DNA from: Flavobacteriaceae bacterium
GTDB lineage: Bacteria; Bacteroidota; Bacteroidia; Flavobacteriales; Flavobacteriaceae
DNA: 64,000 nucleotides
NCBI GenBank assembly: GCA_027082925.1
Contig: JALWTD010000016.1
Span: forward strand, 62,001 to 126,000
Reading direction: 5' to 3'
The position numbers and the translations under genes were made by a program. A model generated the notes under the pieces. That model made no database searches. It was given only the letters and a program-made list of their open reading frames with translations, and had not been told where the DNA came from. Positions 1 through 64,000 of the stretch are shown piece after piece (within the stretch, counting starts at the first letter, position 1; each line of letters begins with the position of its first letter).

Positions 1-1
1 G

Positions 2-1069
2 TTTAGCATTGTCAATAGAACTCAAAATATAACCGCTACAAATCCTAATTTTAATAACGGAACCAATGCTTATTCGGGACGTATTAATTTTAATAAAAAT
101 AATTTTTACACCAATCTGGAATATGTGTTAAAAAGCGAAGATGCACTGGTTGAGTTTGGATATGTAAATACCAATAGCCTAGCTAAAGGAAACGCGCTTC
201 TTTTAAACTTAGGCTATTCACAAAAAGGGCTGGGTATTAATACCACGTTTAGAAGATTAGAAAACATGTCGTTTTATGCAAATAGAGAAGAAGAAGGCAA
301 TATAGATAATGAGCTACTTGTAAACTACCTTCCTAGCTTAACCAAACAACACGATTACGGATTGGCAAATATTTACGTATACCAAACACAATCTCGATTA
401 ACCTATAATCCTATTGGAAAAGCTGGAGAAATTGGATTTCAAGCAGATGTGTTTTTTAATGCCAAAAGAGGTACAAAAATTGGAGGTAAATACGGAACTA
501 AATTTTCGTTAAATTACGCCACTTGGTATGGGTTAGATGCTACGTTTGATATTGCTAATAGAACATATAGTGCTAATTTCTTATCCTTCGGAAAAAAATA
601 CTTTACAGATTTTAATATCGAAATTATTAAAAAATGGAATAAAAAATGGTCATCTACGTTCTCGTACATTAACCTATTTTACAATAAAAAATACATTGAA
701 GAAACTTCTGGAAAAGTAAATGCCAATATTGCTGCAATAGAAACTATTTATAAATTTCTAAAAACCAAGTCGGTTAAAATGAATGTACAACACTTATGGT
801 CTAAAGAAGATAAAAAAAACTGGGTAGCCGGTTTGTTTGAACTAAACCTTTCTTCAAAAATTTCTTTTTTTGCATCTGACTTGTATAACTACGGAAATGA
901 TATTAAAAAAATTCACTATTACAATGTGGGTACTAGTTTTACCAAAAACAGCACAAGGTTAGCGTTGAGTTATGGCAGGCAGCGTGGTGGTTTACTATGT
1001 GTAGGCGGTGTTTGTAGAATTGTACCTGAATCAACAGGATTTGGACTCACGGTTAACACTTCCTTTTAA
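2..1069 (+). CDS. Beta-rich outer-membrane or surface protein, C-terminal part (5' end outside window)
   Basis: The reading frame is open from base 2, so only the last ~355 residues of a longer protein are visible. The segment is built of short alternating strands rich in Tyr, Asn, Lys and Gly and ends in Thr-Ser-Phe, as many Bacteroidota outer-membrane barrels do. It resembles the DUF6029-type proteins of Flavobacteriaceae, but I recognise it only loosely. A start at 125 is not credible because the same frame continues upstream with similar composition. It converges on rsmG with a 5-bp gap. No enzymatic motif is visible; location in the outer membrane is inferred from composition and the terminal aromatic residue. 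Confidence 0.6.
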   Translation, partial: FSIVNRTQNITATNPNFNNGTNAYSGRINFNKNNFYTNLEYVLKSEDALVEFGYVNTNSLAKGNALLLNLGYSQKGLGINTTFRRLENMSFYANREEEGNIDNELLVNYLPSLTKQHDYGLANIYVYQTQSRLTYNPIGKAGEIGFQADVFFNAKRGTKIGGKYGTKFSLNYATWYGLDATFDIANRTYSANFLSFGKKYFTDFNIEIIKKWNKKWSSTFSYINLFYNKKYIEETSGKVNANIAAIETIYKFLKTKSVKMNVQHLWSKEDKKNWVAGLFELNLSSKISFFASDLYNYGNDIKKIHYYNVGTSFTKNSTRLALSYGRQRGGLLCVGGVCRIVPESTGFGLTVNTSF

Positions 1070-1074
1070 GGACA

Positions 1075-1713
1075 CTACTTTTTTTTAGGCTTGTATTTTA
1101 ACGGAATATGAACCACTTTTTTAGTCTCAAAAAAAGGGTGCTCAAAATAATCGGTAAGATTAAATAGTTTGGCTGAAGGAAAATTTTGTAACTCCGCTGT
1201 TAAATCGCCACCTTTTAAATATAAAATACCGTTTTTTAGCGTGTGGCGTTGCTTTTTTGCAATTTTATTGCGAGTCCACTTCACAAAATCATCCATTTTT
1301 GTGACAGCTCTACTTACAATAAAGTCAAATTCACCCTTCACTTTCTCTGCTCGCATATGAACAGCTTCTACATTATTAAGCTCTAATGCTGATGCCACTT
1401 CGTTTACCACTTTTATTTTTTTACCAATAGAATCTACTAATAAAAATTTAGATTCAGGAAATAAAATTGCTAACGGAATACCGGGAAATCCTCCTCCTGT
1501 ACCAATATCTAAAACAGAAGTGTTAGGCTCAAACGGCTGTACTAAGGCAATTCCTAGAGAATGCAACACATGTCTAGTATACAGCTCGTCCATATCTTTT
1601 CTAGAAATCACGTTTATTTGTGCATTCCAAAACCTATATAAATCACCCAGTTCTAAAAACTGTTTTTTTTGTAAATCTGTCAAATTTGGGAAATGCCTTA
1701 AAATTATTTCCAT
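1075..1713 (-). CDS. rsmG: 16S rRNA (guanine-527-N7)-methyltransferase RsmG (GidB)
   Basis: This is the SAM-dependent enzyme that methylates G527 of 16S rRNA in the 530 loop. Its 212 residues match the family length. The N-terminal half has the typical 'FWNAQINVISRKDMDELYTRHVLHSL' region, followed by the SAM-binding glycine motif DIGTGGGFPGIPLAI near residues 68-82 and a 'VSRAV' motif further on. The ATG at 1713 gives the expected N-terminus. It stands alone: the neighbour at its 3' end converges on it and the desaturase upstream diverges. A TAnnTTTG box lies about 20 bp upstream of the start. Confidence 0.96.
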   Translation of the reverse strand: MEIILRHFPNLTDLQKKQFLELGDLYRFWNAQINVISRKDMDELYTRHVLHSLGIALVQPFEPNTSVLDIGTGGGFPGIPLAILFPESKFLLVDSIGKKIKVVNEVASALELNNVEAVHMRAEKVKGEFDFIVSRAVTKMDDFVKWTRNKIAKKQRHTLKNGILYLKGGDLTAELQNFPSAKLFNLTDYFEHPFFETKKVVHIPLKYKPKKK

Positions 1714-1733
1714 ACTTTTTCGTTAGTTTAATG

Positions 1734-1741
1734 CAAAAATA
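1734..1741 (-). promoter_or_regulatory. Candidate -7 box (TATTTTTG) for rsmG
   Basis: On the minus strand this reads TATTTTTG, matching the Bacteroidota -7 consensus TAnnTTTG, and lies 21 bp upstream of the rsmG ATG. A TTG sits 21 nt further upstream (1763-1765), slightly longer than the usual 19-nt spacing. Motif match only. Confidence 0.4.
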
Positions 1742-1859
1742 CTGTTTCCAAATTTAAAATAACAAGTATTAAAAAAATGTTATATTTTTAAAAAAAGAGT
1801 TTTTGCAACTAAAAATAACGTAATTTCGTCGACTAACATACCCTTATTTGAGTACCATT

Positions 1860-2957
1860 ATGATTAAAAAACCCATTTCCTTTTCACGAATTGACAAAGC
1901 AAAATTTTTTAGAACCTTAAACAAACGAGTAAATTCTTACTTCAAAGAAAACCAAATTAAACGCACCGGTAACTGGAGATTATACACCAAAGCTATTGTA
2001 ATGTTTGCAGTATTTTTAGTGCCGCTTATTTTAATTTTAACGGTTCCTATGCCTCAGTGGGCACTTCTTTTATTAACTGTAATTATTGGCGTTGGAATGG
2101 CTGGTGTTGGAATGAATGTGATGCATGACAGTAACCATGAATCATTTTCAAGTAAAAAATGGGTTAATAAACTTATGGGAAGCAGCATTTATATTTTGGC
2201 AGGAAATGTATACAACTGGAAAGTACAACACAATGTTTTACACCATACTTTTACTAATATTCAAGGCCATGACGAAGACATTGATGCCGGAAGAATTATT
2301 CGATTTACAAAACATGCCAAATGGCTTAAAATACATAAATTTCAAAAATACTATTCGTTTTTCTTATACGGTCTTTTAACTATAAATTGGGCGATAACAA
2401 CCGATTTTAAGCAAATGAGAAGTTACTTAAAACGAAAACTTTCGTACGGAGAATTTCCAAATCCGGCAAAAGAATGGACCGTTTTAATTATTACCAAAAT
2501 TATTTATTACTTGTTATGGATTGTTTTACCAATACTTGTTCTAGATATCTCTTGGTGGAAAGTTTTAATCGGATTTTTTGTAATGCACTACACAGCGGGA
2601 ATGATTTTAAGTGTTGTTTTTCAATTGGCACACGTAGTTCCTAAAACTAAAATGCCACTACCTGATAAAGAAGGTAAGCTTGAACATACTTGGGCAATAC
2701 ACCAACTGTATACCACTTCAAACTTTGCGCCTAATAACAAATTTATTAATTGGTACACCGGAGGTCTTAATCACCAAGTAGAACACCATATTTTTCCGCA
2801 TATTTCACACATTCATTACCAAAAAATAGCCAAAATAGTAAAAGATACTGCACAGGAATTTAATTTACCATACAACGAGTATCAAACTACCCGAAAAGCT
2901 ATTATTGAACATTTTAAACAATTAAAAACACTTGGGGCAAAGCCTACATATGCATAA
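1860..2957 (+). CDS. Membrane fatty acid desaturase (linoleoyl-CoA desaturase-like)
   Basis: A di-iron membrane desaturase that introduces a double bond into acyl chains. The three histidine boxes of the front-end/acyl-lipid class are present: HDSNH at about residues 89-93, HNVLHH at 124-129, and QVEHH (in NHQVEHHIFPH) near residue 310. Two pairs of hydrophobic segments (about 45-90 and 215-260) frame them, as expected for an inner-membrane enzyme with a cytosolic active site. No fused cytochrome b5 domain is seen, so ferredoxin or a separate b5 would supply electrons. I start it at the ATG at 1860; a TTG at 1848 would add four residues. The aminotransferase follows after 9 bp, suggesting co-transcription. 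Confidence 0.9.
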   Translation: MIKKPISFSRIDKAKFFRTLNKRVNSYFKENQIKRTGNWRLYTKAIVMFAVFLVPLILILTVPMPQWALLLLTVIIGVGMAGVGMNVMHDSNHESFSSKKWVNKLMGSSIYILAGNVYNWKVQHNVLHHTFTNIQGHDEDIDAGRIIRFTKHAKWLKIHKFQKYYSFFLYGLLTINWAITTDFKQMRSYLKRKLSYGEFPNPAKEWTVLIITKIIYYLLWIVLPILVLDISWWKVLIGFFVMHYTAGMILSVVFQLAHVVPKTKMPLPDKEGKLEHTWAIHQLYTTSNFAPNNKFINWYTGGLNHQVEHHIFPHISHIHYQKIAKIVKDTAQEFNLPYNEYQTTRKAIIEHFKQLKTLGAKPTYA

Positions 2958-2966
2958 ATAAATGTT

Positions 2967-4154
2967 ATGACTAATCCATTATCTGACAGAATAAACAGTT
3001 TACCAATTTCTGCTACATTGGCTATGGCAGCCAAAGCTAGAGAGTTAAAAGCTCAAGGAAAAGACATTATTAGTTTAAGCTTGGGTGAACCCGATTTTAA
3101 TACTCCTGATTTTATTAAAGAAGCGGCTATTAAAGCTATTAACGACAACTATAACTCGTATAGTCCTGTTGACGGGTATGCCGATTTAAAACAGGCTATT
3201 TGCACTAAATTTAAAAGAGACAATAACTTAACTTACAACCTAAATCAAATTGTTGTTTCTACCGGAGCAAAACAATCTATTGCGAACGTTGCTATGGTTT
3301 TGTTAAATCCTGGAGACGAGGTACTTTTACCAGCTCCTTACTGGGTAAGCTATTCTGCAATTGCAACATTGGCTGAAGCTACTTTTAAAGAAATTCCTTC
3401 AACCATTGAGACTAATTTTAAAATTACGCCTCAGCAATTAGAAGAAGCCATTACGCCAAAAACTAAAATGATTTTCTTCAATTCTCCTAATAACCCAAGC
3501 GGAACAATATATACTGAAGAAGAATATCGAGCTCTTGCTAAAGTACTTGAAAAACACCCTCAAATTTATATTCTTTCCGATGAAATTTATGAACACATTA
3601 ACTATGGTACGCCTAACTTTAGTTTTGCTGCAATAGAAAGTATGTATCACAGAACCATCACTGTTAACGGTGTGGCAAAAGCTTTTGCGATGACCGGATG
3701 GAGAATAGGATATATTGGCGCTCCTGAATGGATTGCCAAAGCTTGTACTAAAATGCAAGGACAAATTACTTCTGGAGCCAATTGTATTGCACAAAGAGCA
3801 ACCATTACAGCACTAGAAGCTCCCGTATCTAACATCAAATATATGGTTGATGAATTTCGTAAAAGAAGAGATATGGTATTGGAACTACTCGGAAAAATAG
3901 ATGGTTTTAAACTAAATATCCCTGGAGGTGCTTTTTATGTATTTCCTGATATTTCTGCCTTTTTTGGTAAAAATATAAAAGGACATGCCATTAAAAATGC
4001 TTCCGATTTTTCTATGATGCTATTAGATGAAGCAAATGTTGCCACTGTTACCGGAGATGCCTTTGGAGCACCTAGCTGTATAAGACTATCATACGCTGCT
4101 TCTGAAAACCAACTCAAAGAAGCTATCCGAAGAATAAAAGAGGTCTTAAATTAA
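2967..4154 (+). CDS. Pyridoxal-phosphate aminotransferase, class I/II (aspartate aminotransferase type)
   Basis: A fold-type I aminotransferase of 395 residues, the normal length for the bacterial aspartate aminotransferase Ib group. Visible motifs are SLGEPDFNTP (about 38-47), the substrate-loop NSPNNPSG (172-179), SDEIYEH (204-210), and the PLP lysine K238 in AKAFAMTGWRIGY. The C-terminal GDAFGAPSCIRLSYA contains the arginine that binds the substrate alpha-carboxylate. The likely reaction is aspartate plus 2-oxoglutarate to oxaloacetate plus glutamate, though related members also use prephenate or other amino acids and sequence alone does not settle this. It follows the desaturase closely and is followed by a hairpin terminator. 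Confidence 0.9.
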   Translation: MTNPLSDRINSLPISATLAMAAKARELKAQGKDIISLSLGEPDFNTPDFIKEAAIKAINDNYNSYSPVDGYADLKQAICTKFKRDNNLTYNLNQIVVSTGAKQSIANVAMVLLNPGDEVLLPAPYWVSYSAIATLAEATFKEIPSTIETNFKITPQQLEEAITPKTKMIFFNSPNNPSGTIYTEEEYRALAKVLEKHPQIYILSDEIYEHINYGTPNFSFAAIESMYHRTITVNGVAKAFAMTGWRIGYIGAPEWIAKACTKMQGQITSGANCIAQRATITALEAPVSNIKYMVDEFRKRRDMVLELLGKIDGFKLNIPGGAFYVFPDISAFFGKNIKGHAIKNASDFSMMLLDEANVATVTGDAFGAPSCIRLSYAASENQLKEAIRRIKEVLN

Positions 4155-4179
4155 AAAAATACATTCATTATAAGTTATT

Positions 4180-4206
4180 AAAGCGTTTTGATTTACAAAA
4201 CGCTTT
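4180..4206 (+). terminator. Rho-independent terminator after the aminotransferase gene
   Basis: A 10-bp inverted repeat, AAAGCGTTTT (4180-4189) and AAAACGCTTT (4197-4206), has a 7-nt loop and runs into a T tract. It lies 25 bp past the stop codon. Confidence 0.8.
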
Positions 4207-4243
4207 TTCTTTCTGTATCTTTATCAAAACTTATTCATAAAAA

Positions 4244-6358
4244 ATGAAGTATATTCTTTTTCTCTCATTAATTATTTCCTTTATAAGTTGTAATAGTCAA
4301 ACCGAAAATAACATGGCAAAACATAAATATACCAACGATTTAATTCACGAAACAAGTCCGTACTTATTACAGCATGCTCACAATCCGGTACACTGGAAAC
4401 CTTGGAATGAAGAAACCTTAGCTCTTGCTAAAAAAGAGAATAAATTGCTTATTATTTCTATTGGATACTCTTCTTGCCACTGGTGTCATGTTATGGAACA
4501 TGAAAGTTTTGAAGATGAGGAAGTCGCTAAAATTATGAATGAGCATTTTATAAGCATTAAAGTTGATAGAGAAGAACGCCCGGATATAGATCAAGTGTAT
4601 ATGAATGCTGTTCAACTCATGACCGGTAGAGGTGGTTGGCCACTTAATTGCATTGCATTGCCTGACGGAAGGCCTATTTGGGGAGGTACTTATTTTCAAA
4701 AAGAGAACTGGAAAAATGCACTTACTCAACTTGCAAAACTGTATAGTGAAACACCCGAAAAAGCAATTTCATATGCCGAGAATTTAACCAATGGCGTTCA
4801 AAGCTCCAATATTATTGTAAAAAATAACAACCCCGTAAACTTTAAATTGGAAGACCTAAATTTAGCTGTTGATAATTGGGAGCCTTATTTTGATGTTAAA
4901 TTAGGTGGACGAAAAGGAGCACCTAAATTTCCTATGCCAAACAATTATCAATTCTTACTTAGGTATGCTATTCAATCTAATAATAAATCTGTTTTAAACT
5001 ATGTAAACACTTCGCTCACAAACATGGCTTATGGAGGTATTAACGACCAAATAGGTGGTGGTTTTGCACGCTACTCAACCGATGAAAAATGGCACATTCC
5101 TCATTTTGAAAAAATGCTGTACGACAACGGGCAGTTAGTAAGTTTATACGCAGAAGCTTATCAAGCAACAAAAAATGAATTGTATAAAAATACCGTTTAT
5201 AAAACACTTGAATTTGTTGAACGTGAACTTACTAATGAAGATGGTAGCTTTTACTCTTCTTTAGATGCCGATAGTAATAATAACGAAGGAAAACTAGAAG
5301 AAGGTGCTTTTTACAGCTGGACTAAAGAAGAACTGAAAGAAATTCTAAAAAATGAGTTTGAGTTGTTTTCAGAATACTATAATGTAACTAATTATGGATA
5401 TTGGGAGCACAACACTTATGTACTTATAAGAACTTTAGACAACGAAACTTTTGCTAAAAAACACAAACTAAGTGTTTCCGATTTAGAAAAGAAAGTACAA
5501 CATTGGCAAAAAGTACTGCTAAAAAGAAGAGCCTTAAAAAATCGTCCAAGATTAGATGACAAATCGCTAACTTCTTGGAATGCTCTTATGCTAAAAGGTT
5601 ATATCGATGCTTACAAAGCTTTTAACAATCCTCACTTTTTAGATGTCGCCATTAAAAATGCAACATTTTTGTACACAAAACAATTACAAGAAAATGGAAA
5701 TCTAAATCACAGCTTTAAAAATGGCAAAAGTACCATTAATGGTTATTTAGAAGATTATGCAACCGTTATTGATGCCTTTATTTCACTTTATGAGGTTACT
5801 TTAAATGATGTGTGGTTAGATACTGCTAAAAGGTTAACCGATTATAGTTTTGACCACTTTTTTTATCAAGAAAATCACATGTTTTACTTTACTTCAGATG
5901 AAGATCCGGTTTTAATTACACGTAAAGTAGAAATTGACGATAATGTTATTCCGTCTTCTAACTCTATTATGGCTAATAACCTGTTTAAATTAAGTCATTA
6001 CTACTCTAACACCTACTACCTAAAAGTGAGTACTCAAATGCTAAATAATGTAAAGGAAAAAGCTTTAAAATACGCTTCAGGATACTCTAACTGGCTACAA
6101 CTTATGTGTAATTTTGTGGGAGATTATTACGAAATTGCCATCTCAGGAGAAAAAGCAATAGAAAAACTTACTAGTATTTACAAAAACTATATCCCTAACA
6201 AACTGGTTGCAGGAAGTGTAAAAAAAAGTAATATTCCACTCATGGAAGGTAGGTTTAGTACTAGCGAAACACTTATTTATGTTTGCGTAAACGGTGCATG
6301 TAAACTTCCTGAAACGATTATTGATAAGGCTTTAAAACAAGTGAAAGTTAACTTTTAA
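4244..6358 (+). CDS. YyaL/DUF255 thioredoxin-domain protein with lipoprotein signal
   Basis: A 704-residue member of the YyaL/SPATA20 family. The N-terminus has a hydrophobic stretch ending in SFISC (Cys16), which looks like a lipobox and would place the protein on the periplasmic side. The DUF255 thioredoxin-like domain starts with '[19 protein letters not shown]' and carries a CHWC motif (C78, C81). The C-terminal two thirds resemble an alpha/alpha-barrel glycosidase-like fold (for example the [10 protein letters not shown] and SLDADS stretches). The biological function of the family is not established; a redox or sugar-related role is only suggested by the domains. The DUF1304 gene follows after 9 bp. 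Confidence 0.88.
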
Positions 6359-6367
6359 ACCAAATTT

Positions 6368-6727
6368 ATGAAAGCTATTCAAATTGCTATTGTGGTATTT
6401 GTAGCCTTGGAACATTTCTATTTTATGATACTTGAAATGTTTTTTTGGGACAAACCGTTAGGACTTAAAACTTTTGGATTAACCCTCGAAGAAGCCAAAA
6501 TATCTAAAGTACTTGCTAAAAATCAAGGACTGTATAACGGTTTTTTGGTTGCCGGTTTATTTTGGGCAATTATTAGTGAAACCCAATTTAAAAATATTGC
6601 TGCTTTTTTTCTTTGCTGTGTCGTTATTGCCGGTATTTATGGTGCTATTACTTCCAAAAAAATAAAACTCTTTTATATTCAAGCCGTTCCTGCAATAGCA
6701 GGTTTAGCAATATTGTTTATTTTTTAG
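6368..6727 (+). CDS. DUF1304 small integral membrane protein
   Basis: A 119-residue protein with four hydrophobic segments and the family signature ALEHFYFMILEMFFW near the start, followed by the 'NQGLYNGFLVAGL' segment typical of DUF1304. Its function is unknown. It follows the YyaL-like gene by 9 bp and its last 11 bp overlap the end of tsaB on the opposite strand, so the two transcripts converge. Confidence 0.85.
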   Translation: MKAIQIAIVVFVALEHFYFMILEMFFWDKPLGLKTFGLTLEEAKISKVLAKNQGLYNGFLVAGLFWAIISETQFKNIAAFFLCCVVIAGIYGAITSKKIKLFYIQAVPAIAGLAILFIF

Positions 6728-7388
6728 GAGGCAACACTACAAAATCTTTTAAATAAAAAGGCTCAAAGTAAGCCACATCTTCAAAATTATTCTGCTGAAA
6801 TTTTTTAAAAGAAATACTTGACATTTCTTTTGCTGAAGGATATTTTGCATCGATAAAAACGGCATTTTTGTGTTGAATTACTGCTTTGCACTTTTCGGCA
6901 CCATCTCCCAAAAAGTACACCGTCTTTTTATTCAAAAAAGAAACATATGTTTCAGGGGTTACTATATTTGCCGAAACAGCCTCTATACTACTATTGTCAC
7001 AATCAAAAACCGCACTGTAAACTTCCATTCTTCTAGCATCTAGCATTGGCACCTTATATCCTTCTAAACAGGTAATTGATTGTGCTAAAGACTCTAAAGT
7101 AGCTACCGAAATTAAGGGTATTTCCAATGCAAAACACAATCCTTTTGCTGCTGAAACACCTATGCGTAACCCTGTATAAGAACCCGGACCTTTACTTACA
7201 GCAACAGCATCTAAATCGGTGAATTTAACAGCGGCTTTTAAAAGTACCGTTTCAATAAATTCATGAAGTTTTTCTGCATGAGAATAATTCCCGTCATTTA
7301 ACTCTTGAACCTCTAACGTTTCTCCGTCTTTTGCAATACTTACCGAACAGTTTTTAGTTGCTGTTTCTATATTTAAAATGAGTGCCAA
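6717..7388 (-). CDS. tsaB: tRNA threonylcarbamoyladenosine biosynthesis protein TsaB
   Basis: TsaB is the ASKHA-fold partner of TsaD in making t6A37 of ANN-decoding tRNAs. The N-terminus ILNIETATKNCSV and the segment AVSKGPGSYTGLRIGVSAAKGL are the family hallmarks; it lacks the metal-binding histidines of TsaD. I start it at the TTG at 7388, giving MALILNIET, the usual N-terminus of flavobacterial TsaB. The longer frame starting at TTG 7409 is unlikely because that TTG is the end of a TATATTTG promoter box. No ATG is available in this region. The 3' end overlaps the convergent DUF1304 gene by 11 bp. Confidence 0.93.
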   Translation of the reverse strand: MALILNIETATKNCSVSIAKDGETLEVQELNDGNYSHAEKLHEFIETVLLKAAVKFTDLDAVAVSKGPGSYTGLRIGVSAAKGLCFALEIPLISVATLESLAQSITCLEGYKVPMLDARRMEVYSAVFDCDNSSIEAVSANIVTPETYVSFLNKKTVYFLGDGAEKCKAVIQHKNAVFIDAKYPSAKEMSSISFKKFQQNNFEDVAYFEPFYLKDFVVLPPKK

Positions 7389-7406
7389 TTTTCTGTTTTT
7401 AAAGGG

Positions 7407-7414
7407 CAAATATA
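7407..7414 (-). promoter_or_regulatory. -7 box (TATATTTG) of tsaB promoter
   Basis: TATATTTG on the minus strand matches the Bacteroidota -7 consensus and ends 19 bp before the TTG start chosen for tsaB. No TTG is found at the -33 position. The box overlaps the alternative upstream TTG start, arguing against that start. Confidence 0.55.
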
Positions 7415-7444
7415 CTTATATTTTGACTTGTATAAATAAAAAAC

Positions 7445-7467
7445 GCTCCATAATTAAATCATGGAGC
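7445..7467 (-). terminator. Terminator downstream of the TolC-family gene
   Basis: The inverted repeat GCTCCAT (7445-7451) and ATGGAGC (7461-7467) is followed on the minus strand by a run of six T. It lies 25 bp beyond the stop codon of the TolC-family gene and just upstream of the tsaB promoter. Confidence 0.8.
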
Positions 7468-7492
7468 ATTTTAAAAATATGATAAAAACCAT

Positions 7493-8863
7493 CTAATTAA
7501 CTACAACTGGAATACCGTAATAGTACTCTAACAATTTTGTTCTAAAAACAAAATTATATTTGGCATTTGCCATAGAGGCTTGTGCATTTACATATCTATT
7601 TCTAACCTGGTCAAAATCAAAAGATGTCATAACTCCTGCATTAAAACTTTCTTGTGCATTTTTAAATGACTCTTCTTGTGCTTTTAATGATTTTTCGGCT
7701 GAAATATATTGATTTAACGCTGCTCTTGCATCGGCATAAGCCTTTTCAATAGATTCGCGTAATTTTATTTGCTTATCTAAAAGCTGTAACTCTGCTCTTT
7801 TCTTATTTATTTTTGCTTTTGCTATTCCAGATTTTACTTGAAACTTATTAAAAATTGGGATATTCAGCGAAAATCCAAAATTATACCCTAAGTTATCTTC
7901 TAACTGTTTTCCAAAACCATTTGGCACTTCAATAGGGACACCTGTAACGGGATCTAAAATAATTCTAACATCTTTTTGTCCCTGATTGTGTTGGTAAGAG
8001 GTTCCTAATCCTGCACCAAAAGTAAGTGATGGATAAAGACCTGCTTTTGCGATATCTACAGATAATCCGGCATTTTCTATGGCTATTTGTGCACTCTTAA
8101 TTTCTGGAAGTGTTACTAAGGCTTTATTATAAATTGCATCCGTATCATTATAAACCAATGATGCTGAGTTTATATTAAGTTGTACATCTTCAACATCAAA
8201 ACCTTTGTGCGAAAGTTGTAATAGCTGAGCTAAATTTAAAAGCGCTAAGTCTAGCGTATTTTGAGAAGAAACCAATTGCTCCATATTTGTAGCTAAAGAG
8301 GCCTCTGCTTCTAATAATGTTGCCTTAGGTTTAGAGCCTAGCTCAACCAAATTTTTAGTTTTTTCAACTTGACTTTTACTAATTGCTACTTGATCTTCTG
8401 CTATTTTAAGATTCTCTTTACTTAATAGCACATTTAAATAAGAATTAACCACAAGTAACATAATGTTATTTTTTGTTTCTTCTAAATCAAAACCGGCAGC
8501 TTCTAAACTTTTTTTAGCTTGAAGTAAATTGTTTTTATTTCTAAATCCGTTAAAGATGGTAACTCCTGTATTTAATCCAAAACTATTAGAACGACTATCT
8601 CTAGAGATTCTTCCTCCATTAATGTCAATAAAAGAACCGAAGTTGTAATTTTGTGAAGCAGAAGCATTTAAAGATGGGTACAAATTACCTTTAGCAACCG
8701 TAATATCTTCTTCTATTAATGTATTTCCTAATTTCTGTTGTTGTATTGAAATATTATTTTCGAGGGCATAATTAACACATTCTTGAAGTGTCCATTTCTT
8801 TTCTTGTGCTTGTATTGAAGCTATTAAGCCAAATACTAGAAGCGTAACAATTTTAAATTTCAT
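7493..8863 (-). CDS. TolC family outer-membrane efflux protein
   Basis: A 456-residue outer-membrane factor. It begins with a cleavable signal peptide ending near AQ (residues 1-19), followed by WTLQECVNYALENN, the standard TolC/OEP repeat start. Two copies of the OEP domain are visible, each with long Leu/Ala/Glu-rich helices typical of the periplasmic alpha-barrel, with barrel strands such as NFGSFIDINGG and NYNFGFSLNIPIF between them. The family forms trimeric exit ducts for RND or ABC exporters or type I secretion. No membrane-fusion or transporter gene is adjacent here, so the partner is unknown. The gene appears monocistronic, ending in the hairpin at 7445-7467. Confidence 0.9.
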   Translation of the reverse strand: MKFKIVTLLVFGLIASIQAQEKKWTLQECVNYALENNISIQQQKLGNTLIEEDITVAKGNLYPSLNASASQNYNFGSFIDINGGRISRDSRSNSFGLNTGVTIFNGFRNKNNLLQAKKSLEAAGFDLEETKNNIMLLVVNSYLNVLLSKENLKIAEDQVAISKSQVEKTKNLVELGSKPKATLLEAEASLATNMEQLVSSQNTLDLALLNLAQLLQLSHKGFDVEDVQLNINSASLVYNDTDAIYNKALVTLPEIKSAQIAIENAGLSVDIAKAGLYPSLTFGAGLGTSYQHNQGQKDVRIILDPVTGVPIEVPNGFGKQLEDNLGYNFGFSLNIPIFNKFQVKSGIAKAKINKKRAELQLLDKQIKLRESIEKAYADARAALNQYISAEKSLKAQEESFKNAQESFNAGVMTSFDFDQVRNRYVNAQASMANAKYNFVFRTKLLEYYYGIPVVVN

Positions 8864-9011
8864 CTATTTGTTAAGTTTTTTAGTACGTACAATCAAACTC
8901 AATGTTATAATCATTCAAACTAGTAACCTTTAGATACATTGATTTTGTTGATTCTTGTTATATGACGACTAAAATTATTATTTGTTACACTCTTAGCCTC
9001 TTATAAAAATG

Positions 9012-9224
9012 TTAATTTTTTTGTTTAAATTTTTTTTTGATAATAAAGTATAGCAATACACCTACTAAAATGTACGGAAATACCATCAAATAAAGGATTC
9101 CTGAATTTAAACCCTCTGCTTCCGATAAATCTCCACTTTCAACAACAGCTTTACACATAGCACATTGTGCCGAGGTTAATTGACTGATGAATAAAAGTGT
9201 AAAAAATAGTAATGTCTTTTTCAT
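9012..9224 (-). CDS. Small membrane protein with N-terminal CxxC, end of cytochrome oxidase assembly operon
   Basis: A 70-residue protein with a signal peptide that probably ends near residue 19 (TSAQ), a CAMC pair (C21, C24), a short acidic linker, one hydrophobic membrane segment (about 43-62) and a lysine-rich C-terminal tail. I do not know a named family for it. It follows the DUF420 gene by 1 bp and closes the SCO/cyoE operon, so a role in copper handling or thiol redox during oxidase assembly is a guess based on context and the CxxC pair. Confidence 0.75.
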   Translation of the reverse strand: MKKTLLFFTLLFISQLTSAQCAMCKAVVESGDLSEAEGLNSGILYLMVFPYILVGVLLYFIIKKKFKQKN

Positions 9225-9225
9225 T

Positions 9226-9741
9226 TTAGTAGTAAGGTGAAATCATTAAATAAACCACTACACCACTTACGGTAACGTACAACCATAAAGGAAATGTGAT
9301 TTTTGCAATTTTTTTATGAAGAGTAATATTATTGGTAATTGCTCTAACGTAAGTAATTAATACAAAAGGTATTACAACTATAGATAAAATAATATGACTT
9401 ATTAGTATTAAAAGGTAAATTGTTTTTATAAAACCTTGTGCTTTAAATGTTGTTGAGTTTGAAGTCATATGGTACAACACATACATTGCTAAAAACAGTA
9501 CCGATAAGCCTATGGCTGTTTTCATTAATTTTTGATGCAATGCAATACGGTTATTTTTAACTGCCCACACAGCTACAATAAGTACTAAAGAAGTAAGTGC
9601 GTTTACAGAAGCGTATATTGGTGGCAAAAAAACCGGTAATTCAACATTTATTTTAACCCCAAATAAAGCGGCAACTACCAATGGTATTACAATAGACAAA
9701 ACAACAATCCATTTGTTGTATTTTTCAGCATTTGTTGTCAT
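9226..9741 (-). CDS. DUF420 membrane protein
   Basis: A 171-residue membrane protein with about five hydrophobic helices and conserved histidines in the helices (for example HMTSNSTT, ILISHIILS, LHKKIAKITFPLW). This matches the DUF420 family, found beside cytochrome c oxidase assembly genes in Bacteroidota and Bacillota. The molecular function is unknown; a role in oxidase biogenesis is inferred from context. Its ATG overlaps the SCO stop codon by one base, indicating translational coupling. Confidence 0.85.
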   Translation of the reverse strand: MTTNAEKYNKWIVVLSIVIPLVVAALFGVKINVELPVFLPPIYASVNALTSLVLIVAVWAVKNNRIALHQKLMKTAIGLSVLFLAMYVLYHMTSNSTTFKAQGFIKTIYLLILISHIILSIVVIPFVLITYVRAITNNITLHKKIAKITFPLWLYVTVSGVVVYLMISPYY

Positions 9742-10367
9742 TATTCTTTTAAAAGTATTTCAATATCTTCCATAATCATCTTTACTCCTTCCGGATTCAA
9801 ACCATCATAAAAAGCAATTGGATTTCCATAATCATCAAGTCTTGATCGAATATTTCCTTGTTTATCTACAAGAGCAAACATTCCCGAATGCTCAAAACCT
9901 CCTTCAGCTTCACTATTTTCTCCTGCAAAAAGTGTAAATCCGGTATTTGCCAATTCGTAAATTTTATCTTGATCTCCTGTTAAAAAGTTCCAATTTTTCA
10001 TTGTCGCTCCGTGAGATTTGGCATAAGCTTTTAAAATTTTAGGAGTGTCATGTGTAGGGTTAATACTAAACGATACTATTCCAAAATCTTGGTAAGCGTA
10101 AAATTTATCTTGAATACGCACCATACTCTTTGTCATTTTAGGGCAAATAGTAGGGCATGTAGTAAAGAAAAACTCAACTACATATACCTTATTTTTATAA
10201 AAATCGTTTGAGATTTTTTCTCCGTCTTGATTTACAAATTCAAAATGAGGTACTTTATTAATAGTAGCCAGTGTTGGTGTTTTTAACTTATTTACAATTT
10301 TTGGAACGGCATAAATCCCAAAAATTAATACGATAAAAGCGATACCTACGTATGAATATTTTTTCAT
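9741..10367 (-). CDS. SCO1/SenC family copper chaperone
   Basis: A thioredoxin-fold copper protein that delivers copper to the CuA site of cytochrome c oxidase or acts as its thiol reductase. One N-terminal membrane anchor (about 5-24) precedes the soluble domain. The copper-binding CPTICP motif (C71, C75) and the distal histidine in GGFEHSGMFALVD are present. The length, 208 residues, is normal. It sits 11 bp after a second thioredoxin-like membrane protein and overlaps the DUF420 gene by one base. Confidence 0.93.
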   Translation of the reverse strand: MKKYSYVGIAFIVLIFGIYAVPKIVNKLKTPTLATINKVPHFEFVNQDGEKISNDFYKNKVYVVEFFFTTCPTICPKMTKSMVRIQDKFYAYQDFGIVSFSINPTHDTPKILKAYAKSHGATMKNWNFLTGDQDKIYELANTGFTLFAGENSEAEGGFEHSGMFALVDKQGNIRSRLDDYGNPIAFYDGLNPEGVKMIMEDIEILLKE

Positions 10368-10378
10368 TTTCTAATCGT

Positions 10379-11026
10379 TTAGATTTCTCTTTTTCTGCGT
10401 TTTTCTTTTTCCTTCGATTTTTTTAACTGATAATAAATAATATCAATATCATCTTTCATTTTATTCTTCAAAACAGCTACGGACCTCATATCGTAACCGT
10501 ATAACTTACCATCTTTAGTATCTTCATCATCTTTACGTCCACGCAAACGCAACTTCATATCAATAATATAAGCATATTTTGAATGCAAGTTGTTATTAAG
10601 TTCAAACGGTGTTTCAAAGCTATTAAATAACTTTTTAATATTTGATGGTTTTGTATAAATAAAATTCCATTTAGCAATATCTGTAAAAGCTGAAAGTTCC
10701 TTTATAATTTGAGAGTATTCTTCTTTTTTATCTTCAGGAATTACGGCAACTATTTGAAACAGTATTTTAGAATAATAACGTTTGTAAATAACTTCATTTA
10801 AATTGAAAAGTGTTGCCTTTGCTTCATTTAAATCGCTTCCCAAAAAACAAACTATTGTTAGATTTTGGTTGAACGAACAGTTAGCGTTTGGTGCTATTTC
10901 TTTAATATCTAAAACCTTCTCGGTTAATATTGGTAGATTGGAGTATTTGTATATTCCTTTTGATAAAAAAATATAAAACACCAACGGTAAAATAAACAGG
11001 CTAAAGAGTACCCAAAATTTTTTCAT
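10379..11026 (-). CDS. Membrane-anchored thioredoxin-like protein of the oxidase operon, no named family
   Basis: A 215-residue protein with one N-terminal membrane helix (about 3-22) and a soluble domain whose strand/helix order (LTIVCFLGSD, then FQIVAVIPED, then WNFIYTKP) resembles SCO or thioredoxin folds, but without a CxxC pair. The C-terminus is strongly basic (KKSKEKEKRRKREI). I start it at the ATG at 11026; a frame-compatible ATG at 11074 would place a perfect hairpin terminator inside the coding region. Function is unknown; its position directly before SCO suggests oxidase assembly. Confidence 0.75.
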   Translation of the reverse strand: MKKFWVLFSLFILPLVFYIFLSKGIYKYSNLPILTEKVLDIKEIAPNANCSFNQNLTIVCFLGSDLNEAKATLFNLNEVIYKRYYSKILFQIVAVIPEDKKEEYSQIIKELSAFTDIAKWNFIYTKPSNIKKLFNSFETPFELNNNLHSKYAYIIDMKLRLRGRKDDEDTKDGKLYGYDMRSVAVLKNKMKDDIDIIYYQLKKSKEKEKRRKREI

Positions 11027-11045
11027 ATCACTTCTAAAATTAAAA

Positions 11046-11067
11046 AAGGTGGTTAAAAAACCACCTT
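11046..11067 (-). terminator. Hairpin between subunit IV gene and assembly genes
   Basis: The inverted repeat AAGGTGGTT (11046-11054) and AACCACCTT (11059-11067) is followed on the minus strand by a T-rich run. It sits 22 bp after the subunit IV stop codon and upstream of the chosen start of the next gene. It could be a partial terminator that lowers expression of the downstream assembly genes relative to the structural genes. Confidence 0.7.
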
Positions 11068-11089
11068 CCTCCATTATTTTAAATTCTTA

Positions 11090-11443
11090 TTAGTAATTCC
11101 ATTTTGTCAACGGACCTAAAACATCATTAATATAGCTTCCTTCTATTAATAAAAGTGTTGCTAAATACACAATATAAATAATTGCTGTCCAAACCACAGC
11201 TCTTCTTAAACTCTTTTTTTCGTCGGCCATATGCATAAAAAACCACGTAATGTAATATGCTTTTACCAATGTTAAGACTAAGAAAATGATGTTTAACAAA
11301 CTTGTTCCTACAAGTTTTGTAAGGTGTAAAGCATCTGGTTTTAAAATACCTAAAATAACTTCAACCGTTGTTATTACTGAAAGTATCCCAAATACTTTCC
11401 AAATTAATTTTGTGTGTGACGTATGTTCTTGTGCGTGTGTCAT
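11090..11443 (-). CDS. Cytochrome c oxidase subunit IV family protein
   Basis: A small three-helix membrane subunit of the heme-copper oxidase (CyoD/COX4-like family). The start is set at ATG 11443 (MTHAQEHTSHTKL), giving 117 residues with three hydrophobic segments. The longer frame from 11497 would overlap the subunit III gene and has no homology-like N-terminus. The His-rich N-terminal tail and the 'KAYYITWFFMHMADEKKSLR' stretch are typical of the family. It follows the subunit III gene by 17 bp. Confidence 0.85.
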   Translation of the reverse strand: MTHAQEHTSHTKLIWKVFGILSVITTVEVILGILKPDALHLTKLVGTSLLNIIFLVLTLVKAYYITWFFMHMADEKKSLRRAVVWTAIIYIVYLATLLLIEGSYINDVLGPLTKWNY

Positions 11444-11460
11444 TGTAATCTCTTTTATTG

Positions 11461-12441
11461 TTAAACTAGGTAGAAGAATGTAAATACAAATACCCAAACT
11501 AAATCTACAAAGTGCCAGTATAATCCTACTTTTTCAACCATTTCATAATGGCCTCTTCGCTCGTAAGTACCAATAATTACATTAAAAAATATGATAATAT
11601 TTATAAGTACTCCTGTAAAAACGTGAAATCCGTGAAAACCTGTTATAAAGAAAAAGAAGTTTGCAAACAGTGTTTTTCCGTACTCATTAACCTTTAAGTT
11701 AGCTCCTTCAACAACAGCTTTAGCATTGCTTAAATAAGCCATTGCCTTATCTCTAGAAATAATTGTTTTTTTCTTTGTGTCTGGGTTTATTTTTTCGGTT
11801 CTAATTGTTATATCAGGATTGGCTTTAAATCCTTCTATTACTTCATTTACAGTAAATGGAGGTAATGCTGGTTCAGCAACAAACCATAAACCGTTGTTTT
11901 TTGTATGTCTAACACGTTCAGAGTGTAACGGTTTTGCAAAACTTTCTAGGGCAATTTGCTCTCCTTCGCTATTTACAAATTGAATTATTTTGCCATCGTT
12001 TAACTGAACTGCTCCGTAAGAACCGTTGATAAAATTTTTCCACTCCCAAGCTTGAGAACCTAAGAAAATAAGTCCACCAACAATAGTAAGCAACATATAA
12101 AATGTTACTTTTTTCTTATTCATTTGATGACCTGCATCAACAGCTAGCACCATTGTTACTGATGAAAATATTAATATAAAGGTCATTAAAGCAACGTAGT
12201 ACATAGGTGCGTGTACTCCGTGTAAAAATGGAAAGTGGGTAAAAACTTCATCGGCTATGGGCCAAGAATCAATAAATTTAAATCGCATTAAACCGTAAGC
12301 GGCTAAAAAACCTGAAAAGGTAAGAGCGTCAGATAAAATAAAGAACCACATCATCATTTTACCATAACTTGCGCCTAATGGTTTATTATTTCCTCCACTC
12401 CAAACTTTACCATTAGTGTCAGTAGCAATAGTTGCTTCCAT
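11461..12441 (-). CDS. Heme-copper oxidase subunit III (long form)
   Basis: Subunit III of an aa3/caa3-type oxidase, 326 residues. The first helices contain MMMWFFILSDALTFSGFLAAYG and the final ones HGFHVFTG and YWHFVDLVWVFVFTFFYL, which are the family's conserved segments. Between these blocks lies an insertion of about 105 mostly hydrophilic residues (roughly 137-240) not found in ordinary subunit III. It is the second of two subunit III genes in the operon. Subunits I and II are not in this window. Confidence 0.92.
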   Translation of the reverse strand: MEATIATDTNGKVWSGGNNKPLGASYGKMMMWFFILSDALTFSGFLAAYGLMRFKFIDSWPIADEVFTHFPFLHGVHAPMYYVALMTFILIFSSVTMVLAVDAGHQMNKKKVTFYMLLTIVGGLIFLGSQAWEWKNFINGSYGAVQLNDGKIIQFVNSEGEQIALESFAKPLHSERVRHTKNNGLWFVAEPALPPFTVNEVIEGFKANPDITIRTEKINPDTKKKTIISRDKAMAYLSNAKAVVEGANLKVNEYGKTLFANFFFFITGFHGFHVFTGVLINIIIFFNVIIGTYERRGHYEMVEKVGLYWHFVDLVWVFVFTFFYLV

Positions 12442-12498
12442 AAAGTATTATTTTTGATTTTTTTAGTTATAGTTTCGCCAAAAATACATAATTTTTTT

Positions 12499-13083
12499 TT
12501 ATCTAATAAAATAGAAAAAGAAAAACAAGTAAATCCATAATATATCTACAAAATGCCAGAAAATAGCGCCGAGCTCTAGACCTAAAGAATCTTTGGCTGA
12601 ATATTTTTTATTAAAGTGGTTAAATAGTACCACAAGTAGCACTATCATTCCTGCAATTACGTGTAACACATGGATAATGGTAATACCTCCAATAAACGAA
12701 GATTTTACGGTGCTTTTCTCACCTGCAACAAACAATCCGGCATTATACAGTTCTACAAAAATTCCCCTGTACTGAAAATACGCAAATCCTACTCCCAAAA
12801 GTAGTGTTGCTATTAAAAATACCGATGTTAAATTTCTATTATTTTGAGTTATAAAACGTTTTGCTAACATAAAAGTAATACTACTTAGTATGATTAAAAG
12901 CGTGCTTATATAAAAAGCATTTGGTAAATCAAATGAAACCCAATCATCTCTTTTACGACTAACCACATAGGCACTTGTTAAACCAGCAAACATCATTGTC
13001 ATGCTAATCATAGAAACCCATAGCATTGGTTTTGCCGATTTTCTTTTTGAAGATTTTAATTCTTTTTCTAAAGATTCGTTCAT
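12499..13083 (-). CDS. Heme-copper oxidase subunit III (short form)
   Basis: A second subunit III-like gene, 194 residues with five helices, about the length of CyoC/CtaE short forms. It carries ITIIHVLHVIAGMIVLL and the terminal IFWHFVDILWIYLFFFFYF signature. Its first codon lies 2 bp after the cyoE stop codon. Two unequal subunit III genes in tandem are a common arrangement in Bacteroidota oxidase operons; the division of labour between them is not known to me. Confidence 0.92.
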   Translation of the reverse strand: MNESLEKELKSSKRKSAKPMLWVSMISMTMMFAGLTSAYVVSRKRDDWVSFDLPNAFYISTLLIILSSITFMLAKRFITQNNRNLTSVFLIATLLLGVGFAYFQYRGIFVELYNAGLFVAGEKSTVKSSFIGGITIIHVLHVIAGMIVLLVVLFNHFNKKYSAKDSLGLELGAIFWHFVDILWIYLFFFFYFIR

Positions 13084-13085
13084 AA

Positions 13086-13958
13086 TTAATGTAAAAATTT
13101 ATCTACTACGTAAATTATTTGTGCCAAGGTAATATACAACACGCTAGAAAGCATTAACTGTCTAGCTTCTTTACTTGTTTGGTTTTGGTATAACTTTATG
13201 GCATAAAAAAGCATTACTCCTCCCAAAAATACCAAAATAATGGCAGTTGCAGGATAAATATAAAAATTTCCTGTTAATTTTAATACCGGTATCACAGAAA
13301 CTATTAATAAACATACTGTATACAAAATAATTTGAATAACGGCTTTCTTATTTTTTTGTCCCATTGGCATTAAATTAAATCCGGCTTTTTTATACTCGTC
13401 AAATTGCAACCAAGCAATTGCCCAAAAGTGAGGGAATTGCCAAAAAAACTGTATTAAAAACAGCATTCCCGGCTCTATTGAAAAGTCGTTTGTTGCCGCA
13501 ACCCATCCTAACATAAAAGGAATTGCTCCCGGTATTGCTCCAACAAAAACAGCTAAAGGTGTAACTGCTTTAAGAGGTGTATAAACACTTGTATATAAAA
13601 ATATGGAAATGGCTCCAAACAATGCGCTTTTAGGGTTGATACTATATAAAATAGCAAGTCCTAAAATAGTAAATGAAACAGCTACCACCATTGCCATAGA
13701 AACGTGCATTCTGCCAGCAGGTAGCGGTCTATTCATTGTTCTTTTCATTAAAGCATCGGTATCTTTTTCTATAATTTGATTAAATGCATTTGATGCCCCA
13801 ACCATTAGATATCCTCCTATAGCTAATAAAATAAGTGTTGTTACATGTATTTGATCTACAGCTAATAAATATCCTGCCAATGATGAAAACACAACACTTA
13901 AAGAAAGTCCGACCTTGGTTAATTGCTTAAAATCACTAAAAATTGCTGAAAAGTTCAC
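13086..13958 (-). CDS. cyoE: Protoheme IX farnesyltransferase (heme O synthase)
   Basis: This UbiA-family prenyltransferase converts heme B to heme O, the precursor of heme A for the oxidase. Its 290 residues carry eight or nine helices, the first Asp-rich motif NAFNQIIEKDTDALMKRTMNRPLP (about 60-83) and a second conserved loop FDEYKKAGFNLMP. The start is GTG at 13958; no upstream ATG exists in frame. It is the first gene of the operon and has a good TTG-N19-TATATTTG promoter upstream. The COX15/CtaA protein near 61 kb would carry out the next step to heme A. Confidence 0.95.
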   Translation of the reverse strand: MNFSAIFSDFKQLTKVGLSLSVVFSSLAGYLLAVDQIHVTTLILLAIGGYLMVGASNAFNQIIEKDTDALMKRTMNRPLPAGRMHVSMAMVVAVSFTILGLAILYSINPKSALFGAISIFLYTSVYTPLKAVTPLAVFVGAIPGAIPFMLGWVAATNDFSIEPGMLFLIQFFWQFPHFWAIAWLQFDEYKKAGFNLMPMGQKNKKAVIQIILYTVCLLIVSVIPVLKLTGNFYIYPATAIILVFLGGVMLFYAIKLYQNQTSKEARQLMLSSVLYITLAQIIYVVDKFLH

Positions 13959-14013
13959 CCTCGTATTTATTACTTTTGAAGTTCTATTTATTTAACTCTT
14001 ATTTAGAACAGTG

Positions 14014-14043
14014 CAAATATATTTTATTATTAGAGAATTGCAA
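14014..14043 (-). promoter_or_regulatory. Promoter of the cyoE/oxidase operon (TTG-N19-TATATTTG)
   Basis: On the minus strand TTG (14041-14043) is followed by exactly 19 nt and then TATATTTG (14014-14021), matching the Bacteroidota -33/-7 consensus. The box ends 55 bp upstream of the GTG start of cyoE. Confidence 0.75.
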
Positions 14044-14096
14044 CCTTTAAACGAGGAGTTTAAAAAAATTATTTAAAATAAAATTAAAAAAAGCCT

Positions 14097-14125
14097 TTGC
14101 AATTAATAGAATTGTTTTAAATTTG
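14097..14125 (+). promoter_or_regulatory. Promoter of the tRNA pair (TTG-N18-TAAATTTG)
   Basis: TTG at 14097-14099, an 18-nt spacer and TAAATTTG at 14118-14125 match the Bacteroidota consensus. It lies about 47 bp upstream of tRNA-Gly and diverges from the cyoE promoter. Confidence 0.7.
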
Positions 14126-14172
14126 CCCTCGCATTTGAGATATTAATGCACGTTCTTAAAGATAATATGACT

Positions 14173-14244
14173 GCGAAAGTAGCTCAGGGGTAGAGCATCA
14201 CCTTGCCAAGGTGAGGGTCGCGGGTTCAAATCCCGTCTTTCGCT
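14173..14244 (+). tRNA. tRNA-Gly (anticodon GCC)
   Basis: The acceptor stem GCGAAAG pairs with CTTTCGC, with discriminator T. The D arm contains AGCTCAGGGGTAGAGC, the anticodon arm CACCTTGCCAAGGTG presents GCC, and the T arm is CGGGTTCAAATCCCG. CCA is not encoded. Confidence 0.97.
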
Positions 14245-14266
14245 CTACAACATATAAAATACCAAT

Positions 14267-14352
14267 GCAGAAGTGGTGGAATTGGTAGACACGCTGGACT
14301 TAAAATCCAGTGGGCAGTAATGCCCGTACGGGTTCAAGTCCCGTCTTCTGTA
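14267..14352 (+). tRNA. tRNA-Leu (anticodon TAA)
   Basis: The acceptor stem GCAGAAG pairs with CTTCTGT (a G-T closing pair), discriminator A. The D arm has GTGGTGGAATTGGTAGACAC, the anticodon loop is CTTAAAA with TAA, and a long variable arm (GGGCAGTAATGCCC) is present, as in class II tRNAs. It follows tRNA-Gly by 22 bp and is probably co-transcribed. CCA is not encoded. Confidence 0.97.
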
Positions 14353-14354
14353 CT

Positions 14355-14387
14355 AAAACTCTCTTAATTTTTAATTTTGAGAGTTTT
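14355..14387 (+). terminator. Terminator of the tRNA operon
   Basis: AAAACTCTC (14355-14363) pairs with GAGAGTTTT (14379-14387), with a T tract at the 3' side. It follows tRNA-Leu immediately. Confidence 0.75.
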
Positions 14388-14514
14388 TTATTTTGTTTCT
14401 AACAATATCTATTTTAACTAATATGGTAAGTACTTTTTCATTATATCTTATTTCTACAAATTTAAAAAAAGAACATGTACAAATTAAGTCTCAATAACAT
14501 ACATACCCATTAAA

Positions 14515-16386
14515 TTAATATTGTGTTAGCTCACAAAAAACATATTCAGAATTACTAAATACAGTAAGTACAAAATGATAAAAATGTTGAACGTTACTCG
14601 TACTTACAGTAGAAACATAAAGATCTATCGTATTATTAGTGTTTCCATTATTCGTATCAATAACATTAGCAACTTGAGTCCAATTATTTGGTATATTCGT
14701 ATAAGAATAAATATTACCATAGACAACAATAGCACCTAAATTAGAAAGAGCTGCCGTTGTTTTCATATATAAATTTGAGTTTGGAGATAAAGTAATCTGG
14801 AAATCTGTAATATTAAATAAATCAGTTATTATATTATCAGTATTAGTGTCCTGTATTATTGCAGTTCTAGTAACCCTATTATTAGTTATTTGGTTTTGAA
14901 TATTTGAAGTTGCACCAGCAAGGTATCCCAATTCGGTTGAGGTAGTAGATGAAACAGTCACCTTACCACTGCTATCTGAAATTAGTGCTCTATTTGCTGT
15001 TAAATTGGGAGCAGCATTAACTACGTAAGGGCTTGCTGTTGTACCCATACCTGTTACCGTTACATTGCTGCCTGCTGTTACTTTGGTCTCTGAACCATCA
15101 GATGTACTAGCTGTTTGCCAACTTGCCAATCCATTTGCATCAGAAGTTAGCACTTTCCCAGCTCCTGGTGTACCTCCTTCAATTTTAACCGTTCCTGAAA
15201 CTTCTAAATTACCATTTGCTCTAAGCAAATTATTGTCAAATTCACCATAAATTAAGGGAGTAGTTGTAGGTGAATTTGCGATATAGAGTCTATGACTGCC
15301 AGTTTCATACCAACCAGCCCTATACCCTATAAATGTATTATAATTATTGTTATCGCCTAAATTATAACCAGCCTGATACCCAACTATAGTGTTATAGGCA
15401 TACCCTACCGTCAATGTCCCATTGTTATTACCGTATCCAGTTCTGAAACCTATCATTACATTAGCTCCTCCTCCTATATTCCCAAACCCAGCTTCACTAC
15501 CTATCATTACGTTAGTACCAATATTTCCACCGTTAAAACCTGCATTATAGCCAATATATACATTATCAGCTCCGATATTGTTAAATCCTGCATAGGCCCC
15601 AAAAATTGTATTATTGTCTGTACCATTGATCTTATTACCAGCACTATACCCCAAGGCAGTATTGTTAAATGATTGAGTATTATTATTTACATAATTTGCA
15701 GTGTTAGTTCCAATAAACATATTTGTACCAGTCGATATAGCATCACTGAGCTCATCTATATTGGTTGCACCCGTTGGAGCTATTTTCCATTCAGGAGCTG
15801 TTGCACCTGCATTCATGGTTAACACTTGGTTAGCAGTACCTTTTGGTAAAATTGTTCCGGTTCCATTTGTTCCTCCATATATGATATCTCCTTGTGCAGT
15901 CATAGGACTTAAGGCATCAAAAGCGGCCGTTTTTGTTGTTGCTCCTGTACCTCCATTTGCAATAGCAACTGCCCCTGTAACACTTTCTGCTGTTTTAGCA
16001 TGTAAAGCATAAGGTACACTCATTAGCTGTGTTGTACTTGTAATTGTATAGTTTGTGCCACCTGTTGGGTCGGTTTCTGTTTTAATGAAATAAGTATCGT
16101 TTGCCCAATCTATAGTAGTAAAATCTCCGCTTACTACAGTTCCTGTTCCTATTTCTAAACTTACTAGTCCATTAGTGTTGGTAGTGGGTATTTGGGTTTC
16201 TACATATACCGCTGAACCTGTTGCTGTGGTTTGCAAAATGCTTATTTGCATACCTATTGATGTATTGGTTACTAAAGCGTTACTTGCATCTCTAATTACC
16301 GCTTGATAACTCATTTTTTGTGGGCTCTGAGCCCAAATACTTACAGTTAATAATACTGCTACTAAAAGTGTAGTTATTTTTTTCAT
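14515..16386 (-). CDS. Secreted surface protein with YadA-head-like repeats
   Basis: A 623-residue protein with a signal peptide (ending near WAQ, residue 20). The first ~130 residues (SPQKMSYQAVIRDASNALVTN onward) are a domain common in Bacteroidota surface proteins. A region near residues 240-365 holds seven copies of a short motif of the type N-[TV]-x-[ILF]-[GA]-x-x-[AT]-G (NTALGYSAG, NTIFGAYAG, NVYIGYNAG, NVMIGSEAG and so on), like the beta-roll repeats of trimeric autotransporter heads. A linker GTPGAGKVLTSDANGLASW follows, as in tail-fibre-like proteins. No T9SS C-terminal domain is visible. It follows the T9SS gene by 6 bp. An adhesin role is inferred. Confidence 0.85.
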   Translation of the reverse strand: MKKITTLLVAVLLTVSIWAQSPQKMSYQAVIRDASNALVTNTSIGMQISILQTTATGSAVYVETQIPTTNTNGLVSLEIGTGTVVSGDFTTIDWANDTYFIKTETDPTGGTNYTITSTTQLMSVPYALHAKTAESVTGAVAIANGGTGATTKTAAFDALSPMTAQGDIIYGGTNGTGTILPKGTANQVLTMNAGATAPEWKIAPTGATNIDELSDAISTGTNMFIGTNTANYVNNNTQSFNNTALGYSAGNKINGTDNNTIFGAYAGFNNIGADNVYIGYNAGFNGGNIGTNVMIGSEAGFGNIGGGANVMIGFRTGYGNNNGTLTVGYAYNTIVGYQAGYNLGDNNNYNTFIGYRAGWYETGSHRLYIANSPTTTPLIYGEFDNNLLRANGNLEVSGTVKIEGGTPGAGKVLTSDANGLASWQTASTSDGSETKVTAGSNVTVTGMGTTASPYVVNAAPNLTANRALISDSSGKVTVSSTTSTELGYLAGATSNIQNQITNNRVTRTAIIQDTNTDNIITDLFNITDFQITLSPNSNLYMKTTAALSNLGAIVVYGNIYSYTNIPNNWTQVANVIDTNNGNTNNTIDLYVSTVSTSNVQHFYHFVLTVFSNSEYVFCELTQY

Positions 16387-16392
16387 ATTAGT

Positions 16393-16869
16393 TTAATTTT
16401 TAATGATTTTAAATATTTTTACTGGTTTATTGTTTTTGGTTACTTTTAAAAAGTAGATTGCTACTGGTTGTGCTTCTAAACTAATGCTAGTAGAAGTATT
16501 GTTTACAATTTTACTTTCTATAACTTTTCCTTGTAAATCATATAGTTGAAAACTTAACCCATTTAGTTTTTCTACTTTTAACGTTAAATAATTTGTGGTT
16601 GGGTTAGGGTAAACACTCAATTCTAAATTGATTGTTACTTCGTTTATACCTAACGTTGTAGATATTTCATAGGGCTGTTGTATACCTTGTGTTACGCTTC
16701 CATTTGTTCCTGTACTTGAAGTATAAACTACTTGCCCTATTGTATAGCTAACCGTTCCTCCAGTTCCTGTTGCACTTCCACCTGCGGTGGCTATTGATTC
16801 TTGCGCCTCTATTCCTCCAATTACGAGGAAAAGTAACATAATACTTATAATTGTCTTTTTATGATTCAT
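16393..16869 (-). CDS. Small secreted protein with T9SS type A sorting domain
   Basis: A 158-residue protein with a signal peptide (to about residue 22), a Gly/Thr-rich segment (TAGGSATGTGGTVSYTIGQ, ending GIQQPYEIS) and a C-terminal type A sorting domain (about 75-158: YPNPTTNYLTLKV, YDLQGKVI, PVAIYFLKV, ending in KIIKN). The sorting domain directs export through the type IX secretion system, whose pore SprA is encoded at 27959-35014. It lies directly upstream of the repeat-rich surface protein and is probably the first gene of a two-gene unit. Confidence 0.88.
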   Translation of the reverse strand: MNHKKTIISIMLLFLVIGGIEAQESIATAGGSATGTGGTVSYTIGQVVYTSSTGTNGSVTQGIQQPYEISTTLGINEVTINLELSVYPNPTTNYLTLKVEKLNGLSFQLYDLQGKVIESKIVNNTSTSISLEAQPVAIYFLKVTKNNKPVKIFKIIKN

Positions 16870-17254
16870 AATTTTTTACTGGTTTTTTTAAAGAAAGTGA
16901 TTATTTTAGGATTGTAATTTTAGCATTGAAATAGTTAAAAAAAGAGTCTCCAAGATCAATTTATGATTCTTCTGTTTAATCCAACAATGTGTTTTGCAAA
17001 AACTAAATATGGCAAAAACGTAAAATAAGAGTAGCTTTTTTGTCATAAAATTATAATTTTAATAACATAAATTTACTATGCATTTCTTTTAACCACTAAT
17101 ATTTCACCTACCAAAATCCCCCCTTTTATTTATAAAAACAACATTTTATTAGGTTTTTATGACAAATATCATTTAAAAACAAGTTAACGAATGGTATTCC
17201 TGTTTATTTAATAAGTTATAACCTTAAAAGACTGATCTATTAAAAGTTATCAAA
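16870..17254. other. 385-bp intergenic stretch, no gene seen
   Basis: Very AT-rich sequence between the T9SS protein gene and the LuxR-type regulator, both on the minus strand. I see no open frame of note, no RNA gene and no convincing TAnnTTTG box. It should hold the promoter of the T9SS/surface protein pair. A weak dyad (ATGA-N6-TCAT) lies at 17159-17172. Confidence 0.5.
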
Positions 17255-18412
17255 TTATTTGATGGATTTTAAAAATAAAGTGAGATTTTCATTTTTTTGA
17301 AGTTTCATTTTCCTCCTTATTAACACTCTAATATTTTCAATAGTTTTTGTACTTCTTTGCAATATTTCTGCAATTTCTTTTGTGTTATAATTTTGATGTA
17401 TTAAACATGTAACTCTAATTTCATTAGATGTTAAACTAGGGTAATCTTTAAGTAACGTTTTATAAAATATACTATTAGATTCTTTAAATCTTATATCAAA
17501 TTCTTTCCAGATTTTTGATTTTTGTGTAAAATTCTTAAGTTTTCCTGTTATTTTATGAATATTAGCATTCGATATATCTGAGGATCTATTTAAATTATCT
17601 CCCAATTCTTTTAAAATATTTTTATTGACCTCTTTCATAGAAGCGATGTATAATTCTTTTTGGAAAAGTTCCTTCTTTTTTAATTCTAGTTCTAATTGAC
17701 TTTTTTTTAAGCCCAAAATTTTATTATTCTTTTCTTGTTTCTTAATATCAATAATCAATTTTTTGTTATACATAATAAATATACTGAATGTTAGTATTAT
17801 TAAAATAACTTCATAAGTAACAAGAAAAAGACCTTCAGAATTATTTAAATTGAAATAATAAGTAGCTTGATATTGTTCAAGCATTATTACTATAATATGA
17901 ACAATTTGAACAACAAGAAGAGTACAAAAAACAAGTCCAACTCCTAAAGTTGTTTTACGAACAACAGTAGAAACTCGAACTAGCGTCAACCAAGCAATTT
18001 GCGCACTAATTAACACATAAAATATGGATAAATTAAGAACTCGTTTATTTGCATCTGGTTTAAAATAAGTAAAATAGGAATGAATTAAAATAAATATAAT
18101 GATAAATAAAAAGTTATAAATATGGACTCCCTTTTTATGTACGAATTGCTCTAACCCTATCAGAAGCAAGAAGGTTGAAGAAATTACTAATGTGTTTCCA
18201 ATTACTATTGAGATCCATTCAGGAAAAAAATTTTGAAAAAATAAAAGAGTATTCCCCAGGGCTACCATTACAAAACTTAATAATATTGCTAAAGTTCCTG
18301 AATATCGTTTTCTTATCTGCAAGCACAACAAGCCTATTAAAAACAGATTTATTATATTAATGATTGTATAACTAAGAAAAACTGTACGAATATCTATAAA
18401 AAGTAGATTCAT
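17255..18412 (-). CDS. Membrane-bound LuxR-type transcriptional regulator
   Basis: A 385-residue protein. The first ~220 residues hold seven or so hydrophobic segments, resembling a 7TM sensor. A coiled-coil stretch rich in Lys/Glu/Leu (about 222-262) links it to a C-terminal helix-turn-helix of the LuxR/FixJ type (about 320-385: LTSNEIRVTCLIHQNYNTKEIA, then RSTKTIENIRVLIRRKMKL). No kinase or receiver domain is seen, so it is a one-component design. Its location 385 bp upstream of the secreted protein pair on the same strand suggests it regulates them, but this is inference. Confidence 0.82.
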   Translation of the reverse strand: MNLLFIDIRTVFLSYTIINIINLFLIGLLCLQIRKRYSGTLAILLSFVMVALGNTLLFFQNFFPEWISIVIGNTLVISSTFLLLIGLEQFVHKKGVHIYNFLFIIIFILIHSYFTYFKPDANKRVLNLSIFYVLISAQIAWLTLVRVSTVVRKTTLGVGLVFCTLLVVQIVHIIVIMLEQYQATYYFNLNNSEGLFLVTYEVILIILTFSIFIMYNKKLIIDIKKQEKNNKILGLKKSQLELELKKKELFQKELYIASMKEVNKNILKELGDNLNRSSDISNANIHKITGKLKNFTQKSKIWKEFDIRFKESNSIFYKTLLKDYPSLTSNEIRVTCLIHQNYNTKEIAEILQRSTKTIENIRVLIRRKMKLQKNENLTLFLKSIK

Positions 18413-18573
18413 TAGTGTAAATAAAAAGTTCTTTTTTAAATTGTGTGAACAATAATTTTATATAAAAATAATTAAATATTTAAGATTCAATACTTAATAA
18501 GTTTATTTTTTATTGGCTATTTGGTTAGTAAATTCTATGCAATCACTCTATTTAGACAGCTCTAAATAATTTT

Positions 18574-20643
18574 TTAAAAATCAAAATACCAATTAAAGAC
18601 ATCTGTTTTCAACCCAAAGGTAATCCAAGTAGTGTTAGAACTGTCAAAAACATTGGTAGGTGCTGTTGGATTGAAATCTCTAAAGGTAAACCCTCCAAAA
18701 ATTTTCAAATTTGTTGCAGGATTTACGAGGTATCCTACTTGCAAATCTGCAATAAAAATGGTGGTGGTATTTCCTTGTCCTATTTTATTTCCGTAATCAG
18801 AAGCTCTATTGTCATTATCTTGAAACACATTCCCTCCATAACTATAAGCGTCTATACCGTCGTTAAAATCAAATCCTTTTTTTCCAATTACCATTTTAGC
18901 GTTTGCAAACCATCGGTCTTTTGTATAGTTAGCAATTCCTATTGCTTCTCTAAAGTTTGCTCCCCACAAGTGAGCTAAAGGTTGGTTATTGTGCCCATAA
19001 TTATAGTTTAATTCATCGTGAGAATACGTATATGGTCTAACGGCATTGTACTCTGCTTGTAAATACAGGTTCTTAATGTTAAACGCATTGTGATATTTAA
19101 TTCCTAACTGAACTCCAAATTTATTTGCCCACCATCCATCGTTACTTGTTATTTCTGAAGTTCTAAACTCGTCGAGTAATAATTGAGAATATAACTGTAT
19201 GCTTTTTGCTTTATATTTTAAACTCAATCCTATTAAAGAATTTCCGGCTCTTGAGCCTGAAGAAAACTCAATGGCTGTATAAAAAATAAGCGGATTTAAA
19301 TAATTAACATCAAACCCTCGATTGTTTACATCGTCCCAAATAACCGTCTCAAATAAGCCTATATTTATTTTTTTAGACACATTCCAACTCAAATAATGAA
19401 TGGCCATAAATTTTTGTTTATAGGCGCCATCAACTGTTAATTCAGGTCTAACATCTTGCATCCACATCCACAAATTAGTGTACTTCATTTTCCAAAAATC
19501 AGTTGTGATTTTAAGGTACGGATACGGTGAAGATACATCAGATAAAAATAAAGACCTGTATCCATCTCCTATAAAATTTTTACCATGCCCAAATTGGAAA
19601 TTAAAATATTTATTTGGTGTATACGAAATATAAGCTTCAGCTACCGGATAATCATAAGCATCTGTTTTAAACTGTTTTGCTATTCCTCGTCCCGGTATAA
19701 TTGCCGGGTTTCCACCATCGGGTTTCATGTATTCTGCATATTGATTTACATAATCGGCAAAGCGCCCTTGACTTTCGTAAAAACTGGTAGAAAAATTAAA
19801 TTTTTTACCTATCCCTCCATTTATTTGAATTGCTCTTGTATTATTAAACGTACTAATCCCTTGATTGTCTTTCCCTAGTTGTAAATCTACTACAGGATCT
19901 ACCGTAAACCAATAATCTTCTCCTTTTACAAAAGCCATATGCTCGTTTAAAAGCTTTTTACCAAACCATGTTGTTTTAGGTTGTATTAAACTGTTTTTTT
20001 GAGCATCTAAATCTACGTACTCATTAACATAAGAATACACATATGGCTTAACGGCTGTATGACCGTTTGAACCTTGACTTATGTAATAATCGTAAACATT
20101 ATATGCATTATGTGTAAAAGGAATATTTAACCCGCTTTTATGCTCGGGAAACAACGTTGTTTTTTGAACTTGTTTAAGTTCTTTATTTGGATTTTTCTGA
20201 AACAAATCAGCTACCGGTTTTTGCGCTCTTTTAGAAACTGCCGGTTGTGTATTTCTATTAAGAGGAATATTTAAAGGAAATACAAATTGCATTTCTATAG
20301 GGTGGTTATTGTAGGTTGCAGGAGTTACAATAGGAAGGAGTTTAAAAACACGTTTTACTTCTTCCTTTAATTCTTTGTAAGGTGTGTTTATATATAAGGT
20401 TTCAAATTCTCCGGAGGTGTTTACTAAAAAAACAATATTAACAACACCTTCAAATCTTTCAGAAATTAAAACATCAGGTATTTTAAAATTGGCTATTATC
20501 TTCTTTTGAACTTCATTATTAAAGCAATCTTGCAAATTTGAAATTATGGTTGAATCACAACTTTTAAAAACAGGATACTTTTCTACTTGCGCATAAATAG
20601 AAATAGAAAAAAGAAATAAAATACCTACTATTGTTTTTTTCAT
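18574..20643 (-). CDS. RemB-like gliding-motility outer-membrane protein with N-terminal TonB_C-like domain
   Basis: A 689-residue protein with a signal peptide (1-18). Residues about 19-130 resemble the C-terminal domain of TonB (VEKYPVFKSC, then a middle strand pair and VKRVFKLLPIVTPA, ending FVFPLNIPL), aligning in order with the TonB paralogues at 24.6-27.1 kb. The rest (about 170-689) is a beta-barrel rich in aromatic strands, ending in NWYFDF, an outer-membrane C-terminus. Size and composition match RemB of Flavobacterium johnsoniae, which affects gliding, and the Wzi-like capsule assembly family. It follows the acetyltransferase by 12 bp. The RemB assignment is from recall of the family. 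Confidence 0.75.
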   Translation of the reverse strand: MKKTIVGILFLFSISIYAQVEKYPVFKSCDSTIISNLQDCFNNEVQKKIIANFKIPDVLISERFEGVVNIVFLVNTSGEFETLYINTPYKELKEEVKRVFKLLPIVTPATYNNHPIEMQFVFPLNIPLNRNTQPAVSKRAQKPVADLFQKNPNKELKQVQKTTLFPEHKSGLNIPFTHNAYNVYDYYISQGSNGHTAVKPYVYSYVNEYVDLDAQKNSLIQPKTTWFGKKLLNEHMAFVKGEDYWFTVDPVVDLQLGKDNQGISTFNNTRAIQINGGIGKKFNFSTSFYESQGRFADYVNQYAEYMKPDGGNPAIIPGRGIAKQFKTDAYDYPVAEAYISYTPNKYFNFQFGHGKNFIGDGYRSLFLSDVSSPYPYLKITTDFWKMKYTNLWMWMQDVRPELTVDGAYKQKFMAIHYLSWNVSKKINIGLFETVIWDDVNNRGFDVNYLNPLIFYTAIEFSSGSRAGNSLIGLSLKYKAKSIQLYSQLLLDEFRTSEITSNDGWWANKFGVQLGIKYHNAFNIKNLYLQAEYNAVRPYTYSHDELNYNYGHNNQPLAHLWGANFREAIGIANYTKDRWFANAKMVIGKKGFDFNDGIDAYSYGGNVFQDNDNRASDYGNKIGQGNTTTIFIADLQVGYLVNPATNLKIFGGFTFRDFNPTAPTNVFDSSNTTWITFGLKTDVFNWYFDF

Positions 20644-20655
20644 CTACGATTGTTA

Positions 20656-21237
20656 TTACGAAATTTTTACAACTTTATTGTTCTTTAACTGGTACTTATC
20701 ATTACTTTCAATACACGTTGCAAAACCTTTATCATTAAAATGCAATCGATGTCCGTACTCGCTAATCCACCCTATTTGTTTTGAAGGATTTCCTACTACC
20801 AATGCATAAGGCAACACTTGTTTTGTAACTACTGCTCCTGCTCCTACAAAAGCATATTCACCTATATCATTCCCACACACAATGGTTGCATTTGCACCAA
20901 TACTAGCGCCTTTTTTTACCAATGTTTTTTTGTATTCGTCTTTTCTAATGATTGCGCTTCTAGGGTTAATCACATTTGTAAATACCATTGACGGACCCAA
21001 GAAAACATCGTCTTCACAAATAACTCCTGAGTAAATAGATACATTATTTTGAACTTTTACATTGTTTCCCAATATTACTTTGGGAGACACCACAACATTT
21101 TGTCCAATATTACAATTTTTGCCTATTACAGCAGTTGGCATAATATGGCTAAAATGCCAAATTTTTGTTCCTGTACCAATCACACAATCGTCATCAATTA
21201 CAGCTGTTTCATGTGCAAAATATGTATTGTTACTCAT
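20656..21237 (-). CDS. Left-handed beta-helix acyltransferase, WbpD/WlbB type
   Basis: A 193-residue hexapeptide-repeat acetyltransferase. Isoleucine-patch repeats run from about residue 10 to 160 (VIGTGTKIWHFSHI, IGKNCNIGQNVVVSP, VKVQNNVSIYSGV), and the segment FLGPSMVFTNVINPRSA is typical of UDP-2-acetamido-3-amino-2,3-dideoxyglucuronate N-acetyltransferases. The product would be a precursor of a diacetamido sugar in surface polysaccharide. No other polysaccharide genes are adjacent; it lies between an aldehyde dehydrogenase-like gene and the remB-like gene in one run. The exact substrate cannot be read from sequence. Confidence 0.85.
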   Translation of the reverse strand: MSNNTYFAHETAVIDDDCVIGTGTKIWHFSHIMPTAVIGKNCNIGQNVVVSPKVILGNNVKVQNNVSIYSGVICEDDVFLGPSMVFTNVINPRSAIIRKDEYKKTLVKKGASIGANATIVCGNDIGEYAFVGAGAVVTKQVLPYALVVGNPSKQIGWISEYGHRLHFNDKGFATCIESNDKYQLKNNKVVKIS

Positions 21238-21256
21238 GCTTTTTAGTGTGTTGCTT

Positions 21257-22117
21257 TTAAATCTCTGTTGGATGCCAAGTTGTTTTAACTTCTTGCATTT
21301 TTTCTATAAAATATGGAGATTGGCTTTCTTCACTTGTCCAATCATTTTTTTTATAAAAAATGGTTCTTTTAAGGTTATTACTTGCCAATTCATTAATATT
21401 TTTAATAACAGCAGCATCTTTACCACAATAAACAATTGTATTAACATCCATGTGTGATGCCATTTGGCTTGTTAGTTCGGCTCTTTTACCTGTTAATATG
21501 TTTACTACACCTGCAGGCACATCGGAAGAGTTGAGTACTTCTGCAAACGATATTGCTGTTAACGGTTTACTTTCCGAAGCTAAAACAATAATTGAGTTTC
21601 CTCCAACAATAGCTGGAGCTATCATTGATATTAGACCTAACAAACTTTGTTCTTCTGGTGCTACTATTGCAACCACTCCAACTGGTTCTAAATTTGAAAA
21701 GTTAAAATGCGAACTTGCTACAGGGTTTACTGCACTAAATATTTGCTGGTATTTATCACTCCATCCCGCATAATAAACCAATCTGTCAATCGCTAAATCA
21801 ACTTCATTTTTAGCTTTAGCAGCTTCTTCTCCTTGAGTTATTAATTCTGCTATAAATTGCTCTTTTCTGCTTTCTAGCATCTCTGCAATTCTATATAAAA
21901 TTTGACCTTTATTTAAGGCTGAAGCATTTCCCCAAGAGGTTTGTGCTTTTCTGGCTATTACTACTGCATTTCTAAAATCTTTTCGAGATGCTAAACACAT
22001 ATTCGCAATTAAACTTCCTTGTTTATTTTTAACAGCGTAGTATCTACCAGATTCTGTTCTTGGAAATTTACCTCCAATGTATAATTTATATGTTTTATGA
22101 ATATCTAATCTGCTCAT
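21257..22117 (-). CDS. Half-length, catalytically dead aldehyde dehydrogenase homologue
   Basis: A 286-residue protein that aligns with the N-terminal, NAD-binding half of aldehyde dehydrogenases (YKLYIGGKFPRTESGRYY, then YAGWSDKYQQIF and EPVGVVAIVAPEEQSL). It lacks every catalytic element: the PWNF asparagine is replaced by PEEQ, and there is no LELGG glutamate and no nucleophilic cysteine region. It ends with a unique tail (YFIEKMQEVKTTWHPTEI). The preceding gene is a full-length paralogue, 15 bp away. The pair recalls ALDH16, in which an active core is joined to a second, inactive ALDH-like domain; here they would be separate subunits. The frame is intact, so I call it a gene rather than a remnant. 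Confidence 0.85.
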   Translation of the reverse strand: MSRLDIHKTYKLYIGGKFPRTESGRYYAVKNKQGSLIANMCLASRKDFRNAVVIARKAQTSWGNASALNKGQILYRIAEMLESRKEQFIAELITQGEEAAKAKNEVDLAIDRLVYYAGWSDKYQQIFSAVNPVASSHFNFSNLEPVGVVAIVAPEEQSLLGLISMIAPAIVGGNSIIVLASESKPLTAISFAEVLNSSDVPAGVVNILTGKRAELTSQMASHMDVNTIVYCGKDAAVIKNINELASNNLKRTIFYKKNDWTSEESQSPYFIEKMQEVKTTWHPTEI

Positions 22118-22132
22118 TTTCTGAAATTAATA

Positions 22133-23596
22133 TTAATCAAATGTTACGTATGAACTCAATCCGTGTAATCCTCCTTCTCTGCCAAATCCGCTTTCTTTAT
22201 AACCTCCAAAAGGAGATGTTGCATCAAATTTATTAAATGTATTTGCCCAAATAACTCCGGCATTTAATTTTTGTGTTAGGTGAAATATTTTAGATCCCGT
22301 TTGTGTCCAAACTCCTGCCGATAATCCGTAAGGAGTATTATTTGCTTTTTCAATAACCTCGTCAATAGTTCTAAAAGTTTGGATTGCCAATACCGGCCCA
22401 AATATTTCTTCTTGAACAATTCTGTGCGATTGTGAAACATTTAAAAATAAGGTTGGTGCACACCAATTTCCTTTTTTAGGAAGGTTACAATTTGGTTGAT
22501 ATATTTCTCCTCCTTCATTTAAACCTATTTTTATGTAATTTTCAATGGTTTGAAGCTGCTTTTTAGAGTTAATTGCTCCAATATCGGTATTTTTATCTAG
22601 CGGATCTCCAACTATAAGCGTTTCCATTCTATCTTTTAATTTCTGAATTACCACATTTGCTACCGACTCTTGCACAAACAACCTAGAACCTGCACAACAT
22701 ACATGTCCTTGATTAAAAAAGATAGCATTTATAATACCTTCAACTGCTTGGTCTATGGCTGCATCTTCAAAAATAATATTAGCGCCCTTACCACCTAATT
22801 CTAACGTTACTTTTTTATGAGTTCCGGCAATGGCGTTTTGAATGTATTTTCCAACACCTGTAGAACCTGTAAAGGCAATTTTATCAACTTCCGGATGGTT
22901 TACAATTTCTGCTCCGGTAGCACCTGCTCCGGTAACAATATTTACAACGCCTTTTGGTAATCCACTGTCGTGAATAATCTCGGCAAGTTTTAAGGCTGTC
23001 AACGGAGTTGTTTCTGCTGGTTTTAGTACTACTGTGTTTCCGGTAGCTAAAGCCGGTGCTAATTTCCAAGCGGCCATTAACAATGGAAAGTTCCACGGGA
23101 TAATTTGACCTGCAACTCCAACAGGTTTTACTTTTCTGTTTGGAAATGCATACGCTAACTTATCTGCCCATCCTGCGTAGTAAAAAAAATGATTTGCTGC
23201 TAATGGAATATCTATATCTCTAGATTCTCTTATTGGTTTTCCTCCGTCTAAGCTTTCTATTACAGCAAATTCTCTAGCACGTTCTTGAATTAATCTTGCT
23301 ATTCTAAAAATATATTTACCTCTTTCTTTTCCTGATAAGGCAGCCCATCCTTTAAATGCCTTTTTAGCGGCTTTTACGGCTTTATCAACGTCTTTTTTAG
23401 AAGCTTCAGCTATACTTGCTATTTTTTGATTATTTGATGGATTAATTGTATCGAAGTATTTACCTTCAACTGGTTTTGTAAATGCTCCGTTAATGTATAA
23501 TTCATATTGCTCTTTAATTTGAATATGATCTGTACTTTCAGGAGCTTCGTGATATGTCCAAGAAGATTTAAACATCTTATTTTTATTTGTATTCAT
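22133..23596 (-). CDS. Aldehyde dehydrogenase (full length)
   Basis: An NAD(P)-dependent aldehyde dehydrogenase of 487 residues. Catalytic elements are present: N169 in PWNF, E266 in LELGG, and the nucleophile C300 in FFNQGHVCCAGSR, plus the cofactor loop FTGSTGVGK and EEIFGPVL. It lies 7 bp after deoC. DeoC releases acetaldehyde from deoxyribose 5-phosphate, so oxidation of acetaldehyde to acetate is a reasonable inferred role. Its partner may be the dead homologue encoded directly downstream. Confidence 0.93.
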   Translation of the reverse strand: MNTNKNKMFKSSWTYHEAPESTDHIQIKEQYELYINGAFTKPVEGKYFDTINPSNNQKIASIAEASKKDVDKAVKAAKKAFKGWAALSGKERGKYIFRIARLIQERAREFAVIESLDGGKPIRESRDIDIPLAANHFFYYAGWADKLAYAFPNRKVKPVGVAGQIIPWNFPLLMAAWKLAPALATGNTVVLKPAETTPLTALKLAEIIHDSGLPKGVVNIVTGAGATGAEIVNHPEVDKIAFTGSTGVGKYIQNAIAGTHKKVTLELGGKGANIIFEDAAIDQAVEGIINAIFFNQGHVCCAGSRLFVQESVANVVIQKLKDRMETLIVGDPLDKNTDIGAINSKKQLQTIENYIKIGLNEGGEIYQPNCNLPKKGNWCAPTLFLNVSQSHRIVQEEIFGPVLAIQTFRTIDEVIEKANNTPYGLSAGVWTQTGSKIFHLTQKLNAGVIWANTFNKFDATSPFGGYKESGFGREGGLHGLSSYVTFD

Positions 23597-23603
23597 AGTA
23601 AAG

Positions 23604-24500
23604 TTAATCTTTTGAAAAATAATTAGGTGATTGGTACAAACCTGTTTCTGCTTTTACCAACTGCATAAGCACGTCGTTAAGTAAGCTACTGGCTCCAAAT
23701 CGGAAATAATTTTTATTCATCCATTTTTCTCCTAAAACTTCGTTTAACATTACCAAATATTGCAATGCTAATTTAGAGTTTGAAATACCTCCTGCCGGCT
23801 TCATTCCAATCATTTTTCCTGTTTTTAAATAAAAGTCTTTTATAGCATCTAGCATTACATACGTTACTTGCATTGTTGCTGCCGGCTGAATTTTTCCGGT
23901 TGATGTTTTTATAAAATCTGCTCCGGCATACATTGCAATTTCACTTGCTTTCCGTACATTATCTAGTGTGTCTAATTCTCCTGTTTCTAATATCACTTTC
24001 AAGTGAGCTTTCCCGCAAGCTTCTTTTATACTTGCAATTTCATCGAATACAAATTGGTAGTCTCCTGCCAAAAATGCACCTCTAGAAATAACCATATCTA
24101 TCTCATCGGCACCTTGATCTACAGCAAATTTAGTATCGTTAAGTTTTACTTCTAAATTGGATTGACCACTTGGAAATGCCGTAGCTACAGATGCTACTTG
24201 AATATTAGAACCTTTAAGCGCTTTTTTAGCAACTCCAACATAAGATGGATACACACAAACTGCAGCTACTTTAGGAATATCTTTTAACACATCATGAGGA
24301 TGCATGGCTTTGTAACACAATTGTTCTACCTTCCCTTTAGTGTCTTTTCCTTCAAGGGTGGTAAGGTCAATCATGCTCATTGCAAGTTTTAATCCTTCTA
24401 CTTTTGAAGATTTTTTAATGCTACGCGAACAAAATCGTTTGACACGTTCATTTACACCTGTTGTGTCATAAACCGGTAAGTTGTTTAAATTTGGAAACAT
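23604..24500 (-). CDS. deoC: Deoxyribose-phosphate aldolase
   Basis: A class I aldolase that cleaves 2-deoxy-D-ribose 5-phosphate to glyceraldehyde 3-phosphate and acetaldehyde. The 298-residue length fits the longer form of the family. Key motifs are VILETGELD with the neighbouring acid residue, and ADFIKTSTGK, which carries the Schiff-base lysine; MKPAGGIS near the C-terminus binds phosphate. It starts a tight run of five genes on the minus strand (spacings of 7 to 19 bp). A candidate TAAATTTG box and an inverted repeat lie upstream. Confidence 0.95.
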   Translation of the reverse strand: MFPNLNNLPVYDTTGVNERVKRFCSRSIKKSSKVEGLKLAMSMIDLTTLEGKDTKGKVEQLCYKAMHPHDVLKDIPKVAAVCVYPSYVGVAKKALKGSNIQVASVATAFPSGQSNLEVKLNDTKFAVDQGADEIDMVISRGAFLAGDYQFVFDEIASIKEACGKAHLKVILETGELDTLDNVRKASEIAMYAGADFIKTSTGKIQPAATMQVTYVMLDAIKDFYLKTGKMIGMKPAGGISNSKLALQYLVMLNEVLGEKWMNKNYFRFGASSLLNDVLMQLVKAETGLYQSPNYFSKD

Positions 24501-24530
24501 TTATATTGTTTAATATTTTGAATATACAAA

Positions 24531-24556
24531 GCCAACTAGCTAAGGCGCTAATTGGC
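24531..24556 (-). terminator. Inverted repeat between TonB gene and deoC
   Basis: GCCAACTAGC (24531-24540) pairs with GCTAATTGGC (24547-24556) with one mismatch and a 6-nt loop. The U tract on the minus strand is poor, so it may be a weak terminator of the TonB gene or a structure in the deoC leader. Confidence 0.4.
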
Positions 24557-24571
24557 CTATTTTTATGTTCA

Positions 24572-24579
24572 CAAATTTA
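24572..24579 (-). promoter_or_regulatory. Candidate -7 box (TAAATTTG) for deoC operon
   Basis: TAAATTTG on the minus strand, 71 bp upstream of the deoC start, matches TAnnTTTG. No TTG at the -33 position was found. The inverted repeat at 24531-24556 would lie in the leader of this transcript. Confidence 0.35.
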
Positions 24580-24600
24580 CATAAAATATGTATAACCGTA

Positions 24601-25335
24601 CTATTGTACTTTAAAAACAATTGGAAGTGCGTATTTAACCCCTACCTTTTGTCCTCTTTGTTCTCCTGGAATCATTTTTGGAAGAGATTGAATTACGCGA
24701 ATGGCTTCTGCTTGTAGCTTTTTGTGTGTTGCTCTTGCCTTAATGTCTGAAATATTTCCTTTGGCATCTATTTTAAACATTACAAAAATCTTTTGTGTAG
24801 TTCCCGGACTCAATCCAATATCGGTAGCAATACTAGAGTTAAATTTTTCTGATACAAATTTTGAAATTTTAGCAGAAAAACAAGCTCTAAGCTCTTTGTT
24901 ATTTCCTGAACAACCTGGATATATTGGTACTTTTTCAATAACAACAAAAGGAACGTCTTCTACAACGGTTTCCTCTTCCTCTACAGTTTCTAACTCGCTT
25001 TCTATATTTGTAATTTCTACGGCATCTAACTCATCTGTTTCTGTAGATTCTATAACCGTTTCAATAACATCCTTTTCATCTTCTACTTTAATAATTTTGT
25101 CTGGAAGTACAACTTTTTGTTTTGGTTGTTCTATTGGTTTTACAATTTTAACTTCAGCTACATCATTCACATTATCAATACGCACAAATGTTCCTGAAAT
25201 TTCATTTACTTGTCGTGTATATGTTTTTATTTTAATTAACTGATATACTATAAAAAGAGAAAGTACTAACCCTAACTGTATTAAAATTTTACTGTAATTC
25301 TCTAAAGCCGCATTTGGATATTTTTTAATTTCCAT
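24601..25335 (-). CDS. Energy transducer TonB (paralogue 1)
   Basis: A 244-residue TonB-like protein: short cytoplasmic N-terminus, one membrane helix (about 16-36), an acidic linker of about 90 residues, and a C-terminal TonB domain (about 135-244) with the Flavobacteriaceae start VEKVPIYPGCSGNNKELRACF and a QSLPKMIPGEQRGQ motif. The linker has almost no proline, unlike classical TonB. It is the last of three tandem paralogues on this strand and would couple the proton gradient, through ExbB/ExbD elsewhere, to outer-membrane transport. Confidence 0.9.
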   Translation of the reverse strand: MEIKKYPNAALENYSKILIQLGLVLSLFIVYQLIKIKTYTRQVNEISGTFVRIDNVNDVAEVKIVKPIEQPKQKVVLPDKIIKVEDEKDVIETVIESTETDELDAVEITNIESELETVEEEETVVEDVPFVVIEKVPIYPGCSGNNKELRACFSAKISKFVSEKFNSSIATDIGLSPGTTQKIFVMFKIDAKGNISDIKARATHKKLQAEAIRVIQSLPKMIPGEQRGQKVGVKYALPIVFKVQ

Positions 25336-25408
25336 AACACCTATTTTGGGTTAAACTAGAAATTTAAAAGAAACTGTTTAAAACAGTTGTGTAGTTGTAT
25401 AATGCAGA

Positions 25409-25446
25409 GATGTTGCTAAAACAAGATGTTTAATGTTAGCAACATC
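25409..25446. repeat. Perfect 11-bp inverted repeat between TonB paralogues 1 and 2
   Basis: GATGTTGCTAA (25409-25419) and TTAGCAACATC (25436-25446) form a perfect stem with a 16-nt loop. There is no strong T tract, so its role (terminator, leader structure or operator) is unclear. Confidence 0.6.
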
Positions 25447-25498
25447 TTGCAAGATATTTTTCATATTAAATTTACGACTTTTTTAGCTTTTATCCAAT

Positions 25499-26215
25499 TT
25501 ATTCAACCTTAAATACAATAGGTAATGAAAACTTCACAATTACAGGGTGACCTCGTTGTTTTCCCGGTTTCATTTTTGGAAGTAATTTAATTACTCTAAC
25601 TGCTTCTTCTTTTAATTTTTGATGGGGTGCTCTTGCTTGGATATCAATAATATTTCCATTTTTATCTATTTTAAAAAGCGTGTAAATACGTTGTATCCCA
25701 GAGCTAAGACCAATTTTTTCAGCCAATCCTGTATCAAATTTTTTGCGAATAAATTTATTTATTTCGTTTGTAAAACAAGCTTTCATTTCTTCTTTAGAAC
25801 CAGTACATCCAGGGAATGAAGGTGCATCTTCCAGCACAATAAAATCAACTTCATCTTCGGGTAATTCAGGCTCTTCATCTACAACATCGTTAAAATCGCT
25901 AAAATCTACCGGATCATCAATAACATCTGTAAAAAACAAATCATCTGCCGGACTATCGTCAATTACTTTTTTTATAATATCTATATTTATCTTTTTTTGT
26001 TTTGGCTGAATGGGTTTCTGTTTTCTAAACTCAACAATTTGAGGGATTTCTTCACTTGAAAAAGGAGAGGTGCTATTAAAAACAACAATGTCTTTTTCAA
26101 ATGTTTTGGTTTCTAACAATGCATAAGCAACAAGTAACGATAAAACTATTCCTAATTGTACAAATAGTTTGCTGTAATTCTCTAAATTTGCTTTTGGGTG
26201 TTTTTTTGTTTTCAT
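25499..26215 (-). CDS. Energy transducer TonB (paralogue 2)
   Basis: A 238-residue TonB paralogue. One membrane helix (about 16-35) is followed by a linker rich in Asp/Glu with Pro only in 'KQKPIQPKQKK', then the TonB domain (DAPSFPGCTGSKEEMKACF onward; LLPKMKPGKQRGHPV near the end). It is the most divergent of the three, with an acidic linker lacking the Val-Glu repeats of its neighbours. It has its own intergenic region on both sides, so it may be transcribed separately. Confidence 0.9.
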   Translation of the reverse strand: MKTKKHPKANLENYSKLFVQLGIVLSLLVAYALLETKTFEKDIVVFNSTSPFSSEEIPQIVEFRKQKPIQPKQKKINIDIIKKVIDDSPADDLFFTDVIDDPVDFSDFNDVVDEEPELPEDEVDFIVLEDAPSFPGCTGSKEEMKACFTNEINKFIRKKFDTGLAEKIGLSSGIQRIYTLFKIDKNGNIIDIQARAPHQKLKEEAVRVIKLLPKMKPGKQRGHPVIVKFSLPIVFKVE

Positions 26216-26360
26216 AAAATTAAATGTTTTAGGTTACCTTAAGTTATTTTGAATTCAAAAATTGGAGTTTTTAAGTAGTGTTGAAATTGACCAATTATTT
26301 TAGCAAAAATGACTTTTAGGTAATTGTTAAAGTTATGTTAACACAAGAAACGTACCACAA

Positions 26361-26390
26361 AAAAAGCTCAACCTTTCGGTTGAGCTTTTT
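26361..26390 (-). terminator. Bidirectional-type terminator after TonB paralogue 3
   Basis: AAAAAGCTCAACC (26361-26373) and GGTTGAGCTTTTT (26378-26390) form a perfect 13-bp stem with a TTTC loop and T/A runs on both sides. It lies 21 bp after the stop codon of the TonB gene at 26412. Confidence 0.9.
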
Positions 26391-26411
26391 ACATATAATT
26401 ATGTTTTTTTA

Positions 26412-27131
26412 CTATTCTACTTTAAATGCGATTGGTAAACTATACTTAACTCCAACCGGGCGTCCTCTTTGTCGTCCAGGCTTCATTTTAGGTAATAGCT
26501 TAACAACTCTAATGGCTTCAGCTTGTAACCTTTTGTGAGGTGCTCTTGCCATTACATTGGTAATGTTTCCTGATTTATCAATTTTAAACATTACGTAAAT
26601 ACGTTTTACTCCAGGTGTTAATCCTAAATCTGATGCTAAATCTGAATTAAACTTTCTATTTACATGCTTTGTTATTTTTTCTTGTAAGCACGCTTTTAAT
26701 TGAGCTTTATTTCCTTTACATCCAGGATAAACCGGTACATCTTCAATAATAGCGAAAGGTACGTCTTCCATAACCTCTTCTTCTTCCTCAACCTCAACAA
26801 TCTCCTCAACTTCCACAGCATCATCTTCGTCAACTTCTGTAGATTCAATTACGGTTTCTTCAACTTCCTCTTCATCTTCAACAACTTCAATTTTATCTGG
26901 TGTTGGTGGTGGTGGTGTTTTTGGCTCAGGTGGTTTTACTTGTTCTATCTCAACGATTTGTTCATCTTCTTCCATGTTATAACTTGCAGGACCAAGATCG
27001 GCAATAACTCTATCGTATGTTTTTTTCTCAATTGCTAAGTAAACCACCAATAGTGCTAAAACCAAACCTAGCTGCATGAATAACTTGCTGTAATTCTCTA
27101 AGTTCGCTTTTGGATTTTTTTTGATTTCCAT
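26412..27131 (-). CDS. Energy transducer TonB (paralogue 3)
   Basis: A 239-residue TonB. One membrane helix (about 16-35) is followed by a proline block (KPPEPKTPPPPTPDK, about 66-80), a very acidic Val/Glu linker and the TonB domain (VPVYPGCKGNKAQLKACL; LLPKMKPGRQRGRP). It is the only one of the three with the proline stretch expected to span the periplasm. It lies 62 bp downstream of vanZ and ends in a strong terminator, so it may close the sprA-gcvH-vanZ unit, an order I recall from other Flavobacteriaceae. Confidence 0.92.
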   Translation of the reverse strand: MEIKKNPKANLENYSKLFMQLGLVLALLVVYLAIEKKTYDRVIADLGPASYNMEEDEQIVEIEQVKPPEPKTPPPPTPDKIEVVEDEEEVEETVIESTEVDEDDAVEVEEIVEVEEEEEVMEDVPFAIIEDVPVYPGCKGNKAQLKACLQEKITKHVNRKFNSDLASDLGLTPGVKRIYVMFKIDKSGNITNVMARAPHKRLQAEAIRVVKLLPKMKPGRQRGRPVGVKYSLPIAFKVE

Positions 27132-27193
27132 CTGTAAATGTTTTATAGTGCGCTAATTTAATAATTTTAATATCACTTATGCAAGTATATTTT

Positions 27194-27601
27194 TTAATTC
27201 ACCTGTTTTTTTTGTAAAACAAGGCTAAAAAATACAAATCCAACCGTAATTCCTACAAAATTGGCTAGTATATCAAAGGTATCTGCTTGCCTGTAATTTG
27301 TAAAGACTCCCTGCAAAACCTCAATTATTATGCCATAACCAACTATAGCAAGTAATAGCCAAATTTTTGACTTTTGTGTTTTTAGTTCAAACTTTAAGGC
27401 TAGCAACCAACTTATTGAAAGAATACCGTAGGCAACGGCATGGATAACTTTATCTGATAAAAGTTTTACAGGCTGTACCATCACGCCTTTTAAGGTAACC
27501 AAACTTCCTATACCTATTGCCAGCGTAATAAAAATTGCTATGGCGTAATATAATTTACGCTCCAATAAGGTTTTTATAATCTTCTGCCGAGAGTAACTCA
27601 T
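27194..27601 (-). CDS. VanZ family membrane protein
   Basis: A 135-residue protein with four hydrophobic segments and the VanZ-like pattern [18 protein letters not shown], then [33 protein letters not shown]. The conserved polar pairs in helices 2 and 3 are kept. The ATG at 27601 places its first 47 bp inside the end of gcvH; an internal TTG about 36 nt later would remove most of the overlap, so the exact start is uncertain. The function of these proteins outside teicoplanin resistance is unknown. Confidence 0.82.
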
Positions 27602-27935
27602 TTATTTGCGATGTATCTGAAATTGTAATTTTAATCATCCATCCTTCACCATAAGGATCTGTATTTACTTTTTCAGGTTCATCTTCTAAAGCTTCGTTAA
27701 ATTCAATTACTTCTCCTGTTAAAGGCATAAATAAATCTGATACTGTTTTTACAGCTTCTACCGATCCGAAAACTTCATCTTTTTCTACAGTTTCGTCAAC
27801 AGTATCAACATCAACATAAACAATGTCGCCCAATTCACTTTGTGCAAAATGTGTGATACCTATGGTAGCTGTATTTCCTTCTATTTTAACCCATTCATGG
27901 TCTTTTGTGTATTTTAATTCTGCTGGAATACTCAT
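27555..27935 (-). CDS. gcvH: Glycine cleavage system H protein
   Basis: The lipoyl-carrying shuttle protein of the glycine cleavage complex, 126 residues. The fold signature [20 protein letters not shown] begins at residue 9, and the lipoylation lysine lies in [21 protein letters not shown]. The ending EDYKNLIGA is typical. It sits 23 bp after sprA and overlaps vanZ. The other glycine cleavage genes are not in the window. Confidence 0.96.
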
Positions 27936-27958
27936 TTTATATGTATTTAATAGTTATT

Positions 27959-30900
27959 TTAATTTCCAAAAACGTATCTAACACTTAACCCTGAACTAAC
28001 AGATTGTCTAGGGAAGGTTGTTGATATGGCATATCTAGAAGAACTTTGATCAAAGTAAAAAGAGGCCGTTAAATTCTTGTTAACTGCATAATCTGCAAAG
28101 AATTTTAACGATAATAAACGTTGTCCTCCTGTAACTTGATTGTTGTCTTCGTCAATGGCTCTAATAATGGTTTCGTTATCTCTAAGTGACAAATCTGCTC
28201 TAAGGTTTAAATCTCCTTTTAGTTTTGTTAATTTTCCTCCAAACCTAAATTTCATGGCTAAATCTTTAATTCTATAACCTAAGCCTACTACATATTCAAT
28301 GCCTTTTATTTGGGTAATGGTATTGTTATTAAAACCTAAAGTAAGTGATCTGTCTTTATTAATTTTTCCTGAAAACGAAATAAAGTTTTTCATTTTCATA
28401 TCTACCTTAATTAAAGGTGAAAACTCTTCTATCAAATTTACATTTGTAAATAGTGTTTTACTAAAATAATTCCCTGCAATATCTGTCTCTAAATACGGAC
28501 TGTTTGCGTTGTAATCTAAATTATTTGTATAACTGGTTATAGAATACATAGAGTTATAGCTATGAGATATTGAAAAACTTCTGAAACGTTTTTTAAACCA
28601 TTTCATTTTCATAAATCCTTTGTACGTTATTTTCCAGCCTGGTATTGGCATATCTCTAAACGCTGTTAGCTTAATGGTGTTGGCATCTTTTCCTGAATAC
28701 GCTGCTAAAAATGCAGGTAGCATTACTTGTTGGCTGGTTTCTCCAAAGCCACTTATTGGCTGACCGGTACTGGTAGCTAATCTTTGAGCAATAATGGCTC
28801 TATTGTTTTTAAACTCTTCAAAGTTAGCTTCGCTATTATTAAACGTTGAGTTAAGCATGTTGTAGCTAATACTAAAATTACCAAAAATAGTTTCAGGAGA
28901 ATCTGTATTTAACACTCCATTTACTACATCGAGTTGTTGCGATGCATTTCTAGTGAATGTTTTATTTCCTCTAAACTCAATATCAAAATTTCTAAATGGT
29001 TGTACCGTTACAGAATAATCAAATTTATTTAGGTGTGTTTGGCTATATGTTCTGTTGTAATACGGATCATTAATATCTCTAGACAACAACCATCCATTTT
29101 CTATTGCACGTTGTCTAATATCTATTTGACTTCCGAAAACAAATCCGAAAGTTGGCGCTAAACTTCCACTGTAATTATCTCTTCCTAAAAATCCTATTTC
29201 AGGTAAATACCCCGGAAGATATGTTCCGTTATTTTCAGAATAATTTATTCGTGCCTTTTTTACCGAAGTTAAAACATTGTAAAAAGCCTTTCCTATTTTA
29301 CCTCCCGTTGTTTTAGGTTTTTTAGTTTTAGCGGCTACGCCTTGTGTAGCTTTTGTTCTTGAAGAAGGTGCTTTTGTTCTTGAAGAAGCACTTTTTTTCT
29401 TAAAGAGCTTATCTACTCCAATAGTTTTATAAAACTTTTTAAAATCTAAGTCTACTCCTAAATCGTGTGTATTTGCATTTTGAATTACATTTCCAATTCT
29501 ATCTACATACGATTGTGAAGATGCTTGCCAATCAAAATCGGCGGTATATGTATAATCTGCTTTAACAAAAGCTAAAAATGGCAGTTTATTAAGTGGCAAT
29601 TTATATGTTCCATTTAACGTTTGATGGTAATGATCGGGTCTACCAATAGTAAAAAAGTTATCAAATAATTTTATATCGTCAGACGCTGTAAAATCATCGT
29701 ATATATAATTATTGGTAGCCCTAAAATTAAGCTGTAAAGACTTGGTTAAATTATAACCTATAGTGTAATCCCAATCAAACATAAAACGTCGTTGTTTTAG
29801 TGTTGGCAATTGAGGTAGTCCTTCAATTAAACTTCTAGACAACTGCTCATTGTATCTTCTAATAATATTAGAGTTTACCGAAATTGTTGTAGGCAACAGG
29901 TTTACATTAAAATCTTTGATAAATTTTAAATACCTGCTGTTAAATGCTTTCCAATTTTTAAATGGCTCTAAGCTCTTTTCTTCAAAAGTAAAGTTATAGT
30001 TTGCCGAAGCTCTTACATTTTGATCTATAAACCGTTCTACATTATAATCTTTGTGATATGTTTCGTTGTAGGCATACGAAACAGATAAGTTTTCAACGTT
30101 GTAAAATCGTTGTTTTTTCTCAGACTCCGGATTGTATTCTTTTCTAACATTAATTAAACTAATGCTTCTTCGTTTTGTATAATCTCTGGCTTTACTACTA
30201 TTCGGGTTTATATTTTGTGCATCTTCAAATAATACATCTTGATATTGAGGATCGTATTTAGGGTCTTTAAATTCTTCAGAAATACTGTAGTTTAACGGCA
30301 ATTGAATTCCCCATTTTTTAGGTAACAACTGCCCTACATTTATATTGGTTACCAAATCGTATAATTTGGTATCTTCTTGGCTTCGTTCATTTACTCGCTG
30401 CTCTATACTTCCAAATCCTTTGGTTTCCATTCTACCTGTTACCGAAACATCGGCAAAATCGGCAAAATTTGCATCGGCGCTAACAACAGCTGCCCATCCA
30501 CCGTCATTATCAAATTCAGATACACGCATTTCATTAAACCAAATTTCGGCACTTTGGTTGTTTGCTGAAATATTTTTTACGCCTAACATAATGGTTTTGA
30601 TATTTGCTAAGTTAGGATTTCCTTTTACTCGTATTTCATAACCTTGCAAGCCTTCAATTGGCGATGGTGTACCTTCAGCAGGATACACAATATTTGGAGC
30701 AACACCGTCTTCAAAACGCAATAATTTTAATTTCCCTAAATACTCTAACAATACATCTAGGTTGTTTTCTTCAGGCCATATTTCTAATGGTGAGGTAACA
30801 CCATAATCGGAAATAGTAAGTGTTTTTTCTAATTGGTAGTAGTTGTCATTTAAGTCGCTTCCAATTCTAACAATGGCTTTTAGCTCGTTGTTTTGAACTT

Positions 30901-33900
30901 GAGATTGTGTTTGAATACCTTCTGCGTGTAAAAATAATTTCAAATGTTTATACATTCTTAAATCTACACTTACATTTTTAAATATAGCTCTTGTTTTATT
31001 AGGCTCTAGATTTGTAACTCTTAAAGATAATGATTGTTCATTCTGTTTCTGAAGCGTGGTACTTCCTCTTAACACTTCTCTTTCAATTCCCGGAGGAAGC
31101 ACGTAAGGAATAGGATTTCTACTTTCGTTTTGTTCTATATTTACTACACCTACTTCAAAGTTTTGTAGTTCTGAATTTGTTAAGTCTTGTGCAGGTACTA
31201 TATTTTCATCTAATGTTTTTGTATAGCGTCTCCATTCACCTCTTACCAGTTGTAATTCTCCAAAACGCAAAACAATAGGCATTTTAAATTTCGTTAAGAA
31301 GATTCGCATAAAACGAATTGAATTATAACCTGTAATATCATTTATAACCTCATCAGGGTTACTTACCTGAATTCTAAATTGAAGCCATCTAAAATCTTTT
31401 TGGCTTCCGTCTTCCAATTCAACGGTTACTATCTTTTCGTCTACAATATGGTTTTGACCTACAACCAAATCGCTTTTGTTTAACGACACTTTATACTGAT
31501 AATAACTTTCAACAGCATTCATTGTTTGGTCTTTGTTAATATCCTCAACATCCGGATATGTTGTTGCCGAAGTAGGATAGCTTTCTGTTGATATATTATT
31601 GGTAGGAGAGTTTCCTTGTGTATTGTTGAATTTTTTATATCGGGTTAAAATAGATGCATTGTTGGCATCGTACTCTGAACTTCTAAAATACATGTAGTTG
31701 TCATTCGCCGGATCAGGTCCAAAATTTGTCCCAAAAAGTTGAACTTCTTCATCATCATTTAAACCGTCTAATCCAATATCTTGACTTAGGCGTTCTCCAT
31801 CATTATCGCTAAATGCATAGAGCAATGATTGGTTGGTTGGTATTTTCCCCCAAATAGTAGGAGCCGTGTTGTTTGTGCTTAACGGACTTTCAGGCAATCC
31901 GTTTTCGTACATTTTTCGTCCATCTTTTAAAATATCCTCAGAGATATTCCCTAAGTTAAAATACAATTCTCCAACTTGATTTGCAGGATCTGTCGGATTT
32001 ACTCCAACCGGTAAACCTTCTTCATTTGTTATTGAATAATGGTCGTACGGATCCATTAACCAAAACTGAATGTATTCTACATTTGATTGCTCAAAGTTAG
32101 TTGTTGTTAAAGCTCTTGTAATTCCGCCCCATCTCTCTTCCGGATTGGTGAATTTTCCATCGGGACCTACATTGCTTGTATCGTAGTTGTAACTTCCTCT
32201 TTCGTTTGGAAAATATGCCAAATCCAATGTTCTTACAATGGTAGATTGTGTTAAATCTAAGTCTTGTTCCGGAAATAATTCTTCGTATCTAATTCGTCTT
32301 ACTTCTGCTCTAGAAAGCTCGGCATTATCTATGTTACTTGGTTTTGTTGAGGAACTTCCATAAAAAAGAGGATCTATAGAATACCAAGCCAACCTAGCTC
32401 TCTTGTAACCATAAGATAAATCTGTAGCATTTCCTCCCAGATCAAATTGAGTTTGGTATTGTGGTGTACTTGCCATATACCACTGTTGTACCGTTTTAAT
32501 TTCTAACGGAATTTGTGACCCTTCAAAATCGTCAACATAAGATGTTGCTTCTCCGTTTAATTCAATTCTTTTTGGAGAACCCGGAATTAAGTATGCAAAA
32601 TCTCCTCTTATTGAAAAGTTTGATGCTACATCGGTATCAATATTTGGTAATTTGTTTACCCATTTTGTAAGTTTTGGCACCTCTGTTCCATAGCTTGCGT
32701 TTAGCCCAAAAATAGTATTGTTTATAGGTTCTTGCCCAAATAGTGCTTTTTGAGTAATTGGCTTCTCGCTTAAATTTAAAAAGGTAGCTCCTGCAATAAA
32801 TTTATCAGAAAATTTATGTTCAATATCCAGTCCTAAAAAGCGTTTTGTTTGCAAACTAAAAGTTGCATTATTTTCAACAGACACTTGAATTGGAGCATTA
32901 GATGCTTGTAAGCTAGGGTTTACAATTTGAACCCTTCCCATTTGATAATCTACCACATAATCAACACCTTCTACCAGTTCTCTTCCTCCGGTAGTAACTC
33001 TTACCGAACCTTGAGGAACATTAAAAGCACCTAAAGGAATACCGTTTTCTCCTTCAGACTTATGATATCCTTTAATTAAGTATTTATCTTTTTGTTGATA
33101 GTTGTTTTTTGCTTCAGACTGTGTGATTTCATAAAGTTCGTTAAAAATATATGTCGCATCGGAAGGATCTGTTAATTTGGATTGAAGTGTACTTCCAAAA
33201 GGTTCAACCGTAGGAAATATAATATATCCTTTTTCTGAATCTACCGTAGCTCCTTCAACATAATCAAAATATCCATCTCCTTCGGGAAGGTATGCTAGGT
33301 TTTGATCTAATTTATCGAGATCTAATAAGTTTAACAATGTTTTATCTGCTATCCCGGCAGTTTGAGCATTCTGTAGCATATTTATAGAAACTCCGGTAGC
33401 ATCATCGGCATATAACAACTCTAATCTAAAACCTTCCGGTTGCATTCTGTAAGCTTGTAGTGAATACACATTCTTCATCATCAAATCCCACATAGGTATT
33501 TGGGTGCTAATAATTTCACTACGAAGTAATTTTACCACAATATTATTTGGAGCTACAATACCGTCGCTGGTAAATTCTCCTACTCTGTAAACTTGAGAAT
33601 CTCCACTTATTGTGTATTCAAAAGCAACGGCTAATACGTCTGAGTCTGCCAATCTTCTGTTTAAAGATATAAACCCTAATTGAGGATGTAATTTATACTC
33701 ATCAGGGCGCAATTTTATAGCGTTTTCTAAAACCGAATAGTCTCGCCCTTGTTGCATTAAAAACGGAGCCAATCCACTACCTACAGTAGCAATATCTCTA
33801 ACCGGGTTATTAAGTGTTAATATGGTTGAAATATCATTTGCTTCGTTTGATGGCAGCAAAACTCCCGGTACAGGTGTTACGTTTGCAGGTCCAATGTTTG

Positions 33901-35014
33901 TAGGGTCGCCTTCTCCTAAATCTGCCAGTGCTACAATGTTTCTAACATCTGTTGTTGAAGCATTTCTATTGGTTACCCAAACTTCAATTCTTGTAATGTT
34001 AATTGGACTGTTTATTAATGGGTAGTTTAGTAAAGCGTTGTTATAATTATCTCTAAAGTATTGTGATAGGAAAAAGTGTCTGTTTTCATCATAATCTGTG
34101 GTGTGAAGTTCAAATTCTTGTATGGTAGAACCTCCTTGAGCAGACACCGATCTTGTTTGTGATTTTTGTTCGGCAAAAACACCTGTTACAGTTGTTTTTC
34201 CAAATTGCAATTGTGTTTTAACTCCAAACAAACTTTGCGCTCCGGAAATTAATGAGTTTTTTAATGGCATACTCACATTTCCCACTTCTACTTTCTGAAG
34301 AATATCGTCTTCTGTTGGCGTATATTCTAATTTAATCTGATTTTGGAAATTAAATGTAGACTGTGTATCGTATTGCGCACCTACTTTTAACCTTGTTCCA
34401 ACTTTCGCAGAAATACTTGCGCTTATCTCTTGATTAAAATCGAATGTAAAACTACTTCGGTTACGCTCACTTAATTGCGGATTGTCTACTTTTTGGTAAA
34501 GTATTCCCATTTTTATGAGTACCGATCCTTGCGGATTCACCTCTATAGTGTTTCCTCCAAAAACAGATTGAAAAAAGTCGGAATTAACGTAATAGGTGGG
34601 TAGCAGATTTTTTTGAGCTTCTGCACTTCCCTTCTTTTTACTGTTGGTTGCACTAATTTTTGTTTTAAAATACTCAAGCATGTCTTTTTTAAGCCTGTAT
34701 TGCTTGTATTCTTCTTGAGTCATAAAAATAGGTCGTTTTACATAGTAATCTCCTATTTTTTCAATAATCATATACTTCCCCAGTGTTGTGTCGTAAATAA
34801 TTTCTGTAGTTGATGGGTCGGCTAGATAAAGGCTTCCGGTTTGAGTATTTTTAAACGGATATTTTAACTTAAGAGTATCAGCAGCAACCGTATTTATAGT
34901 GTCGGTAGCACTTGTTGAAGGCGGTGTTGTTTGTGCTGTTATAGCAGCCGTAAATAACAACAACAATGAAAAAAATAAAATAGGTGTTTTAAATATTGTA
35001 TATCTCTTCTTCAA
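27959..35014 (-). CDS. sprA: SprA/Sov, outer-membrane pore of the type IX secretion system
   Basis: A 2351-residue protein, the size of SprA (Flavobacterium) and Sov (Porphyromonas), which form a very large single-chain beta-barrel through which T9SS cargo crosses the outer membrane and which is needed for gliding. A signal peptide (about 1-27) is followed by long alternating beta strands; blocks near residue 200 (FDFNQEISASISAKVGTRL) and the terminal GLSVRYVFGN fit the family. Its first codon lies 4 bp after ruvA, suggesting a ruvA-sprA-gcvH-vanZ transcription unit. Its presence explains the T9SS cargo protein at 16393-16869. Confidence 0.96.
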   Translation of the reverse strand: MKKRYTIFKTPILFFSLLLLFTAAITAQTTPPSTSATDTINTVAADTLKLKYPFKNTQTGSLYLADPSTTEIIYDTTLGKYMIIEKIGDYYVKRPIFMTQEEYKQYRLKKDMLEYFKTKISATNSKKKGSAEAQKNLLPTYYVNSDFFQSVFGGNTIEVNPQGSVLIKMGILYQKVDNPQLSERNRSSFTFDFNQEISASISAKVGTRLKVGAQYDTQSTFNFQNQIKLEYTPTEDDILQKVEVGNVSMPLKNSLISGAQSLFGVKTQLQFGKTTVTGVFAEQKSQTRSVSAQGGSTIQEFELHTTDYDENRHFFLSQYFRDNYNNALLNYPLINSPINITRIEVWVTNRNASTTDVRNIVALADLGEGDPTNIGPANVTPVPGVLLPSNEANDISTILTLNNPVRDIATVGSGLAPFLMQQGRDYSVLENAIKLRPDEYKLHPQLGFISLNRRLADSDVLAVAFEYTISGDSQVYRVGEFTSDGIVAPNNIVVKLLRSEIISTQIPMWDLMMKNVYSLQAYRMQPEGFRLELLYADDATGVSINMLQNAQTAGIADKTLLNLLDLDKLDQNLAYLPEGDGYFDYVEGATVDSEKGYIIFPTVEPFGSTLQSKLTDPSDATYIFNELYEITQSEAKNNYQQKDKYLIKGYHKSEGENGIPLGAFNVPQGSVRVTTGGRELVEGVDYVVDYQMGRVQIVNPSLQASNAPIQVSVENNATFSLQTKRFLGLDIEHKFSDKFIAGATFLNLSEKPITQKALFGQEPINNTIFGLNASYGTEVPKLTKWVNKLPNIDTDVASNFSIRGDFAYLIPGSPKRIELNGEATSYVDDFEGSQIPLEIKTVQQWYMASTPQYQTQFDLGGNATDLSYGYKRARLAWYSIDPLFYGSSSTKPSNIDNAELSRAEVRRIRYEELFPEQDLDLTQSTIVRTLDLAYFPNERGSYNYDTSNVGPDGKFTNPEERWGGITRALTTTNFEQSNVEYIQFWLMDPYDHYSITNEEGLPVGVNPTDPANQVGELYFNLGNISEDILKDGRKMYENGLPESPLSTNNTAPTIWGKIPTNQSLLYAFSDNDGERLSQDIGLDGLNDDEEVQLFGTNFGPDPANDNYMYFRSSEYDANNASILTRYKKFNNTQGNSPTNNISTESYPTSATTYPDVEDINKDQTMNAVESYYQYKVSLNKSDLVVGQNHIVDEKIVTVELEDGSQKDFRWLQFRIQVSNPDEVINDITGYNSIRFMRIFLTKFKMPIVLRFGELQLVRGEWRRYTKTLDENIVPAQDLTNSELQNFEVGVVNIEQNESRNPIPYVLPPGIEREVLRGSTTLQKQNEQSLSLRVTNLEPNKTRAIFKNVSVDLRMYKHLKLFLHAEGIQTQSQVQNNELKAIVRIGSDLNDNYYQLEKTLTISDYGVTSPLEIWPEENNLDVLLEYLGKLKLLRFEDGVAPNIVYPAEGTPSPIEGLQGYEIRVKGNPNLANIKTIMLGVKNISANNQSAEIWFNEMRVSEFDNDGGWAAVVSADANFADFADVSVTGRMETKGFGSIEQRVNERSQEDTKLYDLVTNINVGQLLPKKWGIQLPLNYSISEEFKDPKYDPQYQDVLFEDAQNINPNSSKARDYTKRRSISLINVRKEYNPESEKKQRFYNVENLSVSYAYNETYHKDYNVERFIDQNVRASANYNFTFEEKSLEPFKNWKAFNSRYLKFIKDFNVNLLPTTISVNSNIIRRYNEQLSRSLIEGLPQLPTLKQRRFMFDWDYTIGYNLTKSLQLNFRATNNYIYDDFTASDDIKLFDNFFTIGRPDHYHQTLNGTYKLPLNKLPFLAFVKADYTYTADFDWQASSQSYVDRIGNVIQNANTHDLGVDLDFKKFYKTIGVDKLFKKKSASSRTKAPSSRTKATQGVAAKTKKPKTTGGKIGKAFYNVLTSVKKARINYSENNGTYLPGYLPEIGFLGRDNYSGSLAPTFGFVFGSQIDIRQRAIENGWLLSRDINDPYYNRTYSQTHLNKFDYSVTVQPFRNFDIEFRGNKTFTRNASQQLDVVNGVLNTDSPETIFGNFSISYNMLNSTFNNSEANFEEFKNNRAIIAQRLATSTGQPISGFGETSQQVMLPAFLAAYSGKDANTIKLTAFRDMPIPGWKITYKGFMKMKWFKKRFRSFSISHSYNSMYSITSYTNNLDYNANSPYLETDIAGNYFSKTLFTNVNLIEEFSPLIKVDMKMKNFISFSGKINKDRSLTLGFNNNTITQIKGIEYVVGLGYRIKDLAMKFRFGGKLTKLKGDLNLRADLSLRDNETIIRAIDEDNNQVTGGQRLLSLKFFADYAVNKNLTASFYFDQSSSRYAISTTFPRQSVSSGLSVRYVFGN

Positions 35015-35018
35015 ACCT

Positions 35019-35600
35019 TTATAAATTTTTTAACGCTTTTTTTATTAAAACCGCTACGCTTAACGTTGCGTCTTCTAATAAAATTTTATCCAACACTTTC
35101 TCTGAGTGTTTTTTAGTAAACCCTAATACTTCTAAAGCAGATAACGCTTCATTTTTATTCGTATTGCTTTGTTTTAGAGAAACCTCGTCAATTGTATATA
35201 TTTTTGAAATTTTACCTTTCAAGTCAATTAAAACGCGTTGTGCCGTCTTAGCACCTATTCCTTTTACAGATTGAATTAAGCTGACATTTTCCGATACAAT
35301 TGCACGTTGAATTTCATCTGTAGTCATAGAAGATAACATTGTACGTGCAATACTTGGCCCTACTCCTGAAACAGAAATGAGCAATCTAAATATTTCACGT
35401 TCAATTTTGCTTGCAAATCCAAATAAGGTATGAGAATCTTCTCTAACTAAAAGATGTGTGTATAACAAAACAGACTCACTATCAGATAATTGAGAAAAGG
35501 TGTTTAATGAAATGTTTAGCCAATAGCCTACACCATTGGTTTCTACAACTACATATGTGGGGTTTTTCTCAACCAATTTACCTCTTATATGAGTAATCAT
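35019..35600 (-). CDS. ruvA: Holliday junction branch-migration protein RuvA
   Basis: RuvA binds four-way junctions and loads the RuvB helicase. The N-terminal OB domain (MITHIRGKLVEKNPTYVVVE), two helix-hairpin-helix motifs (LISVSGVGPSIARTML and SVKGIGAKTAQRVLIDLKGK) and the C-terminal UBA-like domain (NEALSALEVLGFTKKHSEKV) are all present. The ATG at 35600 is chosen over 35615 because family members begin with M-I. It follows maeB by about 40 bp. Confidence 0.96.
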   Translation of the reverse strand: MITHIRGKLVEKNPTYVVVETNGVGYWLNISLNTFSQLSDSESVLLYTHLLVREDSHTLFGFASKIEREIFRLLISVSGVGPSIARTMLSSMTTDEIQRAIVSENVSLIQSVKGIGAKTAQRVLIDLKGKISKIYTIDEVSLKQSNTNKNEALSALEVLGFTKKHSEKVLDKILLEDATLSVAVLIKKALKNL

Positions 35601-35622
35601 ATCGTCACTTTTCAATTGACTC

Positions 35623-35630
35623 CAAATGTA
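35623..35630 (-). promoter_or_regulatory. Candidate -7 box (TACATTTG) for ruvA-sprA
   Basis: TACATTTG on the minus strand matches TAnnTTTG and lies between the maeB stop and the ruvA start. No TTG at -33 was found, so it may be weak or chance. Confidence 0.3.
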
Positions 35631-35638
35631 ATAAAATA

Positions 35639-37915
35639 TTATTTATTTTTTACTTTTTCTTGAGCGTGTACAATTGCAACAGAAGCTATGTTAACTATTT
35701 CATCAACACTTGCTCCTAATTGTATGATATGAACCGGTTTTTTAAGTCCCATAATAATGGGTCCTATAGAGCCTACACTGCTAAATTCCTTCATTAATTT
35801 ATAACCAATATTTGCTGATTCTAGGTTTGGAAAAATTAACCCGTTTACTTTTTTTCCGTTTAGTTTAGAGAAAGGGAATTTCTCTTTCAACATTTTAGGA
35901 TTTAGTGCAAAATCGGCTTGTAATTCTCCATCGATAACTATTTCAGGAAAACGCTTGTGAATTAAATTTACAGCCTCTGATACTTTTTGTGCTGAAGGCA
36001 TTTTTGACGAACCAAAATTGGAGAATGATAACATGGCTAAGTTAGGTTCAAATCCAAACATTTTCATTGCCAAAGAAGTCATATATGCAATTCCTGCAAG
36101 TTCAGATGCTGTTGGATCTACATTTATAGCTGTATCGGAGAAAAATATTGGACCTCTGTTGGTTAGCATAATATTGGTAGCCGCAATTCTTTTAACTCCT
36201 TTTTGTTTTCCTATTAACTCTATCATTGGTTTTACAACTGTTGGATAACTTCTAGAATATCCGGTAACCAAAGAGTCTGCTTCTCCTTCATTTACCATCA
36301 TTGCAGCAAAATAGTTTCGCTCTCTCATCCATTTTTGAGCATCTAACAGTGTAATACCGTTTCGTTGTCTCTTTTCCCAATAAACTTTTGCGAATCGATT
36401 TCTTCGTACTGCTTCTTCTTCAGATTTAGGGTCTATTATTTGTAAATCGGCATCGAAATTAATTTCGCGCATTAATTCTTTTATAATTTCTTTATCTCCT
36501 AATAAAATAGGTGTTCCTATACCATCATCGTGTATAATTTGAGCTGCTTTTAGTACGTCTAAATGGTCGGCTTCTGCAAAAATGATTGTTTTTGGATTTG
36601 ATTTGGCTTTGGTCATAAGCATTCTCATGAGCTTACTACCTGTTCCTAATCGTTCTGCTAACATCTCTTTATAGGCTTCCCAATTTGTAATTGGTTCTTT
36701 AGCTACGCCAGAATCCATAGCTGCTTTGGCTACAGCCGGTGGAATTTCTGTAATAAGTCTGTGGTCAAAAGGTTTTGGAATAATATAATCTTTTCCAAAT
36801 TGTATGTTGGTTTTTCCGTAGGTAATATTTACTTGTTCAGGAACAGATTCTTTTGCTAAATTAGCTAAAGCATGCACTGCAGCAAGTTTCATTTCTTCAT
36901 TAATTTTTGTAGCTCTAACATCTAAAGCTCCTCTAAAAATAAATGGAAAACCTAACACATTATTTACTTGATTTGGATGATCGGATCTTCCGGTTGCCAT
37001 AATAACATCTTTACGTGTTTTAACGGCGATTTCATAAGCTATTTCGGGTGTTGGATTTGCCAAAGCGAATACAATTGGGTTTTCTGCCATAGATAGTAGC
37101 ATTTGTGGTGTAACAACATTCCCTACCGATAAGCCTATAAATACATCTGCTCCTTGAATTGCTTCTTCTAAGGTGTGTATATTTTTGGTTGTTGCAAACT
37201 CTGCTTTTTGAGCGCTTAAATTCTCAATATCTTTTCTAATTACTCCTTTGCTATCGCACATTACAACATGCTCTCTTTTAACACCTAAGGCAAGGTATAA
37301 TCTGGCACATGATATTGCTGCAGCTCCGGCACCATTAACTACAATTTTTACTTTAGTAATGTCTTTTCCGGCGATTTCAATGGCATTTTTTAATGCTGCG
37401 GCTGAAATTATGGCTGTACCGTGTTGGTCGTCATGCATTACCGGAATGTCTAATTCCTCTTTTAATCTTCGTTCTATTTCAAAAGCTTCAGGAGCTTTAA
37501 TATCTTCGAGATTAATTCCTCCAAAAGTAGGTGCTATGTTTTTAACTGTTTCTATAAATGCATCTACATCTTTGGTATCAACTTCTATATCAAAAACATC
37601 AATATCGGCAAATATTTTAAAAAGTAATCCTTTTCCTTCCATTACGGGTTTTGAGGCTTCGGGACCTATATCTCCTAATCCTAATACCGCAGTTCCATTT
37701 GAGATTACTGCTACTAAATTTCCTTTTGCAGTATATTTATATACTTTGTTTATGTCTTTTTCTATTTCTAAACAAGGCTCTGCAACCCCTGGCGAATAAG
37801 CCAAAGCTAAATCGCGTTGCGTAGCATGTTTTTTTGTTGGAATAACTTGAATTTTACCTGGAGTGGGTTTTGCGTGGTATAATAAGGCTTCTACCTTTTT
37901 TCTATTAGCACTCAT
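35639..37915 (-). CDS. maeB: NADP-dependent malic enzyme (MaeB type) with phosphotransacetylase-like domain
   Basis: Decarboxylates malate to pyruvate with reduction of NADP. The N-terminal malic enzyme domain (about 1-420) has YSPGVAEPC, MHDDQHGTAII and the Rossmann motif VNGAGAAAISCARLYLALG; the C-terminal half (about 430-758) is the phosphotransacetylase-like regulatory domain with SLVTGYSRSYPT and SANIGYKLMKEFSSVGSIGPI. The 758 residues match MaeB. The C-terminal domain is non-catalytic in known members and senses acetyl-CoA. A TACCTTTG box lies 31 bp upstream of the start. Confidence 0.95.
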   Translation of the reverse strand: MSANRKKVEALLYHAKPTPGKIQVIPTKKHATQRDLALAYSPGVAEPCLEIEKDINKVYKYTAKGNLVAVISNGTAVLGLGDIGPEASKPVMEGKGLLFKIFADIDVFDIEVDTKDVDAFIETVKNIAPTFGGINLEDIKAPEAFEIERRLKEELDIPVMHDDQHGTAIISAAALKNAIEIAGKDITKVKIVVNGAGAAAISCARLYLALGVKREHVVMCDSKGVIRKDIENLSAQKAEFATTKNIHTLEEAIQGADVFIGLSVGNVVTPQMLLSMAENPIVFALANPTPEIAYEIAVKTRKDVIMATGRSDHPNQVNNVLGFPFIFRGALDVRATKINEEMKLAAVHALANLAKESVPEQVNITYGKTNIQFGKDYIIPKPFDHRLITEIPPAVAKAAMDSGVAKEPITNWEAYKEMLAERLGTGSKLMRMLMTKAKSNPKTIIFAEADHLDVLKAAQIIHDDGIGTPILLGDKEIIKELMREINFDADLQIIDPKSEEEAVRRNRFAKVYWEKRQRNGITLLDAQKWMRERNYFAAMMVNEGEADSLVTGYSRSYPTVVKPMIELIGKQKGVKRIAATNIMLTNRGPIFFSDTAINVDPTASELAGIAYMTSLAMKMFGFEPNLAMLSFSNFGSSKMPSAQKVSEAVNLIHKRFPEIVIDGELQADFALNPKMLKEKFPFSKLNGKKVNGLIFPNLESANIGYKLMKEFSSVGSIGPIIMGLKKPVHIIQLGASVDEIVNIASVAIVHAQEKVKNK

Positions 37916-37945
37916 AACATTTTAATTTAATGTATAATGAAGTAA

Positions 37946-37953
37946 CAAAGGTA
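37946..37953 (-). promoter_or_regulatory. -7 box (TACCTTTG) of maeB promoter
   Basis: TACCTTTG on the minus strand lies 30 bp before the maeB ATG. A TTG occurs 22 nt further upstream (37976-37978), a longer spacing than the usual 19. Confidence 0.45.
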
Positions 37954-38002
37954 ATCTATTTACGGGGAAAAAAAGCAACCAAAATGGCACAAATAGTTGT
38001 AA

Positions 38003-38935
38003 TTATTTTTCATCTTTCAGAAACGCAATGTTTCTTGTGAGTCCGGAATATTTGGTACGCTTTACCGCCGACTTTTTAAAAATTGTTTGAAAAACCGATG
38101 TTGTAATTTCTTCCCAATCTTTTTTTGTCATTGTTAACAAATCTGGATGAGGTGTAAAACCAACTTCGTTGTGTGATGTAGCAAATCGATTCCACGGACA
38201 TACATCTTGGCAAATATCGCAACCAAACATCCAATCTTCAAATTTTCCTCTCATTGTTGCAGGAAGTTCTTCTTTTAACTCAATGGTAAAATACGAAATG
38301 CATTTACTACCATCAATCATATTGTTTGATAAAATAGCTTCGGTAGGACAAGCGTCAATACATTTTATGCATTTTCCACAGTGATCTGTTACAAAAGGAG
38401 CGTCGTAGGCTAATTCTATATCTAAAATAAGTTCTGCCAAAAACATAAAAGATCCTTTGTTTTTTTGGATAAGAAGAGTGTGTTTTCCTTGCCACCCTAA
38501 ACCACTTTTTTGCGCCCAAGCTCTTTCTAAAATTGGTGCAGAGTCTACAAAAGCTCTTCCGTGAACCTCACCTATATTGGAGTTGATAAAAAAAATAAGC
38601 GCTTTTAGTTTTGATTTAATAATGTGGTGATAATCTTGTCCGTAAGCGTATTTTGACAACTTATAACTCTCTTTATTTTGCTGCTCTTTAGGGTAGTAGT
38701 TGTATGATAAGCTAATAACAGATTTTGACCCTTCTACCAATAGTGTTGGGTTTAATCTTTTATCAAAATAATTTTCCATGTACTTCATTTTTCCATGGTA
38801 GCCGTTTTTAAGCCATTTTTCAAATTTAGGTGCTTCTTCTTCTAAATATTCGGCTTTAGAAATACCGCAGCTTTCAAACCCTAAACGAGCTGCTTCTTGT
38901 TTAATTAAGTTTGAATATGTTTCTTGAGTAGTCAC
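38003..38935 (-). CDS. queG: Epoxyqueuosine reductase QueG
   Basis: The cobalamin- and iron-sulfur-dependent enzyme of the last step of queuosine synthesis in tRNA. Residues about 1-170 form the cobalamin-binding part, with the [20 protein letters not shown] motif; two 4Fe-4S ferredoxin motifs follow ([16 protein letters not shown] and [13 protein letters not shown]). The start is GTG at 38935. At 310 residues it is the short form that lacks the HEAT-repeat C-terminus. A TAGCTTTG box ends only 7 bp before the start codon. Confidence 0.94.
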
Positions 38936-38941
38936 TAATTA

Positions 38942-38949
38942 CAAAGCTA
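38942..38949 (-). promoter_or_regulatory. -7 box (TAGCTTTG) immediately upstream of queG
   Basis: TAGCTTTG on the minus strand ends 7 bp before the GTG start of queG. A start site at the usual distance would give a leaderless or nearly leaderless mRNA. Confidence 0.4.
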
Positions 38950-38952
38950 AAA

Positions 38953-38974
38953 AAATCCCGCAGAAGCGGGATTT
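38953..38974 (-). terminator. Terminator of the molybdoenzyme operon
   Basis: AAATCCCGC (38953-38961) pairs with GCGGGATTT (38966-38974) around an AGAA loop, followed by a T run on the minus strand. It starts 4 bp after the end of the oxidoreductase gene. Confidence 0.92.
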
Positions 38975-38977
38975 AAA

Positions 38978-41881
38978 TTAATTATCTTTTTTATCTATAT
39001 AATATGTGGAAACATCGGGTTTAAATGCTCGCTTAAACCAAAGAGGTCTTCGCTCTCCGTTTGGCCCCGGAGCAGGGCGAGTCATTGCCAACCATTCTTT
39101 ATAAACTTGATGTGATTTATTTGTATCTACAAAAATATCTCCATACTGTTCTCCTTCAGAAGGTTTCTCAATACGTACTCGTTGATGCCAACAGTGCATT
39201 CCGCTAATTGGATCTGGATGTACTGCATGTGTTATGTTTTGGTGTACTCCTCCATCTTTCCAAAAGATACGTTTTGAATCTTTATCATTCGATTCAAAAG
39301 GTTTAATTCCGGCTATGGTATTCATTTTCCATCCTCCATTACCATCACTTTCTATATTTACCGTATTGGTAGCCCATCTGTTTCCAATTTTATCTTGAGG
39401 TCTTCTCCATCTTCCAATGTGATGAGAACACGCAACAACTCCCGGTTTCATACTTTGGGTAACCCAAACTTTATCTATAAAATAACCTATGTCTGTATTC
39501 ATTTTAACAAGATCTCCTGTTTTAAAGCCCCATTTAGCAGCATCATCAGGGTGCATCCAAATTGGATTTCTATTTGATATTTCAACCAGCCATTTTGCAT
39601 TTCCTGAACGAGAATGTATCAATGTAGGTAATCTAAAGGTAGGTACAAGTACGTATTCTCCTTTTGATTTGTCTAAATTATCGTTGTGAATATGACTTTT
39701 TATATATGCTGGTGTTGCGTATTCAGGCCAGTTCCAATCAACCATAGTTTGCGAATAAAACTCATTTTTTCTAGATGGTGTAGGAAAACCAACAACCGCT
39801 TTTCCATTTACCATAACTCCTATTGCCTTTCCATCTTTTGTAATAACGTCGGTTTTTGGATCTACTTTTGAGCCTTTTAGTTGTTCTTCTGTTAAAGGTG
39901 TTTCATTTTTCTTATATGATTCTCCTTTTTCAATTTCATAAGCACCGTATTTTCTCATATACTCTAGCTCTGCAAACTGCCCTGAGAAACCATCTGCTTT
40001 TGCAGCTTCTGATAACCCTTCAATTCGTTCGAAAATATATTGGTAGTACTCGTCAATGGTAATTTTTTCTCCTTTTCTGTACGGTGATTCAAAATGCTTA
40101 CGAATTCCCATGCTTCCATCCGGATCAATACGCCAACTCAATTCAATCCAAAATTCATCTTCTTCCCAAACTTCACCAGGATTTGCTTCATATGTATATT
40201 TTACTGGGTTTCCATTTCTTCTAGCGGCTTCACGTAATACCGGTTGACGGAAGGCTACCCAAGTTCCTCCATGTGTTGCATACGAGTTTATATCGTGTCT
40301 TTCTGAAGCCAGTCCCATTGGCAATACAAAATCAGCATGGAATGCTGTTTCGTTCCACGTAGGAGTTAGAGCCGAGTGCAATCCAAACTTATCTTCGTTC
40401 ATAAACATTTCCATCCAAGTAAATCCGTCAGGATATGTCCAAACCGGATTAAATACCCGTGAAAAATAAACGTCCATTTTACCTCTTCCTTCTTTTAAAA
40501 AGTGTGGTAATAGTTGGCTCATTTCAAAAAATGCCAATGGATATTCTTTTGGAAAATGAAGTTCGTTCCATTTCTTTTGTGGTTTTGGCGAATTTGGTAA
40601 AGTTGGACTAAACTTATTCCATGAATTTGGAGATGTTCCTCCTTTAGTACCAACAGCTCCTGTTAACACTGTTAAAAAGTGCAAACAACGCGCTACTGCC
40701 CAACCACCAAGGTTTGATGCTCCGGCTGCTCGCCAGTTATGAGAAGCAAACCGTTCTCCTGCTTCTCCAATTTTATGTGCAATTTCTACAATTACATCGG
40801 CTTTTACACCTGATTCTTTTTCAGCATATTCTGGAGTAAAATCTTTATACTCCTCAATCATAGCTTCAATATAATTTTCAAAAGTAACCTCTTTGTCGCT
40901 GTGTTTTGCTAAAAGATATTCTTTCCAGTTTGTCCAATCTTCAAGATAGTTTCTATTGTACAACCCTTCTTTTAAAATAATTAGAGCCATTGCCAACAAT
41001 ACAGCTGCTTCTGTTCCCGGATACGTAGGTAACCAATAATCTGACATACTTGCCGTATTAGACAAACGAGGATCCATTGTTGCTAGTTTAGCTCCTTTCA
41101 TTTTTCCTTCAATAATTCGCTGTGCATGCGGATTAAAATAGTGTCCAGATTCTAAGTGAGCCGAAACCAATAAGATAAATTTAGCCTCTGCATGGTCTGG
41201 AGAAGGTCTGTCGTATCCATACCAAATATTGTATCCAAAACGCGCTCCAGAAGAACATATGTTTGTGTGAGAATTATGACCATCTATTCCCCAGCCTTGT
41301 AAAATCCAGTTCATAAATTTTTCATGGCCCGGACGACCTACGTGATACGCTATCTCATTGTGTCTTCCTTCATTTAAAGCCTTTCTAATTCGGGCTGCGA
41401 TGGTATCTAAAGCTTCGTCCCAAGTAATGCGTTCCCATTCTCCACTTCCTCTTTTCCCTTTACGTTTTAAAGGGTATAAAATTCTATCCGGATCGGTAAT
41501 TTGATTAATTGTAGCTGGTCCTTTTGCACAGTTTCTACCTCTACTTCCCGGATGGTATGGGTTTCCTTCAAATTTTTTAACTTCTTGAGTTTCTTTATCT
41601 ATAAAAGCTGTTAAGCCACAGGCACTTTCACAATTAAAGCACGTTGTTGGTACAATTTGATAGGTTTTTTTATCTTTTTTAGGCCATACTTTAGGGTTGT
41701 ACTCTATCCAGTTATCCCATTTTTCAGGTGGAGGAAAATTCTCATACATTTTAGCAATTTCTTCGTCGCTAAAGTGGCGCATATCGTTGTCAAACTCTTG
41801 ATAGTTTTCTTTGTGCAGATTTGGAATTATTCCTATTTTTTCTGCTATATTTTCTATAAATGATGGTTTTTTATATCCCAT
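38978..41881 (-). CDS. Cytoplasmic molybdopterin oxidoreductase, SoeA-like (probable sulfite dehydrogenase)
   Basis: A 967-residue member of the DMSO reductase family. The N-terminal 4Fe-4S motif is C81-x2-C84-x3-C88-x29-C118. The probable molybdenum ligand is C209 in HTNICSSG. Pterin-binding segments are spread along the chain, ending in the MopB domain near 740-900. There is no twin-arginine or Sec signal, so it is cytoplasmic. That separates it from PsrA, PhsA and TtrA, which are exported, and agrees with SoeA of the SoeABC sulfite dehydrogenase. Its electron-transfer partner is encoded 31 bp upstream in the same operon. Substrate is inferred; other sulfur oxyanions remain possible. Confidence 0.85.
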   Translation of the reverse strand: MGYKKPSFIENIAEKIGIIPNLHKENYQEFDNDMRHFSDEEIAKMYENFPPPEKWDNWIEYNPKVWPKKDKKTYQIVPTTCFNCESACGLTAFIDKETQEVKKFEGNPYHPGSRGRNCAKGPATINQITDPDRILYPLKRKGKRGSGEWERITWDEALDTIAARIRKALNEGRHNEIAYHVGRPGHEKFMNWILQGWGIDGHNSHTNICSSGARFGYNIWYGYDRPSPDHAEAKFILLVSAHLESGHYFNPHAQRIIEGKMKGAKLATMDPRLSNTASMSDYWLPTYPGTEAAVLLAMALIILKEGLYNRNYLEDWTNWKEYLLAKHSDKEVTFENYIEAMIEEYKDFTPEYAEKESGVKADVIVEIAHKIGEAGERFASHNWRAAGASNLGGWAVARCLHFLTVLTGAVGTKGGTSPNSWNKFSPTLPNSPKPQKKWNELHFPKEYPLAFFEMSQLLPHFLKEGRGKMDVYFSRVFNPVWTYPDGFTWMEMFMNEDKFGLHSALTPTWNETAFHADFVLPMGLASERHDINSYATHGGTWVAFRQPVLREAARRNGNPVKYTYEANPGEVWEEDEFWIELSWRIDPDGSMGIRKHFESPYRKGEKITIDEYYQYIFERIEGLSEAAKADGFSGQFAELEYMRKYGAYEIEKGESYKKNETPLTEEQLKGSKVDPKTDVITKDGKAIGVMVNGKAVVGFPTPSRKNEFYSQTMVDWNWPEYATPAYIKSHIHNDNLDKSKGEYVLVPTFRLPTLIHSRSGNAKWLVEISNRNPIWMHPDDAAKWGFKTGDLVKMNTDIGYFIDKVWVTQSMKPGVVACSHHIGRWRRPQDKIGNRWATNTVNIESDGNGGWKMNTIAGIKPFESNDKDSKRIFWKDGGVHQNITHAVHPDPISGMHCWHQRVRIEKPSEGEQYGDIFVDTNKSHQVYKEWLAMTRPAPGPNGERRPLWFKRAFKPDVSTYYIDKKDN

Positions 41882-41912
41882 AATTTTAATTTTTTCTTTT
41901 GATTTTTAACGG

Positions 41913-43529
41913 TTATGCTAATGGAATTCTTTGAGGTGCTTCAATCCATATTTTTTCAGTGGCATAAATTCCAACTAGTACAAGTATTGATGAAACTGTT
42001 AACATGGTTGATGTAGGCTCAATTAACAATAATACCAACGGAATCACATTTCCTAAACAAACGACAGCAAACCAAAACAGGTTTTTATAACGCCCTTTTG
42101 TAATCATTTTAACTACTGTATGAGCTGCTGTAGATGGGTGAGTCATTGTCAACTCTGTAATCATTGTAAAAATATTTACAATTAATGCCAATATCATTGT
42201 TGTTTTTAATATTACCATCCAATCTTCAGTTCCTATTATTAGTGATACTAAAGCAAAAATTGCGGTTCCTGCCATAATACTATGAACAAGCATATGAAGT
42301 GCCAATGACGGACTTTGCCAAAAATCTCTTCCTTTTGCTTGTGCAAATAAAAATGCCGTATAAATAGCTAACATTACAGCAAAAAAGGCTGTTACCCATA
42401 ATAAAACTGTTTCTCCAGAAGATATTTCAAAGTAGACTATAGCTCCCCAAACCGTTGCTAGTAATCCAAAAATAGTTATGGTGTATCCTCCTTTTACTAA
42501 CCAAGAGTTCCATTGTGGACGAAGAAGTACGTTTAAAAAACGATCTGGTCTATCTAAATCCATAACTAAAAACAATCCTGTAAGTGCTAAAAAGCCTAAA
42601 GAAATTCCAACCGACCATAGTTTGGTAATACTTGAAATTTCATAATTTAAAAGCATTGCAATAAAAGGAATTAAGAAAGCTCCTGCTGCAATTGCTTTAG
42701 TCATTACATACGCCGATACTTCCCAACCCCAAAGAATTCCTTTATCTGGAGTATCGTAAACTCTTCTCGCTTTTCCGGTTAATACATCTATGTAATTTGG
42801 ATTCTCTGTTTCTTTTTTCTGGTAGGCTGCTTGTAAATCGTTATCTATTACCATTTGTAATAAGTTAACATCGTCATTTGTGTGAACCATTTTTTCAGCA
42901 TACTTTGCATAGTGTCCAACACCTCTGGCTTGTGAGTTCCATAAACTAGGTCCTGATTTATCTGTTGCTTCCGGATTTAAAGAAGCTTCATCTCCATCTA
43001 TGTAAAATAAATTAGGATTTGTACCTTTTTCAGGTTTACGAACTTTTACTTGCTGTCTTGCTAATAATTGTGAAATTTCTGTATTTGGATTCTCCATATC
43101 TCCTGCAATAATTGCATGTTCAGGACAAACCGTTACACAAGCAGGCTCTCTACCAACCTCTATTCTGTGTGCACAGTAATTACATTTTGCAGCTGTATTG
43201 CTATCTGGATCAATATAAAGAGCGTCATACGGGCAAGCCTGCATACAACTTTTACAACCAATACATCTGTTATTATCAAAATCTACAATTCCATCTTCTC
43301 TGGTATACAAAGCTTCTACCGGACAAATCTCCACACAAGGAGCATCTGTACAGTGATTACATCTCATTACCGAAAAAATTCGTCTTGTATTTGGAAATTC
43401 TCCTTTTTCAACTTGCTTAACATATGTTCTGTTAACTCCAACCGGCACATCATGTTCACTCTTACAAGCAGTTGTACAAGCATGACAACCAATACATTTA
43501 CGATTGTCAATTATAAAACCATACTTCAT
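41913..43529 (-). CDS. Fused 4Fe-4S ferredoxin and NrfD/DmsC-type membrane subunit (SoeB-SoeC fusion)
   Basis: A 538-residue fusion. Residues 1-150 are a four-cluster ferredoxin subunit with cysteine sets at 12/15/18/22, 57/60/65/69, 89/92/95/99 and 116/119/131/135. A soluble linker (about 150-265) is followed by eight or so membrane helices of the NrfD/DmsC type (about 270-530), which exchange electrons with quinone. In most relatives (SoeB and SoeC, PsrB and PsrC) these are two proteins. It has no signal peptide, consistent with a cytoplasm-facing ferredoxin domain. It is the first gene of the operon; a Crp/Fnr-type dyad and -7 box lie upstream. Confidence 0.88.
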   Translation of the reverse strand: MKYGFIIDNRKCIGCHACTTACKSEHDVPVGVNRTYVKQVEKGEFPNTRRIFSVMRCNHCTDAPCVEICPVEALYTREDGIVDFDNNRCIGCKSCMQACPYDALYIDPDSNTAAKCNYCAHRIEVGREPACVTVCPEHAIIAGDMENPNTEISQLLARQQVKVRKPEKGTNPNLFYIDGDEASLNPEATDKSGPSLWNSQARGVGHYAKYAEKMVHTNDDVNLLQMVIDNDLQAAYQKKETENPNYIDVLTGKARRVYDTPDKGILWGWEVSAYVMTKAIAAGAFLIPFIAMLLNYEISSITKLWSVGISLGFLALTGLFLVMDLDRPDRFLNVLLRPQWNSWLVKGGYTITIFGLLATVWGAIVYFEISSGETVLLWVTAFFAVMLAIYTAFLFAQAKGRDFWQSPSLALHMLVHSIMAGTAIFALVSLIIGTEDWMVILKTTMILALIVNIFTMITELTMTHPSTAAHTVVKMITKGRYKNLFWFAVVCLGNVIPLVLLLIEPTSTMLTVSSILVLVGIYATEKIWIEAPQRIPLA

Positions 43530-43556
43530 TTTTTGCTAAAATAATTTGAATTTAAA

Positions 43557-43564
43557 CAAAAATA
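43557..43564 (-). promoter_or_regulatory. -7 box (TATTTTTG) of the molybdoenzyme operon
   Basis: TATTTTTG on the minus strand, 28 bp before the start of the ferredoxin-NrfD gene. No TTG occurs 19 nt upstream; instead the dyad at 43586-43599 is centred 32 bp upstream. This is the layout of an activator-dependent promoter. Confidence 0.6.
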
Positions 43565-43585
43565 AGTATTAGAAATACAGGTATT

Positions 43586-43599
43586 GTGATGAATATCAC
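43586..43599 (-). promoter_or_regulatory. Crp/Fnr-type operator GTGAT-GAAT-ATCAC
   Basis: A perfect 5-bp dyad with a 4-nt spacer; with flanking bases it reads TGTGA-N6-TCAC, very close to the Crp consensus. It is centred 32 bp upstream of the centre of the -7 box, that is near -41.5 from the expected start site, the class II activator position. Two Crp/Fnr genes lie in the same island. The divergent moaD promoter is on the other side (68 bp from its -7 box). Confidence 0.72.
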
Positions 43600-43656
43600 T
43601 TATTGTATTGTTTAGAATTATTTTAAATAAGGATTTTTTTTAATCTAAAAATGAGT

Positions 43657-43664
43657 TACTTTTG
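43657..43664 (+). promoter_or_regulatory. -7 box (TACTTTTG) of moaD-moaE
   Basis: TACTTTTG on the plus strand, 24 bp before moaD. No TTG at -33 is present. The Crp/Fnr-type dyad lies further upstream than at the other two promoters. Confidence 0.5.
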
Positions 43665-43688
43665 CAACTGTTACAGCACTAAACACAA

Positions 43689-43931
43689 ATGAAGATTAAG
43701 GTTTTACTTTTTGGAATTGTTACCGATTTAATTGGAGAAAATGAAATTGTTATTTATTTACCTCCTAACTCAACAGTTGAAAATTTAAGGCTTTCTCTAG
43801 CTTTAGAATATGCCAAATTGGAAAACATCCATGAGTTTGCTGTTGCCGTAAATGAAGAGTATGCCGAAAATAATCGGGTTTTAAAAGCAACTGATGTGGT
43901 GGCTATTATTCCTCCTGTTAGCGGCGGTTAA
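43689..43931 (+). CDS. moaD: Molybdopterin synthase small subunit MoaD
   Basis: An 80-residue ubiquitin-fold sulfur carrier that ends in PPVSGG, the C-terminal di-glycine that is adenylated and then thiocarboxylated. It begins MKIKVLLFGIVTDL and has the expected beta-grasp pattern. It is transcribed away from the molybdoenzyme genes and is followed by moaE after 19 bp. Confidence 0.94.
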   Translation: MKIKVLLFGIVTDLIGENEIVIYLPPNSTVENLRLSLALEYAKLENIHEFAVAVNEEYAENNRVLKATDVVAIIPPVSGG

Positions 43932-43950
43932 TTTTATTAAATTTTGTATT

Positions 43951-44373
43951 GTGGAAAACACCTCTATTGTTTTAACTTCAGAAAAACTTGTCATACAAGA
44001 TTGTTTTAATTTTGTACAAGATGCTTCTTGCGGAGGTATTTCAATATTTGTTGGAACTGTTAGAAATTTAACCAAAGGAAAAACAGTAACCTTACTCGAT
44101 TTTAGCTCGTATGAACCTATGGCGGTGAAAGAAATGCAAAAAATAGCAAATGCTGCGCTACAAAAATATCCTATAAAAAAAATAGCCATTCATCACGCAA
44201 TTGGGTCGTTAAAAATAGGCGATATTCCTGTAATTATTGCCGTATCATCGGCACATAGAAAAGCTGCTTTTGAAGCATGTGAATACGCTATTAACACCCT
44301 AAAAGAAACTGTTCCTATTTGGAAAAAAGAATATTTTAAAGATGGAGAAGTTTGGGTAAATGCACATCCGTAA
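43951..44373 (+). CDS. moaE: Molybdopterin synthase large subunit MoaE
   Basis: MoaE inserts the dithiolene sulfurs into cyclic pyranopterin monophosphate. The signature CGGISIFVGTVRN (near residue 30) and SSAHRKAAFEACEYAINTLKETVPIWKKE, with the catalytic lysine and arginine region, are present. I start it at GTG 43951, giving 140 residues, the family length. An upstream ATG at 43894 would add a Leu/Ala stretch that overlaps the moaD end out of frame and resembles nothing in MoaE. It converges on the moeB-like gene with a 1-bp gap. Confidence 0.93.
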   Translation: MENTSIVLTSEKLVIQDCFNFVQDASCGGISIFVGTVRNLTKGKTVTLLDFSSYEPMAVKEMQKIANAALQKYPIKKIAIHHAIGSLKIGDIPVIIAVSSAHRKAAFEACEYAINTLKETVPIWKKEYFKDGEVWVNAHP

Positions 44374-44374
44374 A

Positions 44375-45451
44375 TTATTTAAAATCTTCTATTCCTCCTT
44401 GTAAACTTTGTATTGAAATATGAGGATACTTTTCTACTAATTTTTCGGTGATTGTATAGCTTGTAATTCCTTTATTGCATACTACTACATATTTTTTAGA
44501 AGCGTCTAACTTACAATCTTCTACATTAAAGGTGTTGTAAGAATAATTGTGATGTGCTTTAAAAGGAAGCACTCCTGAAGTATTTATAACATTAATGATA
44601 TGATACTCTGACATGTGTTGTTTTAACTCGTTTGCTGAAATAAGAAGATCTTCACGCTGTACATCACAACTTGAACTATGGTAGTGCTGGCTGTCAAAAA
44701 TTTTTTTGATTTTTTCTAATGTATAAGAAGGTTTCAGTTTTAATTCAAATTTTGAGTTTCGCAAACTGTTATAGATATGAAGCTGATTGATTAAAACAGT
44801 TCCTGTTTTGGTTATTAATTTAACCACTTCATTTACTTGCTTTAAAGCAATCATTCCAACTATGGGATTTAAAGTTCCGGCTTCTTCACAGTTAAGTACA
44901 TTTGTGGCTATTTTAGGAAATGCATCACGCAAATTTGCACTGTATTTTCCGTTAGAAAGCAATACATTAAAGGTTGCTACGTATCCGTCAAATTTATACA
45001 ATGAGCCATACACCAAAGGTTTTCTTTTTAGCACACACGCATCATTAATCAGGTATTTTATAGGTAGGCTATCTGTTCCGTCAACAACAATATCAAAATT
45101 TGAAATTAGACTTAAAATTGTGTTTTTAGAAACAGCTTCTGTAGTACACGTTATAGAGGTAAACGGAGCTCTTTTTTGAATGTACTTTGTCAATACTTCC
45201 GCTTTATACTTGCCAACATCTTCTATCTCATAAAATACCTGACGGTGTAAGTTTGAAACAGAAACTTTATCAAAATCTACTACGTGCAAATGGCCAACAC
45301 CACTAGACGCTAAATACACAGCGACAGGACTTCCTAAACCTCCACAACCAATAACCAACACACGTGCTTTTTGTAAAAGTGCTTGTCCCTTATTACCTAT
45401 TTCTACCAGGGTTGTTTGACGTTTAAAAAATTGTTCTTTTGTTATTTTCAT
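44375..45451 (-). CDS. MoeB/ThiF-type adenylyltransferase with C-terminal rhodanese domain
   Basis: A 358-residue E1-like enzyme that adenylates the C-terminus of MoaD. It has the nucleotide-binding loop VIGCGGLGSPVAVYLASSGV (about 33-52), the VDFDKVSVSNLHRQVFY motif and KRKPLVYGSLYKFDG. The zinc-binding CxxC pairs of E. coli MoeB are not seen. A rhodanese domain follows (about 265-358) with the active-site loop CNKGITSY (C325), which could supply the sulfur. It is the last gene of the long moa operon, 14 bp after the DUF1835 gene. A ThiS-directed role is possible but the neighbours favour MoaD. Confidence 0.9.
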   Translation of the reverse strand: MKITKEQFFKRQTTLVEIGNKGQALLQKARVLVIGCGGLGSPVAVYLASSGVGHLHVVDFDKVSVSNLHRQVFYEIEDVGKYKAEVLTKYIQKRAPFTSITCTTEAVSKNTILSLISNFDIVVDGTDSLPIKYLINDACVLKRKPLVYGSLYKFDGYVATFNVLLSNGKYSANLRDAFPKIATNVLNCEEAGTLNPIVGMIALKQVNEVVKLITKTGTVLINQLHIYNSLRNSKFELKLKPSYTLEKIKKIFDSQHYHSSSCDVQREDLLISANELKQHMSEYHIINVINTSGVLPFKAHHNYSYNTFNVEDCKLDASKKYVVVCNKGITSYTITEKLVEKYPHISIQSLQGGIEDFK

Positions 45452-45465
45452 AAAATAAACACTCT

Positions 45466-46230
45466 TTATTTAAATGCTCCTTTCTGTTCCAACAACATTT
45501 TTATCCTCTTTATGTAACGAGTGTATTGCATGTCTATAAAACCATATATAGTTTCTTGTTGTTGCCAAAGTAAAAGTTCTTTTACCAAGTCTTCTTCTGC
45601 TGAAATATTGTGAGCAGTAAGTGCTACAATTTTGCTTTCTATTTGGTTTAAACCGTTTTTGTTGGTCGTATTTTTTAGGTATTGATTTATTGCTTGTTGT
45701 AAACATTTAAACTTAGCCTTAGCTCCAAAGTCAAATTTACGCATACTTTCCGCTTCTTTTTTTACAAATTCATTCCAACATTGCTGTGCGTACAAAAGGT
45801 CATATCTAGAAAGTTTTACCCGAGTGTTTTCATTTAAAAAATCTCGGGTTTTACCGTTTTTTTCGATAGTAACTATATAGTAGCTTATGTCTTTTCGGTA
45901 CTGTTTTAATAATAATACACATAGTGCCAACATATTTATTTGAGAAAACAAATCGCACTCAAACCACAAAACAATACTCTTGTAATTTTCAACATCTTCT
46001 GTTTTTAAAATTTCTTTTATTGTTTTGTCGTAATATGTTAGCTTATCTATTTGATATTCTTTTTCAAAAAATGCATATCTCTTTTTCCAAAACAAATCGC
46101 TTCCTACATCTTCACACACATCACCTTCACACAATATTTCTCTCCAAACAACAACATCATCATTTGTTTCTAGCCCGTTAATATGTGATAGCGTATTTTT
46201 TTTGTTAAGTATGTGAAGTGTTTTTTTCAT
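45466..46230 (-). CDS. DUF1835-type protein in the molybdenum cofactor operon
   Basis: A 254-residue soluble protein with a DUF1835-like N-terminus (LHILNKKNTLSHIN, then VVVWREILCEGDVC) and a mainly helical C-terminal half ending in EQKGAFK. The family has no known function. It overlaps the mobA-like gene by 26 bp and is 14 bp from moeB, so it is translated with the cofactor genes. No catalytic motif is apparent. A role in the cofactor pathway or in assembly of the molybdoenzyme is inferred only from this tight placement. Confidence 0.78.
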   Translation of the reverse strand: MKKTLHILNKKNTLSHINGLETNDDVVVWREILCEGDVCEDVGSDLFWKKRYAFFEKEYQIDKLTYYDKTIKEILKTEDVENYKSIVLWFECDLFSQINMLALCVLLLKQYRKDISYYIVTIEKNGKTRDFLNENTRVKLSRYDLLYAQQCWNEFVKKEAESMRKFDFGAKAKFKCLQQAINQYLKNTTNKNGLNQIESKIVALTAHNISAEEDLVKELLLWQQQETIYGFIDMQYTRYIKRIKMLLEQKGAFK

Positions 46231-47335
46231 TAATTTCTTTATAGGCGTTTTTAAAATCTTCAGGCGTATTTACATTTCTAATAAACTGGTCATCTACCTC
46301 TACCATTTCAACATCAGAATTAATAAGTACTTTTCTAGGACATGAATATCCTTGAGCTAAATAATTTAATAATATAGAATAACTTTTTGGTTCCCAAATA
46401 GTAATTAAAGGTTCTGGAAATTTCTTTCCTTTTCCTTTTATAGTTGTGGCTATTTTTGAAGGATTTCTTTGCTGAAGAAGTTGTTCAATAATTTTACTGT
46501 TTACAAAAGGCAAATCGGTGGCTAAAACCAACCAAGCAACATTTGGATTTTTTTGAAATGCCGAACATATTGCCCCAAACGGGCCTAGTTCTAAAAAGGT
46601 GTCATCAATTTTATTTTTATAATTAATTTCTTGATTTTTTCGAACCGACAAAAATGTTTCTAATTGGTGTTGCTCTAGCAATTCTACTGCTACATCTCGT
46701 TGATTTTTACCGTAAAAATTCAACATTCCTTTATCTGTTCCCATTCGTGTACTTTTCCCTCCGGCAAGTACCAATCCTTTTATGCTAGGTATTTTTTCTG
46801 AAATTAATGTATTTATATGAGCTGCAATTTGCTCAACATCACTAATATGATATTTTTTTAGATTTTTTAATTGCGGATATTCTTCTGTCAAAAAGTTGAA
46901 AAGAGGTGTGTCTTTAGTTACCTCTACAATAAACTTCACATTGGTTAGCTGTGAAATGCGTTTTAAAACAGAAGCCTCTTTTTCTTTGTCTAAAATTAAA
47001 ATTTGATTGTCTCCTTTGTAGTGATTCCCATTTATAAAAACACAATCGTACTGAGAAAATAAAATACGTTGGTTAAATTTATTTAATTCAATATTTGTAG
47101 TTATCGCAACTGACCCCTGATGGTGAAAGGTGTAATTTTCTAACTTAGAAATGTGTACATCTTTACTATGAGAAGCATCAAAATATGCCATTTTATATGT
47201 TGGCAATAGTGTGGTAATTTGCTGTATTAGATTTGAAATAACACTGCATTTAGTACCTAAAATCGTTATCTCGTTAGGTGCAAAATTGTGATTTTCTCTT
47301 AAGGTTAGTTTTGCGTGTTTTTGGTGCTTAGTCAT
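46205..47335 (-). CDS. MobA-type guanylyltransferase with degenerate MobB-like N-terminal domain
   Basis: A 376-residue two-domain protein. The C-terminal part (about 185-376) is a MobA nucleotidyltransferase with GLVLAGGKSTRMGTDKG, the KxxLELGPFGAI-like segment and WLVLATDLPFV, which attaches GMP to molybdopterin. The N-terminal ~160 residues have the layout of MobB (ITILGTKCSVISNLI in place of a P-loop), but the Gly-Lys-Thr/Ser nucleotide-binding residues are lost. The ATG at 47335 overlaps the moaC stop (ATGACTAA), which supports this start over one 33 nt upstream. Its 3' end overlaps the DUF1835 gene by 26 bp. Confidence 0.86.
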   Translation of the reverse strand: MTKHQKHAKLTLRENHNFAPNEITILGTKCSVISNLIQQITTLLPTYKMAYFDASHSKDVHISKLENYTFHHQGSVAITTNIELNKFNQRILFSQYDCVFINGNHYKGDNQILILDKEKEASVLKRISQLTNVKFIVEVTKDTPLFNFLTEEYPQLKNLKKYHISDVEQIAAHINTLISEKIPSIKGLVLAGGKSTRMGTDKGMLNFYGKNQRDVAVELLEQHQLETFLSVRKNQEINYKNKIDDTFLELGPFGAICSAFQKNPNVAWLVLATDLPFVNSKIIEQLLQQRNPSKIATTIKGKGKKFPEPLITIWEPKSYSILLNYLAQGYSCPRKVLINSDVEMVEVDDQFIRNVNTPEDFKNAYKEINEKNTSHT

Positions 47336-47804
47336 TTTTAATATCGCTTTTACCGCCAAATTTTTCAATTAATTTAACTTCTTTTATAATCATTTTTTGC
47401 GATATAGCTTTACACATATCGTATACCGTAAGTGCTGCAATATTAACACCTGTAAGTGCTTCCATTTCTACACCTGTTTTTCCTTCAATAGCAACAGTAC
47501 AACTAATTTCAATATGATCGCTATCTACAATATCAATATCAATATCGATACCGTCAATTAATAAAGGGTGACACATAGGTATAAGTTCTGCTGTTTTTTT
47601 TACAGCCTGAATACCTGCTATTATTGCTGTTTGAAATACCGGGCCTTTTTTGGTTACCCGTTCGTTGTTACGGAAATGAGCTATTATTTGATTTCCTAAA
47701 AACATGTGTGCTTTGGCAGTAGCACTCCGTTTTGTAATTTTTTTTTCGCCCACATTTACCATTTTAGGCTGATTTTTATCGTTAATATGTGAGAATTCGG
47801 TCAT
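47328..47804 (-). CDS. moaC: Cyclic pyranopterin monophosphate synthase MoaC
   Basis: MoaC completes the conversion of the MoaA product into cyclic pyranopterin monophosphate. Its 158 residues carry the family motifs KTAELIPMCHPLLID and GVEMEALTGVNIAALTVYDMCKA, and the ending KFGGKS. It overlaps the mobA-like gene by 8 bp and follows moeA after 22 bp. Confidence 0.96.
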   Translation of the reverse strand: MTEFSHINDKNQPKMVNVGEKKITKRSATAKAHMFLGNQIIAHFRNNERVTKKGPVFQTAIIAGIQAVKKTAELIPMCHPLLIDGIDIDIDIVDSDHIEISCTVAIEGKTGVEMEALTGVNIAALTVYDMCKAISQKMIIKEVKLIEKFGGKSDIKND

Positions 47805-47826
47805 AATTTTGTTTATTCAACAGGGT

Positions 47827-49023
47827 TTATCTGTAATTAATTAACGGAAATACTTCTCCTTTTGTAAAGTTAGTTCTATCTGCCGGCAATTCCAAAAAGG
47901 CATCAGCATCAATTAAATTTGCTAAATCTCCAGAACCTCTTCCCGATATTGGAGTAGCCATTAGTGTACCTTCTTTTTGAGTCAATTTTACCTGAAGGAA
48001 ATATGTTAGTTGTGGTTTAAAATAGAAATCGTCTGACAAAACAGCTTGTTCCTTATTTATAAAGCTAATACCTACTGATTTTTGAAACCACGGATAGAAA
48101 TATTTTAGGCAACCTACAAATGTAGAAACCGGATTTCCGGGGAAAGCAAAAATAGTTGTCGTATTTTTTTTACCAAACCAAAAAGGTTTTCCCGGACGTT
48201 GTTGTACTCGATGAAAAAGTTTATTTACACCTAAATTATCTAAAACTTCAGGAATAAAATCGTATTTCCCTTTAGATACCGCTCCACTAAATAACAGTAC
48301 ATCATAATCATCTAAAAATGATTTGATGCGTTGTTCTAACAGCTCCTTATCGTCTAAAATATGTGCTGTTTCTGCCTTAATATTTAATCTTTCCAATAAT
48401 GAGACCAATGTATACACATTACTACGTCTAATTTGGTGTTCTTTTGGTGTTTCAGAAACCTCAACAAGCTCATTCCCTGTAGAAACAATTATTACTTTAG
48501 GCTGTTTTGCTACTTTTATTGTTGATTTTCCTACGGTCGCCAGCACACCTATTTCTGCAGAAGAAATTACCGTGTCTTTGTGTATTAAAAGAGTTCCTTG
48601 CTTTCTGTCGAGACCTTTTTTATGAATGTTTTGAAATTTTTTAATGCTCTCCACGCCAACTGTTACTGTACCGTTATTAATTTCTACTTGTTCGTAAGGA
48701 ATAACGGCATCTGTATTTTTTGGTAACACAGCTCCGGTCATCGCTTCTAAGCAATTATGGTTGCTTTGCAGTTGTAATTGTGGATTTCCTGCTGCCTGAA
48801 TGCCTTCTATATCAAATGTTCGCACTCCTTTAAAAAAAGCTTCGGACTGAATGGCTATTCCATCCATACTCACTCTGTTAAATGGAGGAAAGTCTCGGTC
48901 AGCAACAATATCTTCCTTTAAAACACGACCTCTAGAGTTTAAAAAACTAACTTCTTCTATTCCAAAATTTTCAGAATTACTTAGTATTATATCTAGCGCT
49001 TTTTCAACTGTTGTTAGATTCAT
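47827..49023 (-). CDS. moeA: Molybdopterin molybdenumtransferase MoeA
   Basis: MoeA inserts molybdate into adenylylated molybdopterin. It is 398 residues, with the N-terminal FNRVSMDGIA motif, the GAVLPKNTDAVIPYE stretch, the MoCF-biosynthesis domain (VIIVSTGNELVEVSETPKEHQI; LLFSGAVSKGKYD; RPGKPFWFG; FAFPGNPVSTFV) and a C-terminal beta domain. A separate MogA/MoaB, which makes the adenylylated intermediate, is not found in the window. It follows the TrpF-like gene by 12 bp. Confidence 0.95.
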   Translation of the reverse strand: MNLTTVEKALDIILSNSENFGIEEVSFLNSRGRVLKEDIVADRDFPPFNRVSMDGIAIQSEAFFKGVRTFDIEGIQAAGNPQLQLQSNHNCLEAMTGAVLPKNTDAVIPYEQVEINNGTVTVGVESIKKFQNIHKKGLDRKQGTLLIHKDTVISSAEIGVLATVGKSTIKVAKQPKVIIVSTGNELVEVSETPKEHQIRRSNVYTLVSLLERLNIKAETAHILDDKELLEQRIKSFLDDYDVLLFSGAVSKGKYDFIPEVLDNLGVNKLFHRVQQRPGKPFWFGKKNTTTIFAFPGNPVSTFVGCLKYFYPWFQKSVGISFINKEQAVLSDDFYFKPQLTYFLQVKLTQKEGTLMATPISGRGSGDLANLIDADAFLELPADRTNFTKGEVFPLINYR

Positions 49024-49035
49024 TATTATTCATTT

Positions 49036-49683
49036 TTATAGTGCTTCAAAAAACGATTTAAGTTTGTGTTTATCTAACTCATTATTTGTTCTAACTCCAC
49101 TACACACATCTACACCATAAGGAGCCACTTTTTTTATCGCTTTTCTAATATTTTTTGAGTTTAAACCTCCTGCCAAAAATACGGGAATATTTACTTTTTC
49201 TACGATTGATTTGCTAATTTCCCAATTGTGTATATTTCCTGTACCTCCCAGTGTTTTAATTTTTTGATTTGGGTTTCCGCTATCTAATAAAAGCATATCT
49301 ACTTCTTTCGAAATTTGAATAGCAGCAGTTATAGATTCTTTGTTTAACACATGAATTACTTGAATTATTTTTACTTGAGGTAATTTTTGTTTTAGCTGTT
49401 TGTGCGAGCCTTCTGTTAAAGCATCAACTATTTGAATGGCCGATGTGTTTACTCTAGAGTGGTGTGAAAGAATGTTTTTTACGGTGGTTTCACTTGTTAA
49501 TAAAACCGTTTCGATATGACTTGGTGCAAATGCGGCTATTTCTGAAATTAGTTCATCGCTAATTATCCCGGGGCCACTAGGCATATTGCCAACCAAACCT
49601 AAAAATGAAGCTCCCGAAGCTATTGCTATTTGAGCTTCTTTTATACTACTTATACAGCATATTTTAACTTTTAGGTTTCTCAT
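49036..49683 (-). CDS. TrpF-family (phosphoribosylanthranilate isomerase) paralogue in the moa operon
   Basis: A 215-residue (beta/alpha)8-barrel protein of the TrpF family. The residues that act in TrpF are kept: a cysteine at position 9 (KICCISS, where the usual motif is KICG) and an aspartate at about D134 (LLLDSG). The phosphate-binding elements GGTGNIHNW, FLAGGLNSKNIRKAI and GVDVCSGVR are also kept. It may therefore be active, yet it lies between moaA and moeA with no trp gene nearby. It begins directly after the moaA stop. Possible explanations are a misplaced isomerase or a related reaction on a pterin or nucleotide intermediate; the function is not known. Confidence 0.85.
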   Translation of the reverse strand: MRNLKVKICCISSIKEAQIAIASGASFLGLVGNMPSGPGIISDELISEIAAFAPSHIETVLLTSETTVKNILSHHSRVNTSAIQIVDALTEGSHKQLKQKLPQVKIIQVIHVLNKESITAAIQISKEVDMLLLDSGNPNQKIKTLGGTGNIHNWEISKSIVEKVNIPVFLAGGLNSKNIRKAIKKVAPYGVDVCSGVRTNNELDKHKLKSFFEAL

Positions 49684-50673
49684 TTACCCTCCTATTGTAG
49701 ACATGCTTTCTGAAACCTTACTTGTTCTATTTAACTCAGCAATAAAACCATTTTTGGGTTTTCCTTGAACTGTTTCAATAAAAAGATTTTTTAAATCGTT
49801 ATCGCTAGCTCCGTTTCTAATAAAATCTCTAACATTAAATACACCACCGTCAAACAAACAGTTTTTAAACATTCCGGTAGCGGTAATACGAATTCTATTA
49901 CAATCGTTACAAATGGTTCTTGTAAATGCCGGGATTATGCCAAAAGTTCCCTTATAGTCCGGTATTTTGTACATATGCGAAGTAGATGTTTTTTCGGTTT
50001 TTACCGAAACTACTTTCGGGTAATAATTTTGAATATGATGAAGTATTTTATTGTAATTCCATACTTCTTTAATGTGTCTTTGACCTTTTCCGTTAAATGG
50101 CATTTCTTCAATAAACCTAACCGCTATATTTTTTGTTTTTGAAAGCTCTATAAAGTCAGTTATTTCATTGGTATTAACTCCTGACTGTACCACCATATTA
50201 ACCTTAACGGTTAAATTGCTATTTTCTAATGCTATTAATGTTTTATAAACCTCCTCAAAAACATCGCGTCTTGTTATTTCTGCAAATTTATTTTTTTGTA
50301 AACTATCTAAACTTAAATTAATCGTATTAATATTTAAGCTTTCCAGTTTAGAGATATAGTTTGTTATTAAAGCGCCGTTTGTTGTAATATTGATTTGATC
50401 TAGTTTGTTATTGAACGACAACGATTCTAGTAGATGAATAAAATTTTTTCGCACAAACGGTTCGCCTCCGGTTAAACGAACTTTATTTACACCTAGCTCT
50501 GACAGCACCCGAACAATTCGGTACATTTCTTTGTAGGTGAGTAGTTCTTTTCTAGGAACAATAGCTATTCCCTGAGCAGGCATACAGTACTTACATCTTA
50601 AATTGCATCGATCTGTAACTGCTAGCCTTAAATAACTTATTTTTCTACCAAATTTATCTTTCAACTCCATCAA
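49684..50673 (-). CDS. moaA: GTP 3',8-cyclase MoaA
   Basis: The radical SAM enzyme of the first step of molybdenum cofactor synthesis. The N-terminal cluster motif is C23-x3-C27-x2-C30 in DRCNLRCKYCM. The C-terminal cluster motif is CNDCNRIRITATGMFKNCLF, and the protein ends in the required Gly-Gly. The ATG at 50673 overlaps the stop of the Crp/Fnr gene as ATGA; a second ATG at 50670 is almost equally likely. It is 329 residues, the normal length. Confidence 0.96.
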   Translation of the reverse strand: MMELKDKFGRKISYLRLAVTDRCNLRCKYCMPAQGIAIVPRKELLTYKEMYRIVRVLSELGVNKVRLTGGEPFVRKNFIHLLESLSFNNKLDQINITTNGALITNYISKLESLNINTINLSLDSLQKNKFAEITRRDVFEEVYKTLIALENSNLTVKVNMVVQSGVNTNEITDFIELSKTKNIAVRFIEEMPFNGKGQRHIKEVWNYNKILHHIQNYYPKVVSVKTEKTSTSHMYKIPDYKGTFGIIPAFTRTICNDCNRIRITATGMFKNCLFDGGVFNVRDFIRNGASDNDLKNLFIETVQGKPKNGFIAELNRTSKVSESMSTIGG

Positions 50674-51302
50674 TTGAGTGTTATTTTATTTCTTCCTAAT
50701 GTTACAATTTCTTCTTGCTCCATTTTTTTTAAAATTCTTGAAACTGCTTCTCGAGACACTCTTAAATCTCGAGCAATATCAAAATGTTTTTTATGTATTG
50801 TACTGCTTTTTGTAATAAAACTTGTGTGCTCTAAATATTTTAACAACCTAAATTCTAAATTTGTAAAGGCAACATCATTAATAGTTTCTATTAAAAATGA
50901 TATTTGTTGTTGATTTAATTTAAAATAGAATTGTCTCCAAGATTCATATTTTAAAAACCATTCATTTATTAATTTTGCGGGAATCGAAATGTAGGTAACT
51001 ACACTTTCTGCTTGAAGCCTTATCTCACTTTTTTTATTTTCTTGTGCATATGAAATAGCTATTGCACTTGTTTGCTTTTCAGATAAATAGTGTAGCAACA
51101 TCCCATTTCCTTTACCATCGCGACGCATTACTTTAACAACTCCAAAAACAATAAGCGGAATAAATTTTATTTCTCTTCTAATTTCCAGTATTATTTTTTC
51201 AGGCTCTGCGTATTTTAAAATTCCATTGTTACATATTTCTTGTAATAAATTTTCTCCAAAAACATTAAAAAAATTATTTGTAACAATTTCATTTATTTTC
51301 AT
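50670..51302 (-). CDS. Crp/Fnr family regulator 1
   Basis: A 210-residue Crp/Fnr protein: N-terminal cyclic-nucleotide-binding-type beta roll, a long dimer helix, and a C-terminal helix-turn-helix (DLRVSREAVSRILKKME). The recognition helix has the E-x2-S-R pattern of Fnr. The N-terminus has no cysteine cluster like that of Fnr, so it does not sense oxygen in the same way. It is the third gene of the yeeE-yedE-crp-moaA operon, 22 bp after the transporter gene, so it may autoregulate the operon. Confidence 0.92.
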   Translation of the reverse strand: MKINEIVTNNFFNVFGENLLQEICNNGILKYAEPEKIILEIRREIKFIPLIVFGVVKVMRRDGKGNGMLLHYLSEKQTSAIAISYAQENKKSEIRLQAESVVTYISIPAKLINEWFLKYESWRQFYFKLNQQQISFLIETINDVAFTNLEFRLLKYLEHTSFITKSSTIHKKHFDIARDLRVSREAVSRILKKMEQEEIVTLGRNKITLN

Positions 51303-51324
51303 TTTATGTAAAATTTACGTTGCG

Positions 51325-51738
51325 TTAGTGTGGTAATCTATTTTTAAGTAAACCGTATAAAAACGCACCAAAAATAGATCCAAATATAACCACAAAAATA
51401 GATACTACACCTTTACCTACAAGCACAAACATGGGTCCTGGACAAGCTCCTGCTAGTGCCCATCCTAAACCAAATAATATGCCTCCCAATAAATTACGGT
51501 ACATTCCTTTTTTCTTAGGGGCAACATATACTTCTTTTCCTTCAAATGTTTTTACCATTTTTTTTCTGAAGAAATACATATTTGCCATTCCTATTACAAC
51601 TGCCGATCCAATAATTCCGTACATATGAAATGACTGAAATTTAAACATTTCGTATATTCTATACCACGAAATAATTTCTGCTTTACTCATTACTATTCCG
51701 AAGAGTATGCCTACTAAAAAAAACTTTATATATTTCAT
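51325..51738 (-). CDS. YeeE/YedE-type transporter, small subunit
   Basis: A 137-residue membrane protein with four helices. The conserved ACPGP motif (C99) lies in the segment LFGLGWALAGACPGPMFVLVGKGV. Proteins of this family carry sulfur compounds such as thiosulfate across the membrane. The family often occurs as two half-size genes in tandem, as here. It is 4 bp after the larger half and is co-transcribed with the cofactor genes, which ties sulfur uptake to the molybdoenzyme. Confidence 0.88.
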   Translation of the reverse strand: MKYIKFFLVGILFGIVMSKAEIISWYRIYEMFKFQSFHMYGIIGSAVVIGMANMYFFRKKMVKTFEGKEVYVAPKKKGMYRNLLGGILFGLGWALAGACPGPMFVLVGKGVVSIFVVIFGSIFGAFLYGLLKNRLPH

Positions 51739-51742
51739 ACTC

Positions 51743-52300
51743 TTATAATATTAAAGGTAAAATTAACCATGTCATTGTTAAACCTCCTATAAAAAATCCG
51801 ATAACCGAAATTAAAGAAGGTAATTCTAAATTGCTCAGTCCTACAATGGCGTGTCCTGAAGTACATCCTCCTGCCCATCTAGACCCAAATCCTACAAGTA
51901 TTCCGGCAGTTAATAGCACTAGAAATCCTTTTACCGAAAGCATGGTTTCTACACTAAAAATTTCATCTGGTAAATAAGAGGCTCCTGCATTTGCAATGCC
52001 AATATCTGCTAAATCTTGAACCGTTTGAGGATTTAAGTTTACCACATCGGTAGGCGATAGCCAATTTGCAGCAATAAAACCTCCGGTAATAGCTCCTGCT
52101 ATAAATATTAAATTCCAAGCATTTTGTTTCCAGTCAATTTTAAAATAATCAACAAATTTACCTGCTCCACCTATAGAGCATAGTGTTTCTAAGTTTGAAG
52201 AAACACCAAATCGCTCGCCAAAGTAAAAAAGTAGAAACATAACCAAAGCAATAATGGGTCCTGCAACATACCAGGCCCATGGTTGTGTAATAAATTCCAT
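51743..52300 (-). CDS. YeeE/YedE-type transporter, large subunit
   Basis: A 185-residue membrane protein with five or so helices and the family's second cysteine motif GGCTSGHAIVGLS (C146), preceded by RWA. A further cysteine (C41) lies in the first loop. It is the first gene of the long operon and has a dyad plus -7 box upstream. Together with the small subunit it forms the inverted two-part transporter typical of the family. Substrate is inferred as a sulfur species such as thiosulfate or sulfide-derived sulfur. Confidence 0.88.
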   Translation of the reverse strand: MEFITQPWAWYVAGPIIALVMFLLFYFGERFGVSSNLETLCSIGGAGKFVDYFKIDWKQNAWNLIFIAGAITGGFIAANWLSPTDVVNLNPQTVQDLADIGIANAGASYLPDEIFSVETMLSVKGFLVLLTAGILVGFGSRWAGGCTSGHAIVGLSNLELPSLISVIGFFIGGLTMTWLILPLIL

Positions 52301-52328
52301 AATTTAATTAGTTAGTAGTTAGTACTTT

Positions 52329-52336
52329 CAAATGTA
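52329..52336 (-). promoter_or_regulatory. -7 box (TACATTTG) of the yeeE-moa operon
   Basis: TACATTTG on the minus strand, 29 bp before the start of the YeeE gene. No TTG at -33; the dyad at 52358-52371 is centred 32 bp upstream, the same spacing as at the molybdoenzyme promoter. Confidence 0.6.
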
Positions 52337-52357
52337 TCGTTTAAAATATTCTGTTTG

Positions 52358-52371
52358 GTAACATTTGTTAC
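52358..52371 (-). promoter_or_regulatory. Crp/Fnr-type operator GTAAC-ATTT-GTTAC
   Basis: A perfect 5-bp dyad with a 4-nt spacer, also readable as GTA-N8-TAC, the NtcA form of the Crp-family site. It lies between the stop of Crp/Fnr gene 2 and the yeeE start. Arm length, spacer and distance to the -7 box equal those of the site at 43586-43599. Confidence 0.72.
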
Positions 52372-52376
52372 ACAGT

Positions 52377-53009
52377 TTAGAATTCTAAAATTTCGATTTT
52401 ATTTCTATACAATTTGATTTTTCCTTCATTTTCAAGTTGTTTCAGAAGTCTTGAAACAACTACACGAGAAGTGTGTAAATCGTAAGCGATGTCTTGATGC
52501 GTTGTGTTTAAAGAAGTCTCTCTCATAATTTGAGCCTTATCTGTAAGGTATTTGTACAATCGCTCATCCATCTTCATAAAAGCAAGAGTATCTACAGTTT
52601 CCATCATTTCGTTTAGCCTTACATTATAGCTGTCTATCACAAAGTTTCTCCACGATTTATATTTAACCAGCCATTCGTCTAGTTTTTCTACCGGAAGAAA
52701 AATAACTTCCGATTCTTTTTCAGCAATAGCTCTAATCCCACATTTTCCACTAGATAAAGCACTGGCAAAAGAACTCGCACAAGTATCTCCTCGTTCTAAA
52801 AAGTACAATAGCATTTCTTCTCCCTTTTTATCTTCTCTAACAATTTTAATTGCTCCATTGAGAAGTAAAGGGACTCCTTTTATTTGATCTCCTAAATCTA
52901 CCAATAATTCATTCTCACGAAGTTTTTTATAGGTTCCTACCTGAACAATTTCGTCTAGTAGTTCATCTTCAAAAACATATGAAAAATAGCTATTTAACTT
53001 TTCTCTCAT
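52377..53009 (-). CDS. Crp/Fnr family regulator 2
   Basis: A 210-residue Crp/Fnr protein, paralogous to regulator 1 throughout. The helix-turn-helix contains DLHTSRVVVSRLLKQLE: the recognition helix has V in place of the Fnr-type glutamate, which recalls RVTVTR of NtcA. Cysteines are present in the sensor domain (DTCASSFASALSSGKCGI), but not as an Fnr-type cluster. Its ATG overlaps the end of waaA, so it is probably transcribed from that gene and not from the island's own promoters. It is the best candidate for the activator of the two dyads. Confidence 0.92.
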   Translation of the reverse strand: MREKLNSYFSYVFEDELLDEIVQVGTYKKLRENELLVDLGDQIKGVPLLLNGAIKIVREDKKGEEMLLYFLERGDTCASSFASALSSGKCGIRAIAEKESEVIFLPVEKLDEWLVKYKSWRNFVIDSYNVRLNEMMETVDTLAFMKMDERLYKYLTDKAQIMRETSLNTTHQDIAYDLHTSRVVVSRLLKQLENEGKIKLYRNKIEILEF

Positions 53010-54241
53010 TTCTTTAAGTAATTTAAAATTTTAGTTGTAGCTCCTGTTTTTTCCATAACATAATCATAGGCTTTAGTTCCTGCCTTTTCTATTAGAGTAT
53101 TTGAATGAAAAAACTTTTCTAAAAGTACGGATAATTTTTTAAAATTGTTTATTGAAAAACATGCTTCCAATTTTACAAGGTCTTTTACTTCGTTAAATTT
53201 AGAAAATTGTGGACCTATAATTATAGGTACTCCAAAAACAGCCGGTTCTAAAACATTGTGAACTCCTGTTTTTGTAAATCCGCCTCCTACATATGCTATA
53301 CTTGCGTAACTGTATATTTTAGTAAGTATTCCTACGGTATCAACTATAAGAACTTGGTATTCTTTTAGCGAAACCTTATCTTTTTCTGAAAATAAAATGG
53401 TTTTTTTGGTCAACTCATTTTTTAATTTTTCAATTGCTTTTTTATCAATGTTATGAGGAACGATGATAAATTTTTCTAGTTTAGATGCTTTGGTATTTAT
53501 GTAATTTATTAAAAGTTCTTCATCTTCTTTCCAAGTACTTCCGGCAACTAGGGTATAGTTACCATCTATAAAATCTTCTATAAAGGGGAGTTTATTGTTT
53601 TGTTTGGTAATTTCAAAAACTCTATCGAAGCGCGTATCTCCACTAACTGTAACATTTGAGTATCCGATACTATTTAATAACTCTTTTGAATTTTCATCTT
53701 GTACAAAAAAATGCTTGAATGCCGTTAATGATTTTCGCATCCAACCTCCGTACCATTTAAAAAAGGGTTGTTTTTTTCGAAATATTCCTGAAATTAGTAA
53801 TGTTTCTACTTGGTTGTTTTTTAATGCTCTTAATATATTAGGCCAAAATTCATATTTTACAAACACTGCTAACGCCGGATTTACCATTTCAATGAATTTT
53901 TTTGCGTTACGTTTTGAATCTAAGGGTAAATAACAAACAATATCGGCGCTTTCGTAATTTTTTCTAATCTCATATCCCGACGGTGAAAAAAACGTTAGCA
54001 ACAATGTACAGTTTGGATTTTCTTTTTTAATGGCTTCAATAATTGGACGTCCTTGCTCAAATTCTCCTAAAGATGCACAATGAAACCATATTACCTCGCT
54101 ATTATTGGTAAGCGACGTTTCTAATTTTAAAAATGTGGCCTTTCTTCCTTCAATAAATAAGTTTATTTTTTTATTGAGCAAAGCTATTATTTTCAGAAAA
54201 AAACCAACAATTGCAATAAGTATGTTATAAAAAAAGTACAT
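53006..54241 (-). CDS. waaA: 3-deoxy-D-manno-octulosonic acid transferase
   Basis: Transfers Kdo from CMP-Kdo to lipid A precursor at the inner membrane. A membrane anchor (about 1-20) is followed by two GT-B Rossmann domains: WFHCASLGEFEQGRP (about 51-65), with the conserved glutamate, and GGGFTKTGVHNVLEPAVFGVPIIIGP (about 320-345). The 411 residues are normal. Its last 4 bp overlap the start of Crp/Fnr gene 2. Confidence 0.93.
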   Translation of the reverse strand: MYFFYNILIAIVGFFLKIIALLNKKINLFIEGRKATFLKLETSLTNNSEVIWFHCASLGEFEQGRPIIEAIKKENPNCTLLLTFFSPSGYEIRKNYESADIVCYLPLDSKRNAKKFIEMVNPALAVFVKYEFWPNILRALKNNQVETLLISGIFRKKQPFFKWYGGWMRKSLTAFKHFFVQDENSKELLNSIGYSNVTVSGDTRFDRVFEITKQNNKLPFIEDFIDGNYTLVAGSTWKEDEELLINYINTKASKLEKFIIVPHNIDKKAIEKLKNELTKKTILFSEKDKVSLKEYQVLIVDTVGILTKIYSYASIAYVGGGFTKTGVHNVLEPAVFGVPIIIGPQFSKFNEVKDLVKLEACFSINNFKKLSVLLEKFFHSNTLIEKAGTKAYDYVMEKTGATTKILNYLKK

Positions 54242-54247
54242 TGGCTA

Positions 54248-54255
54248 CAAATGTA
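54248..54255 (-). promoter_or_regulatory. -7 box (TACATTTG) immediately upstream of waaA
   Basis: TACATTTG on the minus strand ends 7 bp before the waaA ATG, so the transcript could be leaderless. No -33 TTG is seen and the region is shared with a terminator. Confidence 0.35.
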
Positions 54256-54271
54256 CAAAATAGCCTATAAA

Positions 54272-54305
54272 AAAACTCCCAAACTAATTTTAGTTTGGGA
54301 GTTTT
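54272..54305 (-). terminator. Terminator after rpmA
   Basis: AAAACTCCCAAACTA (54272-54286) and TAGTTTGGGAGTTTT (54291-54305) form a perfect 15-bp stem with a 4-nt loop and flanking A/T runs. It starts 21 bp past the rpmA stop. Confidence 0.93.
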
Positions 54306-54325
54306 AATATTATGAATAAGTTCTA

Positions 54326-54586
54326 CTAAGCTTCAAAAGGCTCTATAGAAACATATGATTTGTTATCTTTTCTTTTGCGGAATACAACCACTCCATCAAC
54401 CTTTGCGTGTAAAGTATGATCTTTTCCCATATAAACATTATCGCCAGGATGGTGTTGAGTTCCTCTTTGGCGAACTATAATATTACCTGCTATTGCAGCT
54501 TGACCACCAAATATTTTTACTCCAAGTCGTTTCGATTCTGATTCTCTACCGTTCTTAGAACTACCTACTCCTTTTTTATGTGCCAT
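54326..54586 (-). CDS. rpmA: 50S ribosomal protein L27
   Basis: A standard L27 of 86 residues: [20 protein letters not shown] at the N-terminus, then [38 protein letters not shown]. The N-terminal tail that reaches the peptidyl-transferase centre is intact and has no cleavable extension. It follows rplU by 28 bp. Confidence 0.98.
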
Positions 54587-54614
54587 GACCTTATGGTTTT
54601 AAAATTTGTGATTC

Positions 54615-55133
54615 TTATTTAGTTAGTGCTTCAATTAATTCTGCTTTCTTTAAAGAAGTGTATCCTGAAATACCTTTTTCTTTAGCCATTGCTTTTAATT
54701 CAGCAACAGTCTTCGATTTTAAATCGGTTGAAGCATCTGCTTTAGGTGCCTCAGCTTTTGGCTCGGCTTTTTTGCTTGCTTTTGTTTCTTCTTTTTTAGC
54801 AGCAGCTTTTTTCTTAGCTCCACTAGCAGTAATTCCAGAAATTTGAATTTCGGTAAAAGCTTGACGGTGTCCGTTTTTTACTCGATATCCTTTTCTTCGT
54901 TTCTTTTTAAAAACAATTACCTTATCACCTTTTAGGTGACCTAAAATTTTAGCCGTTACTTCGGCTCCTTCTATAGCTGGGGCGCCAACTGTTACTGCAC
55001 CTTCGTTATCTAAAAGAAGAACTTTATCAAATGATACTTTAGCTCCTTCTTTTTCTTGTAAACGGTGTACAAAAACTTTTTGGTCTTTTGCTACTTTAAA
55101 CTGCTGCCCTGCTATCTCTACAATTGCGTACAT
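54615..55133 (-). CDS. rplU: 50S ribosomal protein L21 with C-terminal extension
   Basis: Residues 1-105 are a normal L21 ([53 protein letters not shown]). A Lys/Ala/Glu-rich linker (about 107-135) and a small helical domain (about 136-172, [32 protein letters not shown]) follow. The tail has the pattern of the Rho N-terminal/SAP-like helix-extension-helix that binds nucleic acid. It makes the protein 172 residues instead of about 103. Function of the tail is unknown. A good promoter precedes the gene. Confidence 0.96.
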
Positions 55134-55190
55134 AAGTATTTTTCGCTTTATTAATTAATTAATTTTCACCTTATCTAATTAAGGCGGGTG

Positions 55191-55220
55191 CAAATATATT
55201 GCTTTTTTCTAAATCCGCAA
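55191..55220 (-). promoter_or_regulatory. Promoter of rplU-rpmA (TTG-N19-TATATTTG)
   Basis: On the minus strand TTG (55218-55220) is followed by exactly 19 nt and TATATTTG (55191-55198), the Bacteroidota housekeeping promoter consensus. It lies 57 bp upstream of the rplU start. Confidence 0.78.
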
Positions 55221-55301
55221 AATAATAGGCTTTGTAAAATGAATGCTTTTTTTAAGCACTACATCTAAATCTTAATATTCCGTTAATTCTTTCTTTTTCT
55301 T

Positions 55302-55331
55302 TTGTTTACTAGCAAAAGTTCAATATTTTTG
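55302..55331 (+). promoter_or_regulatory. Promoter of the M16 peptidase pair (TTG-N19-TATTTTTG)
   Basis: TTG at 55302-55304, a 19-nt spacer and TATTTTTG at 55324-55331 match the consensus. It lies 132 bp upstream of the peptidase start. Confidence 0.72.
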
Positions 55332-55463
55332 GAAGAACAATATTGCTATGATAAATTTTTTCTTTCTGTTTTTTTAAAAGATTGAATTACTTTTTCATCA
55401 TATTTTGTAACAAAAGATTATTTTAAACATCTTATTAGTATTAAATCAATTAAATTATTCTAA

Positions 55464-56783
55464 ATGAAAAGACTTTATTTTTCGAGCTTTTTAGCGCTCC
55501 TTTTAGGGATGAATATTTATGCCCAAAAAGTTGAATTTGAAGAGTACGATTTGTCTAACGGTATGCACGTTATTTTGCATCAAGACAATTCTGCTCCGGT
55601 AGTAATAACATCTGTAATGTACCACGTAGGTGCAAAAGATGAAAATCCTGAACGAACCGGATTTGCTCATTTTTTCGAACATTTATTATTCGAAGGAACT
55701 AAAAACATTAAAAGAGGTGAATGGTTCAAAATTGTATCTTCTAACGGAGGAACAAACAATGCTAACACCACTCAAGACAGAACATATTATTACGAAGTGT
55801 TTCCGTCAAACAACTTACAATTAGGTTTGTGGATGGAGTCTGAAAGACTACTACATCCTATTATTAATCAAATAGGTGTAGACACTCAAAACGAAGTTGT
55901 AAAAGAGGAAAAAAGACTTAGAGTTGACAATGCTCCTTACGGACAATGGATGGCTCAAGTATTTAAAAACCTATTTAAAAAACATCCTTACCGATGGACT
56001 ACTATTGGATCAATGGAACATTTAGATGCGGCTACTTTGGAAGAATTTAAAGCATTTAACAAAAAATTCTACACTCCAAACAATGCTGTTTTAGTGGTTG
56101 CCGGAGATTTTGAAAAAGATACCGCTAAAAAAATGATTGAAGATTATTTTGGTAGTATTCCTAGAGGAGAAGATGTAACAAGAACTCCTGTAAAAGAAGA
56201 TCCTATTACAGAAGAAATTAAAGCTACTTTTGAAGATCCTAATATTCAAATTCCTGCTGTTTTTACCGTGTATAGAACTCCTGCTATGACCACAAGAGAC
56301 GCTAGAGTTTTAGATATGGTATCTACTATTTTAAGCGATGGAAAAAGCTCTAGACTTTACAAAAAATTAGTAGACGAAAAGAAAAAAGCAATGCAAGTTG
56401 TTGCGTTTAATTATTCTTTAGAAGATTACGGAGCATACATTGTTTTAGCACTTCCGTTAGGTGATAACACTCTTGATGATTTAGTGAAAGAAATGGATGA
56501 AGAAATTGTAAAACTTCAAACTGAATTAATTTCTGAAAAAGAATTACAAAAACTTAGAAATAAGTTCGAAAATAGATTTGTTAACTCAAACTCAAGTGTA
56601 GAAGGTATTGCAAATTCACTAGCTAAATACTACATGTTATATGGAGATGTTACCTTAATTAACAACGAAATTAATATATACAACTCTATTACAAGAGAGG
56701 AAATTAGAGACATTGCTAAAAAATATTTAAATCCTAGCCAACGATTAGTATTAGACTATTTACCTAAATCGGCTAAAGAATAA
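55464..56783 (+). CDS. M16 family zinc peptidase (catalytic subunit)
   Basis: A 439-residue insulinase-type peptidase with a signal peptide (about 1-20, ending AQ). The inverted zinc motif HxxEH is present in HFFEHLLFEGT (about 68-78), with the downstream glutamate region NEVVKEEKRLRVDNAPYGQ. Two M16 domains are seen (about 28-240 and 245-435). It is followed by an inactive paralogue after 14 bp, the usual M16B pairing. Location is periplasmic by signal peptide; substrate unknown. Confidence 0.92.
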   Translation: MKRLYFSSFLALLLGMNIYAQKVEFEEYDLSNGMHVILHQDNSAPVVITSVMYHVGAKDENPERTGFAHFFEHLLFEGTKNIKRGEWFKIVSSNGGTNNANTTQDRTYYYEVFPSNNLQLGLWMESERLLHPIINQIGVDTQNEVVKEEKRLRVDNAPYGQWMAQVFKNLFKKHPYRWTTIGSMEHLDAATLEEFKAFNKKFYTPNNAVLVVAGDFEKDTAKKMIEDYFGSIPRGEDVTRTPVKEDPITEEIKATFEDPNIQIPAVFTVYRTPAMTTRDARVLDMVSTILSDGKSSRLYKKLVDEKKKAMQVVAFNYSLEDYGAYIVLALPLGDNTLDDLVKEMDEEIVKLQTELISEKELQKLRNKFENRFVNSNSSVEGIANSLAKYYMLYGDVTLINNEINIYNSITREEIRDIAKKYLNPSQRLVLDYLPKSAKE

Positions 56784-56797
56784 AACCAGAAATACAT

Positions 56798-58852
56798 ATG
56801 AAAACAAAATTTTTATCTATAATAACACTATTTTTTCTGACATTTTCTTTGACAGCTCAAATAGATAGATCAGTACAGCCTAAACCGGGACCTACACCAA
56901 AAATCAATATTGGTAAACCTAAAACTTTTGAATTAAAAAACGGACTTAAAGTATTGGTGGTAGAAAACCATAAATTACCTCGAGTATCGGCTACATTAAC
57001 CATTGATAACGGACCTATTTTTGAAGGAGATAAAGCCGGTATTAAAAGTTTAACAGGAAGTTTACTAGGATCGGGAACTAAAAATATTAGCAAAGAAGCA
57101 TTTAATGAAGAGGTAGATTATTTAGGTGCCAGACTCTCGTTTCATAGCAGTGGCGCTTACTTAAGTGCACTTTCTAAATACTTTCCTCGCCTTATAGAAT
57201 TAATGGCAGATGCTTCAAAAAACCCTCTTTTTACTCAAGAAGATTTTGATAAAGAAGTAAATCTTTTATTAGACGGTATTAAATCCGGAGAAAAAAGCGT
57301 TCAAAATATAGCTAATAGAGTGCAAAGTGCTTTGGCTTACGGAAAAAATCATCCTTCAGGAGAATTTACCACTAAAGAAACTGTTAATAATATTACCTTG
57401 GCAGATGTAGAAAACTTTTACAAAACGTACTTTAAACCAAATAATGCTTATTTGGTAATTGTAGGAGATGTAGATTTTAAATCTGTGAAAAAACTCATTA
57501 AAAAATACTTTAAAGATTGGGAAAAAGGAACATTACCAACTTACACCATCCCTAAAGTAAAAAACGTAGAAAAAACAGAAATAGACTTTATCAATATGCC
57601 TAACGCAGTACAATCTGACGTTACCGTGTTAAGTACTGTTGATTTTAAAATGACTGATCCAGATTACCACGCGGTACTTTTAGCAAATCAAATTTTTGGA
57701 GGTGACTTTAACAGTCATTTAAACATGAATTTAAGAGAAGAACATGGTTTTACATATGGTGCACGTTCGGGAATTCGTTCTAACAAGTATACTGCTGCAA
57801 TGTTTAGTGCAGGCGCACAAGTTAGAAATACGGTAACCGACAGTACTGTTATTGAAATAATGAAAGAATTAAAAGAAATTAGAACCAACAAAGTAACTGA
57901 CGAAGAACTAAACAATGTAAAAGCAGCATATGTTGGAAGTTTTGTAAGAAATATTGAAAAACCGGAAACTGTTGCGAGATATGCTTTAAATATTGAGCTT
58001 AACAATTTACCTGAAAATTTTTACGAAGAGTTTCTAAGTAAAATAAATGCTGTAACTGTTGATGATGTTTTACGTGTTGCAAAAAAATATTTTAATAAAG
58101 ACAGCGCTAGAATTGTGGTTACAGGAAAAGCGGTAGACGTTGTTCCTGCTTTAGAAAAATTACCTTATAAAATCAATTATTTTGATACAAAAGGAAACCC
58201 AACTTCTAAACCTGAACTAAAAAAACCTATTCCTGAAGGAGTAACCAAAGAAACTGTTATTAATAATTATTTTGAGGCTATTGGAGGTGTCGATAAAATT
58301 AAAAGCATTGAAAGTACACTTACTACGTACAGTGCTGAAGTTAGTGGAAACAGTATCTTATCTGTTGAAAAAAGAACTTCAACAAAATATGCTAGCGAAA
58401 CCAGTATGGGCGGAAATGTATTAATGAAAGTAACAATGTCTGATGCTGGAGTATTTATGAACAAACAACCGCTTCCTGAATCTTTTGCTTCTGAAATGAC
58501 ACATGTTTTAGGAACATTTCCTGAAATGGGACTCCTTAACAATGAAAAATCGGAATTAACCGGTATTGAGATTGTAGACGGAAAAGAAGCTTACGTAATA
58601 ACTACAAAAGGAACTATTGTTTCTACCAGCTTTTACTACGATGTAAAAACAGGTTTAAAAATACGAGAAGCTCAAACCATTAGCATGGGTGGTCAAACTC
58701 AAAATCAAGAAGCTACTTTTAGTGATTATAAAGTATTTGACGGGGTGAAATTTGCAAGCAAAAAAACCGGAGCATTTGGACCTCAAAAAGTAGAATTTAC
58801 ATTGCTAAACGCCAAAATAAATGATGGTGTTTCTGATAGCGATTTTGAATAA
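56798..58852 (+). CDS. M16 family protein, inactive partner with C-terminal lipoprotein-like domain
   Basis: A 684-residue protein with a signal peptide (about 1-20). Residues about 35-460 are two M16 domains, but the HxxEH motif is absent (the equivalent region reads SLTGSLLGSGTKN). The R/Y substrate-binding segment (LREEHGFTYGARSG) is kept, as in the non-catalytic subunits of M16B heterodimers. A further domain of about 200 residues (from about 485, NNYFEAIGGVDKIKSIEST to the end) resembles the half-barrel outer-membrane lipoprotein-sorting fold. It would act with the preceding peptidase. Confidence 0.9.
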   Translation: MKTKFLSIITLFFLTFSLTAQIDRSVQPKPGPTPKINIGKPKTFELKNGLKVLVVENHKLPRVSATLTIDNGPIFEGDKAGIKSLTGSLLGSGTKNISKEAFNEEVDYLGARLSFHSSGAYLSALSKYFPRLIELMADASKNPLFTQEDFDKEVNLLLDGIKSGEKSVQNIANRVQSALAYGKNHPSGEFTTKETVNNITLADVENFYKTYFKPNNAYLVIVGDVDFKSVKKLIKKYFKDWEKGTLPTYTIPKVKNVEKTEIDFINMPNAVQSDVTVLSTVDFKMTDPDYHAVLLANQIFGGDFNSHLNMNLREEHGFTYGARSGIRSNKYTAAMFSAGAQVRNTVTDSTVIEIMKELKEIRTNKVTDEELNNVKAAYVGSFVRNIEKPETVARYALNIELNNLPENFYEEFLSKINAVTVDDVLRVAKKYFNKDSARIVVTGKAVDVVPALEKLPYKINYFDTKGNPTSKPELKKPIPEGVTKETVINNYFEAIGGVDKIKSIESTLTTYSAEVSGNSILSVEKRTSTKYASETSMGGNVLMKVTMSDAGVFMNKQPLPESFASEMTHVLGTFPEMGLLNNEKSELTGIEIVDGKEAYVITTKGTIVSTSFYYDVKTGLKIREAQTISMGGQTQNQEATFSDYKVFDGVKFASKKTGAFGPQKVEFTLLNAKINDGVSDSDFE

Positions 58853-58883
58853 ATACTTTTTTCATTTTAAAAATTGTAAAAAG

Positions 58884-58905
58884 CGCTTCAAATTATATTG
58901 AAGCG
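58884..58905 (+). terminator. Terminator between the M16 pair and the EamA transporter
   Basis: CGCTTCAA (58884-58891) pairs with TTGAAGCG (58898-58905), followed by a T run on the plus strand and preceded by an A run. The convergent layout suggests it serves both genes. Confidence 0.85.
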
Positions 58906-58909
58906 TTTT

Positions 58910-59782
58910 TTATTTTGTTTTGTTTGCTAAATAAACACCCAAAAGAATTATACCTCCTGAAGCTACTTGCAATAACGTAATTTTTTCGCCATCTAAAACA
59001 CCCCAAGTAACAGCTATTATGGGAATTATATAGGTTACCGAAGAAGAAAATAGCGGCGATGCTATTTGTACCAATCTATTAAACATAATTTTTGCCAATG
59101 CCGTACCAAAAATAGATAAAACAACAATGTATAATATTGAAGTTGTATGCTCTGGTGTAACTTTAAACGTTTCAAAAAAACGAGTATACCACAACACTAT
59201 TAAAGCCGGAAATACTATTAGTATAAAATTTCCTACCGTTAAACTTAGCACATTTAAGTCATGCAAATATTTTTTTAATATGTTTACGTTAAAAGCATAA
59301 CCAACTGAGGCTATTAAAATAAGTATTGCGTAAAAATAATTTTGATTCGGGTTTAACTCAGCTCCTTTTATAATGAGCATTATTGTTCCTATTAACCCAA
59401 TAATTACACCTATTATTTGCTTTCTACTAAACCCAAATTTAAATACAATAGCTCCAAAAATTAATGTATTCAAAGGTGTTAGTGAATTTAAAATGGAAGC
59501 AATAGAACTATCTATTTTTTCTATTGCGAAAGAAAAAAGAAATACCGGAAAAAAAGTTCCTAAAAATGCATTAAGTGTTAGGTAATACCAATGCCTCTTT
59601 TTTATTTTAAATATGCTTTTATACCCTATTAACAACAAAAAAATAGTTGTTATTATAATACGTAAAGATCCTACTTGAATTGGAGTTAATCCAATCAGTG
59701 CTTTTTTCATTAATATAAAAGAACTCCCCCAAACCAATGAAAGAATCCCCAAATAAATCCAACGTAACTTATTATTTTCCAT
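58910..59782 (-). CDS. EamA/DMT family transporter
   Basis: A ten-helix drug/metabolite transporter made of two EamA repeats of five helices each (about 5-140 and 150-290). The N-terminus MENNKLRWIYLGILSLVWGSSFILMKKAL is typical. The ATG at 59782 is chosen; a start at 59797 would add MYFFN. Substrate cannot be predicted. Confidence 0.9.
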   Translation of the reverse strand: MENNKLRWIYLGILSLVWGSSFILMKKALIGLTPIQVGSLRIIITTIFLLLIGYKSIFKIKKRHWYYLTLNAFLGTFFPVFLFSFAIEKIDSSIASILNSLTPLNTLIFGAIVFKFGFSRKQIIGVIIGLIGTIMLIIKGAELNPNQNYFYAILILIASVGYAFNVNILKKYLHDLNVLSLTVGNFILIVFPALIVLWYTRFFETFKVTPEHTTSILYIVVLSIFGTALAKIMFNRLVQIASPLFSSSVTYIIPIIAVTWGVLDGEKITLLQVASGGIILLGVYLANKTK

Positions 59783-59835
59783 GTTAAAGAAATACAAAAG
59801 TCGTATAAATATTCTATTTTAATATTAAATATTTT

Positions 59836-59843
59836 TATTTTTG
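59836..59843 (+). promoter_or_regulatory. Candidate -7 box (TATTTTTG) of the HMA lipoprotein gene
   Basis: TATTTTTG on the plus strand lies 27 bp before the ATG at 59871. No -33 TTG is seen. Confidence 0.4.
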
Positions 59844-59870
59844 TGACTTACTCATCATTATTTAATACTC

Positions 59871-60251
59871 ATGAAAAAAATAATCCTTCTTTTCGTACTT
59901 TCAATCTTTGTCTTTTCTTGTAGCGAAACTACCAAAAAACTTACATCAAAAAAAGAGGTAAAAAACACAAAGGAAGTGGCTGCAAACTACAAAAGTTTAG
60001 AAGTTGATATTGAAGGTATGACTTGTGAAATTGGGTGCGCGAGAACAATTCAATCTAAACTTTCAAAAATGGATGGTGTTGTTTATTCTAAAGTAAATTT
60101 TGAAGCTAAAAAAGGGCAATTTACTTATGACGCTAACAAATTAAGCGAAAACGATATTGTACAAAAAATTAACGGAATTGCCGGAGGAGACCTTTACAAA
60201 GTTGTTAAAATAACTGAATTGAAAGATGTAATTTACGACAAGGTAAATTAA
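59871..60251 (+). CDS. HMA-domain lipoprotein
   Basis: A 126-residue protein with a lipobox (FSC, C17), a Lys-rich linker and a heavy-metal-associated domain (about 42-105). The metal-site loop reads GMTCEIGCARTI (C52, C56), with three residues between the cysteines in place of the two of classical CxxC HMA domains. It would sit on the periplasmic face. Likely role is metal (copper) binding; the changed spacing makes metal preference uncertain. Confidence 0.85.
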   Translation: MKKIILLFVLSIFVFSCSETTKKLTSKKEVKNTKEVAANYKSLEVDIEGMTCEIGCARTIQSKLSKMDGVVYSKVNFEAKKGQFTYDANKLSENDIVQKINGIAGGDLYKVVKITELKDVIYDKVN

Positions 60252-60375
60252 TTGTAAATTAAATATTATTTTAAAGAGAATTTAACCTCTTAAAAATCAG
60301 TTAACTATTAAATTAATTTTAATCTATCTATTTTTTTTGTTTATTTGTGATACCTAACGAAAAAAATCATTCAAA

Positions 60376-60612
60376 ATGAAACAATTTAAATTTTTATTTG
60401 CTATCGCTTTAGTAAGTGTTATAGCAATTTCTTGTAAAGAAACTAAAAAAGAAGAAGCTAAAGAAGAAGTTAAAACTGAAGTAGAAGTAAAAGAGACGGT
60501 AGAAGTTAGTAAAGATTCTGTAGAAGTTACTGTAGAAGACACTACAAAAGCTGCTGACAGTACTGCTACGGAAGCAAAAGAAGTTGAAGTTAAGGAAGAG
60601 GCTAAAAACTAA
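60376..60612 (+). CDS. Small Lys/Glu/Val-rich lipoprotein
   Basis: A 78-residue protein with a signal peptide and lipobox (IAISC, C20), followed by a low-complexity charged segment (KKEEAKEEVKTEVEVKE and so on). No domain is recognised. It is flanked by its own 5' region (125 bp) and a strong terminator, so it is a real transcription unit. Function unknown. Confidence 0.75.
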   Translation: MKQFKFLFAIALVSVIAISCKETKKEEAKEEVKTEVEVKETVEVSKDSVEVTVEDTTKAADSTATEAKEVEVKEEAKN

Positions 60613-60637
60613 TTCTTAACTTTTACATATAAAAAAA

Positions 60638-60658
60638 GCACTGAATTTAATTCAGTGC
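60638..60658 (+). terminator. Bidirectional-type terminator between small lipoprotein and COX15 genes
   Basis: GCACTGAA (60638-60645) and TTCAGTGC (60651-60658) form a stem flanked by seven A and seven T. It overlaps the last codons of the convergent heme A synthase gene. Confidence 0.9.
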
Positions 60659-61702
60659 TTTTTTTATACCATAATGCAATAACAAGATACTTAAAAAGTA
60701 TAACAGCCCTACCAATTGATGACTTACTCCTAAAAATAATGGTATTTTCCCTGCTACATTTAGTACGGTTAAAATTCCTAATACCACTTGTAGCAACACC
60801 AATATTAATGGTATTTTAATCCATATTTTTGAAAGTGAGTCTACCTCATCTCTTAGTTTATAAAACATTCGTATTGTTAAAAATAACAGTAAATAAGCCA
60901 ACGTTCTATGTACAATTTGAATGAGTGCCGGTGCAAATAAATAACTGTCGTAATTTATCATGTTTTTCCATGTCCAGTTTTCACTTATCAATAATTCCTT
61001 CGGAATAAACTGGCCATTCATATCTGGCCAAGTTGGATAGTACAACCCTGCTTTCATTCCAGACATTAGTCCTGCAAGAATCATTTGTATAAAAGCTGTA
61101 ACTAAAATGGTTGTTACTACTTTTTTTGAAGCTTTAGAAACATTTATTTTAACAGAATAAGCATTTGCTACTGTTACAACCATAGCTGAAATAACTAAAA
61201 CGGCCAATACAAAGTGCAAGGTTAATTTATATGCGTTTACCCAAGGCCTGTCTACCAAACCACTTTGCACCATAATCCATCCGGCAGAAGCTGTAATTAT
61301 AGTTAATAAAACAACGAGTCCTAATTTTTTTACCAAGCTCCAATCTAACTGTTTCTTTAACAAAAAAATGATAAAGGGTATTAAAAATATAAATCCTAAA
61401 GACCTTACCCACAGTCTGTGAAAGTACTCCCAAAAGTATATAAACTTAAAATCACTTAGCGTAAAAGTTGAGTTAATTTTATGAAATTGAGGTGTTTCTT
61501 TATACAATTCAAAAGCTTCTTGCCATTGTTTCATATTTAATGGAGGCACAACACCGGTAACAATATCCCATCTGGTAATAGACAACCCCGATCCTGTTAA
61601 ACGAGTAATTCCTCCCAAAATAACCTGTCCAACAAGCATTATTAGACCTATAAATAGCCAAACTCTAATTACTTTTGTGTATTTGTAATGATTTTGTTTC
61701 AT
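60647..61702 (-). CDS. COX15/CtaA family heme A synthase
   Basis: Oxidises heme O to heme A for aa3-type oxidases. The 351 residues hold eight helices in two repeats. The first repeat has GGITRLTGSGLSITRW and FHRLWVRSLGFIF; the second has VHRTLAYLLLFL and GVSHQLVGLLYFL, giving four conserved histidines for heme binding. I start at ATG 61702 (MKQNHYKYT), which overlaps the gldD stop as TAATG; an ATG at 61717 is possible. It complements cyoE near 13-14 kb, which makes its substrate. Confidence 0.9.
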   Translation of the reverse strand: MKQNHYKYTKVIRVWLFIGLIMLVGQVILGGITRLTGSGLSITRWDIVTGVVPPLNMKQWQEAFELYKETPQFHKINSTFTLSDFKFIYFWEYFHRLWVRSLGFIFLIPFIIFLLKKQLDWSLVKKLGLVVLLTIITASAGWIMVQSGLVDRPWVNAYKLTLHFVLAVLVISAMVVTVANAYSVKINVSKASKKVVTTILVTAFIQMILAGLMSGMKAGLYYPTWPDMNGQFIPKELLISENWTWKNMINYDSYLFAPALIQIVHRTLAYLLLFLTIRMFYKLRDEVDSLSKIWIKIPLILVLLQVVLGILTVLNVAGKIPLFLGVSHQLVGLLYFLSILLLHYGIKKALN

Positions 61703-62259
61703 TATTGTTGTTTCCATTCAAGTGTTTCAACTAAGTGTATAATATCCTTTTCTAAATATTTTAAAGCGGGTAAAATAGAATCGTAGTTTGGTTTTGCGTA
61801 AAAATATAGAGCTCCGGAAAGCACATGGTTAACACTATCTGTAACTCTAAATTGAATGTTTGTAGCAACATTTCCTTCAATATTGTACAGTTTCCCAAAA
61901 ACTCGTTTGTTAAAATCCTCGTAAGGCAATGCATTTATAGCATCGGCTTTTATGGTATGCTCAAACGTAAGTTTTTCTACTTCTTTTAAAATTTCTTCCA
62001 AATTATGATCAACTTTTCTATAAGTAATATGAATTTTAGCCTTAAGCTTAGGGTAGTCTATTGTTGACCAGCAATTTTTTTTTAAATGTATTTTTGCGTG
62101 TGTTGATATTTCAAAGTTATACGGGCAATTGGTATTTATTTTTGAGTAATTTGTTGCCGGATATTGTAATTTTAAATACGATTTTGGCTTGGGTATTGTT
62201 TCGTCACCACAAGCAATCATAAGAAAAGTAAGAAATATAAAGATGCTGTTTTTTTTCAT
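61702..62259 (-). CDS. gldD: Gliding motility lipoprotein GldD
   Basis: A 185-residue lipoprotein (lipobox MIAC, C17) of the GldD family, needed for gliding and T9SS function in Flavobacterium. Typical segments are PKSYLKLQYP, CWSTIDYPKLKAKIHITYR and LSGALYFYAKPNYDS. It lies 10 bp after gldE, the conserved gldE-gldD order. Confidence 0.95.
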   Translation of the reverse strand: MKKNSIFIFLTFLMIACGDETIPKPKSYLKLQYPATNYSKINTNCPYNFEISTHAKIHLKKNCWSTIDYPKLKAKIHITYRKVDHNLEEILKEVEKLTFEHTIKADAINALPYEDFNKRVFGKLYNIEGNVATNIQFRVTDSVNHVLSGALYFYAKPNYDSILPALKYLEKDIIHLVETLEWKQQ

Positions 62260-62269
62260 TAAAGAGTTG

Positions 62270-63577
62270 TTACGGTCTGTGTATAGTTACTTTTATTTGT
62301 TTAATTCGTCTTTTATCCATCGACTCTATTTTAAACGAATAATTCTTAAATTTTATTACGTCTAATTTTTTAGGAAATTTTCCATAAACTTCTAAAATAA
62401 AACCTGCGATGGTTTCTGATTCGCCTCTATTTTCTTCAAACTCTTCATTGTTTTCTATTCCAATTATTTTGTAAAAATCTTTTAAATTGGTTTTTCCTTC
62501 AAACAAATAATTATTTTCATCAAGTTTAGAGTAACCTATATCATCGTCATCGTCAAATTCGTCGCTAATATCTCCTACAATTTCTTCTATCACATCTTCT
62601 AGCGTTACTATTCCACTAGTTCCTCCATACTCGTCAACTACTATTGCTAAATGGTTCTTTTTTTCTTGAAATTCTTTTAGCAAGTCATCTAATTTTTTGT
62701 TTTCGGGAACAAAGTACGGTACTCTAATTAATGATTGCCAATTAAAATTTTTCTTATTTAAATGTGGTAGTAAATCTTTAGCGTACAAAACACCAATAAT
62801 ATTATCTATATTTTCTTTGTATACCGGGTTTCTTGAGTGTCCGTTTTTTACAATTTTAGCAATTACCTCTTCGTATTCTTCATCTTCAGAAAGCGCAAAA
62901 ATATCTATTCTAGGCGTCATTATCTCACTTGTTTCTGTATTTCCAAAGTTTACAATTCCTTCTAAAATTTTGTGCTCATCTTCAGTAGTTGTTTCATCAG
63001 AAGTTAATTCTAATGCCTGTGATAATTTTTCTACAGATAAATTGGATTTCTTTTTACTTAAATTATTTTCAATAAAGTTTGTGAGCCTTATTAAAGGAAC
63101 GCTAATAAAGGTGAGTAATGTGCTGAGTCCTTTTAACGGAAACGCCATAAATGCAGCAAATTTTAAAGAATTTCTAGTGGCGTATACTTTTGGTAACACC
63201 TCTCCAAATAACAATATTAAAAAGGTTACCAATACCACTTCTACTAAAAATTTTAACAATGACGAAGTAATTTCACTAAAAATAACATTGCCTATAAATG
63301 CAAACAACAGTACTATTAAAATATTTATAAAATTGTTTGAAATTAAAATAGTTGCCAGTAGTTTTTGTGGATTTTTTAAAAGAGAAACCACAATTTTCTT
63401 TTTATTTGATTTAGATTCTGCGGCTTTATCTAAAGTTTCTTTTGACAGTGAAAAAAAAGCCACTTCGGCACCTGATATTAGTGCTGATAATATAAGTAAA
63501 AGGAATAATGCCGCAATGCTTAACGGCAATAGGTAATTAACGTTCTCAATCGATAAAAATGCGGGTTCAGGATCCAA
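62270..63577 (-). CDS. gldE: Gliding motility-associated protein GldE (CNNM/CBS family)
   Basis: A 435-residue member of the CNNM/HlyC-CorC family. Residues about 10-175 hold the DUF21 membrane domain with three or four helices, followed by a CBS pair (about 215-340; TPRIDIFALSEDEE, VVDEYGGTSGIVTLEDVIEEIVGDI) and a C-terminal CorC_HlyC domain. GldE is thought to work with GldD. It lies between ssb and gldD. Confidence 0.95.
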   Translation of the reverse strand: MDPEPAFLSIENVNYLLPLSIAALFLLLILSALISGAEVAFFSLSKETLDKAAESKSNKKKIVVSLLKNPQKLLATILISNNFINILIVLLFAFIGNVIFSEITSSLLKFLVEVVLVTFLILLFGEVLPKVYATRNSLKFAAFMAFPLKGLSTLLTFISVPLIRLTNFIENNLSKKKSNLSVEKLSQALELTSDETTTEDEHKILEGIVNFGNTETSEIMTPRIDIFALSEDEEYEEVIAKIVKNGHSRNPVYKENIDNIIGVLYAKDLLPHLNKKNFNWQSLIRVPYFVPENKKLDDLLKEFQEKKNHLAIVVDEYGGTSGIVTLEDVIEEIVGDISDEFDDDDDIGYSKLDENNYLFEGKTNLKDFYKIIGIENNEEFEENRGESETIAGFILEVYGKFPKKLDVIKFKNYSFKIESMDKRRIKQIKVTIHRP

Positions 63578-63599
63578 ATCTAGTACAATTTAGTTAAAC

Positions 63600-64000
63600 T
63601 TAAAATGGCAAATCATCATCATCATTTTGTGTTTGGTTAACTTGAGGTTCTTGTGTACCAGCAGAAGCACTTGTATTTGGCTGAGGTGGTGTTTGTGATG
63701 ATGTATTTAGTTCTTTTTTGGTGGTTAAAAAGGTCATATCAACCACATGAATTTCTGTAGTATATCTTTTACTTCCGTCTTCTCCTTGCCATTGACGCGT
63801 TTTAATTCGCCCTTCACAGTATACTTTATCTCCTTTTGTCAAGTATTTTTCACAAATTTCTGCAAGCTTATTTCTAACTACAATGTTATGCCACTCTGTA
63901 GTGGTTACTTTTTCTCCGGTTTGTTTATTTGTATAGCTTTCATTAGTTGCTATTGGAAACCTTCCTATTGAATTTCCTCCTTCAAAATAGTGCATTTTTA
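63600..64000 (-). CDS. ssb: Single-stranded DNA-binding protein, 5' end outside window
   Basis: The visible part covers the OB-fold (FEGGNSIGRFPIATNESY; EWHNIVVRNKLAEICEKYLTKGDKVYCEGRIKTRQW) and the tail ending in DDDDLPF, the acidic tip that binds partner proteins. The true start lies beyond base 64000: the frame is open to the edge with a lysine codon before the MHYFEGG methionine, as in the usual 'VKMHYFEGG' context. The order ssb-gldE-gldD is conserved in Bacteroidota. Confidence 0.94.
   Translation of the reverse strand, partial: KMHYFEGGNSIGRFPIATNESYTNKQTGEKVTTTEWHNIVVRNKLAEICEKYLTKGDKVYCEGRIKTRQWQGEDGSKRYTTEIHVVDMTFLTTKKELNTSSQTPPQPNTSASAGTQEPQVNQTQNDDDDLPF

Follow-up and report, generated by a model that had tools for sequence, protein, structure and literature searches.

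Sequence analysis of the window, meaning the whole stretch of 64,000 nucleotides that was analysed, revealed, in a sulfur-metabolism gene cluster of a marine bacterium, two promoters in which a perfect inverted repeat is placed at the same distance from the -7 box. It appears rather likely that these repeats are class II sites read by two paralogous Crp/Fnr proteins, of which one with an Arg-Val recognition pair would act on the YeeE1 operon and the other, CrpB, on PsrBC-PsrA. The features concerned, in window positions, are as follows.

38978..41881, minus strand: PsrA, catalytic subunit of a molybdopterin oxidoreductase with unproven substrate, 967 aa (Pfam, NCBIfam)
41913..43529, minus strand: PsrBC, fusion protein of a 4Fe-4S and an NrfD membrane subunit, 538 aa (Pfam, NCBIfam)
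43557..43564, minus strand: -7 box TATTTTTG of the PsrBC promoter (sequence); predicted start at about 43552 (arithmetic)
43586..43599, minus-strand promoter, letters on the plus strand: operator 1, GTGAT-GAAT-ATCAC, perfect 5+4+5 dyad, predicted CrpB site of the PsrBC-PsrA promoter
43692..44373, plus strand, divergent: MoaD (ThiS family, from 43692) and MoaE (43894-44373 as listed) (profile match)
44375..50673, minus strand: molybdopterin genes MoaA, PRAI-like, MoeA, MoaC, MobA-like, one unknown and MoeB-like (co-directional with CrpB)
50670..51302, minus strand: CrpB, Crp/Fnr regulator with CRP-like SREAVSR (Arg-Glu) (Pfam, NCBIfam, alignment)
51325..51738, minus strand: YeeE2, DUF6691/Sulf_transp half-transporter (Pfam)
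51743..52300, minus strand: YeeE1, Sulf_transp half-transporter heading the operon (Pfam PF04143)
52329..52336, minus strand: -7 box TACATTTG of the YeeE1 promoter (sequence); predicted start at about 52324 (arithmetic)
52358..52371, minus-strand promoter, letters on the plus strand: operator 2, GTAAC-ATTT-GTTAC, perfect 5+4+5 dyad, predicted Arg-Val Crp/Fnr site (CrpA or CrpC) of the YeeE1 promoter
52377..53009, minus strand: CrpA, Crp/Fnr regulator with NtcA-like SRVVVSR (Arg-Val) (Pfam, alignment)

Leftward from the second promoter run YeeE1, YeeE2, CrpB and the molybdopterin genes down to 44375, and leftward from the first run PsrBC and PsrA; judging from strand and spacing, each series would form one operon. 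CrpA lies directly upstream of YeeE1, and operator 2 follows immediately after its stop codon. For none of the 23 listed NCBIfam models did PsrA reach the cut-off.

The two perfect dyads, the two boxes and the centre-to-centre distance of 32 bp at both promoters agreed letter for letter with the original prediction, and each gap holds a single TAnnTTTG on the coding strand. On the plus strand, the gap of the PsrBC promoter also carries a divergent TACTTTTG at 43657. Control of the divergent MoaD by the dyad centred at 43592.5 was considered and rejected, the dyad being 68 bp from the MoaD box, which is not a class II position. In Flavobacterium psychrophilum the sigma-A box has been placed at -12 to -5 (PMC9723704), so that a dyad is centred at -40.5 for a distance of 32 bp and at -41.5 for 33 bp. 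By this measure, which borrows the box of another species, both window dyads fall at -40.5, against a class II reference of about -41.5. Class II placement by Crp/Fnr proteins, as had been proposed, is thus a prediction well supported by geometry and conservation. The absence of a -33 TTG, claimed to set these promoters apart, proved less informative: neither box has a TTG beginning 10-39 bp upstream of it, but the supposed contrast with housekeeping promoters fell away, since TTG at the three most favoured offsets was present in just 12% of 169 crudely chosen candidate promoters and its lack therefore says little. It is very improbable that the dyads are instead repressor operators, at which RNA polymerase would be obstructed by a Crp/Fnr protein sitting at -40; the sites do overlap the -33 region and the sequence is compatible with such a role, but a fixed distance of 32 bp to the -7 box (33 in some relatives, once 31) is a demand of contact activation, and canonical NtcA-activated promoters have their site at about -41.5 (PMC3898017).

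The dyads by themselves are unremarkable, with three perfect GTxAx dyads in the window compared to about 1.8 in mononucleotide shuffles, but the same cannot be said of their spacing. In the window (on contig 16) and 32 further stretches, together 704 kb or 28% of the 2.47-Mb genome, there were 154 GTxAx-N4-xTxAC dyads, i.e. 308 oriented dyads. Exact TAnnTTTG boxes occurred at a mean of 0.285 per offset between -400 and +400, while +32 had four, being the only one of 801 offsets with four dyad-box pairs (Poisson 2e-4, or 0.03 if only the two pairs outside the original finding are counted). The other two pairs lie in front of genes for a di-haem cytochrome c peroxidase and a cytochrome c, and in both cases the ATG comes 25 bp behind the box. 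A looser scan of the genus (five or more matches among six key bases of the dyad, and likewise among six of the box) found the dyad at 32 or 33 bp in 12 of 13 peroxidase promoters examined, and in 21 of the 30 cytochrome c promoters examined out of 34 matches; it was absent in the remaining one and nine, respectively. When up to two mismatches were allowed in the genome scan, most motifs did not clearly exceed other distances or control dyads, and the evidence is consequently limited to exact or one-mismatch hits. GTxAx-N4-xTxAC near TAnnTTTG is supported as a regulon signal, as proposed, while its reading as one common signal gives way to evidence favouring two operators. The arms GTGAT and GTAAC, described as the same dyad, differ at two of five positions and probably serve two proteins.

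Analysis of the regulators points in the same direction. Four proteins of this genome exceed the HTH_Crp_2 cut-off (PF13545, 27 bits), namely CrpA (40 bits), CrpB (30.2 bits), CrpC and one more. CrpA and CrpC carry Arg-Val at the recognition positions, CrpB Arg-Glu, and the fourth protein, encoded near cytochrome cbb3 genes, in our reading Thr-Glu. At the recognition helix, SRVVVSR of CrpA aligned with STRVTVTR of NtcA, placing Arg-Val at CRP positions 180 and 181, with Val at 181 in all six CrpA sequences aligned. SREAVSR of CrpB aligned with SRETVGR of Escherichia coli CRP, with Arg180, Glu181 and Arg185 all present. The gene of CrpC lies near a redox/DsrC/DsrE operon, which is preceded by a perfect GTAAC-N4-GTTAC. 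According to PMC1274295, CRP positions 180 and 181 track the half-site, and GTAACnnnnGTTAC accompanies loss of Glu181. As the sole Arg-Glu protein of the four, CrpB is the one expected at GTGA, and the two dyads probably belong to two different sister proteins, GTAAC to an Arg-Val protein and GTGAT to CrpB. A Cys at the GDTC motif was considered as a sensor and set aside as neither universal nor specific, since by a crude count it occurred in 14 of 21 Arg-Val hits (four had no motif match and three differed) and also in 3 of the 8 Arg-Glu proteins hit with CrpA as query.

Both dyads are conserved beyond this genome, which is the decisive point against chance. In the genus (38 genomes), PsrBC was found in 30 and CrpB in 31 at the thresholds used. 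All 30 PsrBC promoters examined, one per genome with a match, had the dyad at exactly 32 bp, an exact TAnnTTTG and 24-28 bp to the ATG. At least one GTGA half was present in all 30, with two GTGA halves in 19 and a hybrid of one GTGA and one GTAA half in 11, seven of which read GTGA-N5-GTTAC. Conservation was highest in the dyad arms and the box and lowest in the dyad centre, but the blocks had been chosen by pattern, so that the invariance of positions comes in part from the selection itself. Where other Flavobacteriaceae have a site, the distance was 32 or 33 bp, and once 31. A full dyad with at least five of six box bases was found in none of 39 more distant homologues (L123-L161, 60-68% identity). 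In two of these, L138 and L158, a perfect GTGAC-N4-GTCAC occurs at a distance of 33 bp to a poorly matching box.

The type of half-site at PsrBC covaried with CrpB. Both traits were scored in 30 of 42 Flavobacteriaceae rows, and recognition helices were read for 30 loci. A GTGA half-site was found in 17 of 17 scored rows with CrpB or Arg-Glu kin and GTAAC in 13 of 13 scored rows with no CrpB found, with no discordant scored row. The 17 comprise 13 full CrpB proteins, two contig-edge fragments (L102 and L105) and two relatives (L117 and L120; 40-44% identity, SRETISR), the last four being weaker assignments. In the genus, 28 of the 30 PsrBC genomes had both genes, and in the remaining two (G261 and G263) the sites are identical to those of L105 and L102. 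Failure to find CrpB in metagenome-assembled genomes may reflect incompleteness, and that of L119 gave no Crp match at all. Twelve rows were left out, ten without a dyad-box upstream of PsrBC and two with GTTAC-TCTT variants (L115 and L162); L162, GTTAC-TCTT-ATCAC with no CrpB found, would be discordant by a plain half-site rule. In nine of the ten, PsrBC comes 32-83 bp after YeeE2 and is probably transcribed from the YeeE1 promoter as well; in L089 the interval is 201 bp. Also dropped from the tree were L121 (start missing), genomes already seen as L043, L047 and L048, and L044 and L049, which both have GTAAC at PsrBC; no CrpB was found in the L049 genome, the only one of these two searched. 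A second PsrBC copy in the L213 genome lies outside the count.

On the PsrBC tree the trait changes four times and all four independent pairs agree, so few switches leaving the covariation short of significance (p = 0.125); one of the four changes is lost without L117 and L120. This value after tree correction, together with the concentration of most CrpB genomes in one genus, is what would be expected if GTGAT were read by another Arg-Glu protein and the link to CrpB were shared ancestry. We regard this as improbable given the lack of a second Arg-Glu protein among the four of this genome and two placements in the tree: in spite of its GTGAT promoter and the CrpB of its genome, PsrBC of the window falls among lineages that gave no CrpB, whereas L099, placed within the CrpB clade, shows GTAAC and gave no CrpB. 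These placements, from one gene tree, suggest that the form of a promoter goes with the regulator present in the genome and not with the coding sequence.

The YeeE1 promoter was compared in 16 Flavobacteriaceae genomes with no CrpB found and a readable promoter. GTAAC formed the upstream half in 15, opposite GTTAC in 13, with one base off in L112 and as GTAAC-AATG-GTCAC in L104; the L089 promoter had no site. Among 31 genus loci, 15 were of GTAAC type, 6 of GTGAT type, 6 without a full dyad and 4 not assessable. Full GTGAT-N4-ATCAC was thus present at YeeE1 in 6 of 27 assessable CrpB-bearing genus genomes versus none of the 16 genomes above. In one subgroup of the genus, CrpB may therefore have gained control of the operon that encodes it. 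Farther away, Chitinophagales L146 has GTAAC-N4-GTTAC at YeeE1 and an Arg-Val Crp in the adjoining gene, and Saprospiraceae L127, a genome outside the CrpB search, has GTGAT-GAAC-ATCAC by a poor box. A phylum-wide comparison covered 29 loci among 151 genomes with a match, of which six, outside the family, had a nearby Crp. Arg-Glu fitted the residue rule in L334 (GTGAT-CTAC-ATCAC) and went against it in L325 (GTAAC-CAAA-GTTAC), an Arg-Val locus (L319) was mixed (GTAAC-TTTT-GTCAC), and no site was found at the three other Arg-Val loci.

The mixed sites bear on whether two proteins are needed at all. One regulator of relaxed specificity (GTxAx) might read both promoters, with GTGAT and GTAAC interchangeable; the 11 hybrids in the genus, the GTGA half (GTCAC) at YeeE1 of L104 where no CrpB was found, the mixed types of the cytochrome c dyads and the identical geometry of the two promoters are all consistent with it. 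We nevertheless hold it to be rather unlikely, because the split of variants tracks CrpB (a GTGA half in 17/17 vs 0/13 scored rows) and because CrpA and CrpB differ at a known specificity residue. A more elaborate proposal, to which we give little credence, is that hybrid sites are bound by a CrpA-CrpB heterodimer, which would make the PsrBC promoter an AND gate of the two paralogues, the operator passing in evolution through CrpA-CrpA, hybrid and CrpB-CrpB forms with the 32-bp geometry kept.

In the two-paralogue circuit that we infer from the sequence, a Crp/Fnr dimer bound at the dyad would contact the polymerase next to the TAnnTTTG box of Bacteroidota. YeeE1, YeeE2, CrpB and the molybdopterin genes would be switched on through GTAAC-N4-GTTAC by an Arg-Val protein, for which CrpA, encoded just upstream, is the likeliest candidate (CrpC, encoded elsewhere in the genome, has the same residues). 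CrpB, itself encoded within the operon that the Arg-Val protein seems to control, would next switch on the molybdoenzyme PsrBC-PsrA through GTGAT-N4-ATCAC, so that expression of the enzyme would come after that of the transport and cofactor genes. Binding and activation, the start sites, the direction and order of control and any inducer are all predicted here. In relatives where no CrpB was found, the promoter of the enzyme, or of the operon apparently containing it, is mostly of the GTAAC form.

The position of the promoter site, the box and the targets stay constant while the operator letters alternate between two forms, and each form fits the recognition residues of a different one of the two regulators encoded in the cluster. 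With its hybrid intermediates, this would be a natural series for studying how a promoter can pass from one bacterial activator to another and remain functional. For Flavobacteriaceae, and perhaps for Bacteroidota at large, there is also a searchable class II signature, GTxAx-N4-xTxAC with TAnnTTTG 32-33 bp away. To our knowledge, the anaerobic regulons of Bacteroidota have been little mapped.

A literature search, with most subscription papers outside its coverage, found no paper on such a two-paralogue arrangement, and three known systems offer partial parallels. NtcA, whose site lies near -41.5 at cyanobacterial class II promoters (PMC3898017), resembles the present case in the Arg-Val recognition helix of CrpA, the GTA/TAC half-sites (GTAN8TAC for NtcA) and the position of the site, but here there are a Bacteroidota -7 box and sulfur and molybdopterin targets, and CrpA is just a distant homologue. 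HcpR2 (PMC1274295) is a Crp/Fnr protein with Pro at 181, predicted in Bacteroides among others and predicted to control hcp. It shares GTAACnnnnGTTAC, and CrpA likewise has no Glu at 181; CrpA differs from HcpR2 in having Val at this position in all six aligned sequences, and it adjoins sulfur transport genes. CrpB, in turn, shares with E. coli CRP the residues Arg180-Glu181-Arg185, GTGA half-sites and a predicted class II position, but scored 26.1 bits against the 266-bit cut-off of the CRP equivalog model.

Comparison of the PsrBC gene, which encodes a 4Fe-4S/NrfD subunit, with its upstream region revealed that the histories of the coding sequence and of the promoter/leader type differ, as seen in the window (43529-43599) and in the relative L099. 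At 43529-43599, the window has a short leader and a GTGAT site, both as in its genus (inferred to be Lutibacter), whereas in the PsrBC tree its coding sequence groups with lineages in which no CrpB was found. The reverse was found for L099, whose coding sequence lies inside the CrpB clade, yet its promoter is of the GTAAC type. In the promoter of YeeE1, a sulfur-transport half-protein gene, L083, L085, and L086 carry two GTAAC-N4-GTTAC dyads 17 bp apart, and in these genomes YeeE1, YeeE2, and PsrBC are contiguous.

Among the Crp/Fnr proteins, CrpA (52377-53009; Arg-Val) has a cysteine within GDTC, in the region of the effector domain, which CrpB (Arg-Glu) lacks. This cysteine is kept in all six aligned CrpA sequences; it is absent from part of the Arg-Val proteins and found in some Arg-Glu proteins. 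In the window's genome, the region L062:8004-12939 (C17) holds a second Arg-Val Crp gene, that of CrpC, close to an operon in which DsrC and DsrE are encoded together with a pyridine nucleotide-disulphide oxidoreductase; upstream of the operon lies a perfect GTAAC-TTGT-GTTAC dyad with a weak box, TATATCTA, at 32 bp.

Two other features of the window were recorded, the second having a counterpart at the equivalent place in L045:

27959-35014, minus strand: open reading frame of 2351 aa
49036-49683: phosphoribosylanthranilate-isomerase-like gene amid molybdopterin genes

Elsewhere in the window's genome, ATGAC-N4-GTCAT (L061:10413) precedes a metal-ATPase gene at the 32-bp spacing, this gene being divergent from that of the Thr-Glu Crp/Fnr protein, and a single dyad (L077:18987) lies between divergent genes, judged by eye to encode a ferredoxin and an oxidoreductase, at 32- and 33-bp spacings. 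These dyads, both two-mismatch matches, may belong to a third code, for another regulator, in which the geometry is unchanged.
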